Assembly (NCBI GenBank): GCA_035544215.1
Contig: DATKHY010000007.1
Location: forward strand, 1,302,001-1,366,000
DNA: 64,000 nt
Origin: Candidatus Binatia bacterium
GTDB lineage: Bacteria; Vulcanimicrobiota; Vulcanimicrobiia; Vulcanimicrobiales; Vulcanimicrobiaceae
Reading direction: 5' to 3'
The position numbers and the translations under genes were made by a program. The notes beneath the pieces are model-generated. The model saw only the letters and a list, made by a program, of their open reading frames with translations. It had not been told where the DNA came from and made no database searches. Position 1 is the stretch's first letter. Every line of letters starts with the position of its first letter. Shown piece by piece: positions 1 to 64,000 of this stretch.

Positions 1-1848
1 GCCGCGCTCGCGCTGAGCGACATTCCTTTCGATCAGACCGTTGCGGCAGTACGCGTCGGCCGCGACGAGAGCGGACAATACCTCTGCAACCCGACGCTGC
101 CGCAGTACGCAACCGGCGGCATGGACATCGTGATCGCGGGAACGGCCGACGCCGTGATGATGGTCGAGGGCGGCGGGAGCGAAATTGATGAGCAGGATTT
201 TCTCGGCGCCGTCGAATTCGCGCACGCCGAGATCCGGAAGATCATCGCGGCGATTGACGAGTTGGCGAAAAAGGCCGGCAAGCCGAAGCGCGAGTATCCC
301 GTTTTGAAGGTTGATAGCGATCTCGAGCGCTGGGTGCGCAAGAACTTCGCCAAAGACGTCGCCAAGGCGATGCGCGTCGTTGACAAACAAAAGCGCGAGG
401 AGGCCTTCGCGGAGCTGAGCGTCGACACGGCGCTGGCGCGCTGCGGAAAGAAGGACGACGCCGTCAAGGTGCTGCTCGAGTCTCCCAGCACGGCCAAGGA
501 GTTCTACAAGGTCATCAAGGCCATGGAGGAAGACGAGCTTCGCACGATGGTCGTGGATGAGAAGATCCGTCCCGACGGCCGCAAGCCGGACGAGGTTCGC
601 CCGATCTGGTGCAAGGTGCACTTCGTACCGCGCGTGCACGGCTCGGGCATCTTCACCCGCGGTCAGACGCAGGTCTTCACTGCGGCGACCCTGGGTTCGA
701 CCAGCGACGCGCAGCGGCTCGACGGAATCGTCGCGCTGGAAAACAAGCGCTACATGCACTTCTATAATTTTCCGCCGTACTCGGTCGGCGAGACGCGGCC
801 CATGCGCGGTCCCGGGCGGCGCGAGATCGGCCACGGCCACCTCGCGGAGCGCGCCCTAGAGCCCGTGCTGCCTCCGAAGGACGAGTTTCCGTACACGCTG
901 CGCCTGATCAGCGAGGTGCTCGAATCCAACGGCTCATCCTCGATGGCTTCGGTGTGTGGTTCGACGCTGGCGCTCATGGACGCCGGCGTGCCGATTCGCG
1001 AGCACGTCGCCGGCGTCGCGATGGGGCTCATCCTCAAGGGCGACAAGTATGCGATCCTGACCGACATTCAGGGGCTGGAGGACGCGCTCGGAGAGATGGA
1101 CTTCAAAGTCGCCGGCACCCGCAAGGGCATCACGGCGATCCAGATGGACATCAAGGTCCAGGGCGTCACGATCGAGATCATGCGCGAGGCGATGGAGCAG
1201 GCGCGCAAGTCGCGTTACGCCATCATCGACAAGCTCGCGGAGACCATCGCGAAGCCGCGCGCGGAGCTGTCGCAGTACGCGCCGCGGATGATCGTGATAA
1301 AGATCGACCCCGCCAAGATCAAGGATGTCATCGGCCCCGGTGGCAAGGTCATCAACAAGATCATCGCCGACACCGGCGTCGAGAAGATCGACATCGAGGA
1401 CGACGGGAGCGTGTTCATCACCTCGCTGGACGGCGCGTCGGGCGACAAGGCCAAGCAGATCGTAGAAAACCTCACGAAAGAGGTCCTCGTCGGCGAGACC
1501 TATCTCGGCACCGTCACGCGGATCATCACGATCGGCGCCTTCGTGCAGATCCTTCCCGGCAAGGAGGGGCTGGTGCACATCAGCCAGCTGGCGCCGACGC
1601 GCGTCGACAAGGTTGAAGACGTGGTCAAAGTCGGCGACGAGGTCATGGTCAAGGTCATGGAGATCGACGGTCAGGGACGCATCAACCTGTCGCGCAAGGC
1701 GCTGCTCGGCGGCGTCTCGGCCAACGGCGATTACGCGTCCCGCGGACCGCGCCCGTCGCGCGAGCCGCGTGACGCGAGCGCCGCTGCTGCACCCGGAGCA
1801 CCGCCCACGCGGCGACGCCGCCGCCCGCTCGGCCGCCACGACGACTAG
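1..1848 (+). CDS. pnp: Polyribonucleotide nucleotidyltransferase (PNPase), 5' end missing
   Basis: The reading frame is open from base 1, so the start lies upstream of the window. PNPase degrades RNA 3' to 5' by phosphorolysis and works in mRNA turnover. The visible part holds the end of the first RNase PH domain, the linking helical domain, the second RNase PH domain (about bases 560-1240), a KH domain with the GPGGKVINKI signature (about 1285-1430) and an S1 domain with GLVHISQL (about 1490-1700). It ends in a basic, proline/arginine-rich tail, common in high-GC genomes. The gene converges on the next one with a 9 nt gap. Function is secure. Confidence 0.97.
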   Translation, partial: AALALSDIPFDQTVAAVRVGRDESGQYLCNPTLPQYATGGMDIVIAGTADAVMMVEGGGSEIDEQDFLGAVEFAHAEIRKIIAAIDELAKKAGKPKREYPVLKVDSDLERWVRKNFAKDVAKAMRVVDKQKREEAFAELSVDTALARCGKKDDAVKVLLESPSTAKEFYKVIKAMEEDELRTMVVDEKIRPDGRKPDEVRPIWCKVHFVPRVHGSGIFTRGQTQVFTAATLGSTSDAQRLDGIVALENKRYMHFYNFPPYSVGETRPMRGPGRREIGHGHLAERALEPVLPPKDEFPYTLRLISEVLESNGSSSMASVCGSTLALMDAGVPIREHVAGVAMGLILKGDKYAILTDIQGLEDALGEMDFKVAGTRKGITAIQMDIKVQGVTIEIMREAMEQARKSRYAIIDKLAETIAKPRAELSQYAPRMIVIKIDPAKIKDVIGPGGKVINKIIADTGVEKIDIEDDGSVFITSLDGASGDKAKQIVENLTKEVLVGETYLGTVTRIITIGAFVQILPGKEGLVHISQLAPTRVDKVEDVVKVGDEVMVKVMEIDGQGRINLSRKALLGGVSANGDYASRGPRPSREPRDASAAAAPGAPPTRRRRRPLGRHDD

Positions 1849-1857
1849 CGCGGCAAC

Positions 1858-3699
1858 TTAAAAACGTATTCCGGCGTCGACGAAGGTTCGATGCAGCCAA
1901 TCCTCGGCGCCGGCATACCAGCGCATCCGGCCCGCGATCGGCCCGGAGATGGAGCCGTCCGTGTGGTAGAACGGCGCACCTTCGAGCAGATCGCGCCGAT
2001 AGATCACGTCGGCGCGCACGCCCGCGCCGGTATCGTACGTCAGCCATAGCGCGTTGACCGTCGGCGCCGTGCCGCCGTACGGCAGGCCGCCGCCGTAGAG
2101 CGGCACGTTGTCGGTAACGTGCATCGTCCACGCACGTAGCGACAGCGTCGGCGCGATCTGCCAGGTTGCCGCAAATCCCGTCGAAGTGACCGTTCCGCTC
2201 CACGTGCCGTTCACGCTCTCCGAGGCCTGCTCGAACGAGACTCGCACGCGAGAGTCGTCCGTGTAGTTCACCGCCTCCGCGAAGAGCGTGTTGCGCAGGG
2301 CCTGCACCGGCATCGGCAGGGATCCGGAATATTGGTACTGCTCGACGAAGGTCGGCAGCGTGAACGAGCCGCTGCCCTGCAGCGTGAGGCTCAGCTTTCC
2401 GTTCGCGAACAGCTGGGCATCCATCGACGGCAGGACGAACGCGGTCTTGGCCGGCTGCGACACGCCGGTCGTTCCGCCCGAGTAGTTCACCCAGAACGCG
2501 CCGACGCCGGCGACGACGTTATAGTCGTTGCCGCTCGCGTCGAAGCCGGCGTCGACGCGCGTCTGTGCGAGCATCGCCCCGACGCGCGGCAGCGCCCCCG
2601 GCAGCGCCTGCGCGTCGTAGAGCCCGGCCGACGTACGCGTCGCGACATCCGCAAACCCCGCGACCGGTCCCGTCGTGTGAATTCCCGCGGAGAAGCCGGA
2701 ATCCGACCAGACCGCGGAGATCGGATATTCGTCCTCGGCCATCGCGTAGTCGCCGCGGTCCGCGATCGCGGAGACTTGCAAGTTCAAGGCGCGCGGAACG
2801 GTGAATGTCGCGTTGCCAAACGAAAAGCTACCCGCGAACGACGCGGCCGGATTCTGATAGTTGTGCCCCTGCTCGGTGCCGAGCGTGACTCCGAACGACT
2901 GGTCCGCCGGAAGGGGCAGGTTCGCAAAGAGATCGGTGCGTTGACGCGATTCTTCGTTGTTGGTGAACGAACCGGCGACGATTCCCGCTGCGTCCGACCC
3001 CACTTGCAAGCGCGCGATCGCGTCGCTTCCGAGCGAGGCGACTTGGGCGCTTGAGCCGGCTTCGAACGGCGTGACCGCGACGACGCCTCCGCCGGCCTGA
3101 TCTCCGTATTGAAACGCCCCCGTCGCGTTGGTGAAGTAGGCGCTCCGCTCGTAGTTCGCGGGCACGAACGCGTACGGCGAAAGCCCGTTGGAGACGTCGT
3201 AGTTCGGTACGCCATCGTCGAGTGACAGCGAACCGCTGGGCGAGAGGCCGCGATCGCTCAGGCTGGACCCGGGATAGGGCGTACTGCTCTGCGCGAGCAG
3301 CTCGAATGGGTGCAGCGCGAGGGCGGATTCGACGTGCGAATAAGGCAAATTCTCTAGGTCGGCGCTCGACGGCGCGTCGGCTAGGAGCGCCTGGTAGCGG
3401 CGAACGATGACGACGACCGGCTGTGACGCACTCGGCGTCACACGCGCCGGTTCGCAGAAGCGGCAGGTTACGAGCAGTTGACCGACGGCTTGGCCGTGGA
3501 GCGCGAATGTGCCGGCGGCGTCGGTCGCGGCCTGGACCGGGTGCCCATCGGAGGCACGACCGCTGACGAGCGCTCCCTCGACCGGTGCTCCCCGCTGATC
3601 CCGCACGGATCCCACCATGAGTGGGGTCTGGCCCCACGCCGGCGCCGCCACGAGCGTCACCATCAGCAGCGCCGCGGCGCGATCCAGCGTGCGATTCAC
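1858..3699 (-). CDS. TonB-dependent-receptor-like outer-membrane protein
   Basis: 613 aa from a GTG start. A signal peptide (residues 1-23, ending AWGQ) leads into a carboxypeptidase-regulatory-like beta-sandwich (about 25-95: GSVRDQRGAPVEGALVSG), then a plug-like stretch (DRGLSPSGSLSLDDGVPNY) and a long alternating beta-rich region ending in GIRF, with the C-terminal Phe typical of outer-membrane barrels. It is shorter than classical TonB receptors (usually over 650 aa) and no clear TonB box is visible, so the substrate and TonB dependence are unknown. It shows that the cell has an outer membrane. It stands alone, divergent from the small secreted protein gene at 3721. Confidence 0.75.
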   Translation of the reverse strand: MNRTLDRAAALLMVTLVAAPAWGQTPLMVGSVRDQRGAPVEGALVSGRASDGHPVQAATDAAGTFALHGQAVGQLLVTCRFCEPARVTPSASQPVVVIVRRYQALLADAPSSADLENLPYSHVESALALHPFELLAQSSTPYPGSSLSDRGLSPSGSLSLDDGVPNYDVSNGLSPYAFVPANYERSAYFTNATGAFQYGDQAGGGVVAVTPFEAGSSAQVASLGSDAIARLQVGSDAAGIVAGSFTNNEESRQRTDLFANLPLPADQSFGVTLGTEQGHNYQNPAASFAGSFSFGNATFTVPRALNLQVSAIADRGDYAMAEDEYPISAVWSDSGFSAGIHTTGPVAGFADVATRTSAGLYDAQALPGALPRVGAMLAQTRVDAGFDASGNDYNVVAGVGAFWVNYSGGTTGVSQPAKTAFVLPSMDAQLFANGKLSLTLQGSGSFTLPTFVEQYQYSGSLPMPVQALRNTLFAEAVNYTDDSRVRVSFEQASESVNGTWSGTVTSTGFAATWQIAPTLSLRAWTMHVTDNVPLYGGGLPYGGTAPTVNALWLTYDTGAGVRADVIYRRDLLEGAPFYHTDGSISGPIAGRMRWYAGAEDWLHRTFVDAGIRF

Positions 3700-3720
3700 G
3701 GATTCTTTAGACTTTCGGCT

Positions 3721-3990
3721 ATGATAGAGGCAGTGTCAAGAACCCTGGTCCCCCGCGTGTTCGCGGTCGCCCTCCTCGCTGGCATCTTATTTTGCGGGCG
3801 CTTCGCCTTGGCAGGCGCCGCGTCGCTCCAAGAGATGCTCGATGGGGCGCTCGTGCCCTCGTCTGCCCCAGCGCTGCTCGGCCCGATCACGTCGGCCGGG
3901 CGGATCGGTTGGGAATGCAAGCCCGAACGTGCGGCGGCGGCCAAGGATGCGCAGCACTCCGAGCTTCCCGCCAACCCCAGCACTCCGTGA
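3721..3990 (+). CDS. Small secreted or membrane-anchored protein of unknown function
   Basis: 89 aa, not recognised. An N-terminal hydrophobic segment (about residues 12-36, VFAVALLAGILF followed by FALAGAASL) looks like a signal peptide or anchor; the rest is a short polar tail with one Cys (residue 66) and a Pro/Ser-rich end. The ATG at 3721 is the only start compatible with the hydrophobic N-terminus; the open frame runs further up, but into the divergent gene. Its stop is 3 nt before the TPR protein gene, so the two are probably co-transcribed. Confidence 0.6.
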   Translation: MIEAVSRTLVPRVFAVALLAGILFCGRFALAGAASLQEMLDGALVPSSAPALLGPITSAGRIGWECKPERAAAAKDAQHSELPANPSTP

Positions 3991-3993
3991 GCG

Positions 3994-4806
3994 ATGCGGG
4001 TTCTGCTTCTCGCCGCCCTTCTTGTAGAGCTCATGGCGACCTCGGGACCGGCGCAGACCTATGCGCCCTCGACGCCGCTACCGCGAACGACATCGGTTCC
4101 TGCGCTGCGCGCGTTTGCCAACGCGCGTGAGGTCGAAGAGCGCTTCAGGATCGGCCTCGACGCCGAGACGCGCGGCGACTGGAAAGGCGCGGTCGCCGAG
4201 TTCGATCGTATCGTCGTACTAAACCCGCCCGAGCCGAAGGGCTCGACGGCGCAGTACGATCTGGCCCTCGCGTATGCAAACCTGCAGCGTAACGACGACG
4301 CCGCGCGCGCGCTGCGCGCCGCGATCGCGCGCGATCCGGAGTTCCTGGCCGCTATGGCGAATTTGATCGCCGTGGACTTGGCTCGCGGCGACCTGCCGGA
4401 GGCTCGCCGCATCGCAGATCGTTACGTGACGCTGGCTCCCGACTCCGCGCGGGCGCTCTATTCGCGCGGAATCGTCGCGCTGCAGGCCGGCGACGCGACA
4501 ACGGCGCGCGAGGATTTCGGCAAGCTGCTGCACGCCAATCCGTCATATGCGGTAGCGCACTACGATCTCGCGCTCGCTGAAGAGAGGCTCGGACGCTTCG
4601 ACGCGGCGCAGCGCGAGCTGAACACCGCGCTGGCGCTCGCGCCCGCCTACGCACGCGCGCGTTTCGCGCTCGGCGTCGTGCTGCTGCGCCAAGGCGAACA
4701 CGCCGCGGCCCGCAGCGCGTTCGCCCGCGCGACGGCCGATGCGGCGGGCGATCCCGCACTGAAGAACATCGCCGCCGCCATGCGCGATTCGATCAAAGTC
4801 CCCTAA
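3994..4806 (+). CDS. Exported tetratricopeptide-repeat protein
   Basis: 270 aa. The N-terminal hydrophobic segment (MRVLLLAALLVELMATSG) looks like a signal peptide. After it come about five consecutive TPR-like helical pairs (residues 45-260) with the usual small/aromatic spacing, for example YDLALAYANLQRNDDAARAL and HYDLALAEERLGRFDAAQRE. TPR proteins are protein-protein scaffolds; no catalytic motif is visible. The gene lies 3 nt after the small secreted protein and 90 nt before the cupredoxin cluster, so it may serve envelope assembly, but the partner cannot be read from the sequence. Confidence 0.8.
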   Translation: MRVLLLAALLVELMATSGPAQTYAPSTPLPRTTSVPALRAFANAREVEERFRIGLDAETRGDWKGAVAEFDRIVVLNPPEPKGSTAQYDLALAYANLQRNDDAARALRAAIARDPEFLAAMANLIAVDLARGDLPEARRIADRYVTLAPDSARALYSRGIVALQAGDATTAREDFGKLLHANPSYAVAHYDLALAEERLGRFDAAQRELNTALALAPAYARARFALGVVLLRQGEHAAARSAFARATADAAGDPALKNIAAAMRDSIKVP

Positions 4807-4896
4807 AAAACGGTCTAGGGTCCGATGCGCCTTTAGACTTTCTTCACACACTCCCCGTAGCATCGCGACATCAAACCACTCTCTTGGAGGCTTTCT

Positions 4897-5520
4897 ATGT
4901 CTGGGAAATACGCAACGCTCTCCGTCGTGCTCGCAGCCGCCGTCCTGGCGGCATGCGGGGGCCGCTACGGCAGCGGCGTCGCTTCAAACGACTCGTCGTT
5001 TACCTTACCCGGTATGCCCGACCTCCGGATGACGGCAACCAATCCGGACGGATCTCCGGCGCGCGTGGATCCGGACGCTACCGGAACGGTCATGGAGGAA
5101 CTGCCGTCGGAAGGGCTCGGATCGATCAAGGATCCGTTCTGGAAGGCGACGCTCGGCGGATACTCGCAGACGCCGGGGGGATTCTCGCAGGCCCTGGGAT
5201 TCGCGCCGGGCACGAAACTCACGATCAAGAACATCTCGCCCATCAACGATCACACGCTCAACGTCGTCAAGAAGATCTTAGGGCCTCCGGCGAAGTTCCC
5301 GCCGAGTCCGAGCCTCGGGATGACCCCGTCCGGCGGCAAGCTCCAAAAGGGCTACCGCAGCGGCGTCATCAAGTGGGGCACGTCGGTCAACGTCACGCTG
5401 GGCAGGGCCGGCATTTATCTGTTCGGCTGCGCCTTCCATTATCATCAGGGCATGCAGGACGTCTTCGTCGTCCACACGGGCGCGACGCCCGGGCCGCAGG
5501 CCACGAAGCCGCCGGCATAA
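4897..5520 (+). CDS. Cupredoxin-domain lipoprotein (copy 1)
   Basis: 207 aa lipoprotein: signal peptide with lipobox LAAC, lipidated Cys20. The C-terminal half has a full set of type-1 copper ligands: His119 (NDHTLNVV), Cys178 and His181 (GCAFHYH) and Met186, in the plastocyanin/rusticyanin order His...Cys-X2-His-X4-Met. Residues 60-115 form the N-terminal beta strands. It would carry electrons or bind copper at the periplasmic side of a membrane. A strong Shine-Dalgarno (TTGGAGG) lies 6 nt before the ATG. It overlaps the next gene by 1 nt (TAATG) and opens a seven-gene run. Confidence 0.85.
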   Translation: MSGKYATLSVVLAAAVLAACGGRYGSGVASNDSSFTLPGMPDLRMTATNPDGSPARVDPDATGTVMEELPSEGLGSIKDPFWKATLGGYSQTPGGFSQALGFAPGTKLTIKNISPINDHTLNVVKKILGPPAKFPPSPSLGMTPSGGKLQKGYRSGVIKWGTSVNVTLGRAGIYLFGCAFHYHQGMQDVFVVHTGATPGPQATKPPA

Positions 5521-6614
5521 TGAAGCTGAGAACCGTCGCCGCGGCGCTCGTCGTGCCGATCGCCTGCGTCATCGCCGCGTGCACCAACGGCGGCGGTTTG
5601 GGAAGCATCGGGGGCGGCGGCGGCAGCCCGTCGCCGTTCCCCTCGGGCGGGATCGGAGTCGGCATACCGACCGGAAAGATCGGCGTCGAAAACGATCCCA
5701 CCTGGGGAACCATCAGCGGGTACACGCAGAATCAGACGTCGCAGATCATGGCATTTCCGCCGGGCTCGAAGATTACGGTGAAAAACCTGTCCACGACGAC
5801 GCCCCACACACTCAACGTCGTCGCCGTGGCCAGCGGACCGCCGGCAAACTTTCCGCCCAGCCCGAGCCTAACGTTTTCCCCGCGCGGCAACGGAGTGCTC
5901 GGCCCTAACTACGCGAGCGGGGCGCTCAACCCGCAAAGCACGGTAACGCTGACGCTCTCGAAGCCCGGCATCTACCTGATCGGGTGCGCGTTCCACTACA
6001 TCGAGTTCCAGATGCGCGACGTGATCCAGGTGATCGCCGGCGCGACCCCCGGGCCCACCGCGTCGCCGGGCCCCGGCGGTTACGACTCCGTCGCTGTGCG
6101 CCCGCGCGCCGCGAAAGCCGCACCGGCGGTGCAGCAGCCGCGTCTGGTCGACCAGCAGCGCCGGGCGTTTACACTCTCGTCGCTGCGCGGACGGCCGCTC
6201 GCGGTGACGTTCATCGCCGCGCACTGTATGGACGCGTGTCCGCTGATCAACGCGCAGTTCTCCTCGGCCGCGAAGGAGGTCGCGCACGAGCACCTGCGGG
6301 CGCGTCTCCTCACGATCACGCTCGACCCGGAACACGATTCTCCGGCGACGATGCGCGAGCTCGCCAAGCGCTTCGACGCCGATTCGCGCTACTGGCTCCT
6401 CGCGGGCGGATCGACGCCGGACGTACACCGCATCATGCGGACGTTCGGCGTCATCTCGGTCGAGGGACAGCGCGGGTACCACGACCGCCACACGACGTTC
6501 GTCTATCTCTTCGACTCGAACGGCAAGCTCGTCCAGACGATGCTCGCTTCGACGGCGCTCACCGACGCGCTCGTCGAAGCGTTTCGCGACCGCAACGTGA
6601 TTGCGCGGCGATGA
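5520..6614 (+). CDS. Lipoprotein with fused cupredoxin and Sco1/SenC domains
   Basis: 364 aa. Lipobox IAAC with lipid Cys21, then a Gly/Pro-rich linker. The cupredoxin domain (about 55-175) has ligands His96, Cys156, His159 and Met165. After a Pro-rich hinge (175-205) comes a thioredoxin-fold Sco domain (206-360) with the copper-binding Cys236-X3-Cys240 and distal His324 (DRHTTFVYLFD). Sco proteins insert copper into CuA sites or act as thiol reductases. Fusion to a blue-copper domain suggests copper passed between domains, or a Sco factor dedicated to this cluster. The start at 5520 gives the lipoprotein signal and overlaps the upstream stop; the frame also opens further upstream but without coding logic. 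It overlaps the next gene by 4 nt (ATGA). Confidence 0.85.
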   Translation: MKLRTVAAALVVPIACVIAACTNGGGLGSIGGGGGSPSPFPSGGIGVGIPTGKIGVENDPTWGTISGYTQNQTSQIMAFPPGSKITVKNLSTTTPHTLNVVAVASGPPANFPPSPSLTFSPRGNGVLGPNYASGALNPQSTVTLTLSKPGIYLIGCAFHYIEFQMRDVIQVIAGATPGPTASPGPGGYDSVAVRPRAAKAAPAVQQPRLVDQQRRAFTLSSLRGRPLAVTFIAAHCMDACPLINAQFSSAAKEVAHEHLRARLLTITLDPEHDSPATMRELAKRFDADSRYWLLAGGSTPDVHRIMRTFGVISVEGQRGYHDRHTTFVYLFDSNGKLVQTMLASTALTDALVEAFRDRNVIARR

Positions 6615-7066
6615 TCCGGCGAGCCTTAGCGACCGTCGCGCTGGGCGCGGTTGCGGCGTGCACCGGCGGAGGCATGCCCGCGTCCTCCGGCAGCAGCGGC
6701 GGCGTCACGGTCGACGTCAATTTGACGTTGAATGCACCGATGAACACGCCGTACGGTCAGAGCGGCGGCTACGGGCCGCCGGTCATGACGGTCGCGGTCG
6801 GCTCGCGGATTCGCTTCATGAACACCGACAGCTTCACGCATACGGCCACGCTCATTCCCAACGCGACGCAGTTCTCGAAGGGATCGCCGTTCGGGCTCTC
6901 GGCGCTGATGCAGCACGGCACGACGCTCTCGGGCGGATTCAGTAGCGGCGCGCTTCAGCCGGGTTCGTCTTCTCAAACGATTACGGCCGACCGGGCCGGC
7001 ACGTATCTATTCGGATGTTTTTTCCACTACGTAGCTCCAATGAGGGCAGCAATCGTTGCGAAATAA
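6611..7066 (+). CDS. Cupredoxin-domain lipoprotein (copy 3)
   Basis: 151 aa. Lipobox VAAC, lipid Cys17, short Ser/Gly linker, then a compact cupredoxin with ligands His77 (SFTHTATLI), Cys136 and His139 (GCFFHYV) and Met144. It is clearly a close paralogue of the following gene: the stretch from the PYG motif to the C-terminus aligns almost without gaps. The ATG overlaps the upstream stop (ATGA). Probably a membrane-tethered electron carrier or copper-binding protein. Confidence 0.85.
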   Translation: MIRRALATVALGAVAACTGGGMPASSGSSGGVTVDVNLTLNAPMNTPYGQSGGYGPPVMTVAVGSRIRFMNTDSFTHTATLIPNATQFSKGSPFGLSALMQHGTTLSGGFSSGALQPGSSSQTITADRAGTYLFGCFFHYVAPMRAAIVAK

Positions 7067-7517
7067 ATTACGACTCACATGGGCGCTAGCGCTCGCATTC
7101 TTGACGTCGTGCACGAACGGCGGCACTCCGGTGTCGGCGGGCGGCAGCGGCGGCATCACGATCACCGTAAACCTGACGCTCAACCAGCCACAGCCTACGC
7201 CCTACGGCTTGAGCGCCGGCTACGCGCCGCCCGTCACGACGGTCGCGGTCGGCTCGCAGATCCGATTCACGAACACGGACAGCTTCACCCACACGGCCAC
7301 GCTGATCCCCAACGTGACGAAATTTCCCAATGGATCGCCGTTCACCGCGAAGGCACTGCAGCAGAGCGGAAACAATCTCTCGGGCGGTTTCACCAGCGGC
7401 GCACTGAACGCCGGGACGGCGTCGCAGACGATCACCGCGGATCGGGCCGGGACGTATTTCTTCGGCTGTTTCTTCCACTACGGTGCGGGCATGAGAGGAG
7501 TGATCGTTGCGCAGTAA
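7056..7517 (+). CDS. Cupredoxin-domain lipoprotein (copy 4)
   Basis: 153 aa from a TTG start (7056), chosen because it gives a complete lipoprotein signal (MRNKLRLTWALALAFLTSC, lipid Cys19) and has GAGGG 9 nt upstream. Copper ligands are His79, Cys138, His141 and Met146. It overlaps the preceding paralogue by 11 nt and the following cytochrome-porin gene also by 11 nt; both junctions have the same sequence pattern (ATCGTTGCG before the stop), as expected from tandem duplication of a coupled gene end. Same inferred role as copy 3. Confidence 0.83.
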   Translation: MRNKLRLTWALALAFLTSCTNGGTPVSAGGSGGITITVNLTLNQPQPTPYGLSAGYAPPVTTVAVGSQIRFTNTDSFTHTATLIPNVTKFPNGSPFTAKALQQSGNNLSGGFTSGALNAGTASQTITADRAGTYFFGCFFHYGAGMRGVIVAQ

Positions 7518-8637
7518 GCTCTACGTCGCCGCGCTTGCCGCGCTCTTCGTGCTCCTCCAGGCCAAACCGGCGTCCGCAATCCCGATCTTCGCGCAGCGCT
7601 ATCACCTGCGTTGCGGACAATGCCACAGCGTGCTCCCCGAGCTGAACGCGTTCGGCAACTACTTCCGATCGCACGGCTATCGCCTGCCGCTGCCCGAGCA
7701 CGGCACCACCATTTTCGCGATTCGCTACCAGATGGAATACGACGAGCATCCCGCGGCGGGCGCCCGCGAATTCCAGGGAGGCGGAATCGTGCTCGGAAGC
7801 GGCAACATCGGACCGATCACGCTGTTCTTGCACTACAATCTCGGCGCGGCCGGCGGGCCGTCCGCAACCTTCCTGATGTTCGCGGCGGGATACGACGCCC
7901 ACACGCAGACCCTGATCCGCGGCGGCCTCTTCGAACTGCCGCTTGCGCAGTCGCCCGGGCAGCGCCTCGACGACCTCCAGCAGTACGGCTACTACGGCGC
8001 GCACGTGGGGCTGAACAACCTGCCGCTGTCGTCGCCGCGTTGGGGAATCATGGGCGAGCGAACGTTCGGGAATTTGAAGGTCGACCTCACCGCGGCGTTC
8101 GGTTCCTATCAGGGTTCGGCATACGGCGGAAAGCCGATCGCCACGGGCGAGACGACGTGGAACACGCAACCCGAGCTCGGCGTCTGGCTGCGACAGACGC
8201 TCGTCCAAAACCAGCACACCGAGGCCGACATCGGGGGCACCGCTCTGGGGGGTTCGCTCGCCGTGTTGCCGTCGGGTCGCCTACCCTTCGCCGATCTCTA
8301 CGAGCGTTACGGGCTGCTAGGCCACGTCAGTTACGGTGATCTCGATCTGCAGGCCGAACAGTGGTACGGGGTCGATCACGACGCGGACGGATTCTTGACG
8401 GATCAACACTCGTCGGGCGGGTACGTGCGCCTCAAGTACTACCCGATCCCGCACGCGTACCTCGGCATCCGCTACGACGCTTACGCCAACCCGTTCATCA
8501 ATCGCGACGTGACGTACTACGGGGCCGTTCAGATCGCGCCGTTCCGCGTGCTGATGCAAGAGGTGCAACAACCCGGACAGCATCCATTCCTGAGCGGCGC
8601 GCTGACGGTCGCGTTCCCGGGACCGCTGAAGTACTAG
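7507..8637 (+). CDS. Cyc2-like fused monoheme cytochrome / outer-membrane porin
   Basis: 376 aa from a TTG start preceded by GAGGAG. A signal peptide is cleaved after ASA (residue 24). One c-type heme motif follows at once, Cys36-X2-Cys39-His40, in the context AQRYHLRCGQCHSVLPELNA. The remaining ~310 residues are rich in alternating aromatic/small residues and turns (GNIGPITLFLHYNLG, YGYYGAHVGL, YVRLKYYPIPHAYLG), as in a 14-16-strand beta-barrel, and end in an aromatic residue (Tyr376). A heme domain at the very N-terminus of a barrel is the layout of Cyc2, the outer-membrane iron oxidase. Residues 25-60 resemble that family as I remember it, but an unrelated cytochrome-barrel remains possible. 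Confidence 0.65.
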   Translation: MRSKLYVAALAALFVLLQAKPASAIPIFAQRYHLRCGQCHSVLPELNAFGNYFRSHGYRLPLPEHGTTIFAIRYQMEYDEHPAAGAREFQGGGIVLGSGNIGPITLFLHYNLGAAGGPSATFLMFAAGYDAHTQTLIRGGLFELPLAQSPGQRLDDLQQYGYYGAHVGLNNLPLSSPRWGIMGERTFGNLKVDLTAAFGSYQGSAYGGKPIATGETTWNTQPELGVWLRQTLVQNQHTEADIGGTALGGSLAVLPSGRLPFADLYERYGLLGHVSYGDLDLQAEQWYGVDHDADGFLTDQHSSGGYVRLKYYPIPHAYLGIRYDAYANPFINRDVTYYGAVQIAPFRVLMQEVQQPGQHPFLSGALTVAFPGPLKY

Positions 8638-8647
8638 GAGACATTGA

Positions 8648-9316
8648 ATGCGAGTGCTCGTCGTCGAGGATCACGCCGCCGTGGCAGAGTCGATACGGAG
8701 GATGCTCGAGGCGCGCAAGTTTGCCACCAACGTCGTGGGCGACGGCGAGGCCGGACTCGATCACCTGCTGCGCCGCTGTTACGACGCCGCGGTGGTCGAT
8801 GTCGGCCTCCCGGGGATGGACGGCTTCGCGCTGGCGCGCGCGGCGCGGGCCGAAGGCGTGCAGACGCCGATCCTCATGCTGACGGCGCGCGACGCCGTAG
8901 AGGATCGCGTCGCCGGTCTCAACTGCGGCGCAGACGACTATCTCGTCAAGCCCTTCGTCGAAGAGGAGCTCATCGCGCGAATCGGCGCGATCCTCCGGCG
9001 CGCCGAGCGCCCGTCGCTGGGCGTCGTCCAGGCCGGCGGCCTGCGCGTCGACCTCACGGCGCGAACCGTTACGTACGACGGGAAGCCGGTCGCCCTGGGT
9101 GCGACCGAGTTTCGCCTGCTGGAGTTTCTGGCGCGCAACGCGGGCATCGCGCTCTCGCGCGCTCAGATCGTGGAGCGCATCTGGGACTACGATTTCGACG
9201 GCTCGAGCAACATCGTCGACGTCTACGTCAGCCAGCTTCGCCGCAAGCTGAAGGGACTGGGCGCGCATGGCGTGATAGAAACCGTGTGGGGGATCGGATA
9301 CCGCCTACAAGGCTGA
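8648..9316 (+). CDS. OmpR/PhoB-family response regulator
   Basis: 222 aa. Receiver domain (1-115) with acidic pocket Glu7/Asp8, phospho-acceptor Asp51 (VVDVGLPGMDG), Thr79 and Lys101 (LVKPF). Winged-helix DNA-binding domain (128-222) with the usual end GIGYRLQG. AGGAGA lies 6 nt before the ATG. It starts 10 nt after the cytochrome-porin gene and overlaps the histidine kinase gene, so it most likely controls the upstream cupredoxin/cytochrome genes in response to a metal or redox signal. The signal itself cannot be read. Confidence 0.93.
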   Translation: MRVLVVEDHAAVAESIRRMLEARKFATNVVGDGEAGLDHLLRRCYDAAVVDVGLPGMDGFALARAARAEGVQTPILMLTARDAVEDRVAGLNCGADDYLVKPFVEEELIARIGAILRRAERPSLGVVQAGGLRVDLTARTVTYDGKPVALGATEFRLLEFLARNAGIALSRAQIVERIWDYDFDGSSNIVDVYVSQLRRKLKGLGAHGVIETVWGIGYRLQG

Positions 9317-10233
9317 CCGTCCGCGCGGCGGCGCTCTACCTGGCCGTCTTCGTTTGCGTACTGTTCGCGCTCAGCGCGGGCGCCTACGCGTTCATGCTTC
9401 GGGAGTACGCGTCGATGCTCGCTCCCGCGCTCGGTACGCCCGAGGGCAGCGGTGCGCTGGCGACCGCGATGCGCGGCGTCGTCCTCACGATCGCGGCGGT
9501 GGACGCCCCGCTCGTTGTGATCGTCGCCGTCGCGTCGTACGTCCTCGCGCGCGCGACCATCGCGCCGCTCGAGGCGGCGCGTCAACGTGAGCGTCTCTTC
9601 GCCGCCGACGCGGCACACGAGCTTCGCTCGCCGTTGACGGCCATCGCCGCCATCGCTCAGGCCGCGCGCGCAGACGCGTCGCCGGCGAGCCGCGACGCGT
9701 TCGAGGCGATCGCGCGTGGCGCGATCGACGCGTCCGACGTCGTCAGCGATTTGCTCACGCTCGCGCGCGATCCCGGGCGGCGCGCGCTGCATTGCGAGCC
9801 GGTCGACCTCGCCGCGATCGTCACGCGTTCCACGCGCGACACGCAGCCGGTCGCGGACATACGCGGCATCACGCTGGAGGTTGCGCCGGCGAGCGCGATC
9901 GTCGACGGCGACGAACGGCGGTTGCGCGAGCTGACGCGCAACCTGCTCGAGAACGCGATTCGTCACGCGCGCACCAGCGTGTGCGTCGCGTCGCGACAAA
10001 ACGGCCGCTATAGCGAAATCATCGTCGACGACGACGGCGAAGGCGTTCCGTCTGCCGAACGCGAGCGCATCTTCGAACGATTCTACCGGCGTGCCGACGA
10101 CGGCTCGGGGACGGGCCTCGGACTCGCGATCGTGCGCTGGATCGCGCGCGCGCACGAGGGCGCCGTAACGGTGGGCGAAGCGCCCAGCGGCGGGGCGCGC
10201 TTCGTCGCCGCCATACCGGCGCGCGTGGAGTAG
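9286..10233 (+). CDS. Sensor histidine kinase, partner of the upstream regulator
   Basis: 315 aa from GTG 9286. A CTG overlapping the upstream stop (9313) is an alternative start; no ATG precedes the first membrane helix. Two membrane helices (about 12-37 and 65-90) flank a short loop of only ~28 residues, too small for a classical periplasmic sensor domain. Then come the phospho-acceptor His111 (AAHELRSPLTAI), the N box (RNLLENAIRHA, ~218-228), the G1 box (DDDGEGVP), the F box (FERFYRR) and the G2 box (GTGLGLAIVRWI). The short loop suggests sensing within the membrane, or metal or redox sensing. It overlaps the regulator by 31 nt. Confidence 0.88.
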   Translation: MGDRIPPTRLTVRAAALYLAVFVCVLFALSAGAYAFMLREYASMLAPALGTPEGSGALATAMRGVVLTIAAVDAPLVVIVAVASYVLARATIAPLEAARQRERLFAADAAHELRSPLTAIAAIAQAARADASPASRDAFEAIARGAIDASDVVSDLLTLARDPGRRALHCEPVDLAAIVTRSTRDTQPVADIRGITLEVAPASAIVDGDERRLRELTRNLLENAIRHARTSVCVASRQNGRYSEIIVDDDGEGVPSAERERIFERFYRRADDGSGTGLGLAIVRWIARAHEGAVTVGEAPSGGARFVAAIPARVE

Positions 10234-10264
10234 TCGGAGGCCCGAGCGCGTAAATCACCGCGCC

Positions 10265-11764
10265 ATGCCCTTTGACTCCTTGGGCGCCTTCGTCGACGCG
10301 CTTCGTAAAGCCGGCGAGCTGCACGTCGTCATGGCGAGGGTCGACCCGCACCTCGAGGTTAGCGAGATCACGGACCGGGTCGTGAAGGCCGGCGGCCCGG
10401 CGCTGCTCTTCTCCAACGTCAAGGGGTCGTCTTTCCCGGTGCTCACCAATCAATTCGGAACGCACCGGCGCATGGCGATGGCGCTGGATGCGCCGGATCT
10501 CGACGCAGCCGGGCAGCGGATCCGCGAGCTCATCGCCGTGACGCCGCCGTCGGGATCGCTGCTCGGAAAGGTATCGGGAATGCTGCGTTTCGCGCCGCTC
10601 GCCAACGCGATTCCGAAGGTCGTGCGCAGCGGCGGCGTTCAACAGGTCGTCGCTACGGAGCCGGACCTGACGAAGCTCCCGGTCCTCACGACGTGGCCGC
10701 TCGACGCGGGTCCGTTCATCACGTTGCCGCTGGTCATCACGAGAGATCCGCGCACCAACCGCAATAATGTCGGAATGTACCGCATGCAAGTTTTCGGACC
10801 ACGCGAGACCGCGATGCATTGGCAGCGCCACAAGCAGGGGCGCGAGCACGCGGACGCTTGGGGCGCCAAGGTTCCGGCGGCCGTCGCAATCGGCACGGAT
10901 CCGGCGCTGACGTATGCCGCTACCGCGCCGCTGCCGCCGTTGCTCGACGAGTTCGCGTTTGCGGGCCTGCTGCGCGGTAAGCCGGTGGAGCTGGTACGCG
11001 CGAAGACCGTCGATCTCATGGTGCCGGCGGAGGCCGAGTTCGTGCTCGAAGGATACGTGGACAACGACGACGTTCGCGTCGAAGGGCCGTTCGGCGACCA
11101 CACCGGCGTCTACAGCATGGCGGATCGCTACCCAACGTTTCACATCGGCTGCATCACGCACCGGCGCGATCCCATCTATCCCGCGACCGTCGTCGGCAAG
11201 CCGCCGATGGAAGACGCGTGGCTGGGGAAGGCGACGGAGCGCATCTTCCTGCCACTGCTGCAGGCGATGCTGCCCGAGGTCGTCGACATGAACCTTCCAG
11301 TCGAGGGCGGATTTCACAACCTCGCGATCGTGTCGATCCGCAAGTCGTACCCCGGCCAGGCCAAGAAAGTCATGAACGCGCTGTGGGGCCTCGGCCACAT
11401 GATGATGCTGACGCGCGTCTTGATCGTCGTGGACTCCGACGTCGACGTTCAGAACGCGCGCGAGGCCGCGTGGTTCGTTCTCAACAATTTGGCGCCCGAA
11501 CGCGACATCGTCATGATGCCGGGACCCGTCGACGACCTCGACCACGGCTCGTACAGCGTCGCGTACGGCGTCAAGATCGGCATCGACGCCACTCGCAAGG
11601 ACGCGTCCGAAGGATATACGCGCCAGTGGCCTCCCGACATGATCATGGACGAAGCGACGCGCGAGCTCGTGAACGGGCGCTGGCGCGAGTACGGCTTGGA
11701 CAAGATCGAGCGCGCGCTGGTGCCGGACGCGTGGTCGGGCCAGGGACCGCGACGAGGACCGTGA
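10265..11764 (+). CDS. UbiD-family prenylated-FMN-dependent decarboxylase
   Basis: 499 aa, normal for UbiD. It carries the conserved EGPFGDHTGVYS motif (Glu273 onward), which in this family holds catalytic acidic residues, plus ITHRRDPIYPATVVGKPPMED. UbiD enzymes decarboxylate aromatic acids with prenylated FMN made by UbiX. The next gene encodes a UbiA prenyltransferase and overlaps by 4 nt, so the pair probably acts in quinone synthesis, either ubiquinone or the futalosine menaquinone route (MqnL/MqnP-like). No ubiX is present in the window. Confidence 0.9.
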   Translation: MPFDSLGAFVDALRKAGELHVVMARVDPHLEVSEITDRVVKAGGPALLFSNVKGSSFPVLTNQFGTHRRMAMALDAPDLDAAGQRIRELIAVTPPSGSLLGKVSGMLRFAPLANAIPKVVRSGGVQQVVATEPDLTKLPVLTTWPLDAGPFITLPLVITRDPRTNRNNVGMYRMQVFGPRETAMHWQRHKQGREHADAWGAKVPAAVAIGTDPALTYAATAPLPPLLDEFAFAGLLRGKPVELVRAKTVDLMVPAEAEFVLEGYVDNDDVRVEGPFGDHTGVYSMADRYPTFHIGCITHRRDPIYPATVVGKPPMEDAWLGKATERIFLPLLQAMLPEVVDMNLPVEGGFHNLAIVSIRKSYPGQAKKVMNALWGLGHMMMLTRVLIVVDSDVDVQNAREAAWFVLNNLAPERDIVMMPGPVDDLDHGSYSVAYGVKIGIDATRKDASEGYTRQWPPDMIMDEATRELVNGRWREYGLDKIERALVPDAWSGQGPRRGP

Positions 11765-12609
11765 GGCTCTTCGCGATCTTCCTGCGCGAGATCCGCATCG
11801 AGCACACGCTGTTCGCGCTGCCCTTCGCCTACGTCGGCGCCGTACTGGCGGCGCGCGGGATTCCGTCGCTCGCCGCGCTCGGATGGATCACGCTCGCGGT
11901 CCTAGGCGCGCGCACCGCGGCGATGTCGGCAAACCGCTTCCTCGACCGCGAGATCGACGCACGCAATCCGCGCACCGCGCGCCGCGCCGTCGCGAGCGGC
12001 GCGCTCGCTCCGGCGACGATGCTCTGGGCGGCGGCCGCCGGCATCGCGGTGCTCCTCTGGGCGGCACTGGAGCTCAACCCGCTGTGCGTCGAGCTGCTCC
12101 CGATCGCAGTCGTGCTGTTGCTGGTGTATCCGCTCTGCAAGCGGTTCACGTGGGCCGGCCATTTCGTGCTGGGCGCGGTGGACGGGCTCGCGCCGCTGGG
12201 GGCGTACATTGGCATCGCGGGCAGGATCACGCTGCCGGCGATACTGTTATTCGCCGCGGTCACGATATGGGTGGCGGGCTTCGACATCATCTATGCTCTC
12301 ATGGACCTCGGCGTCGACCGGCAGCAGGGAATCCGCTCGCTGCCGGTGCGTTTCGGTGAGCGCAGCGGACGCAGTCTGCCGATCCTGCTGCACCTCGGGA
12401 TGCTGCTGCTGCTGGCCGGCGCCGGCATGCTCGCCGGTGCCGGAAGGACGTACTATCTCGGCGTGATCTCAGTCGCCGGGCTTATCCTTTATGAGGAGTA
12501 CCTCTTTCGCAGCGGCGCCAACCTTTTCGTCATCAACGAGCGGGTCTTCATCTCGAACATGATGTTTTCGGTTCTCTTTCTGCTCACGACCGTCGGCGGC
12601 TTCGTATGA
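11761..12609 (+). CDS. UbiA-family polyprenyltransferase (quinone biosynthesis)
   Basis: 282 aa integral membrane protein with about eight or nine helices. The two Asp-rich motifs are seen: NRFLDREIDARNPRT (from about residue 58) and DLGVDRQQGIRSLP (from about residue 182). The family attaches a polyprenyl chain to an aromatic ring. Start GTG 11761 overlaps the UbiD stop (GTGA), and the downstream start overlaps its stop (ATGA). Likely MqnP- or UbiA-like; substrate not provable here. Confidence 0.9.
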   Translation: MRLFAIFLREIRIEHTLFALPFAYVGAVLAARGIPSLAALGWITLAVLGARTAAMSANRFLDREIDARNPRTARRAVASGALAPATMLWAAAAGIAVLLWAALELNPLCVELLPIAVVLLLVYPLCKRFTWAGHFVLGAVDGLAPLGAYIGIAGRITLPAILLFAAVTIWVAGFDIIYALMDLGVDRQQGIRSLPVRFGERSGRSLPILLHLGMLLLLAGAGMLAGAGRTYYLGVISVAGLILYEEYLFRSGANLFVINERVFISNMMFSVLFLLTTVGGFV

Positions 12610-13793
12610 AACGCGCGCGGTTCATCGCGGCCGCCGCGGCCGCGGCCGCCGGCGCCGGCGTCGGTGCGCGCGGCGGCGCTCAGGTCATCCCGGGTCAACC
12701 CATCCAGCCGCAGCAGCAGTTCCTGCCGCAGCTGACGATCGCCGTGAACGTGACCCTGACGGGCTCGCTGCAGAAGTACGGTCAGGAGGTCGTCAAAGGC
12801 GTGCAGTCGGCAGTTGACGAGCAGAATCGCTTCAACGCGCCCGTAGCGCACGTCTGGGGCATGCGGCCGCTCGACGATCGCAACGATCCCGGGGTCGCGG
12901 CCTCCAACGTGAACGTCGCCGGCGCCGACTTCTCGGTCATCGGCGCGGTCGGGAACCTCACCACGGCCATGACGCTTGCGGCGCTCTCGCGTTACGCGAA
13001 TCAGGGGCTCGCGGTAATCGTGCCGACCGTAACCGCCGACGCCGTGACGAAGCGCGGCTTTCACAACGTGTATCGCCTCCCCGCCAAAGACAGCTCGGCG
13101 GGACGCCTCTTCGCGAGCAACGCGCTCGAAGGCAAGCGCGGCGTCGTCGCGATCGCCGTGGCCTTCGACGGCGACTACGGATACGACGTCGCGCGCGGGT
13201 TCGTCGATCAGGCCAAGTCCGACGGGCACCCGGCAGATATACTCCTCTTCCCGCTCGACAAGACCGATCCGGCGGCGGCGGCGCGCACCGTGCTCGACCG
13301 CTCGCCCGGCTTCGTCTTCCTCGCCGGCAAGACCGCCGAGCTCGGGCCGGTCGCGGAGGCTCTGCGCCTCGCCCGCTACACCGGCGACTTCGGCGCGAGC
13401 GACGGCTTCTTCAATCTAGATACCATAACGAACTACGCGACGACTTTGGCGGGCGCATACGTCGCCTCGCCCATGCCGCCGCTAGACAAGGTCCCGAGCG
13501 CGATCCAGCTGGTCAGCGACTTTCAACGCGAGGTCAGCCAGATCACCGCGTTCTCGGCGTTCGGCTACGCCGCCGCACAGGTCATCATCGCCGCCGTGCA
13601 GCGCGCGAACGCCACCAGTAAGTTCGGTCTGCTGCATTCGCTCCAATCCGGCGGCACGTTCACGACGCTCGTCGGACAGTTCGCCTTCAACATCAGCGGC
13701 GATCCGCTGATTCCGAACATCTACTTCTACACGATCACCAAAGACGGCTTCAAGTACGCACGCCCGGCAATCCGCACCGGGTTCGTTCTGTAG
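12606..13793 (+). CDS. Periplasmic Leu/Ile/Val-type substrate-binding protein
   Basis: 395 aa. An Ala/Gly-rich exported N-terminus (about 1-25) is followed by a Pro/Gln linker and a type-1 periplasmic-binding fold: LTIAVNVTLTGSLQKYGQEV opens lobe 1 as in LivJ-type receptors, with DDRNDPGVAASN and IGAVGNLTTAMTLA further on. No permease or ATPase gene is nearby, so it is either an orphan receptor or used by transporter genes elsewhere. It is coupled to the UbiA gene by a 4 nt overlap, an odd neighbourhood with no obvious pathway link. Confidence 0.78.
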   Translation: MKRARFIAAAAAAAAGAGVGARGGAQVIPGQPIQPQQQFLPQLTIAVNVTLTGSLQKYGQEVVKGVQSAVDEQNRFNAPVAHVWGMRPLDDRNDPGVAASNVNVAGADFSVIGAVGNLTTAMTLAALSRYANQGLAVIVPTVTADAVTKRGFHNVYRLPAKDSSAGRLFASNALEGKRGVVAIAVAFDGDYGYDVARGFVDQAKSDGHPADILLFPLDKTDPAAAARTVLDRSPGFVFLAGKTAELGPVAEALRLARYTGDFGASDGFFNLDTITNYATTLAGAYVASPMPPLDKVPSAIQLVSDFQREVSQITAFSAFGYAAAQVIIAAVQRANATSKFGLLHSLQSGGTFTTLVGQFAFNISGDPLIPNIYFYTITKDGFKYARPAIRTGFVL

Positions 13794-13806
13794 TTTTTAG
13801 GGGCGG

Positions 13807-13959
13807 CTAGCGAACGTATTCGTCTTCTCGGACGACGCGGAGCTTGTGCGGTGGGCGAATTTTCTCTTTGGTCTGCTCTTCGTTGTCTTCGAGCGCTAAC
13901 ACAAAGCGCAGTCGCAGGGAGCCCAACGAGAGCGTGAAGTTCGTTCCAATGATTTCCAC
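13807..13959 (-). CDS. Small 50-aa protein closing the GntR/ABC operon
   Basis: 50 aa from a GTG start 2 nt after the permease stop. GGAGG sits inside the permease's last codons, 7 nt from the start, the classic sign of translational coupling. The sequence begins MEIIGTNFTLSLGSLRLRF and ends in a charged tail (EDNEEQTKEK... EDEYVR). No membrane helix and no known domain. It has a charged, codon-like composition. It may be a small regulatory partner of the transporter; function unknown. Confidence 0.6.
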   Translation of the reverse strand: MEIIGTNFTLSLGSLRLRFVLALEDNEEQTKEKIRPPHKLRVVREDEYVR

Positions 13960-13961
13960 GA

Positions 13962-14974
13962 TTACGCCTCCAAGCGCTGCCACTTCCAGATGGCCAGCGC
14001 GCCGTATACCACGAAAAGCAGTAGTTCAATCGAAAGACGCCGCACGAAGTCGCCGCCTTGGTACGTAAGAGCGTCGTGCGAGTCGGGCGTCGCCCACTGC
14101 ACGTACGAGAACGGAATGATGTGAGCCAGGACCCACGCCACGTCGTGGATGAAGAGCGCCACAACGTTGGCCGGATGGATGATGGACAGGATTCCGATGA
14201 GGATGACGACCGGCCAAGCGAAGCCCAGCACGGCGCCGTACGAGCGGTGAAGCCAGGTCGTGGCGGCACACAGCATCGCGTACCAGGCCAGCGGAAAGGC
14301 GATCCCCATCGCGATCGCGTGCGTGTTGATCCCGCTGAAATCGACGCGGGCCGACTCGAAGAGAAGCTGGCAGAGATAGAACGCCACGACCGTGATGAAC
14401 GAGGCGGCGATGATGCCGACGACGTCCGCTCCGATGGTGCCTAGCGCGAATCGTACCCTCGAGATCGGCTTGGTCAGCGCGATCTCCAGATGGCCGTCGG
14501 CCTCGCGGGCGAAGGGCGCCGCCAGTATCGTCGCGACGATCACCGCCACGATGTCGGCCAGCAGCATGTAATAAATCATCGGCACCGCGCCGTTGGTGTC
14601 GATGACGGTCGTGGTCATCGACCCGTGGCGCGATTCGATGACTTGGATGCTCCCGACGTTGACGTGGTCGGTATTGTTGTGCGTGGCGCTCGTCGGCTCG
14701 GTGATGACGATGTGTCGGCCGGCGTATCCGTGATCGTCGACGACGATGCGCGTGCGCTGGGAGGGATTGTCGAGGATCAGGCGCTTCGTTCCGTCGAGCA
14801 GTGTCACACGGGTCTCGTGAGTCCCGCGCTCCATCGCTGCGTGCGCGACCCAGGCCTCCGGCGACATGTACCGCGAGAAGGAGACGCGCAGGACCACCGC
14901 GAGCACGACCAGGATCACCAAGATGATCGCAACGAGCTTGAGCAAATTGCGGACTCGCAGCCATTCGACATAGT

Positions 14975-14978
<4 letters not shown>
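13962..14978 (-). CDS. ABC-2-type transporter permease
   Basis: 338 aa. One N-terminal membrane helix (about 13-32), a ~100-residue extracytoplasmic domain, then five or more helices (about 135-335), the layout of ABC-2 / YtrC-D type exporter permeases. It overlaps the ATPase gene by 4 nt (ATGA), so the two form one exporter. The cargo is unknown; related ytr operons in Firmicutes respond to cell-wall-active antibiotics. Confidence 0.85.
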
Positions 14979-15889
<911 letters not shown>

Positions 15890-15893
15890 GTCT

Positions 15894-16292
15894 TCACTTC
15901 TCAAACGTTGGGAACCAGCGCCGCAGGGCCGCATCGAAGAGCTCGCGCACTTGGTCACGCGCCAACCCCACAGACTTCGCCTCGCGCAACGCGACGTCGA
16001 GCGCATCGCGGCCGATCTCAGCGGCCACTTTGGGCGAATCGGTCACGCCGTTGGAGCGAACGAACGATCCCCTTCCGGGGGAAGTCTCGATCACTTGCTC
16101 GCGCTCCAACTCGCGGTATGCCCGCGCGACGGTGTTGGGGTTGACGGTGAGGTCGATCGCCAGCTGCTTGACCGTGGGAAGCTGCTCGCCCGCCTGCAAG
16201 ATCCCGAGGGCGACGGATCTTTTTATTTGCTCAATGATCTGCAGGTAGATCGGCACGCCGCTGCGTGGATCGACCGTGAGAACGGCCGGCAT
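15894..16292 (-). CDS. YtrA-subfamily GntR transcriptional regulator
   Basis: 132 aa. The N-terminal GntR winged helix (about 10-80: IYLQIIEQIKRSVALGILQ, TVNPNTVARAYRELE, GRGSFV) is followed by only ~50 residues of helix, the short effector/dimer region of the YtrA subfamily. These proteins usually repress their own operon with an ABC transporter, which matches the two genes 4 nt downstream. A repeat-rich candidate operator lies upstream. Confidence 0.9.
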   Translation of the reverse strand: MPAVLTVDPRSGVPIYLQIIEQIKRSVALGILQAGEQLPTVKQLAIDLTVNPNTVARAYRELEREQVIETSPGRGSFVRSNGVTDSPKVAAEIGRDALDVALREAKSVGLARDQVRELFDAALRRWFPTFEK

Positions 16293-16302
16293 CGTCCCGG
16301 TC

Positions 16303-16419
16303 CTAAAACTTGGGTCCCCAGCCAGGGAACAGCCCCGCCGGCCTGCGGTCGGGGAGCCGAACCGGCGTGCGGGTCTCGCGAGCCATCTCGGCTTCGAGAG
16401 AGAAAGTCGTATGCGTCAT
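16303..16419 (-). CDS. 38-aa small protein at the head of the GntR/ABC operon
   Basis: ATG 16419 is preceded by AAGGAAGGA, and the TAG stop lies 10 nt before the regulator's ATG. The protein starts MTHTTFSLEAEMARETRT and ends FPGWGPKF; no hydrophobic segment, two Trp-free thirds and a Pro/Arg-rich middle. The position between promoter and regulator suggests either a leader peptide or a small protein co-made with the transporter. Too short for most gene callers. Real translation is likely from the ribosome site and spacing but not proven. Confidence 0.5.
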   Translation of the reverse strand: MTHTTFSLEAEMARETRTPVRLPDRRPAGLFPGWGPKF

Positions 16420-16442
16420 CCTGAGTCCTTCCTTGAAGTCTA

Positions 16443-16492
16443 GTACCATCGAACTGTCGTACTAGTACACTAGTACAATAGCTCAACAGTAC
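16443..16492 (-). promoter_or_regulatory. Promoter and candidate GntR operator with repeated GTAC half-sites
   Basis: The tetramer GTAC occurs five times here (16443, 16459, 16465, 16473, 16489). It includes a perfect palindrome GTACTAGTAC (16459-16468) and a tandem repeat ACTAGTAC twice (16461-16476). On the minus strand TTGAGC (16486-16481) and TAGTAC (16464-16459), 16 bp apart, make a plausible -35/-10 pair, so the repeats overlap the promoter, as expected for autorepression by the YtrA-type regulator encoded just downstream. Confidence 0.6.
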
Positions 16493-16526
16493 GACCCTGT
16501 CAAGGCCGGGGTGGAGAATTTTTTCG

Positions 16527-17957
16527 CTATGCGGGCTTCGGGACGGCGGCCACCCCGACGGCGCGCCGCAACGGAGCGAAGCGCGGGTCGTTGGCCATCT
16601 CCGCAGCGACGTACTCGCTGTGCGCGCGGCGGAGCAAGTCCAAGGCCGCCCCGCGCCGGCCGACCGCCGCGAACGCCAGCGCCAGATCCTCGGGTGCTAC
16701 CTCGTGCGGGTGGCTCTGGGCATATGCAAGCTCGGCGCGGGCCTCGGCGAGGCGGTTTGTCCGGGCGTAGACCGGCGCGAGCAGCGCCGCGGCCTGGCCG
16801 CGGCACTCAACGCAGACCTCGGCCAGCCGGGCAAACGCCGCCGCGGCGCGCGAGTCGTTCCCGAGCGCCTCGTAGGCGAGTCCCAACGTCTGGTAGGCGT
16901 CGCCGCGCTGCGGCGAAAGGTCGAGCGTCTCGCGCGCGTACGCCACGGCGTCGACATACCGACGCTCGAGGTACGCGGCGGTTCCGAGCCAGGAGGTCGA
17001 GGCTACGGACAGCGGGTCGAGTTGTGCTGCCGTGTTGAGCTCGCCGTAGGCGTCCGACACGCGCCCCTTCTCGAGCAGCGCAACCCCGTACCACAAGTGT
17101 GCGGGGCCGCTTCGCGGATCGAGCGCGATCGCGCGCCGCAGATCCTTGAAGGCTTCGACCAGGTTTGGCATGCTGCCGGTCTTCTTTTCGGTTGCGAGCA
17201 TGCCGAGCACCGCGTACGCCTCGCCGCTATCGGGGGCCAGCACGAGCGCCTTATGCGCGTAGGCTCGCGCCCGTGCCACGTAGACCTTGGCCGGAGCCTC
17301 GCCGTAGCCGTAATCCGCCATCATGGCATCGGCCGACGCCAATCCCGCGTAGCCGCGCGCGTCGTGCGGGTCGGTGTCGATGACGCGTGAGAAGTAATCG
17401 ACGCTCTTCGCAATGCCGTCGCGCGTGCGCAGATTCCAATAGTAGCGCCCGATCTCGTACAGGCGCGTTCCTTCGGCGGAGAGCCCCGAACGCGCGCCTA
17501 CTCCTCGCGGAATCGCGATCGCCAGCGTCAGCGCGGCTGCGAGAGCGAGACCCGAAGCGCCGACCACCGCCCAGCGGCGATAACTCCGCCGCGCAGGCGC
17601 GGGCGGCGCAGGCGGCGCGTGAGCCGGCTGCGGCCGGGGCGCGTCGTGGCGACGCTGCACGGGAGCGATAAAGCGATAGCCGCGCCGCGGGATCGTCTCA
17701 ATCGCTTCGACGTTCCAGCGCGACCGGAGCGTCTTGCGCAAGACGTAAATGTTCTGCGCGAGGTTTGCCTCGTCGACGTAACCTTCGGGCCAGATGCGAG
17801 TCAGCAGCGCGCTTTTCGCGAAGAGCTCGCCGGGATGCTCGACGAGTGCCAAAAGCGTCTCTACTACCTTCGGCCCGATCGGAATCGGCTCGCCGCGGTC
17901 GAGCAAAAGTAGACGCTCGGCATCGAGCTCAAAGGGTCCGAAAAGGTAGAGGCTCAT
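16527..17957 (-). CDS. CadC-like membrane-anchored wHTH regulator with TPR domain
   Basis: 476 aa. Residues 1-105 are an OmpR-type winged-helix DNA-binding domain (LTRIWPEGYVDEANLAQNIYVLRK, IETIPRRGYRF) with no receiver domain. A Pro/Ala-rich linker leads to one membrane helix (about 130-150), and then some eight TPR-like repeats (160-460), presumably outside the membrane. The layout is that of CadC/ToxR-like one-component regulators, but the sensory part is TPR. GCAGGAG precedes the ATG. Its target genes are unknown. Confidence 0.85.
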   Translation of the reverse strand: MSLYLFGPFELDAERLLLLDRGEPIPIGPKVVETLLALVEHPGELFAKSALLTRIWPEGYVDEANLAQNIYVLRKTLRSRWNVEAIETIPRRGYRFIAPVQRRHDAPRPQPAHAPPAPPAPARRSYRRWAVVGASGLALAAALTLAIAIPRGVGARSGLSAEGTRLYEIGRYYWNLRTRDGIAKSVDYFSRVIDTDPHDARGYAGLASADAMMADYGYGEAPAKVYVARARAYAHKALVLAPDSGEAYAVLGMLATEKKTGSMPNLVEAFKDLRRAIALDPRSGPAHLWYGVALLEKGRVSDAYGELNTAAQLDPLSVASTSWLGTAAYLERRYVDAVAYARETLDLSPQRGDAYQTLGLAYEALGNDSRAAAAFARLAEVCVECRGQAAALLAPVYARTNRLAEARAELAYAQSHPHEVAPEDLALAFAAVGRRGAALDLLRRAHSEYVAAEMANDPRFAPLRRAVGVAAVPKPA

Positions 17958-17993
17958 TGTGGCGCTCCTGCAGTGAACGTTGATGCCCTTCTG

Positions 17994-18029
17994 ATGTATA
18001 TACGCGTGCCGCGCGCGAAAGTTTTCGCG
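17994..18029 (-). promoter_or_regulatory. Putative promoter with palindromic operator of the wHTH-TPR gene
   Basis: A perfect palindrome, CGCGAAA-GT-TTTCGCG, lies at 18014-18029. About 12 bp downstream on the minus strand is an A/T-rich GTATATAC (18002-17995) that may be a -10 box, 38-45 nt before the regulator's ATG. No convincing -35 is seen, so an activator bound at the palindrome is possible. Confidence 0.4.
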
Positions 18030-18066
18030 GGGGAAGGCTCGCTTGCTTTAGCGCGGTGCGACGCTC

Positions 18067-18891
18067 CTACGGAACGAAGACACGCAGCGCCCTGTGAAGG
18101 ATCTCGAAACCCGCCGGCGTCTTCCCGGCCGGCTCCCCGTCGGCAACGATGTGTCGTGGCCGCTTCGTCGCGACGCTGAAGGCTGTAGAGCGAAACGTCC
18201 GCACGTTTTCCGCCGCTCGCGGTCTCCCGGACAGCAGCGCCCCGGCGAGCGCGAGGAAGCTCCCAGCGTCCTCGACGTCCACCGAGTACAGGTCTAGCCA
18301 GCCGTCGTCGACGGCAGCGTCCGCGACCGTGATGAAACCTCCGAAATGATTGCTGTTGGCGACGGTGAGCTGAACGGTCCGCAGGCGCACCGTCGCGCCG
18401 TCGTAGGAAACCGACGCATGAAACGGCCGCAGAAACCTGACGGCCGTGAGCGCGCCGGCCAGTATCGCGAGCAGTCCGAAGCGCTGCTTGTCGCGCGCCC
18501 TCTGCAGCCGCGTGAGGCGGCTGGAAACGCCGATGCTCGCCTCGCTCGCGTAGAACGCGCCGTTGACGCTGGCGACGTCGATCGCGCGCGTGCGGCCCGC
18601 CGCGATCGTTGCACATGCGTCCGCGACGTCGAACGGAATCGCGAGCGTGCGCGCCAGATCGTTGAACGTCCCCAGCGGCACGAGCCCGATCGGCAGGCCA
18701 AAAGCCAGCGCCGTACCGATCGCTCGCGCGAACGAGCCGTCGCCGCCCGCGACGACGATCGCGTCGAGACCTTGCGGGCTCGATACGCGCTCGGCCGTGT
18801 CGATGCCGCGCAGCGCGAGCTCCCGCCGTACGTCGCCACCCAGCGCGCGCCCGCGCCGCGAATGCGGGTTGACGACGAGGAGGACGCGCAC
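18067..18891 (-). CDS. Diacylglycerol-kinase-family lipid kinase
   Basis: 274 aa, the usual length of DgkB/YegS-type enzymes. The glycine-rich nucleotide motif VVAGGDGSFARAIGTAL (~46-62), PLGTFNDLARTL (~76-87) and the C-terminal beta-sandwich with VADGEPAG are present. The family phosphorylates diacylglycerol or similar lipids with ATP. It lies 7 nt upstream of nothing in its own direction; the small membrane protein gene on its other side ends 8 nt before its start, so they may be co-transcribed. Confidence 0.88.
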   Translation of the reverse strand: MRVLLVVNPHSRRGRALGGDVRRELALRGIDTAERVSSPQGLDAIVVAGGDGSFARAIGTALAFGLPIGLVPLGTFNDLARTLAIPFDVADACATIAAGRTRAIDVASVNGAFYASEASIGVSSRLTRLQRARDKQRFGLLAILAGALTAVRFLRPFHASVSYDGATVRLRTVQLTVANSNHFGGFITVADAAVDDGWLDLYSVDVEDAGSFLALAGALLSGRPRAAENVRTFRSTAFSVATKRPRHIVADGEPAGKTPAGFEILHRALRVFVP

Positions 18892-18898
18892 GGCGCGG

Positions 18899-19180
18899 CT
18901 AGCGCTGACGCCTTAGCAGGAGCCGGAGGCAGATGAACGCGGAGCGCACCGCTACGAGCGCGAGCAACACCGTGCCGACGATCATCACCAGGTAGCCGAA
19001 GTCGATGCCCGCCTGCGTCATCGAGTCGACGTAGCCCACGGCCTTCGCCGAGATCGTCAGGTTTTCGTAGACGCCGTGAAAGATCCACCACACGATGGCC
19101 GCGCCCGGCGCGGCAACCGCGACGATCGTCAGATGCCGCCTCAGCTCATCGCGGTCCGTCATCGACGGCAGCTTCGCCAT
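18899..19180 (-). CDS. Small two-helix membrane protein, unknown function
   Basis: 93 aa from ATG 19180; ATG 19162 (short form) and ATG 19207 (long form) are alternatives, and none has a strong ribosome site. Two hydrophobic helices (about 18-36 and 61-88) flank a short loop, with basic ends (LRLLLRRQR). No family recognised. It ends 7 nt before the lipid kinase start, suggesting an operon, and is divergent from the MFS gene with little or no room for separate promoters. Confidence 0.6.
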   Translation of the reverse strand: MAKLPSMTDRDELRRHLTIVAVAAPGAAIVWWIFHGVYENLTISAKAVGYVDSMTQAGIDFGYLVMIVGTVLLALVAVRSAFICLRLLLRRQR

Positions 19181-19205
19181 AATCCCGTGACGAAACCCCT
19201 CCGCC

Positions 19206-20459
19206 ATGTCCGCGAGCGCGCGGCCCCCTCGGCCGCATAACCCGATCCCGGAGTCGCCGTATGAAGTCCTCGCCCTCTTCACGGTGGCGATGATCGGCTC
19301 GTCGCTCTGGATCATGACCACCGGGGCGCTTATGCCGTTCTTTACCACTGCGCTGCATATCGGGCAGACGCAGCTCGGGCTGATCCTTTCGATCCAACTC
19401 ATCGGCTCGGTCGCGATGTCCTCGGTCGCGGGGCTTTTGACCGACCGCTTCGGCGACAAGGCCGTCGTGTTCTGGAGCGGGGCGATCATGGGGCTCTCGC
19501 TGATCGGGGCATCGCTCGTCCAGAATTACACGTGGCTGATCTGCTGGCTGCTCATGTACGGTGTCGGCTACGCGGCGGTCACGCCCGCGGGAAGCCACGC
19601 CATCATCTTCTTTTTCCGCAAGGCCGATCGCGGTCTCGCGATGGGGATTCGGCAGTGCGGCGTGCCGATCGCCGGCACGTTGGGCTGCATCTTGCTAACT
19701 ACGGTCGCCCTGCATTTCGAGTACCGTGGCGCGCTCGCGGTCGCCGGATTTCTCACGGTCGTCACGTGCTCGATCGCCTCGCTGCTCTATCGCGAGCCGC
19801 GTGAGCTCCAAGGCGAGCGCGTCGCGGTGCGCGCGATGCTCGCGGATATGCTGACGATCGCGCGCGAGCCCCGCCTGATCTTCCTCACGCTCACCTCGAT
19901 GGTCCTGATGTGCGCGCAATTCGCGCTGATGGGATTTTTTACGCTGACGCTCGTGCATCGGGCCGGATATCCGCTTGCGGTCGCGGTGGCGCTGTTCGCG
20001 CTCGCGCAGGTCGGAGCAATCTTCGGGAGGCTGTCGTGGGGATGGATGAGCGATCGTTTCTTCGGCGCGAGCCGCGCGCTGCCGCTCGCGCTTGTCTGCG
20101 TGCTCGTCGCCATCGTCGCGCTCGGCGTTGCGTCGGTCACCGCGACGACGCCGGTGTGGGTCGCCGGAGCGGCGGCCATGGCACTGGGATTTACGGCGGA
20201 GGGATGGCTCGGCCTCAGCGTCGTCGGCTTCGCCGAAATCGGCGGCGAGGAGCGCAGCGGCAGCGCGCTCGGCGTCGGCTTGACGTGGACGCTCTTTGCC
20301 GGCTTCGTAACCCCGGTCATCTTCGGCGCTCTCGTGCAGTCGCTAGGCTATCCCATGACGTGGCGCGCTCTCGCTGCATTCGAGCTGGTCGGCGTCGTCC
20401 CGGCGCTGCTCGCGAGCCGTACGGTGAGCCGCGCGCTCGCCGCGCAATCCTCGCCGTAA
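19206..20459 (+). CDS. Major facilitator superfamily transporter
   Basis: 417 aa with twelve predicted helices. The loop 2-3 MFS signature is seen as GLLTDRFGDKAV, and its counterpart in the second half as GRLSWGWMSDRF. Resembles CynX/NNP-like or organic-anion carriers in general layout; substrate unknown. Stops directly against the converging DUF4386 gene (0 nt gap). Confidence 0.88.
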   Translation: MSASARPPRPHNPIPESPYEVLALFTVAMIGSSLWIMTTGALMPFFTTALHIGQTQLGLILSIQLIGSVAMSSVAGLLTDRFGDKAVVFWSGAIMGLSLIGASLVQNYTWLICWLLMYGVGYAAVTPAGSHAIIFFFRKADRGLAMGIRQCGVPIAGTLGCILLTTVALHFEYRGALAVAGFLTVVTCSIASLLYREPRELQGERVAVRAMLADMLTIAREPRLIFLTLTSMVLMCAQFALMGFFTLTLVHRAGYPLAVAVALFALAQVGAIFGRLSWGWMSDRFFGASRALPLALVCVLVAIVALGVASVTATTPVWVAGAAAMALGFTAEGWLGLSVVGFAEIGGEERSGSALGVGLTWTLFAGFVTPVIFGALVQSLGYPMTWRALAAFELVGVVPALLASRTVSRALAAQSSP

Positions 20460-21143
20460 CTAAATCCGACCGAACGTTCGGGCTCCAAAGATCAGGAGCC
20501 ACAACGTTATCGCGATCTCGCCGGTGAGCAACGGCGAGGTAAGCGCGTCGATGGTGGCGCCGTACTGCGGCGTCAGAAAGCCGCCGAGGCAGATCACGAC
20601 GTACGCGAACCCGTCGACCACGAGCCAGATCCCGAGGATTCGCGGAAGAAAGCGCGACTTGAAAACGAGGATCCCGAACGGAAACAGCCAGAGGCCCGCA
20701 AACAAAAGGCTCGCGAGAAACCCGTAATGGTGCAGCCTCAAGAACACCATCGCCAGAGCGTCGCGCTGCGCTTCCGAGAACACCGTTAAATACGGAGCGC
20801 CCTTTACGAGGAGCAGCGCCGCTGCGTAATTCACGACGTTGACGAAGTAGAGCGGCACCTGCAGATACGCCCCCAGAATCACCATCAAAGCAGCCTGGAC
20901 CGCGTCGACGTCGCGCAACAGCCGATAGAGAGCAAGGACGACGAAGAGCCAAAGGGTGCCGCCCACGATGTCGCCGGCCATCGCTAGGCGCAGAAAGAGT
21001 TCGTGAGTGAGGATGCCGTGCGCCGTTGCGGAGGCGTCCCCGGGCGTGATGAGCCTGTCGGGCAGGTACATCAAGGTGAACAGTCCGATTACGATCGCGA
21101 GCGCGTAGAGAAGGCCCGCGACCCTCGCGTCTCGGTTGCGCAC
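20460..21143 (-). CDS. DUF4386-type integral membrane protein
   Basis: 227 aa, six predicted helices. Features such as ARVAGLLYALAIV at the N-terminus, FLRLHHYGFLASLLFAGLWLFPFG in the middle and LPRILGIWLVVDG are those of DUF4386 proteins, a widespread membrane family without known function. Monocistronic, converging on the MFS gene. The tRNA-Leu gene lies 36 nt upstream on the same strand. Confidence 0.8.
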   Translation of the reverse strand: MRNRDARVAGLLYALAIVIGLFTLMYLPDRLITPGDASATAHGILTHELFLRLAMAGDIVGGTLWLFVVLALYRLLRDVDAVQAALMVILGAYLQVPLYFVNVVNYAAALLLVKGAPYLTVFSEAQRDALAMVFLRLHHYGFLASLLFAGLWLFPFGILVFKSRFLPRILGIWLVVDGFAYVVICLGGFLTPQYGATIDALTSPLLTGEIAITLWLLIFGARTFGRI

Positions 21144-21179
21144 GTTTCGGCTACGCTAAAAGCCGTCCGCTTGTTTCAC

Positions 21180-21263
21180 TGCCCAGAAAGGGACTCGAAC
21201 CCCCACGATGTTGCCACCACTGGTACCTGAAACCAGCGCGTCTACCAATTCCGCCATCTGGGC
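21180..21263 (-). tRNA. tRNA-Leu (anticodon CAG)
   Basis: 84 nt. The acceptor stem GCCCAGA pairs with TCTGGGC, the D arm contains GGCGGAATTGGTAGAC, and the anticodon stem CTGGT/ACCAG encloses loop TTCAGGT, giving anticodon CAG. A long variable arm (class II) and a T arm with GGTTCGAGTCC follow. The 3' CCA is not encoded. Discriminator base A. Confidence 0.97.
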
Positions 21264-21353
21264 GCGGAGCAGAGCACGATTCGGGGCGGTCGGCAGCGCC
21301 CCTTCGCGCTGCCGGAAACCCCGCTGCGCCGCGCGTGGTTTGGAGTGACCGAA

Positions 21354-22301
21354 ATGGTTCTCCCTTTAGTCCAGGCTGACAGCACGGCCGAGCTCGATCC
21401 GTACTCGAGCGCCGTCACCGCGGCGGCGGAGCGCGTGAGTCCGGCCGTCGTTAGTATCGAGACGCGCACCCGTCGGCGGGGTGGAAACGGCAGCGGCTTC
21501 GTCTTCACACCCGACGGCTTCGTCGTTACCAACAGCCACGTCGTCCACGACGCGCAGCGTATCGGCGTGGCGCTGCTCGACGGCCGCGAGCTTCCCGCCA
21601 CACTCGTCGGCGACGATCCGCACTCCGATCTGGCCGTCTTGCGCGTCAACGCTCCCGATCTGGCCTACGCGACGTTGGGCAACTCGAGCGCGCTGCGTCC
21701 AGGCCAGCTCGTCGTCGCCGTGGGCAATCCTTACGGCCTCGCCTACACCGTGACGGCGGGGGTCGTCAGTGCGCTGGGACGCTCGCTGCGCTCGCAGTCG
21801 GGACGGCTCATGGACAACATCATCCAGACCGACGCGGCGCTCAATCCCGGTAACTCCGGCGGCCCGCTGGTCAACGCGAGCGGCGAGGTCATCGGCGTCA
21901 ACACCGCGGTCTTGCCGGGTCGGGGGCTGTGCTTCGCGATCGCGATCGACACGGCCAAACACGTCGCGAGCCTGTTGATGCGCGACGGCAAGGTCCGGCG
22001 CGGCTACCTCGGCATCGCCGGGCAGGACATCGTGCTCGACGCCGCCGCCGCGCGGCGCCTGCAGTTGGACGATCGCCGCGCGATCATGGTCGCCTCCATC
22101 GAGCCCGGGAGTCCGGCCGATACGGCCGGAGTGAAGGCGGGCGACGTGCTGCTCGCATTCGAGGGCGACCGACTCCCGGGAGTGGATGCCCTCCACAAGA
22201 TCCTGACCAGCGTCGACCTCAGCCGGCCGTACAAGCTGGACCTTGCGCGTAAGAGCCAGCGCCTCTCGCGCATCGTCCTGCCGGTAGAGTCGCGCGACTG
22301 A
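21354..22301 (+). CDS. HtrA/DegP-like serine protease with one PDZ domain
   Basis: 315 aa from ATG 21354 (GGAG 8 nt upstream); GTG 21345 would add three residues. Trypsin-like domain with the triad His62 (TNSHVVH), Asp92 (SDLAVL) and Ser168 (GNSGGP), then one PDZ domain (~215-300: [20 protein letters not shown]). Unlike usual HtrA proteins there is no signal peptide or anchor at either candidate start, so it may act in the cytoplasm. About 90 nt downstream of the divergent tRNA gene and 20 nt before an MFS gene. Confidence 0.9.
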
Positions 22302-22321
22302 GTGTCGAATCACCCTCGCCC

Positions 22322-23575
22322 ATGATCCGCAGGCTGCTGCCGATTCTCGGCATCACGTTCATAGATATCGTCGGCTTCAGCATGCTGATCCCAATGCTGC
22401 CGTACTTCGTGACGCATTTCGGGGCGTCGGCGTTCGTCGTGGGTCTGCTGATGGCGACGTTCTCGTTCTGCCAGTTCGTGTCGGCGCCGCTGTGGGGCAA
22501 CGTCTCGGATCGGATCGGCCGCAAGATGGTGCTGATCGTCAGCCAGATCGGCGCGACCATCGGGTGGGCCATGCTGGGCCTCGCGCCGGGAATCGCGTCC
22601 GCGCTCGCGGTCGCGCCCATCGGCGTCGTCTTCGCCGCGCGCGTACTCGAGGGAGTCTCCGGCGGGAACATCAGCATCACGCAGGCGTACGTCGCGGATC
22701 TCGTCACGCCGCACGAACGCGCGCGCGCGTTCGGCTTGATCGGCGCGATGTTCGGGGCCGGCATGGTCTTCGGCCCGTTCGGCGGCGGCCTGCTCTACGC
22801 GCGCTTTGGCTTCGCGGCGCCGTTCTTGGTCGCGGCCGCGCTGCAGTTCGTCACCCTCGTGCTCACGATCACGATGCTGCCCGAGTCGCGCACCCGCGAC
22901 AAGAGTGAGGAGCGGGTCGGCATGAGCGCGTTCGTAAGCAGCTTCCGCAAGCCGCGGCTCGCGCGCCTCCTGGTGCAGAAGCTCGCCATCGCGCTCGCAC
23001 TGTACGGTTGGTTCGCGGTGTTCGCGCTGTACCTCGCGCACCAGCTCGCCTTCACGCTCGCACAGACCGACTATCTCTTCTCGATCTTCGCCGTTTTCAA
23101 CGTCATCATGAACGCCTTCGTCGTCGGGCGCGTCTCGGCGCGCCTTGGCGACCGCGCGATGTCCAACGTCGGGCTCGTCTCGCTCGTAGCCGGCTTCGCA
23201 CTGGTTCCGTTCGTACACAACCTTACAGCGCTCGCAGTCAACATGCTGCTCTTCGCGGTCGGGTTCGCGCTGACGAACACGGGCATCACCGCGCTGATCA
23301 GCAACGCTGCCTCGGATCGCGAACAAGGGACGGTCCTCGGAGCGAGTTCGTCCCTCGACTCGCTCTCGGGAATTCTCGCGCCGCCGGTCTCCACCGGCCT
23401 GCTGAGCGCGTACGGCTCGCGCTACGCCGGAATGGAGTCGTTCACGCTCGCCGCGATCGCGTTAGGCCTCGGCCTACGCAACGCGCGCGGCGAACGGCAA
23501 TACGCGCCGGGCGACGGAGAGGCCGCGCTGAACGTTGCCCGCGACGCCGAAACGGTGAAGGTCGTCCAGGGATAG
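22322..23575 (+). CDS. MFS transporter, TetA/multidrug-efflux type
   Basis: 417 aa, twelve helices. Opening RLLPILGITFIDIVGFSMLIPMLPYF and loop GNVSDRIGRKMVL match the DHA1 drug-H+ antiporter group (TetA-like), as does GVSGGNISITQAYVADL in helix 5. Probably an efflux pump; drug range unknown. 20 nt after the HtrA-like gene on the same strand, so the two may be co-transcribed. Confidence 0.88.
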   Translation: MIRRLLPILGITFIDIVGFSMLIPMLPYFVTHFGASAFVVGLLMATFSFCQFVSAPLWGNVSDRIGRKMVLIVSQIGATIGWAMLGLAPGIASALAVAPIGVVFAARVLEGVSGGNISITQAYVADLVTPHERARAFGLIGAMFGAGMVFGPFGGGLLYARFGFAAPFLVAAALQFVTLVLTITMLPESRTRDKSEERVGMSAFVSSFRKPRLARLLVQKLAIALALYGWFAVFALYLAHQLAFTLAQTDYLFSIFAVFNVIMNAFVVGRVSARLGDRAMSNVGLVSLVAGFALVPFVHNLTALAVNMLLFAVGFALTNTGITALISNAASDREQGTVLGASSSLDSLSGILAPPVSTGLLSAYGSRYAGMESFTLAAIALGLGLRNARGERQYAPGDGEAALNVARDAETVKVVQG

Positions 23576-23582
23576 CGATCCT

Positions 23583-24413
23583 CTAGGCCGCGGTCGTCTT
23601 GCGGCGGCGCGTCGACGCCGACTTCTCTGCACCGCGACGCTTCTTGCTCTCCTCGAGGCTCTGTGCCAACACGTCCATGAGGTTGACGACCTTGGCTCGC
23701 GCCGGCGCTTTCTTCGGCTTGGGCAGTTCCTTGCCGGCGGCGCGCGCCTCGATCATCGTCATCACCTGGTCGTAGTAGTTGTTCTTGAACTTCTCCGGCT
23801 CGAACTCGTCGACGCTCATCGTGTCGATGAGCATGCGCGCCATCTTCATCTCTTGCTCGGGAAGCTTCTCCCGGCCGGGCAGCTCCAGCGTGCCGGCCTC
23901 GACGATCTCGTTCGCCCAGTGCATCAGCTCGAGCACCAGCGCGTCTTCACTCGGCTTGACGGCTGCGAGGTACTCCTTCGTGCGAATGACGACGCGCGCG
24001 ATCGCGACGCGGTTGGTCGTGGCCAACGCCTCGCGAAGCAGCGCATACGCATGGCGTCCCTGCTTGGTCGGCTCGAGGTAGTATGGCTTGTCGAAGAACA
24101 TCGGGTTGATCTTGTCGAGCTCGACGAACTCGACGATGTCCACCGACTGCGTCGCCTCGGGATTGACGGCCTTGAAATCCTCGTCAGTGAGCACCACGTA
24201 CTCGCCCTTCTCAAACTCGTAGCCCTTGACGATCTCGTCCCACGGCACCGGCTTGCCGTCGACACTGCAGATGCGCTCGTACTTGATGCGCCCTTCGTCC
24301 TTCGCATGCAGCAGATTGAAGGAGAGGTCGTCCGACTTCACTGCCGTGAAGAGTTTGACCGGAATCGTAACGAGGCCGAAGTTTATCGCCCCTGACCAAA
24401 TTGCGTGCGCCAT
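23583..24413 (-). CDS. ku: Ku protein, DNA-end binding factor of NHEJ
   Basis: 276 aa, typical of bacterial Ku. Starts MAHAIWSGAINFGLVTIPVKLF, the usual Ku opening, with the central ring-forming beta-barrel (about 1-220) and a Lys/Arg/Ala-rich C-terminal tail that in this family contacts DNA and LigD. Its gene lies 35 nt downstream of the LigD polymerase gene, so the three minus-strand genes form an NHEJ unit for double-strand-break repair. Confidence 0.96.
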   Translation of the reverse strand: MAHAIWSGAINFGLVTIPVKLFTAVKSDDLSFNLLHAKDEGRIKYERICSVDGKPVPWDEIVKGYEFEKGEYVVLTDEDFKAVNPEATQSVDIVEFVELDKINPMFFDKPYYLEPTKQGRHAYALLREALATTNRVAIARVVIRTKEYLAAVKPSEDALVLELMHWANEIVEAGTLELPGREKLPEQEMKMARMLIDTMSVDEFEPEKFKNNYYDQVMTMIEARAAGKELPKPKKAPARAKVVNLMDVLAQSLEESKKRRGAEKSASTRRRKTTAA

Positions 24414-24448
24414 AGGTGGATTATTCTACCCAAGGCGCATGGCCGCGT

Positions 24449-25417
24449 CTATCCCGGCTCCGACCAAAGTCGCTGGGCCTTGGCGAGGGCCCCTTCGAGG
24501 CGCTGCTTCTTCCAAAGGGCGCCGCCCCACAAGTCGCCCTCGCGTTCGAATCGTTTGGGCGCCGTGCGGATGTTCATCTTCGCGAACTCGTCGGCGGGGG
24601 CGGTCGGCGCGCGACGGCGCGCCAACGCCTCGACCTCCGACCAGTGTAACGGCGTCGAGACCGGCGCGCCGTCGCGGGCCCGTACCGAGTAGGGCGCGAC
24701 GATCGTCTTGCCCAGTCCTACCTGAACGTAGTCGAGATAGACGGCCGCTTGCGGCCGCTTCGCGACGGTCCGCTGCAGCGTGACACTCTCTCCGAGCCGT
24801 TGCGCGGCCTGGCGCGCGACGATCTCCGCGAACACTTTCGCAGTGTCGTAGGAGTATCCGGAGCGCAACGGCAGCACGACGTGCACGCCGTACCCGCCCG
24901 TCGTCTTGACCAGCGGCTTCAGGCCGACCTCGCCCAGCAGATCGCGTACGCCCAGCGTCACCTCGGCCAGCGTCCGCAGCGTGCACTTCTCTCCCGGATC
25001 GAGATCGAAGATCACGAAATCCGGCTCCTCCAGCGCGGGGGCGCGCGAAGTCCAGACGTGCAGCACGATCGCTGCGAGGTTGGCCAGCAGGACGAGCGTC
25101 GGCAGATCGTTGCAGAGCACGAAGGTGATCTGACTGCGCAACCCGCTCGGTGTGGGAACGGTCACGCGCTCGACCCAGTCGGGAATGCCGCGCGGTATCT
25201 GTTTCTCGAAGAACGTTTCTCCGCCGATGCCATTCGGGTAGCGCTGCAGCGTGAGCGGCCTGCCCTTCAGATGCGGCAGCGCGTACTGCGCGACGCGCTC
25301 GTAGTAATCGATCAAGTCTCCCTTGGTGAAGCCGTCCTTCGGCCACAGAACCTTGTCGAGGTTCGAGAGCGAGAGCTCGCGCGATCCTACGCGCCGCGTC
25401 ACGCGCGGCGGCGCCAC
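24449..25417 (-). CDS. ligD: LigD polymerase-domain protein (NHEJ)
   Basis: 322 aa, stand-alone LigD polymerase (archaeo-eukaryotic primase fold). GFTKGDLIDYYERV near the N-terminus, the catalytic FDLDPGEKCT (~143-152) and KTTGGYGVHVVLPL are family hallmarks. It fills gaps at broken ends. The GTG start (25417) overlaps the ligase stop by 1 nt (TAGTG). In many bacteria this domain is fused to the ligase; here it is a separate polypeptide. Confidence 0.93.
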   Translation of the reverse strand: MAPPRVTRRVGSRELSLSNLDKVLWPKDGFTKGDLIDYYERVAQYALPHLKGRPLTLQRYPNGIGGETFFEKQIPRGIPDWVERVTVPTPSGLRSQITFVLCNDLPTLVLLANLAAIVLHVWTSRAPALEEPDFVIFDLDPGEKCTLRTLAEVTLGVRDLLGEVGLKPLVKTTGGYGVHVVLPLRSGYSYDTAKVFAEIVARQAAQRLGESVTLQRTVAKRPQAAVYLDYVQVGLGKTIVAPYSVRARDGAPVSTPLHWSEVEALARRRAPTAPADEFAKMNIRTAPKRFEREGDLWGGALWKKQRLEGALAKAQRLWSEPG

Positions 25418-27039
25418 TACATCTGCTCCGGTATTTCGGCGACGACGTCGCGCGCGGGCTTATCGGTACGAAGCCCGAGATACGCCGGCTGACGCAAGTA
25501 GCCGTCGCGCGTCCACTCCGAGAAGCGCACCTCGACGACCATCTCGGGAGACGTCCAATGCGGCGGCGGACGGACGTCGACGTCGTTGACGAAGGGCGAG
25601 GTCTTGCGCTGGAGCTTGTGCAGCCTGGCGGACAACTCGCTCAACAGCTTGGCGCTAAAACCCGTGCCGACCGATCCGACGTAGCGCAGCTTGCCCTTCT
25701 GATACACGCCGAGCAGCAACGCTCCGAATCCCTTGCGGCTGCCCTTCGGATCCGTCCAGCCGCCGACGACGAACTCTTGCTCGTGACCGGTCTTGATCTT
25801 CACCCAGTCGCGGCTGCGCCGCTCCTGGTAGGTCGAGTCGCGCTTTTTGCCGATGATGCCCTCGAGTCCGCGCTTGCGCGCGTTCTCGAAGAGCGGCTTG
25901 CCGCGATCGACGACGTGCTTGGAGTACAACACGAGGCCGTCGTTGCGAATTAGTCGCTCGAGCAGCGCCTTACGTTCCTCGAGCGGCTTCGATCGCAGAT
26001 CGGTGCCGTCGGCGTAGAGCAGGTCGAACGCGACGTACGTTAGACCAGCTGGTTTCTTCTGCGACTCTTGCAGGCGCTGAAACGAGGAGCGTCCGTGAGA
26101 GTCGAGGCTCACGATCTCGCCGTCGACCATGACCGGAACGCTCGCGAAGGCCGTCGACAGCTCCGCCAGATCCGGGAAGCGCGCCAGCATGTCCAAGCCG
26201 TTGCGCGACACGAGCGACAGCTTCGCGTCGTCGATGGTGCAGAGCGCGCGATAGCCGTCCCACTTGATCTCGAAGAGCCACTCCGGATCGTCGAACGGCT
26301 TATCGACGAGCGTCGCGAGCATCAGCGCCTTGATATGCGGCAGCGGATCGCGCTTGACGCTCGAACGCCGGCGGCTCGCCGTGGCATGCCGCGCCGTAGG
26401 CTTCGACTGCCACGTCGGCGCGCGCTTGTCCGCGGCGATGTCGGCGAGCGTCTTTCCGCTCTTGACCGATTCCGGATGTTTCGCCGGATCGTACTTCGGA
26501 TCGTCGTACTGGTCGCGATCCTTGACGAGCAGCCACGGCTCGCCGCTCTCGCCCTCGCGCGCCTTGATCTTGACGAGCGTGAACTCGCCGTGCAGCTTCT
26601 TCCCGTTCAGAATGAATTTGATCTTGCCGCCGGCGATCTCCGCGGCCGGGTCGTCGCCTTCGGCCAGCTTGTACGTGCCGCGATCCCACACGATGACGCT
26701 GCCGGCGCCGTACTGCCCCGCCGGGATGTTGCCCTCGAAGTCGCGATAATCGAACGGGTGATCCTCCACGTGCATGGCGAGGCGCCGGTCGCCCGGAACG
26801 AGCGTCGGCCCCTTGGGAACCGCCCACGAGGCCAGCACGCCGCCGGCCTCCAGCCGGAAGTCGTAATGCAAGCGCGTCGCCCGGTGCATCTGCACCACGA
26901 AGCGCAGCTTGCCCCGGCCCGCTGCGCTTCCGGCTTTACCCTTGCGGAGGCCGCTCGGCTCCGGCGTTTGCGAGAAGTCGCGCTTCTTGTGGTAGCGCTC
27001 GAGCGAACCCGGACGCGACGAAGTCTGCTTGGCGGCCAT
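25417..27039 (-). CDS. ligD: LigD with 3'-phosphoesterase and ATP-dependent ligase domains
   Basis: 540 aa from ATG 27039. N-terminal phosphoesterase domain (about 45-165) with RATRLHYDFRLE and HVEDHPFDYRDFEG, which holds metal-binding His/Asp residues. After a basic linker comes the ligase domain: adenylation Lys259 in EIKWDGYRA, then MVDGEIVSLD, EGIIGKKRDS and KIKTGHEQEFVVGGW. The OB-fold domain (~420-540) closes it. Domain order is PE-Lig, with the polymerase in the next gene. It is divergent from the small membrane protein gene (45 nt between starts). Confidence 0.94.
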   Translation of the reverse strand: MAAKQTSSRPGSLERYHKKRDFSQTPEPSGLRKGKAGSAAGRGKLRFVVQMHRATRLHYDFRLEAGGVLASWAVPKGPTLVPGDRRLAMHVEDHPFDYRDFEGNIPAGQYGAGSVIVWDRGTYKLAEGDDPAAEIAGGKIKFILNGKKLHGEFTLVKIKAREGESGEPWLLVKDRDQYDDPKYDPAKHPESVKSGKTLADIAADKRAPTWQSKPTARHATASRRRSSVKRDPLPHIKALMLATLVDKPFDDPEWLFEIKWDGYRALCTIDDAKLSLVSRNGLDMLARFPDLAELSTAFASVPVMVDGEIVSLDSHGRSSFQRLQESQKKPAGLTYVAFDLLYADGTDLRSKPLEERKALLERLIRNDGLVLYSKHVVDRGKPLFENARKRGLEGIIGKKRDSTYQERRSRDWVKIKTGHEQEFVVGGWTDPKGSRKGFGALLLGVYQKGKLRYVGSVGTGFSAKLLSELSARLHKLQRKTSPFVNDVDVRPPPHWTSPEMVVEVRFSEWTRDGYLRQPAYLGLRTDKPARDVVAEIPEQM

Positions 27040-27084
27040 CGTCGTTGGCCTTCGACGGCTCGTCGCGGTACTCTTAGAACAACG

Positions 27085-27369
27085 ATGATCTACAGCATTG
27101 CCGGCATCGCGCTCGCACTCGGTGTGAGTGCGGTCGCATGGCGGCGCAGCCGCTCCGGCGGCGGATTTTACGATCGCGAGGTCTACGGAATGGAAGCGGC
27201 GACGCACCGCCGTTACGCGATCGCCAGCTTGGCGTTCGCTGCCTTCTTCGTGGCCGCGTACGCCGCCCGCTCGGTGGCGGCAGGCATCGCTGGCCTCGCG
27301 CTGTATGCGTTGATCGCGGTGATCTACGCCGCGTCGTTTCTCCAGGGAGCCCACGATCGAGATGAGTGA
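27085..27369 (+). CDS. Small three-helix membrane protein
   Basis: 94 aa. One N-terminal helix (MIYSIAGIALALGVSAVAW) and a longer hydrophobic block (about 47-86) likely forming two more. A conserved-looking polar stretch RSGGGFYDREVYGMEAATHRRY separates them. No known family. It overlaps the YyaL-like gene by 8 nt, so the two are made together and may form a membrane-bound thiol system, though nothing proves it. Confidence 0.65.
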   Translation: MIYSIAGIALALGVSAVAWRRSRSGGGFYDREVYGMEAATHRRYAIASLAFAAFFVAAYAARSVAAGIAGLALYALIAVIYAASFLQGAHDRDE

Positions 27370-29101
27370 GTTTCGTTTCTCGCCACGACCCAACCGCGCC
27401 GGTGAAATCGGCTGGATGCCGTGGGGCGAGGCTGCGTTCGCGCGCGCGGCTGCGGAAGACAAACCGATCCTGCTCTCGATCTCAGCCGTCTGGTGTCACT
27501 GGTGCCACGTCATGGACGAAACGTCGTATTCCGACTCCGGAGTAATCGACGCGATCAACCGCGGCTACGTTCCGGTGCGCGTCGACAACGACCGCCGTCC
27601 GGACGTCAACGCGCGCTACAACATGGGCGGCTGGCCGACCACCGCCTTTCTGGCGCCCGACGGAACGACGCTGACGGGCGCGACCTATCTTCCGCCGAAC
27701 CAGATGCGCGACGCACTCGAGCAGATCGGGCGCTTCTATAAGGAGAGAAAGGACGAGATCGCGGCGCGCGCCTCCGAGATGCGCGCACGCCGGCCGCGCG
27801 TCGCTTCGGCCGGCGAGGAGCTGAACGACGCGCCGATCGCGACGCTGATCGATACGCTGCGCGCGGCGTTCGACGAGGAGTACGGCGGATTCGGCGACGC
27901 GCCGAAGTTCCCGCAGCCCGACGTGCACGAGTTTCTGCTCGGCGAATGGCGGCGCAGCGGCGCGCAGGATCTTTACGACATGGTCGCGCGCACTATGCTC
28001 GGCATGGCGCGCGGCGGGACGTACGATCACGTTGAGGGTGGCTTCTTTCGGTACTCGACCACGCGCGACTGGAGCGTTCCCCACTTCGAAAAGATGGCCG
28101 AGGATCACGCCGGGCTGCTGCGCGTGCTCGCCGCGCTCGTGACGTTCGCTCCGACCGAGGATTTCCGCACGACGCTCGTCTCCGCGCTGGGCTACGTCCG
28201 CACCGTCCTGCTCGACTCGCAGACGGGATTCTTCGCGGGAAGCCAGGATGCCGACGAGAGCTACTTCGCGCTTCCGCTCGAACGGCGCCGCGAGCAAAGG
28301 GCGCCGTACGTCGATCGAACGTCCTACTCGAACTGGACGTGCGCGCTGGCGGGGGCGCTCTGCCTCGCGGCGCAGGCGCTCGACGACGACGCGCTGCTAA
28401 CGAACGCGCAGCGGACGCTCGACAACGTCCACGATCGCCTCATCGATGCGGATGGCCTCGCGTACCACGTGCTACAGCCCGGCGGCGAGCCGGAGGTGCG
28501 CGGCCTGTTCACCGACCAGGTCGCGTACGCGCGAGCGCTGCTCGACGCCTACGAGACGACCGGAGCCGCGCGGTTTCTCGATCGCGCGCAATCGCTCTGC
28601 GACCCGGTGATAGAGCGCTTCGCGGCGGAGGACGGCGGTTTCTACGATCGCGTGCCTACGCCGCACGCGCTGGGACGGCTCGCGCTGACCGATCGTCCGA
28701 TCGGTGACAACGGCACGTTCGCCGAGGTTCTGTTGCGGCTGGCCGCGCTGACGGAGTCGCCGACCTACCGCGACCGCGCCGAATCGATCCTGCGCGCCTA
28801 CGCCGCCACGTCTGCGTCCGCCGGCCCGTTCGCGGCGACGTACGCGCGCGCGCTGCGGAGATTCCTCTCCCCGGAGGTCACCGTGCGCATCGCCGGCGCT
28901 CCCGAGCAGACCGCAGCGTTTCGCGAGGCCGCACTGCGGCTGCCGTCACCGTTCGTGGCGATTCGGACGCTCCCAGCCGAGGACGGCGCCGTCGCCGCGT
29001 ATGTCTGCAAGGGGCGGGCGTGCGGGCCACCCGCGCGCGAGCCCGGCGCGCTGCGCGCCGCGTACGACGCGCTCGGGACCCTAGGTGCGGACGTAACTTA
29101 G
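27362..29101 (+). CDS. YyaL/SSP411-family protein with N-terminal thioredoxin domain
   Basis: 579 aa. The N-terminal DUF255 thioredoxin-like domain (about 8-150) carries the active-site motif Cys45-His-Trp-Cys48 (SAVWCHWCHVM). It is followed by an (alpha/alpha)6-barrel-like helical region (170-480) with EGGFFRYSTTRDWSVPHFEKM and SQDADESYF, both typical of the family. Bacterial members are ~600-700 aa; this one is slightly short. The enzyme activity of the family is not settled. Its last 21 nt overlap the converging membrane-protein gene. Confidence 0.92.
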   Translation: MSEFRFSPRPNRAGEIGWMPWGEAAFARAAAEDKPILLSISAVWCHWCHVMDETSYSDSGVIDAINRGYVPVRVDNDRRPDVNARYNMGGWPTTAFLAPDGTTLTGATYLPPNQMRDALEQIGRFYKERKDEIAARASEMRARRPRVASAGEELNDAPIATLIDTLRAAFDEEYGGFGDAPKFPQPDVHEFLLGEWRRSGAQDLYDMVARTMLGMARGGTYDHVEGGFFRYSTTRDWSVPHFEKMAEDHAGLLRVLAALVTFAPTEDFRTTLVSALGYVRTVLLDSQTGFFAGSQDADESYFALPLERRREQRAPYVDRTSYSNWTCALAGALCLAAQALDDDALLTNAQRTLDNVHDRLIDADGLAYHVLQPGGEPEVRGLFTDQVAYARALLDAYETTGAARFLDRAQSLCDPVIERFAAEDGGFYDRVPTPHALGRLALTDRPIGDNGTFAEVLLRLAALTESPTYRDRAESILRAYAATSASAGPFAATYARALRRFLSPEVTVRIAGAPEQTAAFREAALRLPSPFVAIRTLPAEDGAVAAYVCKGRACGPPAREPGALRAAYDALGTLGADVT

Positions 29102-30238
29102 CCAGTACCAGCAGCCCCACAGCCCCGCGGCGCACGAGTACGCGATCAGCACGCGCGCCCACACGGCGATGCGCTCGCGCGCCGCGAGCAGCATCAGCGC
29201 CACGAGGAATGGCTCGAAATCGAGCGCGTGACGCATGCCGAACTGCGCGTAGCCGTTCACGTAATACAGAAAGTTCGGGGCGGCGGTCAGCAGCGTCGCG
29301 ACCCACAGCGCGATCACCCGGCGCGGCGGCGTGCGCGCGAAGAACGCCAGGACGAGCGCAGGCGACGTCCACGTTAACGCAACCCCCGAATACTCAGGGC
29401 GCAGCCCGGGAAACTCGGTCAGCTGGGTCGGTGTCTGCACGAAGAACGACCAAAGCTGATACGACAGATACTCAAACCGGAACGGCGAGCCGGTCGGCAT
29501 CCCCGCCTCGTCCTGGTGATACCACGTCGTGTAGCCGATGTCGTTCCACACGCCCCAGCGCGCGAAGTTGTAGGCAACCCACAGCACCGCGACGCCGGCC
29601 AGAACGCCGACGAACGACGCAATGTTTCTGCTCTGTCGCCCTCCGGCAGAACCTGTTCTGAGCAGAAGATACGCGTAGACAGGAACCGCCAGCGCCGTCG
29701 AAAAGCGCGACTCGAACGCGCACGCGGCAAAGAGGGCAACGAGCCAGCCGCGCCGCTTGCCGGCGAGCTCGACCAGCGCGAGAAGCGTAAAGCACACGGC
29801 GCTGACGTGCGCGAGGAACCAAACGTCGCCGAGCATGCCGCACCATAAGAGGTCCGTGCCGGCCAGCAAGAACGCGCAGATCCAGGCGATGCTCGAGCGC
29901 CTGACGCCGAAGCGCTCGCCCAGCTCCCATGCGGCGCCGATCGCGATCCCGGTCAGGGCGAGTGCTAGAACCGTCTGATTCGCATGCAGCCCGAAGATCG
30001 CGACGAAGGGCAGCAGCAGCAGCGCCGGCAGCGGCGCCTCGATCACGTAATAGCGGCCGCCGTACGGCAGCGCGTCGATGTACGACCCGGGCCAGTCGAT
30101 CCACGTGTGCCCGTGCAGCAGCGCGTGGGCCAGGAGGACGTAATTGTTGTACGGGGTCGGATGAAGTCGCGAGATCAGCGCCGTCACGACGAACGCGACG
30201 AGGCCGGCGAGATATGCGGGCTTGATCCGCGCCGTCAC
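29081..30238 (-). CDS. GT-C-like multi-spanning membrane protein
   Basis: 385 aa, ten or so helices. The first periplasmic loop contains YYVIEAPLPALLLLPFV, and the protein resembles PMT/GT39-type lipid-linked sugar transferases in layout, but the catalytic acidic pair after helix 1 is not obvious, so enzyme activity is uncertain. It overlaps the converging YyaL-like gene by 21 nt and its start overlaps the upstream secreted protein gene by 4 nt. Confidence 0.65.
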   Translation of the reverse strand: MTARIKPAYLAGLVAFVVTALISRLHPTPYNNYVLLAHALLHGHTWIDWPGSYIDALPYGGRYYVIEAPLPALLLLPFVAIFGLHANQTVLALALTGIAIGAAWELGERFGVRRSSIAWICAFLLAGTDLLWCGMLGDVWFLAHVSAVCFTLLALVELAGKRRGWLVALFAACAFESRFSTALAVPVYAYLLLRTGSAGGRQSRNIASFVGVLAGVAVLWVAYNFARWGVWNDIGYTTWYHQDEAGMPTGSPFRFEYLSYQLWSFFVQTPTQLTEFPGLRPEYSGVALTWTSPALVLAFFARTPPRRVIALWVATLLTAAPNFLYYVNGYAQFGMRHALDFEPFLVALMLLAARERIAVWARVLIAYSCAAGLWGCWYWLSYVRT

Positions 30239-30921
30239 ACCGATGGCGAGGTCGCGCGCGGAAGCGGTTCGGGCGGTTGGAAGGTCGAGGGCGGCAGACT
30301 AGACGGGAACCGGTAGTCGCTCCACGTGATCAGCTCGCGAGCCGGCTTGCCTTTCACGCGCGCCTGCGCGACGGCCGCCACCGGCATCCAGTACTTGCCG
30401 AACGGCGCGAACTCGATGTTGCCGGTGCCCACCGCGTCGGCGCCGCTTGTGTGAAAGTGCACGGCCCGCGGAAGAAAGTTCTCGCCGTCGATCGTCAGGC
30501 GATCGATCCAGGCACCGGCCGGCCGGCTCAGCGGAGTGGCGTCGTAGACGTAGTCCAGGTGCCGTCCATCCCGCGTCGTGCCCAGGAACAGCAGCTGGTA
30601 GGTGTCCGGCCGCGGCGCGAACCGGTCAACGGCGTAGCGGTCCGCGCGGTGCGAGAAGCGGACGATCTTGCGGCGGAGCGTCATGCCGTCGACCCACACG
30701 ATCTCGTCGCGCACGGACGTCCCGCTACGATAGACGCGATGGCGCTGCTCGATGTTGCTCGGTCCGACCTGCGAGACGGTGTACGAATACACGACTGTCT
30801 TCGGCGGCACGACGTTTGCAACGGCCACCACGTACCGTTGCAGAACGTACTGCGAGTCTAGCTGGGCAGGAACGACGCCGAGCGAGAGGACGAGAGCGAG
30901 AACGGCGACGCCTCGCGTCAT
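30235..30921 (-). CDS. Secreted protein of unknown function, LolA-like beta-rich
   Basis: 228 aa with a signal peptide (MTRGVAVLALVLSLGVVPA). The rest is predicted beta-rich (YSYTVSQVGPSNIEQRHRVYRSG, DYVYDATPLSRPAG), reminiscent of the half-barrel of LolA/LppX-type lipoprotein carriers, but no diagnostic motif is present. It overlaps both neighbours by 4 nt: the downstream membrane protein gene and alaS upstream. Confidence 0.55.
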   Translation of the reverse strand: MTRGVAVLALVLSLGVVPAQLDSQYVLQRYVVAVANVVPPKTVVYSYTVSQVGPSNIEQRHRVYRSGTSVRDEIVWVDGMTLRRKIVRFSHRADRYAVDRFAPRPDTYQLLFLGTTRDGRHLDYVYDATPLSRPAGAWIDRLTIDGENFLPRAVHFHTSGADAVGTGNIEFAPFGKYWMPVAAVAQARVKGKPARELITWSDYRFPSSLPPSTFQPPEPLPRATSPSV

Positions 30922-33539
30922 GCGAAGACGGCGTCGCGAATCGCGCTCAGCGCGGCCTCCGCACCGCCCGCATCGGTTCCGCCGCCCTGCGCCTGCGCGG
31001 CCTGGCCGCCGCCCTTTCCGGAAACCAGCGGAGCCGCCAGCTTGACCAGATTGCCGGCGTGTACGCCCGCTTTCACGAGATCGTCGCTCGCGCTCACGAG
31101 CAGGCTGACCCGGCCGCTATCGACGCCGGCCAATGCAACGACGCCGCTGCGCAGCCGCGCGCGAATCGCGTTGCCGAGATGGCGCAGCGCCTCGCCGTCG
31201 GCCTCGTGCACGACGGCCCCAACGAAAGCGCGATCGCCGTTCCGCTGAGCGTTGTCGACGTACGACTGCGCGTCGGCCGCTGCGAGCTTGGCCCGCAGCT
31301 GCCCGAGCGCGGTCTGCAAGTCTTTGACGTCGCGCTGCATCTTCTCGACGCGATCGCTCAGCTCGTCCGGTGCCGAGGCGAGCGACGACGCGAGCGTGCC
31401 GATCAGCTCGGATTGCTTGGCGACGTACTCCTCGGCTGCCTCGGACACGCACGATTCGATTCGCCGTATGCCGCTGCCGATCGAGAACTCCGAGAGGATC
31501 ACGAACATGCCGAGCTCCCCGGTGGAGTGCGAATGCGTGCCCCCGCAGAATTCGATGGACGGTCCGGCCTGCACGACGCGGATCAGGTCGCCGTACTTCT
31601 CACCGGCCATCCAGATCGCGCCGGTCTTCTTGGCTTCCTCGAGCCGGAGCACGCGCGTGACGAGATGCGCGTCGTCGCGGATCATCTCGTTCACGCGATG
31701 CGCCACGTCGCGCTTCTGCTCGGGCGTCAGCGCGCCGCCGGGCCAGCGAAAGTCGAAACGCATGCGGTCGATTCCGACCCACGAACCGGCCTGATTGACC
31801 TCTTCGCCGAGCGCGTCCTTGAGCGCGCGCTGCAGCAGGTGCGCGGACGTGTGATGGCGGCGAATCTCGCGCCGCCAGTAGTCGGAGACGATCGAGCGCA
31901 CGCGCTCCCCTACCGTTATCTCGCCTTCGAGCAAGACGCCGTGGTGCGCGATGGCTTCGCCCATGTATTGCGTGTCGCGCACCTCGAAGCGCGCCGGCGC
32001 CGCGCCCGCCGACCAAATCGTGCCGCGGTCGCCGATCTGGCCGCCCCGCTCGGCGTAGAACGACGTGCGGCTCAGGATGAGTGAGCCTTCCTCACCCGCG
32101 GTCAGCGATCGCGCCGTGGCTCCTCCGCGCAGTAGTGCCACGATCTCTCCGTCGGACTCCAGGCCCTCGTCGTAACCGGTGAACTCGCTGCGCATCGCCG
32201 GCAAGTCAGAGAGCTCGACCACGTCGCGCTTCGCCGCCGCGTCGCGGCGCGCGCGCTCGCGCTGTTCCGCCATGAGGCGGCCGAAGCCGAGCGTGTCGAC
32301 GGCGGCTCCGCGCTCCGCCGCGATCTCTCGTGTGAGCTCCAGTGGAAACCCATAGGTGTCGTGAAGCAGAAAGGCCTGCTCGCCGTCGATCATGCGCTCG
32401 GGACGCGCGAGCGCCTCGTCGATCACGCGATCGAGCATCGTCATGCCGCGCTCCAGCGTGCGATCGAAGGTCTGCTCCTCCAGCCGCAACGCTGCGATGA
32501 TGCGCGGCGCGCTCTCCCCCAGCTCCGGATACCCCGGCTCGAGTGAACGAACGACCGCCGGCACGAGTCCCGCGAGAAAGCCGTCCGGATAGCCGAGCAG
32601 CTTGCCGTTGCGGATCGCGCGGCGGATCAGGAAGCGCAGCACGAAGCCGCGATCGGTGTTGGACGGATAGATGCCGTCGTTGACGAGGAACGTCGCCGCG
32701 CGCAGGTGGTCGGCGATGATGTTGCGGCGCGCCCGCTGCTCCTGCTCGGACAGCGACGTGCGCCCGATCGGCGGTTGCGCGGCCACGAGGTCGGTGAACA
32801 GATCCGTCGCGTACATCGACGCGACGCCGTTGCACACGGCGAGCATCCGTTCGAGACCGGCGCCGGTGTCGATCGCCTTACGCGGGAGCTCCGTCAGTTG
32901 GCCGTCAGCGCCCCGGTTGTACTGTTGGAAGACGATGTTCCAGACCTCGACGTATCGGTCGCCGAGATTCGGGCCCGTATCGTCCGGACCGCTTGCGTGC
33001 TCGGCGCCGGTGTCGTAGAAGATCTCGGTGCACGGACCACACGGGCCCGTCGCGCCCATCGTCCAGAAATTCTCCTCGTCGAAGCGCGTTACGCTCTTTG
33101 GATCCAGGCCGATCTCGCCCACCCAAATTCGTTCGGCCTCGTCGTCGTCCGTGTGCACCGTCACGTACAATCGCCTCGGATCGAGCCGCAGCACCTCCGT
33201 GACGAACTCCCACGCCCACGCAATCGCCTCGCGCTTGTAATAGTCGCCGAAGCTGAAGTTGCCGAGCATCTCGAGGAACGTGCCGTGGCGCCCGGTGCGT
33301 CCGACGCTCTCGATGTCGCTCTTCGCGCCCGCTACGCGCAGGCAACGCTGCACCGTGACCACGCGCGGCGCCGGCGCCGGCTGTTCGCCTAGAAAGACGG
33401 GCACGAACTGCTCCATTCCGGCGATCGTGAAGAGCGTCGTCGACAACTCGTGCGGAACCAACGTCGCCGCCGGAAGCAGCTTGTGCTGCTTCCCGACGAA
33501 GAAATCGATCCACGCCTGCCGGAGTTCTTGGCTCTTCAT
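30918..33539 (-). CDS. alaS: Alanyl-tRNA synthetase
   Basis: 873 aa, the standard bacterial length. Class II aminoacylation domain (1-240: FTIAGMEQFVPVFLGE, GRTGRHGTFLEMLGNFSFGDY), helical tRNA-binding domain, editing domain with zinc ligands (HHTSAHLLQRAL and CGGTHSHSTGELG, about 565-680) and the C-terminal C-Ala domain (~740-873) with its Gly-rich GKGGGQAAQAQGGG. Charges tRNA-Ala and clears Ser/Gly misacylation. First gene of the run to the secreted protein downstream. Confidence 0.98.
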   Translation of the reverse strand: MKSQELRQAWIDFFVGKQHKLLPAATLVPHELSTTLFTIAGMEQFVPVFLGEQPAPAPRVVTVQRCLRVAGAKSDIESVGRTGRHGTFLEMLGNFSFGDYYKREAIAWAWEFVTEVLRLDPRRLYVTVHTDDDEAERIWVGEIGLDPKSVTRFDEENFWTMGATGPCGPCTEIFYDTGAEHASGPDDTGPNLGDRYVEVWNIVFQQYNRGADGQLTELPRKAIDTGAGLERMLAVCNGVASMYATDLFTDLVAAQPPIGRTSLSEQEQRARRNIIADHLRAATFLVNDGIYPSNTDRGFVLRFLIRRAIRNGKLLGYPDGFLAGLVPAVVRSLEPGYPELGESAPRIIAALRLEEQTFDRTLERGMTMLDRVIDEALARPERMIDGEQAFLLHDTYGFPLELTREIAAERGAAVDTLGFGRLMAEQRERARRDAAAKRDVVELSDLPAMRSEFTGYDEGLESDGEIVALLRGGATARSLTAGEEGSLILSRTSFYAERGGQIGDRGTIWSAGAAPARFEVRDTQYMGEAIAHHGVLLEGEITVGERVRSIVSDYWRREIRRHHTSAHLLQRALKDALGEEVNQAGSWVGIDRMRFDFRWPGGALTPEQKRDVAHRVNEMIRDDAHLVTRVLRLEEAKKTGAIWMAGEKYGDLIRVVQAGPSIEFCGGTHSHSTGELGMFVILSEFSIGSGIRRIESCVSEAAEEYVAKQSELIGTLASSLASAPDELSDRVEKMQRDVKDLQTALGQLRAKLAAADAQSYVDNAQRNGDRAFVGAVVHEADGEALRHLGNAIRARLRSGVVALAGVDSGRVSLLVSASDDLVKAGVHAGNLVKLAAPLVSGKGGGQAAQAQGGGTDAGGAEAALSAIRDAVFA

Positions 33540-33568
33540 CCCGCTCGCAGCGTTCGACTTGACGCCCT

Positions 33569-33611
33569 TGTCATCCTGAGCGGAGCCGCGCAGCGGCGGA
33601 GTCGAAGGGCG
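33569..33611. repeat. Dispersed intergenic repeat, copy 1
   Basis: A 43-nt stretch with the core TCATCCTGAGCGGAGC and end GGAGTCGAAGGGCG. Sequences of the form TCCTGAGCG...GAGTCGAAGGG are widespread non-coding repeats in many bacterial genomes. It lies between alaS and the sigma factor gene; a second, more worn copy follows 67 nt on. The 234-nt intergenic region holds nothing else I can support. Confidence 0.6.
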
Positions 33612-33677
33612 CTCGTCGCTGCGCCATCCGGGCTCCGCTCCTGCTGCTCCGCCTCCTCGCTCCCGCCCTCCATGGCG

Positions 33678-33713
33678 GAGCCTGTCCTGAGCGAGCGGAG
33701 CGAGTCGACGGGC
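33678..33713. repeat. Dispersed intergenic repeat, copy 2
   Basis: CCTGTCCTGAGCGAGCGGAG followed by CGAGTCGACGGGC: the same TCCTGAGCG...GAGTCGA(a/c)GGGC pattern as copy 1, in the same orientation, with a different middle. The inner GAGCGAGCGGAGCGAG is imperfectly repeated. Confidence 0.55.
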
Positions 33714-33773
33714 TCGTCGGTCGGAGCTTCCTCAGCATCACGTCGTGCGGGGTGGCCTTCGTCGCAGGCGGCG

Positions 33774-34577
33774 CTACTCGGCCAATACAGCGCGAAGCTT
33801 TTCGAGTGCTTTAGCTTGGAGGCGAGAGACGTGCATTTGGGACACGTTGAGACGCTTGGCGATCTCCGTCTGCGAGACCGATTCGTAGAATCTCAGGTAG
33901 ATGATGACGCGCTCGCGTCCAGTCAGCACGTGGAACGCGCGCTCGAGGTTAGCGCGATCCTCGAGTAGCTCGAGCCCGGCGTCGGAAACGCCAACGGTAT
34001 CGGCGAGGGTCTGCGACTTTTTGTCGGCTTCGCCGGAGACTTCGCTATCCAGAGACAGCAGGTTGTAGGCTTGGCCGAGTTCCTGCGCCTCGAGAATCTC
34101 GTCTTCGCCGGCGTTGAGGTGCGCGGCCAGTTCGGCCACCGTGGGGCTGCGCCCGAGCTCGATCGCCAGCTTGTCGCTCGCGCGATTGACGGCGAGGTTG
34201 AGCTCTTGCAGGCGGCGTGGCACCTTGACGGCCCAGCCCTTGTCGCGAAAGTAGCGCTTGATCTCGCCGACGATCGTAGGCGTCGCATATGTCGTGAATT
34301 CGACGCCGCGCTCCAGGTCGAAGCGATCGATGGCCTTCAGCAGCCCTACAGTGCCGACTTGCACCAAGTCGTCGAGCGGTTCGCCGCGATTCGCGAACCG
34401 CACCGCGAGGAATCGTACCAAGTTGAGGTGCACGACGATGAGCTCGTTGCGCAGGCGCTCGTACTCGGGCTCGGCGGGTTCCGGCCGGTCGGAATGCCGC
34501 CGGCGGGCGCGGATGAACTTCCCAAAAAGAGCGCGCGTCCGTTTGCGGTCGGGGCGCGCGTCGTTCCGTTCGGTCAC
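33774..34577 (-). CDS. SigB/SigF-family RNA polymerase sigma factor
   Basis: 267 aa. Regions 2 (about 50-115: LNLVRFLAVRF, DDLVQVGTVGLLKAIDRFD, EFTTYATPTIVGEIKRYFRD), 3 (about 120-175) and 4 (about 205-262: LTGRERVIIYLRFYESVSQTEIA with helix-turn-helix ending QMHVSRLQAKALEKL) are in the order of SigB/SigF/SigG. The genes for an anti-sigma kinase and anti-anti-sigma factor lie directly upstream, so activity is set by partner switching. The preceding Arg/Lys-rich N-terminus is longer than in Bacillus. Confidence 0.94.
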   Translation of the reverse strand: MTERNDARPDRKRTRALFGKFIRARRRHSDRPEPAEPEYERLRNELIVVHLNLVRFLAVRFANRGEPLDDLVQVGTVGLLKAIDRFDLERGVEFTTYATPTIVGEIKRYFRDKGWAVKVPRRLQELNLAVNRASDKLAIELGRSPTVAELAAHLNAGEDEILEAQELGQAYNLLSLDSEVSGEADKKSQTLADTVGVSDAGLELLEDRANLERAFHVLTGRERVIIYLRFYESVSQTEIAKRLNVSQMHVSRLQAKALEKLRAVLAE

Positions 34578-34587
34578 TAGCGAAGCA

Positions 34588-35019
34588 CTAGCGTTCGGCT
34601 AACCTCTTTACCATCAGCAAGTCGGTTCCCAATTGCGGGTGCACGTCGTAGCTCACTTCGTCCATCAGCGTCCGAATGAGAAAGACGCCGAGCCCGGCGA
34701 TGCGGGCCTCGTCGAAATCCATGCGCCGCGCGTCGGTCGCTTCGACGCCGTGCCGGCCGCTGTCGTGCACGCGCACGCGAAGGGAGTCGGATAGTGCCTC
34801 GCAGGTCAGCTGGATGAACTCGCCGTGGCTCTCGTGTTGAATCACCGCCGTGCACGCCTCCGCGACGGCCAGCTTCACGTCCTCGATCTCTTCGATCGAA
34901 AAGCTCAACCGGTTCGCCACGGTGGCGGCGGCCAGACGCGCGAGCGCGACCCATTCGGGCCGCGCCGGAATCCGCAGCTCGACGAGCTCCGGAATCGCGT
35001 GCAGGACGGGCTGATTCAT
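34588..35019 (-). CDS. rsbW: Anti-sigma factor, RsbW/SpoIIAB-type serine kinase
   Basis: 143 aa GHKL-ATPase fold: EDVKLAVAEACTAVIQH (N box), DSGRHGV (G1 box) and GLGVFLIRTLMDEVSY (G2 box). It would bind and hold the sigma factor, and phosphorylate the STAS partner. Start ATG 35019 overlaps the rsbV stop by 4 nt; the sigma gene follows 10 nt later. Confidence 0.93.
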   Translation of the reverse strand: MNQPVLHAIPELVELRIPARPEWVALARLAAATVANRLSFSIEEIEDVKLAVAEACTAVIQHESHGEFIQLTCEALSDSLRVRVHDSGRHGVEATDARRMDFDEARIAGLGVFLIRTLMDEVSYDVHPQLGTDLLMVKRLAER

Positions 35020-35360
35020 ACCAGGGCCTTCATCGCGGCATCCTCGCTATCGAAAATCCCAAAGATCTTGACCAGTCCCGTGATGTCGAAGATCTTCTTG
35101 ATCTGAGGGTTGGTGCACACCAGATTTACCGAGCCGCCGTGCTCGCGGACGCGCTTCAGGCCGCCGATCAAAACGCCCAGGCCGGTCGAATCGATATATC
35201 GCACCTTCTCGAGATTGATGATCAGGTGATAAACGCCGCGGTCGATCAAGTCGCCGATCGCATCCTTGACCTTCGGCGACGTGTAGACGTCAATCTCACC
35301 GCTCAGATCGACGACGTAGCAATCACCCGGGGCTTCGCGTACGTTTACCTTGATGTCCAA
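35016..35360 (-). CDS. rsbV: Anti-anti-sigma factor, RsbV/SpoIIAA-type STAS protein
   Basis: 114 aa STAS domain from TTG 35360 (GAGGAG 10 nt upstream, inside the end of the previous gene; no ATG fits). The phospho-acceptor serine is in YIDSTGLGVLIGG. When unphosphorylated it would release the sigma factor from RsbW. The order rsbV-rsbW-sigma matches Bacillus sigB. No RsbU-type phosphatase gene lies in the window. Confidence 0.92.
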   Translation of the reverse strand: MDIKVNVREAPGDCYVVDLSGEIDVYTSPKVKDAIGDLIDRGVYHLIINLEKVRYIDSTGLGVLIGGLKRVREHGGSVNLVCTNPQIKKIFDITGLVKIFGIFDSEDAAMKALV

Positions 35361-35364
35361 CTTG

Positions 35365-35706
35365 CTACTCCTCGGCTTTCCGTTGGAGGTCGTCACGGGT
35401 CTGCTCCGCCGTAGCGCGGCCTTCGGCGACGGCGGCATCGATATTGGCTCGGGCGCTCTCGACGACTTGCCGTCCTCGCTCGTAGAGTTCGGAAACGCTC
35501 GACTGCCATTGCGACGTGACATCGCTTACCTTTCCCCTTAAGTCGTCAGTGGCGCCCATCGCATAGTTGCTCGCCTCGCGCGCCTTGCCGGCGAGACGAT
35601 CGCGAGTCTCCTCCTGCGCGAGCAGGACCGCTGCGGCACCGCCAACGACGGCACCGATAAGAAAACCAGCGAAGAATCCTCCGCCTCCGCCATTGCCCTT
35701 ATCCAT
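35365..35706 (-). CDS. YtxH-domain protein
   Basis: 113 aa. A Gly-rich N-terminus and one membrane helix (FFAGFLIGAVVGGAAAVLLA) are followed by a long charged amphipathic region rich in Ala/Glu/Arg, the YtxH layout (general-stress membrane proteins of unknown function). Its stop codon lies 4 nt before the rsbV TTG and its end contains the rsbV ribosome site. In Firmicutes YtxH genes belong to the sigma-B regulon, which suits the location. Confidence 0.85.
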   Translation of the reverse strand: MDKGNGGGGGFFAGFLIGAVVGGAAAVLLAQEETRDRLAGKAREASNYAMGATDDLRGKVSDVTSQWQSSVSELYERGRQVVESARANIDAAVAEGRATAEQTRDDLQRKAEE

Positions 35707-35718
35707 GCTAACTACTCC

Positions 35719-36078
35719 CTAGCTTCTCTTATCTGTTCCCGTAAGCAATCGCCGTAAACCGGCGGTCACGCCGCCGAGGGTTGCGCCGACGTTCACGATG
35801 GCCGGCACGACCGCGCTCTTGGTCAGGTCGGCCGTCCGCGACAGCGTGCCCGCGGTGTCCTCCAGCGACTTCGTCACGCCGTCCACGTGCGCCAGCGTGC
35901 GGCGCACCGGCGTGCTGACGTTTTCCAACTGACGGTCGACCTCGTCCAGCGTCGTCCGCAGGCGGCGCAGCGTCTTCGCCAGCGCTAGCGCCGCGACCAG
36001 GACGCCGATCCCAACCAACAGGGCACCGACTCCGACGAATACGTCGAGAATCAGGCTCCCGTACTCGGTACTGCTCAA
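35719..36078 (-). CDS. DUF948-type membrane protein
   Basis: 119 aa. One N-terminal membrane helix (about 10-32) followed by a heptad-like region (TLRRLRTTLDEVDRQLENV ... LAHVDGVTKSLEDTA), typical of DUF948. Often found beside YtxH genes, as here (12 nt gap). Possibly an envelope stress component; function unknown. Confidence 0.8.
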   Translation of the reverse strand: MSSTEYGSLILDVFVGVGALLVGIGVLVAALALAKTLRRLRTTLDEVDRQLENVSTPVRRTLAHVDGVTKSLEDTAGTLSRTADLTKSAVVPAIVNVGATLGGVTAGLRRLLTGTDKRS

Positions 36079-36114
36079 GCCTCTGCCTCCAGCCGCGCGC
36101 GGTTCGTCTCGAGA

Positions 36115-37263
36115 CTACCCATTCCCCCGGAGCCGGCCGATCAACCCGGGTAGGACCGCGATGGTACGCTCGACTTCCACGGGCGTCGTCGCCGACCCCA
36201 GCGAGAATCGGATCGCCCCCCGGGTCCAAGTCGGGTCCAGACCTAGCGCCCCGAGGACGTGGCTGGGCTCGAGCGCGCCGGAGGTACAGGCGCTGCCCGC
36301 CGAGACCGCGACGCCGGCGAGGTCCAGCGCGATCAATAGTGCGGCAGAGTCGACCCCCGCGAAGCTAACGTTGGCGATGTTGGCGGATCTCGGTCCCGCC
36401 GCCCCGTTGACGCACACGTCGTGCACCGTCGAGCGGATGCCCTCTTCGAGGCGGTCGCGCAGCCCGGCGACCCTCGGCCTCTTCTCGGCGCGCTCGGCCG
36501 CGGCCAACTCCAGAGCGGTAGCCAGCCCGGCCGCGCCTGCGACGTTTTCGGTGCCGGCGCGACGGCCCGACTCCTGCCCTCCCCCGTGAACCAGCGGCAT
36601 GATGGCGATGCCGTCGCGCACGTACAGTACGCCGACGCCTTTGGGCCCGCCGAACTTATGCGCCGACAGCGAGAGCATATCCACGCCCAGGTCGGAAACG
36701 TCGATCGGCAGCCAGCTGGGCGCCTGTATTGCATCGCAATGGAAGAGAACGCCGCGTTGACGCGCGATTCGCGCGAGATCCGCTATGGGCTGCACGGTAC
36801 CGATTTCGTTGTTGACATACATTACCGACGCGAGCACTGTATCCGAGCGCAACGCGTGCGCAAAAGCCGCAGGTAGCACCGTTCCGTCGGATTCGACGGG
36901 CAGCAGCGTGGTCTCGAACCCCTCGCTTCGCAACTGCTCGAGTGCCGCGAGCACCGCGTGATGCTCGATCGCGCTGGCGATCACGTGCCCGGGCCGCCGC
37001 AACACCCGAGCGGCTCCTAGTATTGCCTGGTTGTCCGCCTCGGTTCCGCTACCGGTGAAGACGATGTCTTTGCGGTTCGTACCCAGCGCCGCGGCGACCC
37101 GGTCGCGCGCGTCGTCCAGAACGGCGCGGGCTCGGCGCCCTTCGGCGTGCTGCGAACTGGGGTTAAAGCCGCTCTCTGCAAACGCTACGCGCATCGCGTC
37201 CGCTGCTTCCGGACGAAGCGGGGTGGTCGACGCATTGTCCAGATAAATTCGATCGGAATTCAC
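36115..37263 (-). CDS. iscS: Cysteine desulfurase (NifS/IscS family)
   Basis: 382 aa, PLP-dependent. Opening IYLDNASTTPLRPEA, Lys203 (LSAHKFGGPKG) as PLP anchor and catalytic Cys326 (SAGSACTSGALEPSHVL) in a flexible loop, as in group I desulfurases. It supplies sulfur for Fe-S clusters or tRNA thiolation. No iscU, mnmA or thiI gene is next to it. The start lies 93 nt downstream of the rarA end. Confidence 0.96.
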   Translation of the reverse strand: MNSDRIYLDNASTTPLRPEAADAMRVAFAESGFNPSSQHAEGRRARAVLDDARDRVAAALGTNRKDIVFTGSGTEADNQAILGAARVLRRPGHVIASAIEHHAVLAALEQLRSEGFETTLLPVESDGTVLPAAFAHALRSDTVLASVMYVNNEIGTVQPIADLARIARQRGVLFHCDAIQAPSWLPIDVSDLGVDMLSLSAHKFGGPKGVGVLYVRDGIAIMPLVHGGGQESGRRAGTENVAGAAGLATALELAAAERAEKRPRVAGLRDRLEEGIRSTVHDVCVNGAAGPRSANIANVSFAGVDSAALLIALDLAGVAVSAGSACTSGALEPSHVLGALGLDPTWTRGAIRFSLGSATTPVEVERTIAVLPGLIGRLRGNG

Positions 37264-37296
37264 AGGTCGCTCTCAGTGTGCAGCTATACTATCGGC

Positions 37297-37377
37297 TTGT
37301 GCGAAGCTCCAACGCACACTCCGAGAAGTAGCAACGGGAAACTGGCGGTCCGAGAATCACTCGGGCCGCCTTTTTTT
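37297..37377 (+). ncRNA. Candidate small RNA between iscS and rarA
   Basis: Plus-strand candidate of ~81 nt in a gap between two minus-strand genes. A TATACT box (37285-37290) precedes it; no good -35 (TTCACA at 37259-37264 is 20 bp away). The body holds a hairpin TGTGCG/CGCACA (37298-37318) and ends in a strong Rho-independent terminator. The 3' end is antisense to the last codons of rarA. No known RNA family recognised. Confidence 0.5.
37344..37377 (+). terminator. Rho-independent terminator on the plus strand
   Basis: An 11-bp stem (one G-U pair) GGCGGTCCGAG / CTCGGGCCGCC with loop AATCA, followed at once by seven T (37371-37377). The T-tract is only on the plus strand, whereas both flanking genes run on the minus strand, so it ends a separate plus-strand transcript. 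It overlaps the rarA stop codon. Confidence 0.8.
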
Positions 37378-38637
37378 GTCCCGACTAAAGTAGCGCCGCT
37401 CCCGAAGGTTCTCCGGCAGGTTCAACTGCTTGACGTCGTAGTCGTCGTGCGCGTAATGATATCCCTCACCGTAGCCCAACTCGCGCATGAGTCCGGTCGG
37501 CGCGTTGCGCAGGTGCAGCGGAACGGGCTCGTTGCGAGTCTCCTGCACGTCCGCCATCGCGGCGGCGAACGACGTGCCGACGCTGTTGCTCTTCGGCGCC
37601 GTCGCGAGATAGAGCGTCGCGTGACCGAGCGGGAAAAACGCCTCCGGCATACCGACGAAGTGCGCCGCCTGCTGCGCCGCGACCGCGACGCTCAAACCTC
37701 TCGAATCCGCGAGTCCGACGTCTTCTGACGCGAGGATCACGAGACGGCGCGCGATGAAGAGCGGATCCTCGCCGCCATCGATCATGCGCGCGAGCCAGTA
37801 GAGGGCGGCATCGGGATCGCTCGCGCGGATCGACTTGATGAAGGCACTGATCGTATCGTAGTGCATGTCGCCGGACTTGTCGTATGCCGTCCCGCGCCGC
37901 TGCATCGCCTCGCGCACGACGGCCGCATCGATCGTGCGGGCACCGTCGCGCTTCGCCGCCGATGCAGCGGCGAACTCTAACGCGTTCAGTGCGGCGCGCG
38001 CGTCGCCGTTGGCGAGCCCCACTAAAACTCTGCGCGCTTCGTCGTCGAGCGAAACACCCTGTGCGCCTAGGCCGCGCTCGCTATCCTCGAGCGCCCGATC
38101 CACGATCGTTCCAACCTCGGCATCCGACAACTGCTGGAGGACGAACACGCGAGCTCGCGACAGCAACGCCGAGTTCACCTCGAAGGACGGGTTCTCGGTC
38201 GTTGCGCCGATGAAGACGACCGTCCCATCCTCGACGTAAGGTAGGATCGCGTCCTGCTGCGCCTTGTTGAAACGATGGATCTCGTCGATGAAGAGCACGG
38301 TGCGTTTGCCGGAGCGTTCGCGCGTTCTGGCCTCGTTGACGACTCGCCGAAGATCGGCGACCCCGGCGCTGACCGCCGACATGCGCTCGAAGTAAGCGCC
38401 CGTCGAGCGCGCTACGATTTCCGCGAGCGTCGTCTTCCCCGTGCCGGGCGGGCCCCACAGGATCATCGACGGGACCGCGTCGCGCTCGATGGCCGTACGC
38501 AAGACGCGGCCCGGGGCCATCAGGTCCTCTTGGCCGACGAACTCATCGGCAGTGCGCGGGCGCATTCGCGCCGCGAGCGGCGTCTCACGGCGGGCAAACT
38601 CGAACGGCAAATCGCCTCCGGGGTTGGCTATCGGCAC
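37357..38637 (-). CDS. rarA: RarA/MgsA AAA+ ATPase (replication-associated)
   Basis: 426 aa. Walker A GPPGTGKTTLAE (~57-68), Walker B VLFIDEIHRFNKAQQDA, sensor 1 VFIGATTENPSFEVN, then the arginine-finger region, and the C-terminal tetramerisation domain ending in the basic DKKRRPE. Related to clamp-loader ATPases; acts at stalled replication forks. Separated by 1 nt from the LptA-like gene upstream. Confidence 0.95.
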   Translation of the reverse strand: MPIANPGGDLPFEFARRETPLAARMRPRTADEFVGQEDLMAPGRVLRTAIERDAVPSMILWGPPGTGKTTLAEIVARSTGAYFERMSAVSAGVADLRRVVNEARTRERSGKRTVLFIDEIHRFNKAQQDAILPYVEDGTVVFIGATTENPSFEVNSALLSRARVFVLQQLSDAEVGTIVDRALEDSERGLGAQGVSLDDEARRVLVGLANGDARAALNALEFAAASAAKRDGARTIDAAVVREAMQRRGTAYDKSGDMHYDTISAFIKSIRASDPDAALYWLARMIDGGEDPLFIARRLVILASEDVGLADSRGLSVAVAAQQAAHFVGMPEAFFPLGHATLYLATAPKSNSVGTSFAAAMADVQETRNEPVPLHLRNAPTGLMRELGYGEGYHYAHDDYDVKQLNLPENLRERRYFSRDKKRRPE

Positions 38638-38638
38638 C

Positions 38639-39411
38639 TCAAGGTTTCGCGCTGGGAGAACCCGCCGGCTGGGTCAGACCGTTCTTCGGAATTTTCAGCG
38701 GCCTCGGAGTCGCGATTCCGCGGTGCACCTCGTTCGGGAACTGCATCGTGACGTCGCCCTCCGCGTGAGCGCTTCCCGTTTCAGTGTTGTAGAGGACCTT
38801 ACGCGCGTTCATGCTGCGCGCGCCTTGCGTGATGTGGACCGCGCCCTCGAGCAAGAGACTGTGGTTTGCGTCATCGAGCGTGCCGGTGTCGGCATCCACG
38901 ACGGTGTCCGCCTGCACGTAGTGGACGCTTCCGATCGCTTTGTAGACCTTCGCCGCTCCGTCGATCTGGGCTTGATCCGCGGTGAGAGTCGAGGGGCCCG
39001 CGGACTGCGACGGCGCGCCGCCCTCGAGGCTGCTGAGACCGTTGCCCTGTGAATCGTGCATGACGACGTGTCCGTTGAGATAGAGCATCTGCTTCTTGTA
39101 GTTGCCCTTCGCGCGATCGGCGGACACATCGCCACCGACGCGCGTCATCACGATCTTCGCGGGCGTGCTGAAGTCGCCGCTCTTGAAGTTCGCGTCGATC
39201 GAGCTGGCGTGAACCGTCCAGACGCCGAGATCGAACGACGCCTGCCCTCCCGGTGGCGATGCCGCCGCCGACGGGACGGGCGAACGCGCGCGGGCGCCCG
39301 GCGAACGCTGTGCTGCCGGCGAGCGTTGCGGCGCCGGCGAGCGCGGCGGCGCGGCGAGCGCGAGCGGAGTGACGAGAGCGAGGGCGCCGGCGAGTGCGGA
39401 AGTGAATCGGA

Positions 39412-39415
<4 letters not shown>
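38639..39415 (-). CDS. LptA/OstA-like LPS transport protein
   Basis: 258 aa. Signal peptide (about 1-21), a Pro/Ser/Ala/Arg-rich linker with RSPAPQRSPAAQRSPG-type repeats (22-55), then a beta-jellyroll repeat region (about 60-235: GNYKKQMLYLNGHVVMHDSQG, LTADQAQIDGAAKVYKAIGSV, VHITQGARSMNARKVLYNTETG) as in the OstA/LptA fold. Would bridge LPS across the periplasm and supports a diderm cell. The start overlaps the tsaC stop by 4 nt. Confidence 0.75.
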
Positions 39416-42426
<3,011 letters not shown>

Positions 42427-42459
42427 GGTGATTTACGTTCGCGTAGCCCCGTGCCTCGC

Positions 42460-44356
<1,897 letters not shown>

Positions 44357-44381
44357 TTACAGATTGCCAGTTACAAAGCGA

Positions 44382-44528
44382 GGCGTTGAGTGACGCCGTG
44401 TGGTTCCGGCGGCGTGTGAATGCGCCGCGGAGCCACGGATGGCGGGAGCGGCGCAGAGGCCGAGAGCAGCGAGGCGCCGGATGCGCCGAGCAAACGGCCG
44501 CCGGAACCACATGGCGTCACTCAACGCC
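44382..44528. repeat. Long inverted repeat between atpG and atpD
   Basis: Two 32-nt arms, 44382-44413 and 44497-44528, are inverted copies of each other with one mismatch; both begin GGCGTTGAGTGACGCC when read inward. They flank an 83-nt centre. The right arm contains the atpG stop and its last codons. In RNA it folds into a 32-bp hairpin inside the atp operon between the gamma and beta genes, and it may limit or stabilise part of the transcript. Confidence 0.85.
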
Positions 44529-45389
44529 GAGCGCCTCCGCGCCTGCGACGATTTCGAGCAACTCCTTGGTGATTGCCGCCTGGCGCGCGTTGTTCATCGC
44601 GATCGTCAGATCGTCGATGAGGTTCGACGCGTTGTCGGTCGCGTTGGTCATCGCGACGAGCTGCGCTGCGAAGAAGGCGGCGTCCGTCTCGAGCATCGCG
44701 GAGAAGATCGTGAACTCGAGATACTTTGGAAGCAGCCTTCCTAGGACGAACTCGGGAGACGGCGCGAATTCGATGGAGCCGCGCATCGTCTTGTCGTCCT
44801 GCCCCTTTAATTCAGCAACATCTCGTTCAACGGGCACGAGTTTGCGAGCCAAGGGGCGCTGCGACATCATCGTGATCAGCTGCTGCGAGACGAGGACGAT
44901 CTCGGAAATCTCTCCGTGCCGAAAATCGTCGGACGCGCGGCGCGCGGCGGCGCGCGCGGTGTCGATCTTTTCGCCGCCGCCCAAGGGCCACGTCGCGTGA
45001 TCGGGCATCCCGAAGCGCCGCACCGCGTTGCGCGCCTTCAGGCCGATCGTGTAGTAGCGGGCCGTGCCGCGCCGCCGCGCGAGCTCCTCCGCCGCGTGGA
45101 TCACGTTGGAGTTGAAGGCGCCCGCGAGGCCCTTGTCGGCGCTGATCAGAACGATTCCGGCGGGGGCGCCGCTCTTGCCTGGCTTCATGAACGGGTGGTC
45201 GACCGAGTGCACCGCGCCGATCAGGTCGTGCAGCATCTGCGCAAGCGCGTCGGCGTAGGGGCGGGCGCGCTTCCGCGCGGCCTCGGCGCGGCGAATCTTC
45301 GCCGCGGCGACCTGCTTCATCGCCTTCGTGATCTGCTGCGTGTTCTTTAGCGAGCGAATGCGATCGCGCAGATCGCGGACTGTGGGCAT
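44517..45389 (-). CDS. atpG: ATP synthase gamma subunit
   Basis: 290 aa. N- and C-terminal coiled coil (RDLRDRIRSLKNTQQITKAMKQVAAAKI at the start, and the end with TDNASNLIDDLTIAMNNARQA) form the central shaft; the middle Rossmann-like domain is present (GIVLISADKGLAGAFNSNVI). Its 3' end lies inside the right arm of the inverted repeat. 10 nt after atpA. Confidence 0.96.
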   Translation of the reverse strand: MPTVRDLRDRIRSLKNTQQITKAMKQVAAAKIRRAEAARKRARPYADALAQMLHDLIGAVHSVDHPFMKPGKSGAPAGIVLISADKGLAGAFNSNVIHAAEELARRRGTARYYTIGLKARNAVRRFGMPDHATWPLGGGEKIDTARAAARRASDDFRHGEISEIVLVSQQLITMMSQRPLARKLVPVERDVAELKGQDDKTMRGSIEFAPSPEFVLGRLLPKYLEFTIFSAMLETDAAFFAAQLVAMTNATDNASNLIDDLTIAMNNARQAAITKELLEIVAGAEALGVE

Positions 45390-45399
45390 CTATGGAAAC

Positions 45400-46899
45400 C
45401 TAGAAGCTCTTATTGAACTCGGCCACGGCCGCGTCCAGCTGCTTCTTCGTGTCGTCGGAGAACTGTCCGGTCTGCGCGATCGTCTCGAGTATCTGCGGAT
45501 GCTTGTCGCGCAGGAAGTCGATCAATCCGGCCGCCCAACTCTGCAGCCGCGGCGTCGGAATGTCGTTCACGAATCCGCTGGTGGCGGCGTACATGATCGC
45601 GACCTGCTCCTCCATCGGCTGCGGCTGGTACTGCGGCTGCTTCAGCAGCTCGGTCAGCTTCTCGCCGCGCATCAACTGGTTCTGGGTCGCCTTGTCGAGA
45701 TCGCTCGAGAGCTTCGCGAACGCCGCGAGGTCGCGGTACTGCGCGAGCTCGAGCTTCAGTTGCCCCGCGACCGACTTCATCGCCTTGGTCTGGGCGGCGC
45801 CGCCGACGCGCGACACGGAGAGACCGATGTCGACGGCAGGCCGAATGCCCTGGAAGAACAGCTGCGGCGTCAGGTAGATCTGTCCGTCCGTAATCGAGAT
45901 CACGTTGGTCGGAATGTAGGCGGAGAAGTCTCCCGCCTGCGTCTCGATGACCGGCAACGCGGTCAGCGAGCCCGCACCCATCTCGTCCGAGAGCTTCGCG
46001 GCGCGCTCGAGCAGACGCGAGTGGAGATAGAAAACGTCACCCGGGTACGCTTCGCGGCCCGGCGGCCGCCGCAGCAGCAACGACATCTCGCGGTAGGACT
46101 GCGCGTGCTTGGTAAGATCATCGTACACGATCAGCACGTCTTTGCCGGCGTACATCAGCTCTTCGGCCATCGCGCATCCCGCAAACGGAGCGATCCAGCG
46201 AAGCGCCGCCGCCTCCGCGGGACTGACCGCGACGATCGTCGTGTACGCCATGGCACCCTTCTGCTCGAGAATCTGGGCGAGCGCCGCCACGGTCGAGTTC
46301 TTCTGTCCGATCGCGACGTAGACGCAGAACACGTTGCGGCCCTTCTGATTGATGATCGTATCTACGGCCATAGCGGTCTTGCCGGTCGAGCGGTCGCCGA
46401 TGATCAGCTCGCGCTGCCCCTTGCCGATCGGGATCAGCGCGTCGATGGCACGAATTCCCGTCTGCAGCGGCTGCTTGACCGGCTGGCGCTGGATGACGCT
46501 CGGCGCGATGTTCTCGATCGTGCGGAAGCGGCTCGTTTCGATGGCGCCCTTGCCGTCGATCGGCTGGCCCAGCGGGTTGACGACCCGCCCGAGCAACGCC
46601 TCGCCGACGGGAACGGATGCGATCCGGCCGGTGCGCCGGACGGTGTCGCCCTCTTTGATCTCGACGTCGGGGCCCATGATCACGACGCCGACGTTGTCCT
46701 CCTCGAGGTTCAGCGCCACGCCCTGCAAACTGTTAGCGAATTCGACGAGCTCTGACGAACGTACGCCGCGCAGACCGTAGACCCGCGCGAGGTTCGCGCC
46801 GACCTCGATCACGGTTCCGACCTCGTCCTCCTGGATGCCGGTCTTGAACTGCGCGATCTGCTGCTTCAGTATGCCGGCGATTTCATCAGCGTTTATCAT
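45400..46899 (-). CDS. atpA: ATP synthase alpha subunit
   Basis: 499 aa. Walker [16 protein letters not shown] (~169-183), [38 protein letters not shown] is too long to be anything but F1-alpha; the region ITDGQIYL and [13 protein letters not shown] follow. Regulatory, non-catalytic nucleotide site. Spacing to atpH is 25 nt. Confidence 0.97.
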
Positions 46900-46924
46900 T
46901 CGTCTGCTTTCTTGGAGAGCAACG

Positions 46925-47464
46925 TCATTGTTGGGCTAGGTCCCGTGCGAGCGCGTCGAGCCGTCCGGAGATCGTCGCGTCGATGCGGCGGTCTCCCATC
47001 ATGATGCGTAGTCCGCCGATCAGCGACGGATCGACCACCTCGGTCGCCTCGAATTTCTTTCCGTAGATGCTCTCGAGACGCCCGATCAGCGCGGCGTACT
47101 CGGAGCGATCGAGCGTGCGCGCCGATGTCAGCGCGAGCGTCTGCGCTCCGCGCGCCGCCCGCTGCAGCGCGACATACTCGGCGACGAGCGCGGGCAGCAG
47201 CTGCTCACGGCGCTTGCGGACGAGCAGTAACAGCGTGTGCAGCGCGATCGGATGAAGCTTGCCCTCGAACGCCTCGGCGAGGATTCGCTCCTTGTCGGGC
47301 TTCGAGATCACGGGCGAGAGGAAGAACTCGCGCGCCTGCGTGTTGTCGCCGATCGCGGCGGCGAGCGCCGCGAGGTCGGACCCGACGCGGTCGGCGGCCT
47401 GCTGCTCGGCGGCGAGCGACGAGACCGCTATAGCGTAGCGGCGCGCGAGCGTCTGGTTAACCAC
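46925..47464 (-). CDS. atpH: ATP synthase delta subunit
   Basis: 179 aa. [13 protein letters not shown] at the start and the C-terminal [26 protein letters not shown] are the usual OSCP/delta motifs. Links F1 to the b stalk. Overlaps the b-subunit gene by 8 nt. Confidence 0.94.
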
Positions 47465-47957
47465 CGGCGCGCTCCAGCGATCCGACGAACCCGTCGATCA
47501 GGCGCTCGTCCAGCGCGGGGCTGACGCGCCGCGCCGCATCCTCGCGCGCCACGCGAAGCGCGCGCGCCAGCAGATCGTCGCGCAGCTTGCGCTGCGCTGC
47601 CGACCGCGCGCGTGCCAGCTCTTTCCCGGCGTCCTGCAGCGCACGCTCGCCGGCGTCCTTGCACTCCCGCAGCGCCGACTGGCGCTCGTGCTCGCCGTGT
47701 TCGCTCGCCCGCTGCACGATCAGCTCGGCGTCGTGATTCGCGCTTCCGATCTCGGAGCTCAGCGCCTCCAGCGCGGCCTTGACCTCATCGCGGTGGCGCT
47801 CGGCCTCCGCGATCTGCTTGTTGCTGCGATCCTGTGCGCTCATGATAACCGGCAAGAACCAGCGGAACCATGCCCACACCAGCACCGCGATGAAGACGAT
47901 CGACGAAATGACTTGGCTCCAAATCGCGATGCGGAGATAGAGCTGCGCGTCGCTCAT
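47457..47957 (-). CDS. atpF: ATP synthase b subunit (second b-type gene)
   Basis: 166 aa. N-terminal membrane helix (about 10-38: SQVISSIVFIAVLVWAWFRWFLPVI) and a long charged coiled coil (45-165) that dimerises as the peripheral stalk. It follows a second, shorter b-type gene (overlap 4 nt), so the stalk is probably a b/b' heterodimer. Confidence 0.88.
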   Translation of the reverse strand: MSDAQLYLRIAIWSQVISSIVFIAVLVWAWFRWFLPVIMSAQDRSNKQIAEAERHRDEVKAALEALSSEIGSANHDAELIVQRASEHGEHERQSALRECKDAGERALQDAGKELARARSAAQRKLRDDLLARALRVAREDAARRVSPALDERLIDGFVGSLERAGG

Positions 47958-48388
47958 CGCACGGCCTCGGGAATGACGCGTTCCAGCATGAAATCCGCGA
48001 CCCGGCGCGCCGCGTCGTCCTCGCCGAGCCGCGCCGAAGCGAGCTCGTCTTGCGCCGTGCGATGCGCCTCCTCGACGATGGCCTGCGCCTGCTGCGCGTA
48101 GCGGCCGGAGAGCTCGGAGGCCTCGTTCGACGCCTGAGCTCGCGCCGCCGCGACGCGGTTTTCGGCCTCGCGCCGCGCGTCGCTGCGAATCGCCGCGGCC
48201 TTGGCGCGCAGGCTGCGCGCCTCGGCCTGATACCGGTCGTAATCGGAAACGAGGCTGTTGATGTACTCGCGCCTGCGCTGAATCGCCGTAGCGACCGGCC
48301 GCAGAAACACGACGTTCAGCACCGCGAAGAAAATCGCGAAGTTGATCAGCTGAACGATCAGCGTCCCGTCGACCGAGAGAAATGACAT
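47954..48388 (-). CDS. atpF: ATP synthase b' subunit (first b-type gene)
   Basis: 144 aa. Membrane helix (about 9-31: LIVQLINFAIFFAVLNVVFLRPV, the family motif NF...FLxPV) and then a charged coiled coil. Its order (c - this gene - b - delta) matches the b'-b pairs of phototrophs and other bacteria with heterodimeric stalks. Spacing to atpE is 6 nt. Confidence 0.9.
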   Translation of the reverse strand: MSFLSVDGTLIVQLINFAIFFAVLNVVFLRPVATAIQRRREYINSLVSDYDRYQAEARSLRAKAAAIRSDARREAENRVAAARAQASNEASELSGRYAQQAQAIVEEAHRTAQDELASARLGEDDAARRVADFMLERVIPEAVR

Positions 48389-48394
48389 CGGCTC

Positions 48395-48673
48395 CTACTT
48401 CACCAGCGCGGTGATGATGGCCGGCACCTTCGTCACCACGAGCAGGATGTAGAAGGAGAGTGCGATGGCGATGAACGGCACCGCTTCCAGCACGCCGACG
48501 CCCAAGAACATGAAGAGAAAGATGTTCGGTCGCGCCTCGGGCTGGCGCGCGATCGCCTCGACCGCCTTCGAGGCTACGACGCCATCACCCACGGCGGAGC
48601 CGAACGCCACGCCCGAGATGATGATGCCGAAGCAGATCACCGCCGCGGCCGCAATTAAAGCTTCAGGATTCAC
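48395..48673 (-). CDS. atpE: ATP synthase c subunit (rotor ring)
   Basis: 92 aa, two helices. Polar loop ARQPE (Arg43-Gln-Pro), ion-binding Glu63 in the second helix (GVGVLEAVPFIAIALSF). The motif lacks the Gln/Thr signature of Na+-type c subunits, so H+ is expected. The first helix has SGVAFGSAVGDG in place of the usual glycine repeat. Confidence 0.95.
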   Translation of the reverse strand: MNPEALIAAAAVICFGIIISGVAFGSAVGDGVVASKAVEAIARQPEARPNIFLFMFLGVGVLEAVPFIAIALSFYILLVVTKVPAIITALVK

Positions 48674-48685
48674 AGACGTTCCTTT

Positions 48686-49417
48686 CTAGTGTTCGTCGGC
48701 AAGCGCCAACGATAGGTAGACGATTGCCAGCAAGGTAAAGACGAAAGCTTGAATCGTCCCGACGAAGAAGTTGAAGAACTGAATCAGGATCGGGACGATC
48801 GCTACGCCAAACGATAGATTGAAAAATCCGATCTGGACGCGTGCCACGATGATCGACGTGACGATGACGAAGAGCAGCTCGCCGACGAAGATGTTGAAGA
48901 AGAGCCGCGCGGCCAGCGTGATCGGGCGGAGAATCTCATCCAGCACGTTCACTGGAAAGAGGGCGGGAAACGGCTTGAACACGTGGCCGAGGTAGGACAG
49001 TCCCTTCTTGCGGAACGCCACGACCTGGATCATGAAGAAGACCACGATGGCCAGCGGCACGACGGTGTTGAGATCGGCGGTCGGCGATCCGCCGAACGGC
49101 AGATCGAACGCCTTGAAGGGGAGCATCCCAAACTGGTTGAGCAAGAAAATGAAGATGAACAGGGCCACAAAGAACGGCACGAACGGCTCGCCGCCTTCGC
49201 CCAGCACGCTCGTCACCAGATCCGCGATGTAATTGAACACCGCTTCGAACACGGCCTGGCGCTTCGTGACGTACGGGGACCGGTAGCTCGCCCCGATCCA
49301 CCCGAAGAATAGCAATGCTATGACCATCACGAGCCATGTCGTCATGATCGTGTCGGCATGAACTCCGCCGAGCAGCGGCAGCTGCCATTTGTAGTGTTCG
49401 CCGATCTGTTCGTGCAC
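48686..49417 (-). CDS. atpB: ATP synthase a subunit
   Basis: 243 aa from GTG 49417, five or six helices. The essential arginine lies in TLAARLFFNIFVGELLF (the usual motif is RLFGN; here RLFFN), and the C-terminal FVGTIQAFVFTLLAIVYLSLALA is conserved. Forms the proton half-channels with the c ring. Confidence 0.95.
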   Translation of the reverse strand: MHEQIGEHYKWQLPLLGGVHADTIMTTWLVMVIALLFFGWIGASYRSPYVTKRQAVFEAVFNYIADLVTSVLGEGGEPFVPFFVALFIFIFLLNQFGMLPFKAFDLPFGGSPTADLNTVVPLAIVVFFMIQVVAFRKKGLSYLGHVFKPFPALFPVNVLDEILRPITLAARLFFNIFVGELLFVIVTSIIVARVQIGFFNLSFGVAIVPILIQFFNFFVGTIQAFVFTLLAIVYLSLALADEH

Positions 49418-49431
49418 GCGTTACGGTTCCG

Positions 49432-49809
49432 TTACGGTTTGCTGCGGAAGAGTCGCCACGCGCGAAACGCGTACGTGGCGAGCGGGAGAAAAAAAGCGGC
49501 TAGAAACGGCCCGAGCGCCCACCAGGGCCCACGAACCGCCAACGCCGCGGCTACTATACTAAAAGCGGCCAGGCGCAGTAAACTACTTAACCCAAAGAAT
49601 GCCGGGTTCCCAGATTCGAGCAGGCGCTCGCTTCCTCGCATGATTCCGAGCATGTTGGCGATGCCGCACGCGGTGCCGACGGCGACCGCCAGCGCCGCGT
49701 AAGGAGCCGGCGCCAGGAGCGCGAGCAGCGCGACCGCGCCCACCAGCGCCGACGTAGCGACCACGGATCGCTTCAGCCGCCCGAGCGTCACGAGGTCTGG
49801 GCTGGTCAT
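49432..49809 (-). CDS. atpI: AtpI-type membrane protein of the ATP synthase operon
   Basis: 125 aa, four predicted helices, no conserved catalytic residue. Gene position directly before atpB and layout match the ATP synthase I (AtpI/UncI) family, thought to help c-ring assembly. The start overlaps the upstream small gene by 4 nt (ATGA). Confidence 0.7.
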   Translation of the reverse strand: MTSPDLVTLGRLKRSVVATSALVGAVALLALLAPAPYAALAVAVGTACGIANMLGIMRGSERLLESGNPAFFGLSSLLRLAAFSIVAAALAVRGPWWALGPFLAAFFLPLATYAFRAWRLFRSKP

Positions 49810-49994
49810 CGCATCGCCTTGAGCAGGATCCGAAATGCGGAATAGGCGCCGAAGGCAGCGCCCAGCACGAGCCCAACCGGCGCGTACAGCGGCTCCCCGC
49901 GCCGGCTAGCCACGAGCACGCCGCACGCCAGCCCGACGACGGCGCCTCCCGCGAACACGCTCCCGGCCGCGACGACCGGCAGCAGCGCCCTCAC
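49806..49994 (-). CDS. AtpZ-like two-helix small membrane protein
   Basis: 62 aa from GTG 49994, overlapping the wecB stop (GTGA). Two hydrophobic helices separated by a polar loop with RRGEPLYAP, ending AYSAFRILLKAMR. AtpZ-like proteins of this size precede atpI in many operons. The frame extends upstream only as an open shadow within wecB. Confidence 0.65.
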   Translation of the reverse strand: MRALLPVVAAGSVFAGGAVVGLACGVLVASRRGEPLYAPVGLVLGAAFGAYSAFRILLKAMR

Positions 49995-51166
49995 GATCCG
50001 GCGAAGGCCGAGCCGGCGGGCAGCTGATCCACGAACGGATCGGGATAGGTCCCGCCGCGGAACCGCGCCAGCAGCCACGCTGCGATGCGCGGCGCGGCGC
50101 GGCCGTCGCCGTACGGATTCACGGCTTGCGCCATCCGCGCGTACGCCGGCGCGTCTTCGAGCAACTCGCGCGCCGCCGCGACGATCCGGCCGCCGTCGTG
50201 CCCGACCAGCCGCAGCGTTCCGGCGCGAAGCCCCTCGGGGCGTTCGGTCTCCTCGCGCATCACCAGCACCGGCTTGCCGAGGCACGGCGCTTCCTCTTGA
50301 AGACCGCCCGAATCGGTAAGCACGAAGAAACACGCTCTGACGCCGGCCACCATCTCGGCGTAATCGATCGGCTCGACCAGAACGACGCCCGGTATGCCGC
50401 CGAGCACCTCGCGCGCCACCGGCGCGACGCGCGGCGACGGATGAACGGGCCAATACAACTGCGGCCCCGCGGGAAGCTCGGCGATCGCCCGCAGCGCCTC
50501 GCAGATCTCCCGCATGTGCGCGTGGTTCTCGCGGCGATGTGCCGTCACGACGATCGTCGGACGCCGCGGATCGAGGTCGTTCCAGTGCGGCGGAACCGGA
50601 AGGTCGTCACGCGACGCCGTCGCCTGGAAAGCGTCGATGACGGTGTTCCCGGTGACGACGATGTCCTCGGCCGCGACGTGCTCCTGCAGCAGGTGATTGC
50701 GCGCCAGCACCGTCGGGGCGAAGTGATACGAAGCGATCGTCGCGGTGAGACGCCGGTTCATCTCCTCGGGATACGGCAGCCAACGATTGCTCGTGCGCAG
50801 CCCCGCCTCGACGTGGCCGACGGGGATCTGCTGATAAAAGGCCGCAAGCGCTGCCGCCGTGCTCGTCGTTGTGTCGCCGTGAACGAGCACGACCTCGGGG
50901 CTCGCATCCTGCAGCACCGGCTCCATGCCCGCGAGCACCCGCGTCGTGATCTCCGTGAGCGTCTGATCCTCGGTCATCACGTCGAGGTCGTAATCGGGCG
51001 TGATCGAGAACAGCGCTAACAGGTCGTCGAGCATCTTGCGGTGCTGGGCGGTGACGCAGACGAGATGCTCGATCGCGGGCTCGGCGCGCAGCGCGGCCAC
51101 GACGGGCGCCATCTTGATCGTGTCCGGGCGCGTTCCGAACACGCTCATGACCTTCAGGTTGGCCAT
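49991..51166 (-). CDS. wecB: UDP-N-acetylglucosamine 2-epimerase
   Basis: 391 aa, non-hydrolysing GT-B-fold epimerase. VFGTRPDTIKMAPVV at the start, VLVHGDTTTSTAAAL, VEAGLRTSNRW, TAHRRENH and DSGGLQEEAPCLGKPVLVMR are family marks. Makes UDP-ManNAc for surface polymers. In Firmicutes the same gene (mnaA) precedes the atp operon. Confidence 0.96.
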   Translation of the reverse strand: MANLKVMSVFGTRPDTIKMAPVVAALRAEPAIEHLVCVTAQHRKMLDDLLALFSITPDYDLDVMTEDQTLTEITTRVLAGMEPVLQDASPEVVLVHGDTTTSTAAALAAFYQQIPVGHVEAGLRTSNRWLPYPEEMNRRLTATIASYHFAPTVLARNHLLQEHVAAEDIVVTGNTVIDAFQATASRDDLPVPPHWNDLDPRRPTIVVTAHRRENHAHMREICEALRAIAELPAGPQLYWPVHPSPRVAPVAREVLGGIPGVVLVEPIDYAEMVAGVRACFFVLTDSGGLQEEAPCLGKPVLVMREETERPEGLRAGTLRLVGHDGGRIVAAARELLEDAPAYARMAQAVNPYGDGRAAPRIAAWLLARFRGGTYPDPFVDQLPAGSAFAGS

Positions 51167-51169
51167 GAG

Positions 51170-52219
51170 TTACGTCGCGTGGCGAAAGACGTGCGTGAAT
51201 TCGCCGGAAAAGGCCAGCGCTACCGCGCCGAGCACTAAGCACACCGCGTAGAGCAGTAGTACGGCCTGGCGGACGTTGAGACCGAAGCGGAAAATCAGCT
51301 GGTGATGGAGGTGGCCGCGATCGGCCTCGGTGATCCGCTTGCCGGTGCTGGCCCGGCGTACGATCGCCGCGGCGGTGTCGATCACCGGCAGGGCGAGCAC
51401 GAGCAGCGGCACCACGACGCTGATCGCGATAGCCGTCTTGCTCGCGCCGATGATCGACACCGTCGCGAACACGTAGCCGATGAAGAGCGAGCCCGCGTCT
51501 CCGAGGATGATCCGCGCCGGGTTGAAGTTAAACGGCAGGAAGCCCAGGGCAGCGCCGGCCAGGGCGATCACCACCAAGGCCACGACCGGGTTGTCGTGAA
51601 CGACGGCGATAACGAAAAGAAAGACGCTCGAGATCGCGGCGACGCCGGCCAACAGTCCGTCCAAACCGTCGAGGAAGTTGATCGCGTTCATCATGCCGAC
51701 GTACCAAAGGAGCGTCAGCGGCACGCCGATCCAGAGCGGAAAGTCGATCCAGTTTGTGCCGGGATTGTGGTCGAACGGGTTATTGATCCCGGGGATGACG
51801 AAGCCGTAGAGCATCGAGATCAGCGCCACGACGATCTGCGCGACGAGCTTGTTGCGCGCGCGCATATGCATGACGTCATCCCAGATGCCGACGCCCAAGA
51901 TCAAGAGGCTTCCGAAGAGCAGCCCCACGAGCCGGTGAATCGCGTCAACCTGCTCGCTCGACGGCATTAGCGCGCGCGGCGACGCCAGCGACACGCCCAG
52001 CACCGCGAAGAGGGCGAACGCAAAGCCGAAGAAGACGGCGATGCCGCCGACGCGCGGCTTCGGTAGATCGTGCATGCGCCGCTCTGCGCCGTCGTTGTCG
52101 ACGATGCCGAGGTGATTGGCCAACCGCACGACCAGCGGCGTCGCGAGCGCGCTGACGATGCCGGCGATGACGAATGCCGCCGCATACAAGACGCTCGCGC
52201 TGATCGGATGCGCGTTCAT
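51170..52219 (-). CDS. wecA: Undecaprenyl-phosphate GlcNAc-1-phosphate transferase (WecA/TagO type)
   Basis: 349 aa from ATG 52219, about ten helices. Catalytic acidic motifs LGVGIWDDVMHMRARNK, NFLDGLDGLLAG and ILGDAGSLFIGY, plus the GHLHHQL His motif near the end. Starts the lipid-linked precursor for surface polysaccharide. Lies 3 nt before wecB; the two work together. The start overlaps the deaminase stop by 4 nt. Confidence 0.94.
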   Translation of the reverse strand: MNAHPISASVLYAAAFVIAGIVSALATPLVVRLANHLGIVDNDGAERRMHDLPKPRVGGIAVFFGFAFALFAVLGVSLASPRALMPSSEQVDAIHRLVGLLFGSLLILGVGIWDDVMHMRARNKLVAQIVVALISMLYGFVIPGINNPFDHNPGTNWIDFPLWIGVPLTLLWYVGMMNAINFLDGLDGLLAGVAAISSVFLFVIAVVHDNPVVALVVIALAGAALGFLPFNFNPARIILGDAGSLFIGYVFATVSIIGASKTAIAISVVVPLLVLALPVIDTAAAIVRRASTGKRITEADRGHLHHQLIFRFGLNVRQAVLLLYAVCLVLGAVALAFSGEFTHVFRHAT

Positions 52220-52653
52220 CCGCGCGCGCTCTCGAGGGCGCGGTACGCGACCAGCGCGACCCCGGCTTCCGCGAGCAGCTGGCTCGCCACCGGATCGGGA
52301 TACGGCTCGTCGTACACGATCTTCACGACCCCGGCGCTGATCAGCAGCTTCGAGCAGTTCACGCACGGCTGGTGCGTGCAGTACGCGGTCGCACGATCCA
52401 GGCTCACGCCGTGCAGCGCTCCCTGCACCACGGCGTTGGCCTCCGCGTGAGTGGCACGCAGACAGTGTTCGTTGACCAGCGTGCAGCCCACCTCGGTGCA
52501 ATGCGCGACGCCCCGCGGCGCGCCGTTGTAGCCCGTCGTCAGAATTCGATGGTCGCGGATTAGCACGCAGCCGACCGAGGCACGCGGACACGTCGCACGC
52601 GTGCCGACCGTGTGCGCGATCTGCATGAAGTACTCGTCCCAGCCGGGGCGCAC
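52216..52653 (-). CDS. dCMP/cytidine-deaminase-family protein (ComEB type)
   Basis: 145 aa from GTG 52653. Zinc ligands His-Ala-Glu in THAEANAVVQG and PCVNCSK (Cys-X2-Cys). The insert with HCTEVGCTLVNEHCLRA between strands is typical of dCMP deaminases of the ComEB group. Probably converts dCMP to dUMP; the related riboflavin-type and tRNA deaminases are less likely because of that insert. 1 nt after glyA. Confidence 0.88.
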   Translation of the reverse strand: MRPGWDEYFMQIAHTVGTRATCPRASVGCVLIRDHRILTTGYNGAPRGVAHCTEVGCTLVNEHCLRATHAEANAVVQGALHGVSLDRATAYCTHQPCVNCSKLLISAGVVKIVYDEPYPDPVASQLLAEAGVALVAYRALESARG

Positions 52654-52654
52654 G

Positions 52655-53905
52655 TTAGGGTACGTCGTAGTGCGACGTCAGCTCGCGAACGCGGCCGCGC
52701 AGCTTTTCGATATGCGCGCGCTCCTCGATGTCGCCGAAGCCCGCGCAGATGATCCGCGCAACCTCGCGGGACTCCTCGGCGCCGAACCCGCGCGCGGTGA
52801 TCGCGGGCGTGCCGAGCCGGATGCCGCTCGCCACCATGGGCTTCTGCTTGTCGAACGGGATCGCGTTCTTGTTCACCGTGATCCCGATCTCGTCGAGATA
52901 CGCCTCGACGGCCTTGCCGGTCAGGCCCTTGACCGAGACGTCCACGAGGATCAGGTGCGTGTCGGTGCCGCCCGCGACCAGACGCAGTCCGGCGCGCGTG
53001 AACTCGTCGGCCATCGCCCGCGCGTTTTCGACGACCTGACGCTGATAGGCGGCGAACTCCGGCTGCAGCGCCTCGCCGAACCCGACGGCCTTCGCTGCGA
53101 TCGCGTGCATCAGCGGACCGCCCTGAATTCCGGGGAACACGCTCTTGTCGATCGGCTGCGCCCACTTCGCCGTCGATAGGATGAAGCCGCCGCGCGGGCC
53201 GCGCAGCGTCTTGTGCGTCGTCGACGTCACGAAGTCCGCGATGGGGACCGGCGAGGGATGCAGCCCCGCGGCGACCAGCCCCGCGACGTGCGCGAAGTCG
53301 ACGAGCAGCGGCGCGCCGATCTCGTCGGCGATCTCGCGGAAGGGTCCGTACTCCATCACGCGCGGATACGCGCTCGCGCCCGCGACGATCAGTTTCGGCT
53401 TATGCTCGCGCGCCAGCGCGCGGACCTGATCGAAGTCGATCAGCTCCGTGTCGCTCCTCACGCCGTACGCGACCGCGTTGTAGAGCTTACCGGAGAAGCT
53501 GACCTTCGTTCCGTGGGTGAGGTGACCGCCGTGCGCAAGCGACATGCCCAGCACCGTGTCGCCCGGCTGCAGCACCGCCATGAACACCGCCATGTTGGCC
53601 TGTGCGCCGGAGTGCGGCTGCACGTTGGCATGATCCGCGCCGAAGATCTGCTTCACGCGATCGATCGCGAGCGTCTCAGCCACGTCGACCCACTCGCATC
53701 CGCCGTAGTAACGCTTGCCGGGATAACCCTCCGCATACTTGTTGGTCATCACGCTGCCCATCGCTTCGCGTACGGCGCGGCTCGCATAGTTCTCCGATGC
53801 GATCAGCTCTAGGTTCTCCCGCTGCCGGCGCTCCTCGCCGGCGATGGCCTCGAAGAGCTCGGGATCCTGCGCTTCGATAGCGGACGGTGTGAGAATATCC
53901 ATCAC
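52655..53905 (-). CDS. glyA: Serine hydroxymethyltransferase
   Basis: 416 aa. PLP-binding lysine in [46 protein letters not shown] at the folate-binding N-terminal part, and [13 protein letters not shown]. Interconverts serine and glycine with tetrahydrofolate. The stop is 1 nt from the deaminase start and its own start overlaps the rpiB stop by 4 nt. Confidence 0.98.
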
Positions 53906-54423
53906 GGCACTCCGACGAGATCCTTCGGTGTTTGCGCGTCGGTTACTTCGCCGCGCTCCAGATCCTTGAGCGTGCGCACGCGCTGCGCCTCGCCGAACTC
54001 GAACAGCTGTTGTGTCCGGTGGGCGTGACGCCCGCCGTCGAACGGCGTTGCGAGATAAACGTCGAGCATTCGCTCGATCATCTCCCAGCCCGTGAGCCGT
54101 TCGGAAAACGCGACCACGTTCGCATCGTTGTGCCGGCGCGCGAGCTCCGTTGCGTACGGCTCGTCGACCGGCGCGCAGCGTATTCCGGGCACCTTGTTGG
54201 CCGCCATCGCGATGCCGAGGCTCGATCCGCAGACGAGTATTCCGCGGTCGGCCTGGCCAGTCGCCACGGCCTCGCCGACGGCGTAACCGTATTGCGGATA
54301 ATCCACGGGTGTCGCGTCGTGTGTCCCAAAATCGAGCACGTCGTATCCGCGGTCGCGTAGAATCTGCGCGATGCGATCCTTGTATTCAAATCCGGCGTGG
54401 TCTGCGCCCAGGGCAATTTTCAT
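53902..54423 (-). CDS. rpiB: Ribose-5-phosphate isomerase B
   Basis: 173 aa from ATG 54423. [12 protein letters not shown] (Asp8, His9), [14 protein letters not shown] (catalytic Cys65) and ARRHNDANV (His98) are the RpiB active-site residues. The C-terminal ~25 residues exceed the usual 150 aa. A 61-nt gap to the divergent gene at 54485 must hold the promoters of both; none is clear. Confidence 0.95.
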
Positions 54424-54484
54424 AGTTTTTCGGATGTCCAGCGGCAAGGGTGAGTCACGATGAACGGTCGAACGTCCGACGCCG

Positions 54485-55198
54485 ATGAAGCTTGCTTGCG
54501 CGAGCAGTTCGTTCCACCGCGACATCGAGCGCGGCGAGCTTACGCAGCTTGAGTTCCTCGACCTCTGCGCACGCGAGCTGGCCTGCGACGGCGCCGTTTT
54601 AGATGTTCGGCATTTTCCGCGAACCGACGACGACTACCTCGCTCAAGTCAAGAAGATGGCCACCGACCGGGGTCTCTCGCTCGCAGCGCTTGCCGATCCG
54701 AGCTTTTTCGCATCGGGGCCCGAGCGCATGCGCGAGGTCTTGCGCCGCGCGGAGATACTGGGCACTCCGCTCGTGGCGGCAGCGCTCGAGCGCGAGGTCA
54801 GCTGTTCGTGGAGCGATCAGCTCGCGCGGGTGGGCGTCGCCGCGTCCTTGGCAAAGACGCTCAACGTGACGCTCGCCGTCCGCAATGCCCCCGAGACCTT
54901 CGCTTCGGGAACGCACGATCTCAAGCGTCTGGCCAAGGAGGCCGACTCCGCGTGGCTGCGCTTCGGACCCGAGCCGGAAACGCTTGAAGCCGGAAGCGAG
55001 CCCGCGGCGCTGCAGCCGAACACGGTGCTCCTCTGGAGCGATATCGGGACGCAAAGCGACGCATCGGTCCTGGATGCGGTCGCCGCGTTTGCGGGATTCC
55101 GCGGACACGTCGCGCTCGACGCGCGCTCCGGCGCGGCCGACGCCGCGCTCGCCGCGGCTGCGGTGCGTCGCTGGCGCGAAATACTCAACCGCGCATAG
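54485..55198 (+). CDS. TIM-barrel sugar isomerase / AP-endonuclease-2-like protein
   Basis: 237 aa. Starts KLACASSSFHRDIERGELTQLEFLDLCARELACDGAVLD, the opening of the xylose-isomerase-like TIM barrels, but the later metal-binding Glu/His motifs are weakly preserved. Substrate unknown. Divergent from rpiB; no operon partner downstream, since a 248-nt structured gap follows. Confidence 0.65.
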   Translation: MKLACASSSFHRDIERGELTQLEFLDLCARELACDGAVLDVRHFPRTDDDYLAQVKKMATDRGLSLAALADPSFFASGPERMREVLRRAEILGTPLVAAALEREVSCSWSDQLARVGVAASLAKTLNVTLAVRNAPETFASGTHDLKRLAKEADSAWLRFGPEPETLEAGSEPAALQPNTVLLWSDIGTQSDASVLDAVAAFAGFRGHVALDARSGAADAALAAAAVRRWREILNRA

Positions 55199-55221
55199 CG
55201 TCTTGCGCTCGTGGTGATCGA

Positions 55222-55439
55222 ACCTGCTTTCTCGCAGGTGGGTGCGGCCCGGGCGCCGATTCGTCGGGCGTTCGCCCTCCGCATCGTCGTGACCGGAGCT
55301 GGTGCTCCCTAGGTAATCATAGTCGGTTCGGTACCTACGTGCGCTGCGCGCCTACGCGCAGTCGAGCCTCTCTACCGTATCACTGGCAGTCAAGCACCCT
55401 ACTTGCCTAGGAGGGCTCCACGAACGCCGGAAAGCACCA
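55222..55439. ncRNA. Candidate structured RNA upstream of the epimerase gene
   Basis: The gap 55199-55446 is packed with pairings. Hairpin ACCTGC/GCAGGT (55222-55239) and GGGCG/CGCCC (55266-55277) lie first. Then a nested set: outer TGGTGCT with AGCACCA (55300-55306 / 55433-55439), middle CCTAGGTAA with TTGCCTAGG (55308-55316 / 55403-55411) and apical CTGCGCG-CCTA-CGCGCAG (55344-55361). The strand cannot be decided by base pairing. It ends 7 nt before the epimerase ATG, which has no ribosome site of its own. Riboswitch-like leader or free RNA are both open. Confidence 0.5.
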
Positions 55440-55446
55440 AGCCGCA

Positions 55447-56466
55447 ATGCCGAGGCTGCGCCTCTCCGTTTCGTCGCTTGAGTTGCCGCTCGTACATCCG
55501 TTCAGGATCGCTCGCTGCGAAGAGTCCGTCGCGCGCACGGCGATCGTTCGCGTGCGCGCGGACGAACGCGAGGGAATCGGCGAGGCGGCTCCGACGGAGC
55601 GCTACGACGAATCGGTCGAAAGCGTCGTAGCGTACCTCACTTCGCATCTGCTCGCCGCGGACGATCCGTATCGGCTCGACTCGCTGCTGCACGCTGAAAT
55701 CCCCCCGGCTGCGCGTGCCGGGCTCGACCTCGCGCTGCACGATCTGATTGGCAAGGAGCTGGGCAAACCGCTCTACGATCTGCTCGGCCTCGACCCATCG
55801 GCGACGCCCGCGACGTCGTTTACGATCGGAATCGCCGATCCGGAGCTGACGCTGCGAAAGGTCGCGGAGGCCGGCGACCATCCGATTCTCAAGATCAAGC
55901 TCGGCATCGGAACTGCGTCCGAACAGGTCGAGACCATCGCCGCAATTCGCACGCGCTACGGTGGCGTGCTGCGCATCGACGCCAACGAGGGGTGGGACGT
56001 CGGCACGGCGGTGCGCATTCTGAACGAGCTCGAGCCCTACGGGATCGAGCTGTGCGAGCAGCCGCTGCCGGCTGGGCATCCCGAGCAACTGAGGGCCGTG
56101 CGCGAGCGCGTCTCGATTCCAATCGTCGCCGACGAGGACGCGCTGGTCGCGAGCGACCTGCCCCGGCTGTTCGGCTGCGTCGATGGCGTGAACGTCAAGC
56201 TGGCCAAGGCCGGCGGCATTCGCGGCGCGCTCGCGATGATCCACACGGCACGCGCGATGGATCTGCGCGTGATGATCGGGTGCATGGTCGAGAGCGCGGT
56301 CGCGTCGACCGCCGCGGCGCAGATCTCGCCGCTGGCGGACTGGGCCGACATCGACGGACCGTTCTTGATCGCGCGCGATCCGTTCGCGGGCGTGACGTAT
56401 CGCGACGGAAAGCTCGTCTTGCCGCAGGCCCCCGGGCTGGGCGTTCGGGAGGTCGTGCCGGCGTGA
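55447..56466 (+). CDS. Dipeptide epimerase / DgcA-type racemase (enolase superfamily)
   Basis: 339 aa. Enolase-superfamily barrel: LVHPFRIA opens the capping domain; catalytic Lys149/Lys151 (KIKLG), metal ligands Asp178 (DANEGW), Glu204 (EQPLP) and Asp229 (ADED), and Lys251 (KLAKAGG). Known members epimerise L-Ala-D/L-Glu murein dipeptides or racemise N-acetyl-D-glutamate (DgcA). The DUF1611 gene coupled by a 4 nt overlap favours the second. First gene of a five-gene run. Confidence 0.9.
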   Translation: MPRLRLSVSSLELPLVHPFRIARCEESVARTAIVRVRADEREGIGEAAPTERYDESVESVVAYLTSHLLAADDPYRLDSLLHAEIPPAARAGLDLALHDLIGKELGKPLYDLLGLDPSATPATSFTIGIADPELTLRKVAEAGDHPILKIKLGIGTASEQVETIAAIRTRYGGVLRIDANEGWDVGTAVRILNELEPYGIELCEQPLPAGHPEQLRAVRERVSIPIVADEDALVASDLPRLFGCVDGVNVKLAKAGGIRGALAMIHTARAMDLRVMIGCMVESAVASTAAAQISPLADWADIDGPFLIARDPFAGVTYRDGKLVLPQAPGLGVREVVPA

Positions 56467-57524
56467 CGCGGCGGTACGCGATCCTCGCGCCCGGATCATT
56501 TTCAACCGATGCGAAGACGGCGCATGGCGTCGTCCGCTACGGCGCCGACGACGTCGTCGCGGTCATCGATCCGTCCCTTGCCGGCAAGCGCGTGAGCGAC
56601 GTCATGCCGCATCTCCAGAGCGACGCCCCGATCGTCACGAGCGTTGCAGATGCGCTGGCGTTCGCGCCGACGGCCCTGCTCATCGGAACCGCCCCCAAGG
56701 GCGGCGGTTTGACGCCAGAATGGCGAGCGGCCGTCCTCGAGGCGATCAGCGCGAGGCTCGAGATCGTGAGCGGGTTGCACGACATGCTCGCCGTGGATCG
56801 CGAGCTCCACATCGCCGCACTCGCGGCCGGCACGACGATCTGGGACGTTCGCGAGCCGCCCGACGTGCCGCTGTTCTCCGGCGACGTGTACGGAGTGCAA
56901 GCTCCGATCGTGCTGACGGTCGGCAACGACTGCGCCGTCGGCAAGATGAGCGTCGCACTCGAGGTCGTGCGCGCGGCAAACGCCGCGGGCAAGAACGCGC
57001 GCTTCGTTCCGACGGGGCAGACCGGGATTCTCATCGCCGGCTGGGGCATCTCCGTCGACCGCGTGATATCGGACTTCGCTCCCGGCGCGGCCGAACAGCT
57101 TGTGCTCTACGCGGCGCACGAAGGGGCCGACTTGATCGTCGTCGAGGGTCAGGGCGCGATCAACCATCCGGCGTACGCTCCGGTGACGCTTGCGCTGATG
57201 ACCGGCAGCGCGCCGGACGCGCTGATCCTCGTCGTCGATCCGCGGCGCGCGGCGATCGAGTCGTACGGAACGCCCACGCTGCCGTACGCGGCGGCGATCG
57301 AGATTCACGAACGCTTGCTGCAAACGATAAAGCCCGCCGAGGTCGTGGGGATCGCCCTCAACACGCGCGGGCTGAACGAGGCGGAGGCGCGCTCCGAGGC
57401 CGCGCTCGCCCGCGACGCGACGCACTTACCTGCCGACGACGTCGTGCGCTTCGGAGCCGAGCGGTTCTACGCCGAGATCGCGTCGCGGATCGTAAAGCGG
57501 CCGCCGCTGCAAGCGCCCGCGTGA
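56463..57524 (+). CDS. DUF1611 protein, DgcN-like D-glutamate N-acetyltransferase
   Basis: 353 aa from GTG 56463 (GTGA overlap). N-terminal ~130 residues, then a P-loop-like TVGNDCAVGKMSVAL and the family stretch ARFVPTGQTGILIAG and VVEGQGAINHPAY. DUF1611 proteins were described as DgcN, which acts with DgcA to turn D-glutamate into N-acetyl-L-glutamate. The pairing with the preceding gene is the main support; activity in this organism is inferred. Confidence 0.8.
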   Translation: MTRRYAILAPGSFSTDAKTAHGVVRYGADDVVAVIDPSLAGKRVSDVMPHLQSDAPIVTSVADALAFAPTALLIGTAPKGGGLTPEWRAAVLEAISARLEIVSGLHDMLAVDRELHIAALAAGTTIWDVREPPDVPLFSGDVYGVQAPIVLTVGNDCAVGKMSVALEVVRAANAAGKNARFVPTGQTGILIAGWGISVDRVISDFAPGAAEQLVLYAAHEGADLIVVEGQGAINHPAYAPVTLALMTGSAPDALILVVDPRRAAIESYGTPTLPYAAAIEIHERLLQTIKPAEVVGIALNTRGLNEAEARSEAALARDATHLPADDVVRFGAERFYAEIASRIVKRPPLQAPA

Positions 57525-59149
57525 ACGCGACAGCGCGCCTCGCCGCGGCGGCGCTAGCGCTGCTCGTGGCCCTAGGCGGATGCGCGCGATCGAAGACGAG
57601 CGCGGCCGCCGGAGAGCGCAACGCGTGGACTGTGCCCGGCGTGTTACGGCTCGGCGAAGACGAGGAGCCCGACAGTCTGAACTTGATGTACGCGCATACC
57701 TGGGCCGCAGATAATGTCGCGGGCCTGCTCTTTTCGTTTCTGCTCCGTTACGACGCGAGCGGGAACCTGATCCCGGACCTCGCTGTCGCCGTTCCGTCGA
57801 TCGCCAACGGGGGCATCAGCCGCGACGGGAAACGCATCGTCGTGCATCTGCGGAAGGGTGCACGGTGGGCCGACGGCGCGCCGCTGACGGCGGCGGATTG
57901 GCTCTTCACCTATCGCGCCGTGATGAACTCCGCCAACGCGGTCAAGACGCGCTACGGGTGGGACGGCATCGCATTGGCCAGCGCACCGGATCCGTTCACG
58001 ATCGACATTCGGTTGAAGAAGGCCAACGTCGCGGTGCTCGGCATCCTCGCGATCGGCGGAGCTGCCTACCCGCCGCTGCCGGCACACCTGCTTGCGAAGC
58101 TGCCCGATCTCAACCGGGCATCGTTCAACCAGAGCCCGCTCTCGAGCGGACCCTATATCCTCAAAGCGTGGAATCACGGCACGTCGCTGACGTTCGTGCC
58201 CAACCCGCGCTACTTCCGCGGCGCGCCGAAGATCAAGGAGGTCGTCTGGAAGGTCATTCCCGACGTCAACACGCTCTTGAACGAGCTCGCGACCCACGAG
58301 ATCGACGTCTATCCGAACGTCAGCGCGAACGCGATCGCGCGTCTGTCTAGCATAGAGGGAGTTACCGTCGCGCACGGCCTCATCGCAAACTGGCGCCATC
58401 TCGGCATCAACACGAGCCGGCCGCAGCTCGGGGACGTCAGGGTGCGACGCGCCATCGCCGAGGCGGTCGACTGGGCGCGCATCGAGCGCACCGTGTTCCA
58501 CTCGCTCGACTCACTCGCGGTCTCGGATATCTTCCCGCAATCGTGGGCGGCGCCGGCACTAGCGCCGTACCGCTACGATCCCGCCGACGCGCGGCGATTG
58601 CTCGCCGCCGCCGGGTGGCGGCTCGGCCGCGACGGCGTCCTGCACAAGGGCGCGCTCGGGATGCACCTCACGATCTACGCGACGACCGGACATCAAGAGA
58701 ACACGGAGTCACAGGTGCTGATTCAGTCGATGCTGCGCGACGTCGGCGTGGACGTTGCGGTCCGCAACTATCCCGGGAGCTATCTGTTTGCCATGGACGG
58801 GCCACTCTACACCGGCAAGTACGATCTCGAGTGGTCGATCGAAACCAACGGACCCGATCCCGACAACTCCGGCGACTGGAACGGCGCGTTCATCCCGCCG
58901 CACGGCGCGAACACATCGTGGCTCAACGATCCGGTAGTCAATGCGACGAGCGCCGCGGCCGCGAGCACCTTCGATCAGGCGAAACGCAAGGCGCTGTACC
59001 AGCGCGAGGAGGAACGCATCCGCAAGGTCGTCCCGGCGGTGTTCTTCAGCTGGCAGACCAACTACACGGCGATCAACGACGACGTGAAACACTACGTACC
59101 GGCGGCCTTCATCGGCGACAGCTGGAACGCGTGGGAGTGGAACGTCTGA
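57521..59149 (+). CDS. Oligopeptide-binding lipoprotein (SBP family 5)
   Basis: 542 aa from GTG 57521 (GTGA overlap). Lipobox LGGC (lipid Cys21). Two-lobe DppA/OppA fold with LRLGEDEEPDSLNLMYAH, VVHLRKGARWADGAPLTAADWLFTYRAVM and LNTS-like INTSRPQLGDVRVRRAIAEAVDW. Binds peptides for an ABC importer; its permease and ATPase genes are not in the window. It fits capture of murein peptides for the two genes before it. Confidence 0.92.
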   Translation: MNATARLAAAALALLVALGGCARSKTSAAAGERNAWTVPGVLRLGEDEEPDSLNLMYAHTWAADNVAGLLFSFLLRYDASGNLIPDLAVAVPSIANGGISRDGKRIVVHLRKGARWADGAPLTAADWLFTYRAVMNSANAVKTRYGWDGIALASAPDPFTIDIRLKKANVAVLGILAIGGAAYPPLPAHLLAKLPDLNRASFNQSPLSSGPYILKAWNHGTSLTFVPNPRYFRGAPKIKEVVWKVIPDVNTLLNELATHEIDVYPNVSANAIARLSSIEGVTVAHGLIANWRHLGINTSRPQLGDVRVRRAIAEAVDWARIERTVFHSLDSLAVSDIFPQSWAAPALAPYRYDPADARRLLAAAGWRLGRDGVLHKGALGMHLTIYATTGHQENTESQVLIQSMLRDVGVDVAVRNYPGSYLFAMDGPLYTGKYDLEWSIETNGPDPDNSGDWNGAFIPPHGANTSWLNDPVVNATSAAAASTFDQAKRKALYQREEERIRKVVPAVFFSWQTNYTAINDDVKHYVPAAFIGDSWNAWEWNV

Positions 59150-60030
59150 GCGCGGCCGCCTTCGCGCAGACGCTGAGGGCGCGCGAGTTGGCGCGCCTCG
59201 AGTTCGAGCCGGCGCGCAGTGGCGTGCTGAGCTGGAACACGCACGCGCCCTCCGGGCGCCTGCAGTTTCGCATCCTGCGCGCGGGCCGGCCCGCGAGCGA
59301 CTGGCTCGATCATTCGGAGTGGCAACCCAGCGGCGCGAAGTCTTTCAGCCCGGAGCATCAAGGCGTCCGCGCCGACGTCGACGTCATTCGCGCGACGCAG
59401 CCGTTCGACGGCGTCGAGGTGCGCGCCCGCGACGTCGAGTTCGAGCTGGTTGCGTTCTCGTCGCCGGTGCGTCCGCGGCCGTCGCTTCCGTACGGCCGCG
59501 ACGCGCTGATCCTCGACGTTCCCGCGCGCTCGCAATACTCGGAAGACGAAAGCCAGCGCGGCTGGTGCAGCCCGGCAAGTCTCGCCATGATCCACTCTTT
59601 CCACGCCGTCGATCACGCCGTCGGGCAAACGGCGCAAGCCGTCTTCGATCGCGCGTACAACGGCACCGGCAACTGGGCGTTCAACGTGGCCTATAGCGGC
59701 CGGCTCGGGCTACGCGGCGTCGTCGCGCATCTCTGCAATCTCGATCACGCGCAGCGCCTGATCGAGCGCAATCTCCCGATCGCCATCTCGTACTCGTGGA
59801 GCGCCGGCGAGCTTCCCGGCGCACCGCTCGAGCGCTCCGACGGCCATCTGGCCGTTCTGTGCGGCTTCACGCGCGACGGCGACTGCGCGGTCAACGACCC
59901 CGCCGCGCCCAACGTGCGCGTCGTCTATCCGCGCGCCGCGCTCGAGCACGTCTGGCAGCGCAACGAGGGTGTCGCCTACGTCGTCGCGCCGATCGGCATC
60001 GAGTACACCGACGTGCTAGCGCTCCCGTGA
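59131..60030 (+). CDS. C39-like cysteine peptidase
   Basis: 299 aa from GTG 59131 (19 nt overlap with the previous gene); GTG 59137 is an alternative. Residues 15-120 form a beta-rich N-terminal domain; the papain-like C39_2 domain (125-295) has Cys146 (RGWCSPASLAMI), His239 (SDGHLAVLCGF) and Asn255/Asp256 (AVNDPAA). No signal peptide is visible. It could cleave imported peptides; substrate unknown. Confidence 0.8.
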   Translation: MGVERLSAAAFAQTLRARELARLEFEPARSGVLSWNTHAPSGRLQFRILRAGRPASDWLDHSEWQPSGAKSFSPEHQGVRADVDVIRATQPFDGVEVRARDVEFELVAFSSPVRPRPSLPYGRDALILDVPARSQYSEDESQRGWCSPASLAMIHSFHAVDHAVGQTAQAVFDRAYNGTGNWAFNVAYSGRLGLRGVVAHLCNLDHAQRLIERNLPIAISYSWSAGELPGAPLERSDGHLAVLCGFTRDGDCAVNDPAAPNVRVVYPRAALEHVWQRNEGVAYVVAPIGIEYTDVLALP

Positions 60031-60716
60031 GGGACCTGCCGGCCATCGAGAAAGCCGTCATACGCTGCCGGCGCTGTCCCGAGCTGCGCGCGTACACCGC
60101 GCAGATCGCCCGCGACAAGAAACGGGCGCATCGCGACTGCGCCTATTGGGGCAAGCCGGTGCCGGGTTTCGGCGACACTCGCGCGCGCGTCGTGCTCGTC
60201 GGGCTCGCGCCGGGGGCGCACGGCAGCAATCGCACGGGGCGCCCGTTCACCGGCGACGCGTCCGGCGGATTCCTCTACCCAGCGCTGTACCGCGCGGGGT
60301 TCGCGTCGCAGCCGCAGGCGATCGACCGTCACGACGGCCTCACGCTGCGCGACTGCTTCATCACCGCCGCGGTGCGCTGCGCGCCGCCACACAACAAGCC
60401 GACTCCGGGCGAGCTGCGGAACTGCTTTCCCTACCTGCTCGAGGAGTTTGACGCGCTGCGGCGGCTGCGCGTCACGATCGCGCTGGGCTCGATCGCCCAC
60501 ACGGCGGTCCTGCGCCTCCTGCGCGAGCGGGGCTTTGCGCTCACCGGAAACGCGGCGTTTGCGCACGGTGCCGAGCTGATCGCCACGTGCGGCAAGCGAT
60601 CCATCTCCCTGATCGCTTCCTACCATCCCAGCCGGCAAAACACGAACACCGGCAAGCTTACGGTACCGATGTTCGATGCTATTTTTAGTCGTGCGAAAGA
60701 GTTGTTGGAACGCTAG
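60027..60716 (+). CDS. Uracil-DNA glycosylase, family 5 (UDGb)
   Basis: 229 aa from GTG 60027 (GTGA overlap). Iron-sulfur ligands Cys14, Cys17, Cys118 and Cys133; motif A GLAPGAHGSNRTGRPFTGD and motif B SYHPSRQNTNTGKLT are those of UDGb. Removes uracil and related damaged bases from DNA. It ends the peptide-salvage run by gene overlap, though no shared function is evident. Confidence 0.92.
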   Translation: MRDLPAIEKAVIRCRRCPELRAYTAQIARDKKRAHRDCAYWGKPVPGFGDTRARVVLVGLAPGAHGSNRTGRPFTGDASGGFLYPALYRAGFASQPQAIDRHDGLTLRDCFITAAVRCAPPHNKPTPGELRNCFPYLLEEFDALRRLRVTIALGSIAHTAVLRLLRERGFALTGNAAFAHGAELIATCGKRSISLIASYHPSRQNTNTGKLTVPMFDAIFSRAKELLER

Positions 60717-60718
60717 GT

Positions 60719-61069
60719 TCAGTAGCGCGAGAGAACGATCGTGGCGCCGTACTCAAAACCAGCGAAGAGCTGCGGCGGCTCGTACCCGGGCAAAGCGTTG
60801 AAGCCCGTTTCCGCGCCATTTTTCGACGCAGAGAGATAATACGTGCCCGGAAAGAGCGTGAGGAAGATGAAATTGCCGTTCGAATCGGAAACGGTTCGTG
60901 CATTGAGAGCGGGCGATGTGGCAAAAACTGTCGCCCCCGGCACAGGACGGCCACTGGCGTCGTCGACGACCGTCCCTCTTACGACAACGTTTTGTTGATG
61001 CATCTGCCAATCCAGCGCAACCGGCCAGAAAACGAAGCGGGATATCATCAGCAACACAGCGACGTACAT
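60719..61069 (-). CDS. Small carboxypeptidase-regulatory-domain protein
   Basis: 116 aa. N-terminal hydrophobic anchor (about 1-20), then one CarboxypepD_reg beta-sandwich: VVRGTVVDDASGRPVPGATVFA, NGNFIFLTLFPGTYYLSASKNG. No enzyme domain. The same fold occurs at the N-terminus of the TonB-like protein at the other end of the window. TTAGGAG precedes the ATG; 32 nt after aspS on the same strand. Confidence 0.75.
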   Translation of the reverse strand: MYVAVLLMISRFVFWPVALDWQMHQQNVVVRGTVVDDASGRPVPGATVFATSPALNARTVSDSNGNFIFLTLFPGTYYLSASKNGAETGFNALPGYEPPQLFAGFEYGATIVLSRY

Positions 61070-61101
61070 AACGAACTCCTAACGTAAGCTTTTTCGCTAT
61101 G

Positions 61102-62865
61102 TTAAACGCTCGACGACGCCCGATCGTGACGCAGGTGTAGATCTCGCAAAAGCTGCTCGGGCACCGGAGCGGGCGCGTCCATCATCAGGTCGCGCGCGAC
61201 CTGGTTCTTCGGAAACGCGGTAACCTCGCGCAGGTTCTCCTCCGCGCACGCGATCATGACGATCCGGTCGATGCCGAGCGCCATGCCGCCGTGCGGCGGG
61301 GCGCCGTAGTCCAGGGCGCGCACGAAGAAGCCGAACCGTTCCTCGATTTGCCGCGGCATTAGGCCCAGCATCTCGAAGATTTTACGTTGCTCCTCGGCCT
61401 TGTGGATTCGGATCGAGCCGGAGCCGAGCTCGTAGCCGTTCAGCACCATGTCGTAGTGCTGCGCGCGCATCAGCATCGGGTCGCGATCGATCAGCTCCCA
61501 ATCGCCGGGCGCCGGCGCGGTGAACGGATGGTGCGCGGGAATCGGCTTCCCGGTCGCCTCGTCGAGCTCTAAGTACGGAAAGCCCGTCACCCACGCGAAC
61601 GCGTACGCTGCGGGATCGCGCAGCCTGCAGCGGTCGCCGACCTCGTTGCGCATCTTTCCCGCGACTGCGTACGCGAGCTCGGTGGAATCCGCGACTAGCA
61701 GAATCGCGTCCCCCGGGTCCGCCGCGACCGCCGCGCGGACCGCCTCGACGTTCGCCTCGCTCAAGAAGCGCGCCGCCGAAGACTTGAGCCCGTCACCCGT
61801 TAGCGCGATCCACACCAAGCCCTTTCCGCCGAACTGCTTGGCCGTCTCCGTCAATGCGTCGAACTCGCGCCGCGACAGCGCCGCTCCGCCCGGATAGCGC
61901 AGCGCGACGATCGCGCCGCCGCCCTCCACTGCCGATCGAAACACGCCGAACTCCGTGCCGGCGAACGCTTTGGTCACGTCGGCGAGCTCGAGGCCGAAGC
62001 GCAGGTCGGGCTTGTCGAGGCCGTATCTCGCGATGGCGTCTTGATGCGTCATCCGCACGAACGGGGGTACGTCGATCCCGAGCGCCTCACGCCACACGTA
62101 GCGCATGCACGACTCCATCGTTTCCATCACGTCTTCCTCGGTACAGAACGACAACTCGACGTCGAGCTGCGTGAACTCCACGAGGCGATCGGCGCGCTGG
62201 TCTTCGTCGCGCATGCAGCGAGCGATCTGCATGTACTTCCCGAACCCGGCAATCATCAAGATCTGCTTGAGCAGCTGCGGCGACTGCGGCAGCGCGTAGA
62301 ACGAGCCCGGGTAGAGCCGGCTGGGCACGAGGTAGTCGCGTGCGCCCTCGGGCGTCGACTTGATCATCATCGGCGTCTCTATCTCCAAGAAGTCGCGCGA
62401 ATCGAAGAAGTCGCGGATCGCCTTGACGATGCGGTGGCGCACGCGAAGATTGCGCTGCATGCGCGGGCGACGCAGGTCCAGATAGCGATACTCGAGCCGC
62501 AGGTTCTCGTCGACCGGCTCGTCGACGTTGATGTGAAACGGCGGCACGAGGGACCGGTTGAGAATTTCGAGCGCCTCGACCGCGATTTCGACGTCGCCCG
62601 TGTCGAGCCGCGGGTTCTCCGTACCCGCTGGACGGCGCCGAACCGCGCCGGTAACGCGCAACACGTCTTCGTTGCGCAGGTGCTCGGCCTGGGCGAAGCT
62701 CGGATGCTCCGGATCGAAGACCACCTGCGTGATGCCCTCGTGATCCCGCAGGTCGACGAAGATCAGGCCGCCGTGATCCCGGCGGCGGTTCACCCAGCCG
62801 TCGAGCGTAACCGTCCGCCCGGCGTCGTCCGCGCGCAATACACCGCAAGACACTCTATCGCTCAT
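61102..62865 (-). CDS. aspS: Aspartyl-tRNA synthetase, bacterial type
   Basis: 587 aa from ATG 62865 (the frame is open further up, inside the GT2 gene). N-terminal OB anticodon-binding domain (1-105: GRTVTLDGWVNRRRDHGGLIFVDLRDHEG), class II core with MRDEDQRADRLVEFTQLDVE, GAD insertion (about 290-420) and motif 3 GMALGIDRIVM. The length and insert mark the bacterial form; whether it is discriminating for tRNA-Asp cannot be told. Overlaps the GT2 gene end by 11 nt. Confidence 0.97.
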   Translation of the reverse strand: MSDRVSCGVLRADDAGRTVTLDGWVNRRRDHGGLIFVDLRDHEGITQVVFDPEHPSFAQAEHLRNEDVLRVTGAVRRRPAGTENPRLDTGDVEIAVEALEILNRSLVPPFHINVDEPVDENLRLEYRYLDLRRPRMQRNLRVRHRIVKAIRDFFDSRDFLEIETPMMIKSTPEGARDYLVPSRLYPGSFYALPQSPQLLKQILMIAGFGKYMQIARCMRDEDQRADRLVEFTQLDVELSFCTEEDVMETMESCMRYVWREALGIDVPPFVRMTHQDAIARYGLDKPDLRFGLELADVTKAFAGTEFGVFRSAVEGGGAIVALRYPGGAALSRREFDALTETAKQFGGKGLVWIALTGDGLKSSAARFLSEANVEAVRAAVAADPGDAILLVADSTELAYAVAGKMRNEVGDRCRLRDPAAYAFAWVTGFPYLELDEATGKPIPAHHPFTAPAPGDWELIDRDPMLMRAQHYDMVLNGYELGSGSIRIHKAEEQRKIFEMLGLMPRQIEERFGFFVRALDYGAPPHGGMALGIDRIVMIACAEENLREVTAFPKNQVARDLMMDAPAPVPEQLLRDLHLRHDRASSSV

Positions 62866-63754
62866 CGCTCGCGCGCCCTTCCTTGATCCCGGAGACATAA
62901 TGATACTGCAGCAACAGGTCGCGCGCCAGGCGCGAGCGCTCCGCCCGGCGGTCGACGTAGCCGAGCACGTGCGGAAGGCGGGTCAATAGCGAGTGCAGCA
63001 CGAGTGAGAGCGGCGTCATCCCGAGGTTCAACATCACCGCGAAATCCGGATGCTTTCGATAGAAGCGCGCGGTGGATCGTCCCGCGAGGCGCATCTTTTC
63101 CTTCTGATCCTCGTACGGAACCGCTTGGCAATGGTAGCTCACCGCGCCGGGTTCGTAGAGGATCCGGACGCCGTTCTTTTGCAGCCGATAGCCCAGCTCC
63201 AGATCCTCGTGACCGTAGCCCGTAAAGCTCTCGTCGAAGCAGCACGCCGCGACGAGGTCGTCGCGACGAACCGAGGCGTTGCCCGTTAAGAAATAGAGCC
63301 ACGACAGTTTTTTTCGTGAGGGCGGATGGAGATGCCCGCGAGCCGCCGGATGATCGCGCTTGTACCGGTAGTCGTCCATGTCCTTGACCTGAACCTCGAG
63401 CCCAACGATCGCGACGCGGCGCTGCTCGCGGTGATGGCGCAGGTGCGTCGAGAGCAGACTCGGTGAGGCCAGGATGTCGGCATCGTTGAAGAGCACCACG
63501 TCGCCGCGCGCGGCGGCGATGCCGGCGTTGCGCGCGGCCGCGCGGCCGCTGAAGTTCGCGGCGATATGCCGAACGTTGGGATGTTCGGCCCGCACCGCGG
63601 CGAGATAGCGCTCCGTACCATCGTTCGAGTTCGAGTCGCAGACCAGCAGTTCGTATTCCGAGGGCTCGAGGTCTTGCGCGAGCAGCGTGGGAACGACACT
63701 GGCCAGCGTATCGAGCCGATTGTACGTCGGGATAACGACGGAGACCTCAGGCAT
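62855..63754 (-). CDS. Family 2 glycosyltransferase
   Basis: 299 aa. GT-A fold: VSVVIPTYNRLDTLASVV at the start, metal-binding NDADI (~90-94), and GYGHEDLELGYRLQKNG with the catalytic Glu-Asp. Probably adds a sugar to a surface glycan; acceptor unknown. Overlaps the GT9 gene by 8 nt, so both may build LPS or another glycan. Confidence 0.92.
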   Translation of the reverse strand: MPEVSVVIPTYNRLDTLASVVPTLLAQDLEPSEYELLVCDSNSNDGTERYLAAVRAEHPNVRHIAANFSGRAAARNAGIAAARGDVVLFNDADILASPSLLSTHLRHHREQRRVAIVGLEVQVKDMDDYRYKRDHPAARGHLHPPSRKKLSWLYFLTGNASVRRDDLVAACCFDESFTGYGHEDLELGYRLQKNGVRILYEPGAVSYHCQAVPYEDQKEKMRLAGRSTARFYRKHPDFAVMLNLGMTPLSLVLHSLLTRLPHVLGYVDRRAERSRLARDLLLQYHYVSGIKEGRASDER

Positions 63755-64000
63755 GGGGCGCCTGGAGCAGTCTGCCCACGCCGCGGGAGATCTCGTCGCG
63801 AAAGCGCACGAGCGAGTCGTCGTCCTCGCGAGCCGGCTTACGCACCAGTACGTGCGGCACGCCGTAAGGCGACCACTCCTGCGAGTTCAGGCGGAAGTAT
63901 TTGTGCTCGAACGCGACGAGCGTCGGCCGCCCGACCGCGCTGGCTACGTGGGTCGCGCCCGTGTCGACGGTCACGACGACCTTGGCGCGCTCGAAGACGG
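63747..64000 (-). CDS. GT9 (heptosyltransferase-type) glycosyltransferase, 5' end missing
   Basis: C-terminal 83 residues only; the frame is open to the window edge. VVVTVDTGATHVASAVGRPTLVAFE is the donor-binding signature of family 9 (WaaC/WaaF/WaaQ-like). GT9 enzymes add heptose or GlcNAc to LPS core in diderms. A GTG at 63974 is only an internal codon. Confidence 0.85.
   Translation of the reverse strand, partial: VFERAKVVVTVDTGATHVASAVGRPTLVAFEHKYFRLNSQEWSPYGVPHVLVRKPAREDDDSLVRFRDEISRGVGRLLQAPHA

Follow-up and report, generated by a model that had tools for sequence, protein, structure and literature searches.

A 6S RNA gene on the reverse strand upstream of a dipeptide-epimerase-like gene in an Eremiobacterota genome

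Identification of the 6S RNA gene

The feature described here, located in a window of 64,000 nucleotides (the whole stretch of DNA that was analyzed), is almost certainly the single 6S RNA (ssrS) gene of an Eremiobacterota genome, running on the (−) strand from a predicted 5′ end at approximately position 55367 to a predicted 3′ end at approximately position 55182. Far from being a new riboswitch, it belongs to a known kind of RNA and was overlooked, having diverged in this bacterial family so far that it escapes the usual annotation threshold; it is also read from the strand opposite that of the proposed element. 6S RNA is a widespread bacterial RNA which binds and restrains RNA polymerase and constitutes a global transcription regulator, typically abundant and dependent on growth phase; its gene is normally free-standing, equipped with its own promoter, and usually present as a single copy per genome. 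The assignment of the window RNA to this family, and to the (−) strand, is based on homology to Rfam family RF00013, a conserved rod with a central bubble, strong covariation, a strand signal, near-universal occurrence as a single copy, and a fixed gene neighborhood.

In a permissive Rfam scan, RF00013 matched positions 55367 to 55182 (−) from end to end (1 to 187 of 187) with a score of 36.3 bits and an E value of 5.3e-6, this locus being the only RF00013 match genome-wide. As the score falls below the RF00013 gathering score of 46.4 bits, which is a curation cutoff and not a biological feature, a routine Rfam scan makes no 6S call in the window. A tRNA at positions 21180 to 21263 (−) is the only RNA family match above threshold in the window. 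The conserved blocks which flank the bubble, CC[GA]A, GGGAGC, and GCACCCACCUG, are present, as judged from alignments of 20 and 57 sequences. No paper tying 6S RNA to Eremiobacterota was found in the literature, although coverage was partial and this constitutes weak evidence.

Distribution among relatives

Across the phylum, RF00013 detected 6S RNA in 62 of 149 genomes, 38 of them with scores above the gathering score; none of these 38 belongs to the family of the window, while sister families pass. A family model, R1, was constructed from 57 relatives; because one of its rows is the window sequence itself, the R1 score on the window (166.4 bits, positions 1 to 184) is not independent, whereas the RF00013 score is. 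Exactly one copy was found by R1 in 86 of 99 family genomes, including 53 of the 55 good assemblies, and the Rfam cutoff passes none of its matches within the family. Furthermore, R1 recovers 26 of 30 loci at which RF00013 had matched in genomes of other families and classes, and the tie to recognized 6S RNAs is thus two-way.

Of 60 related genomes, 35 yielded a BLAST match to the block, coverage at genus level extending over approximately positions 55199 to 55396, and in G037, G038, G039, and G042 the BLAST matches to the window locus are colinear with RF00013 matches. The nearest relative is 92% identical over the RNA. All 60 records retrieved by a scan of named genomes with the family-specific core are Candidatus Eremiobacterota (Vulcanimicrobiota, WPS-2, UBP12) or MAGs designated “bacterium.” In genus g7, the 6S RNA was missed by the family model; in G023, a member of that genus, pieces of it are found on two contigs (G023:C44:24111-24217 and G023:C25:10065-10121), one of them at a contig end, and the gap is therefore probably the result of an assembly break rather than loss.

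The same overall rod-and-bubble shape would be presented by a 6S-like RNA which binds core RNA polymerase without sigma, as does Ms1 of Actinobacteria. This explanation is, however, considered very improbable, given the full-length match to the 6S covariance model, the retention of the blocks CCGA(C/A), GGGAGC, and GCACCCACCUG..GCAGGUUC, and the manner in which the RNA grades into above-threshold 6S RNAs at the matching locus within the phylum.

Conserved structure and strand assignment

The minimum-energy fold of the (−) strand between positions 55367 and 55182 is a long rod, in which a closing stem and a terminal arm surround an open central bubble (z −4.77), and none of 200 shuffled sequences folded as well. 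When the identical bases were folded as (+), a z of −2.31 was obtained, as is expected of the mirror image of a stable (−) rod. Within the alignment of 57 relatives, 91.7% of cells are paired in the 6S structure, and changes on both sides of a pair were observed at 21 of 37 pairs and in 180 cells, compared with shuffle means of 14.1 pairs and 54.2 cells (0 of 500 shuffles). Sliding the partners by 1 to 3 columns, which served as a control, lowered pairing to 31 to 40%. The rows of this alignment were gathered by means of a terminal-arm pattern, outside which lie the closing stem, the inner helices, and P2; the invariance of the terminal arm is consequently a product of selection of the rows, and it is uninformative, speaking neither for nor against the structure. 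The strand follows from G-U usage, the covarying structure containing 249 G-U cells on (−) versus 25 if read on (+).

The preliminary description had placed the structured element on the (+) strand, as a leader of the epimerase operon, and had named a free 6S-like RNA, on one strand or the other, as a minor alternative. It is this alternative which is borne out on the (−) strand by RF00013, R1, and covariation, and the perception of a highly structured spot holds true for the conserved (−) RNA, with its ends shifted to 55367 and 55182, but not for the (+) helices. The three (+) helices do exist as letters, namely, an outer helix (55300 to 55306 with 55433 to 55439, seven Watson-Crick pairs), a middle helix (55308 to 55316 with 55403 to 55411, nine pairs, one of which is G-U), and an inner helix (55344 to 55350 with 55355 to 55361, seven pairs); the outer helix stops 7 nt short of the ATG (position 55447), which had been described as lacking a ribosome site and has no obvious Shine-Dalgarno motif just before it. 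The AGGAGGG which had been placed inside the middle helix is in fact situated at 55409 to 55415 and shares only 3 nt with it. Nor is the (+) structure far in excess of chance, as had been suggested: 32 stems of at least seven pairs can be drawn in the 247 GC-rich bases, the region folds with a z of −1.23 (21 of 200 shuffles as good), and the 140-nt core folds with a z of −1.37 (19 of 200).

These observations bear directly on the proposal of a cis-acting (+) riboswitch or leader regulating the epimerase operon, in which the nested helices would sequester the start region and the ligand would be D-glutamate or a murein metabolite. The helices are drawable in the window genome, the outer one stops short of the ATG, and the epimerase gene directly follows the 6S gene in most genomes of the genus. 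Against this, the fold is no better than that of shuffled sequences, the orthologous arms in relatives find no upstream partners in excess of chance, the best partner of the middle arm being what chance would provide, and the conserved block stops at approximately 55396, short of where the outer and middle helices have their 3′ arms. Conservation of the stems in relatives, on which the proposal had itself been made to depend, was not found: even the nearest relative, at 92% identity, lacks the outer and middle helices, of which it retains 5 of 7 and 7 of 9 pairs, respectively. The G-U pattern fits the (−) strand only, and the RNA is kept even where, as in many family genomes beyond the genus, the epimerase gene lies over 1 kb away or was not detected. 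With no covariation, arms lost in relatives, and a fold at chance level, the (+) riboswitch was rejected; as a conserved element it is refuted, and its overall probability is negligible. A search of known riboswitch families returned only a chance-level match to sul1 (14.8 bits versus a cutoff of 36.2; E value, 2.5).

A degenerate, nonfunctional 6S relic, which would account for the score below the gathering cutoff and to which the poor −35 would conform, is scarcely credible, since selection on the window 6S RNA is indicated by its 92% identity to the closest relative over the RNA, by the family-wide invariance of the core blocks, by compensatory changes, and by the retention of a single copy in 53 of 55 good genomes.

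Architecture of the RNA and predicted mode of action

All parts of the 6S RNA are given on the (−) strand. Closing stem P1 comprises 12 pairs, 8 of which display both-side changes, and is formed by a 5′ arm at 55356 to 55367 (RNA nt 1 to 12) and a 3′ arm at 55183 to 55194 (nt 174 to 185), the latter lying within the last codons of the convergent (+) gene. The inner closing-stem helices (helices 2 and 3) have their 5′ arms at 55339 to 55353 (nt 15 to 20 and 24 to 29) and their 3′ arms at 55197 to 55210 (nt 158 to 163 and 166 to 171); covariation is evident in both, with both-side changes in 2 of 5 pairs of helix 2 and in all 6 pairs of helix 3. It is the helix of nt 24 to 29 with nt 158 to 163 in which all six pairs show compensatory changes. 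Helix P2, which matches an Rfam helix, is composed of a 5′ arm at 55325 to 55335 (GGU.. / CGAACC, nt 33 to 43), which is the predicted pRNA template, and a covarying 3′ arm at 55213 to 55224 (GGUUCG..ACC, nt 144 to 155). Among the 57 relatives, 86% of cells are paired in its constituent helix 4 and 93% in its helix 5, and both helices also exhibit compensatory changes.

On its 5′ side, the central bubble consists of GACUAUGAUUACCUA (55310 to 55324), a stretch which is open in the RF00013 consensus and unpaired, though variable, in relatives. On the other side of the bubble, a 3′-bubble hairpin, ACCUGC-GAGAAA-GCAGGU, can be drawn at 55222 to 55239, and its pairs are nearly invariant in the family. 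Because this hairpin and P2 share a GGU, the two are mutually exclusive. The terminal arm (GGGAGC ... GCACCC) extends from 55240 to 55309; its GGG/CCC and GC/GC columns are invariant in the 57 sequences, and its apical stems are variable.

Known 6S biology encompasses open-promoter mimicry, holoenzyme occupancy, and pRNA templating (PMC8876501, PMC9130861). By analogy, the window 6S RNA would act in trans, and not as a leader of the epimerase gene: it would mimic an open promoter and occupy the primary-sigma RNA polymerase holoenzyme on nutrient exhaustion, until the polymerase starts a pRNA on the 5′ side of the bubble and extends it into P2, whereby the 6S RNA would be released. The predicted pRNA reads 5′ (A)GUCGGUUCGG... 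and would start opposite RNA nt 46 to 47 (window positions 55322 to 55321), the start being placed by position relative to the E. coli 6S start site. Release of E. coli 6S RNA involves a hairpin which lies on the 3′ side of the bubble and overlaps the 3′ arm of P2 (PMC8876501). Opening of P2 by pRNA synthesis may similarly permit formation of the ACCUGC/GCAGGU hairpin in the window RNA, which would represent an E. coli-like release design.

Promoter region and associated palindrome

As is characteristic of a free-standing 6S gene, a conserved extended −10 is found at the right distance from the RNA, which is present as one copy per matching family genome. This element, TGATACGGT, is located at 55374 to 55382 (−), its last base being 7 nt before the predicted 6S 5′ end, and the pattern TG.TA...T is conserved in most relatives. 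Searches at the window locus for a good −35 for the 6S gene and for an intrinsic terminator found neither. Farther upstream, at 55389 to 55394 (−), lies CTTGAC, the right half of the palindrome GTCAAGNCTTGAC; this hexamer is invariant in a 22-sequence alignment. CTTGAC was considered as a −35 and rejected, as it is only 8 to 9 nt from the conserved −10, a spacing which is too short, and relatives show it to be the right half of the palindrome.

In other genera, the place of the −35 is taken by YTGTCA, which is separated from the −10 by 17 nt and lies inside the palindrome TGTCAAGNCTTGAC; in the genus of the window, this palindrome is reduced to the right half, CTTGAC, which does not vary in the alignment of that genus. 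Exact TGTCAAGNCTTGAC was found in 27 copies in 26 of 99 family genomes, and 26 of these 27 copies sit 19 to 25 bp upstream of a 6S match. G076:C194:6349-6362 is the sole exact copy away from a 6S match. In the form TGTCAAGTCTTGAC, the palindrome may be a candidate site for a bound regulator or, alternatively, an extended promoter element. It is conceivable, though we consider it rather doubtful, that a dedicated DNA-binding regulator controls 6S transcription in the family via TGTCAAGNCTTGAC, which overlaps the −35.

Gene neighborhood

In nearly all loci whose length permits a judgment, a TIM-barrel gene is convergent to the 6S gene. In the window, this gene occupies 54485 to 55198 (+), and its product is AP_endonuc_2-like, with a score below the Pfam cutoff. 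The 3′ end of the 6S RNA overlaps its final 17 bases (55182 to 55198), antisense to the stop codon. The order TIM-barrel gene, 6S, epimerase gene is common in the genus. The dipeptide-epimerase-like gene (55447 to 56466; MR_MLE) is directly followed by a gene at 56463 to 57524 (+) whose product harbors both DUF1611 domains, and the two genes stay together in most loci of the genus.

Implications and comparison with known 6S RNAs

The standard Rfam cutoff misses the 6S RNA in every searched genome of a large Eremiobacterota family, in which it would consequently go unannotated. The alignment provides a ready annotation model, a testable pRNA prediction, and a promoter element to explore, and the locus illustrates that GC-rich sequence permits convincing helices to be drawn on the wrong strand.

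The window RNA resembles RF00013 in its length of approximately 186 nt, closing rod, P2, central bubble, GGGAGC..GCACCC arm, and CCGA block at the pRNA start, and differs from it in its score (36.3 bits, below 46.4), its GC richness, its variable apical stems, and the possession of an extra covarying six-pair helix (nt 24 to 29 with nt 158 to 163) in a stretch without pairing in the Rfam consensus. The 6S RNAs of sister families f2 and f3 share the TIM-barrel neighbor and, in several cases, also the epimerase, and model matches are reciprocal; in contrast to the window RNA, however, they mostly pass the Rfam cutoff, with scores of up to 94.3 bits in f3, where the promoter also keeps a −35-like TTG element at a spacing of approximately 17 nt. 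Ms1 RNA of Actinobacteria is a polymerase-binding RNA which is structurally related to 6S RNA (PMC9130861); Ms1 binds core polymerase, whereas the window RNA matches the 6S blocks and model. Finally, as in E. coli 6S RNA (PMC8876501), a 3′-bubble hairpin overlaps the P2 3′ arm, being predicted from sequence in the window RNA, although the release hairpin of E. coli has nine pairs and that of the window RNA has six.
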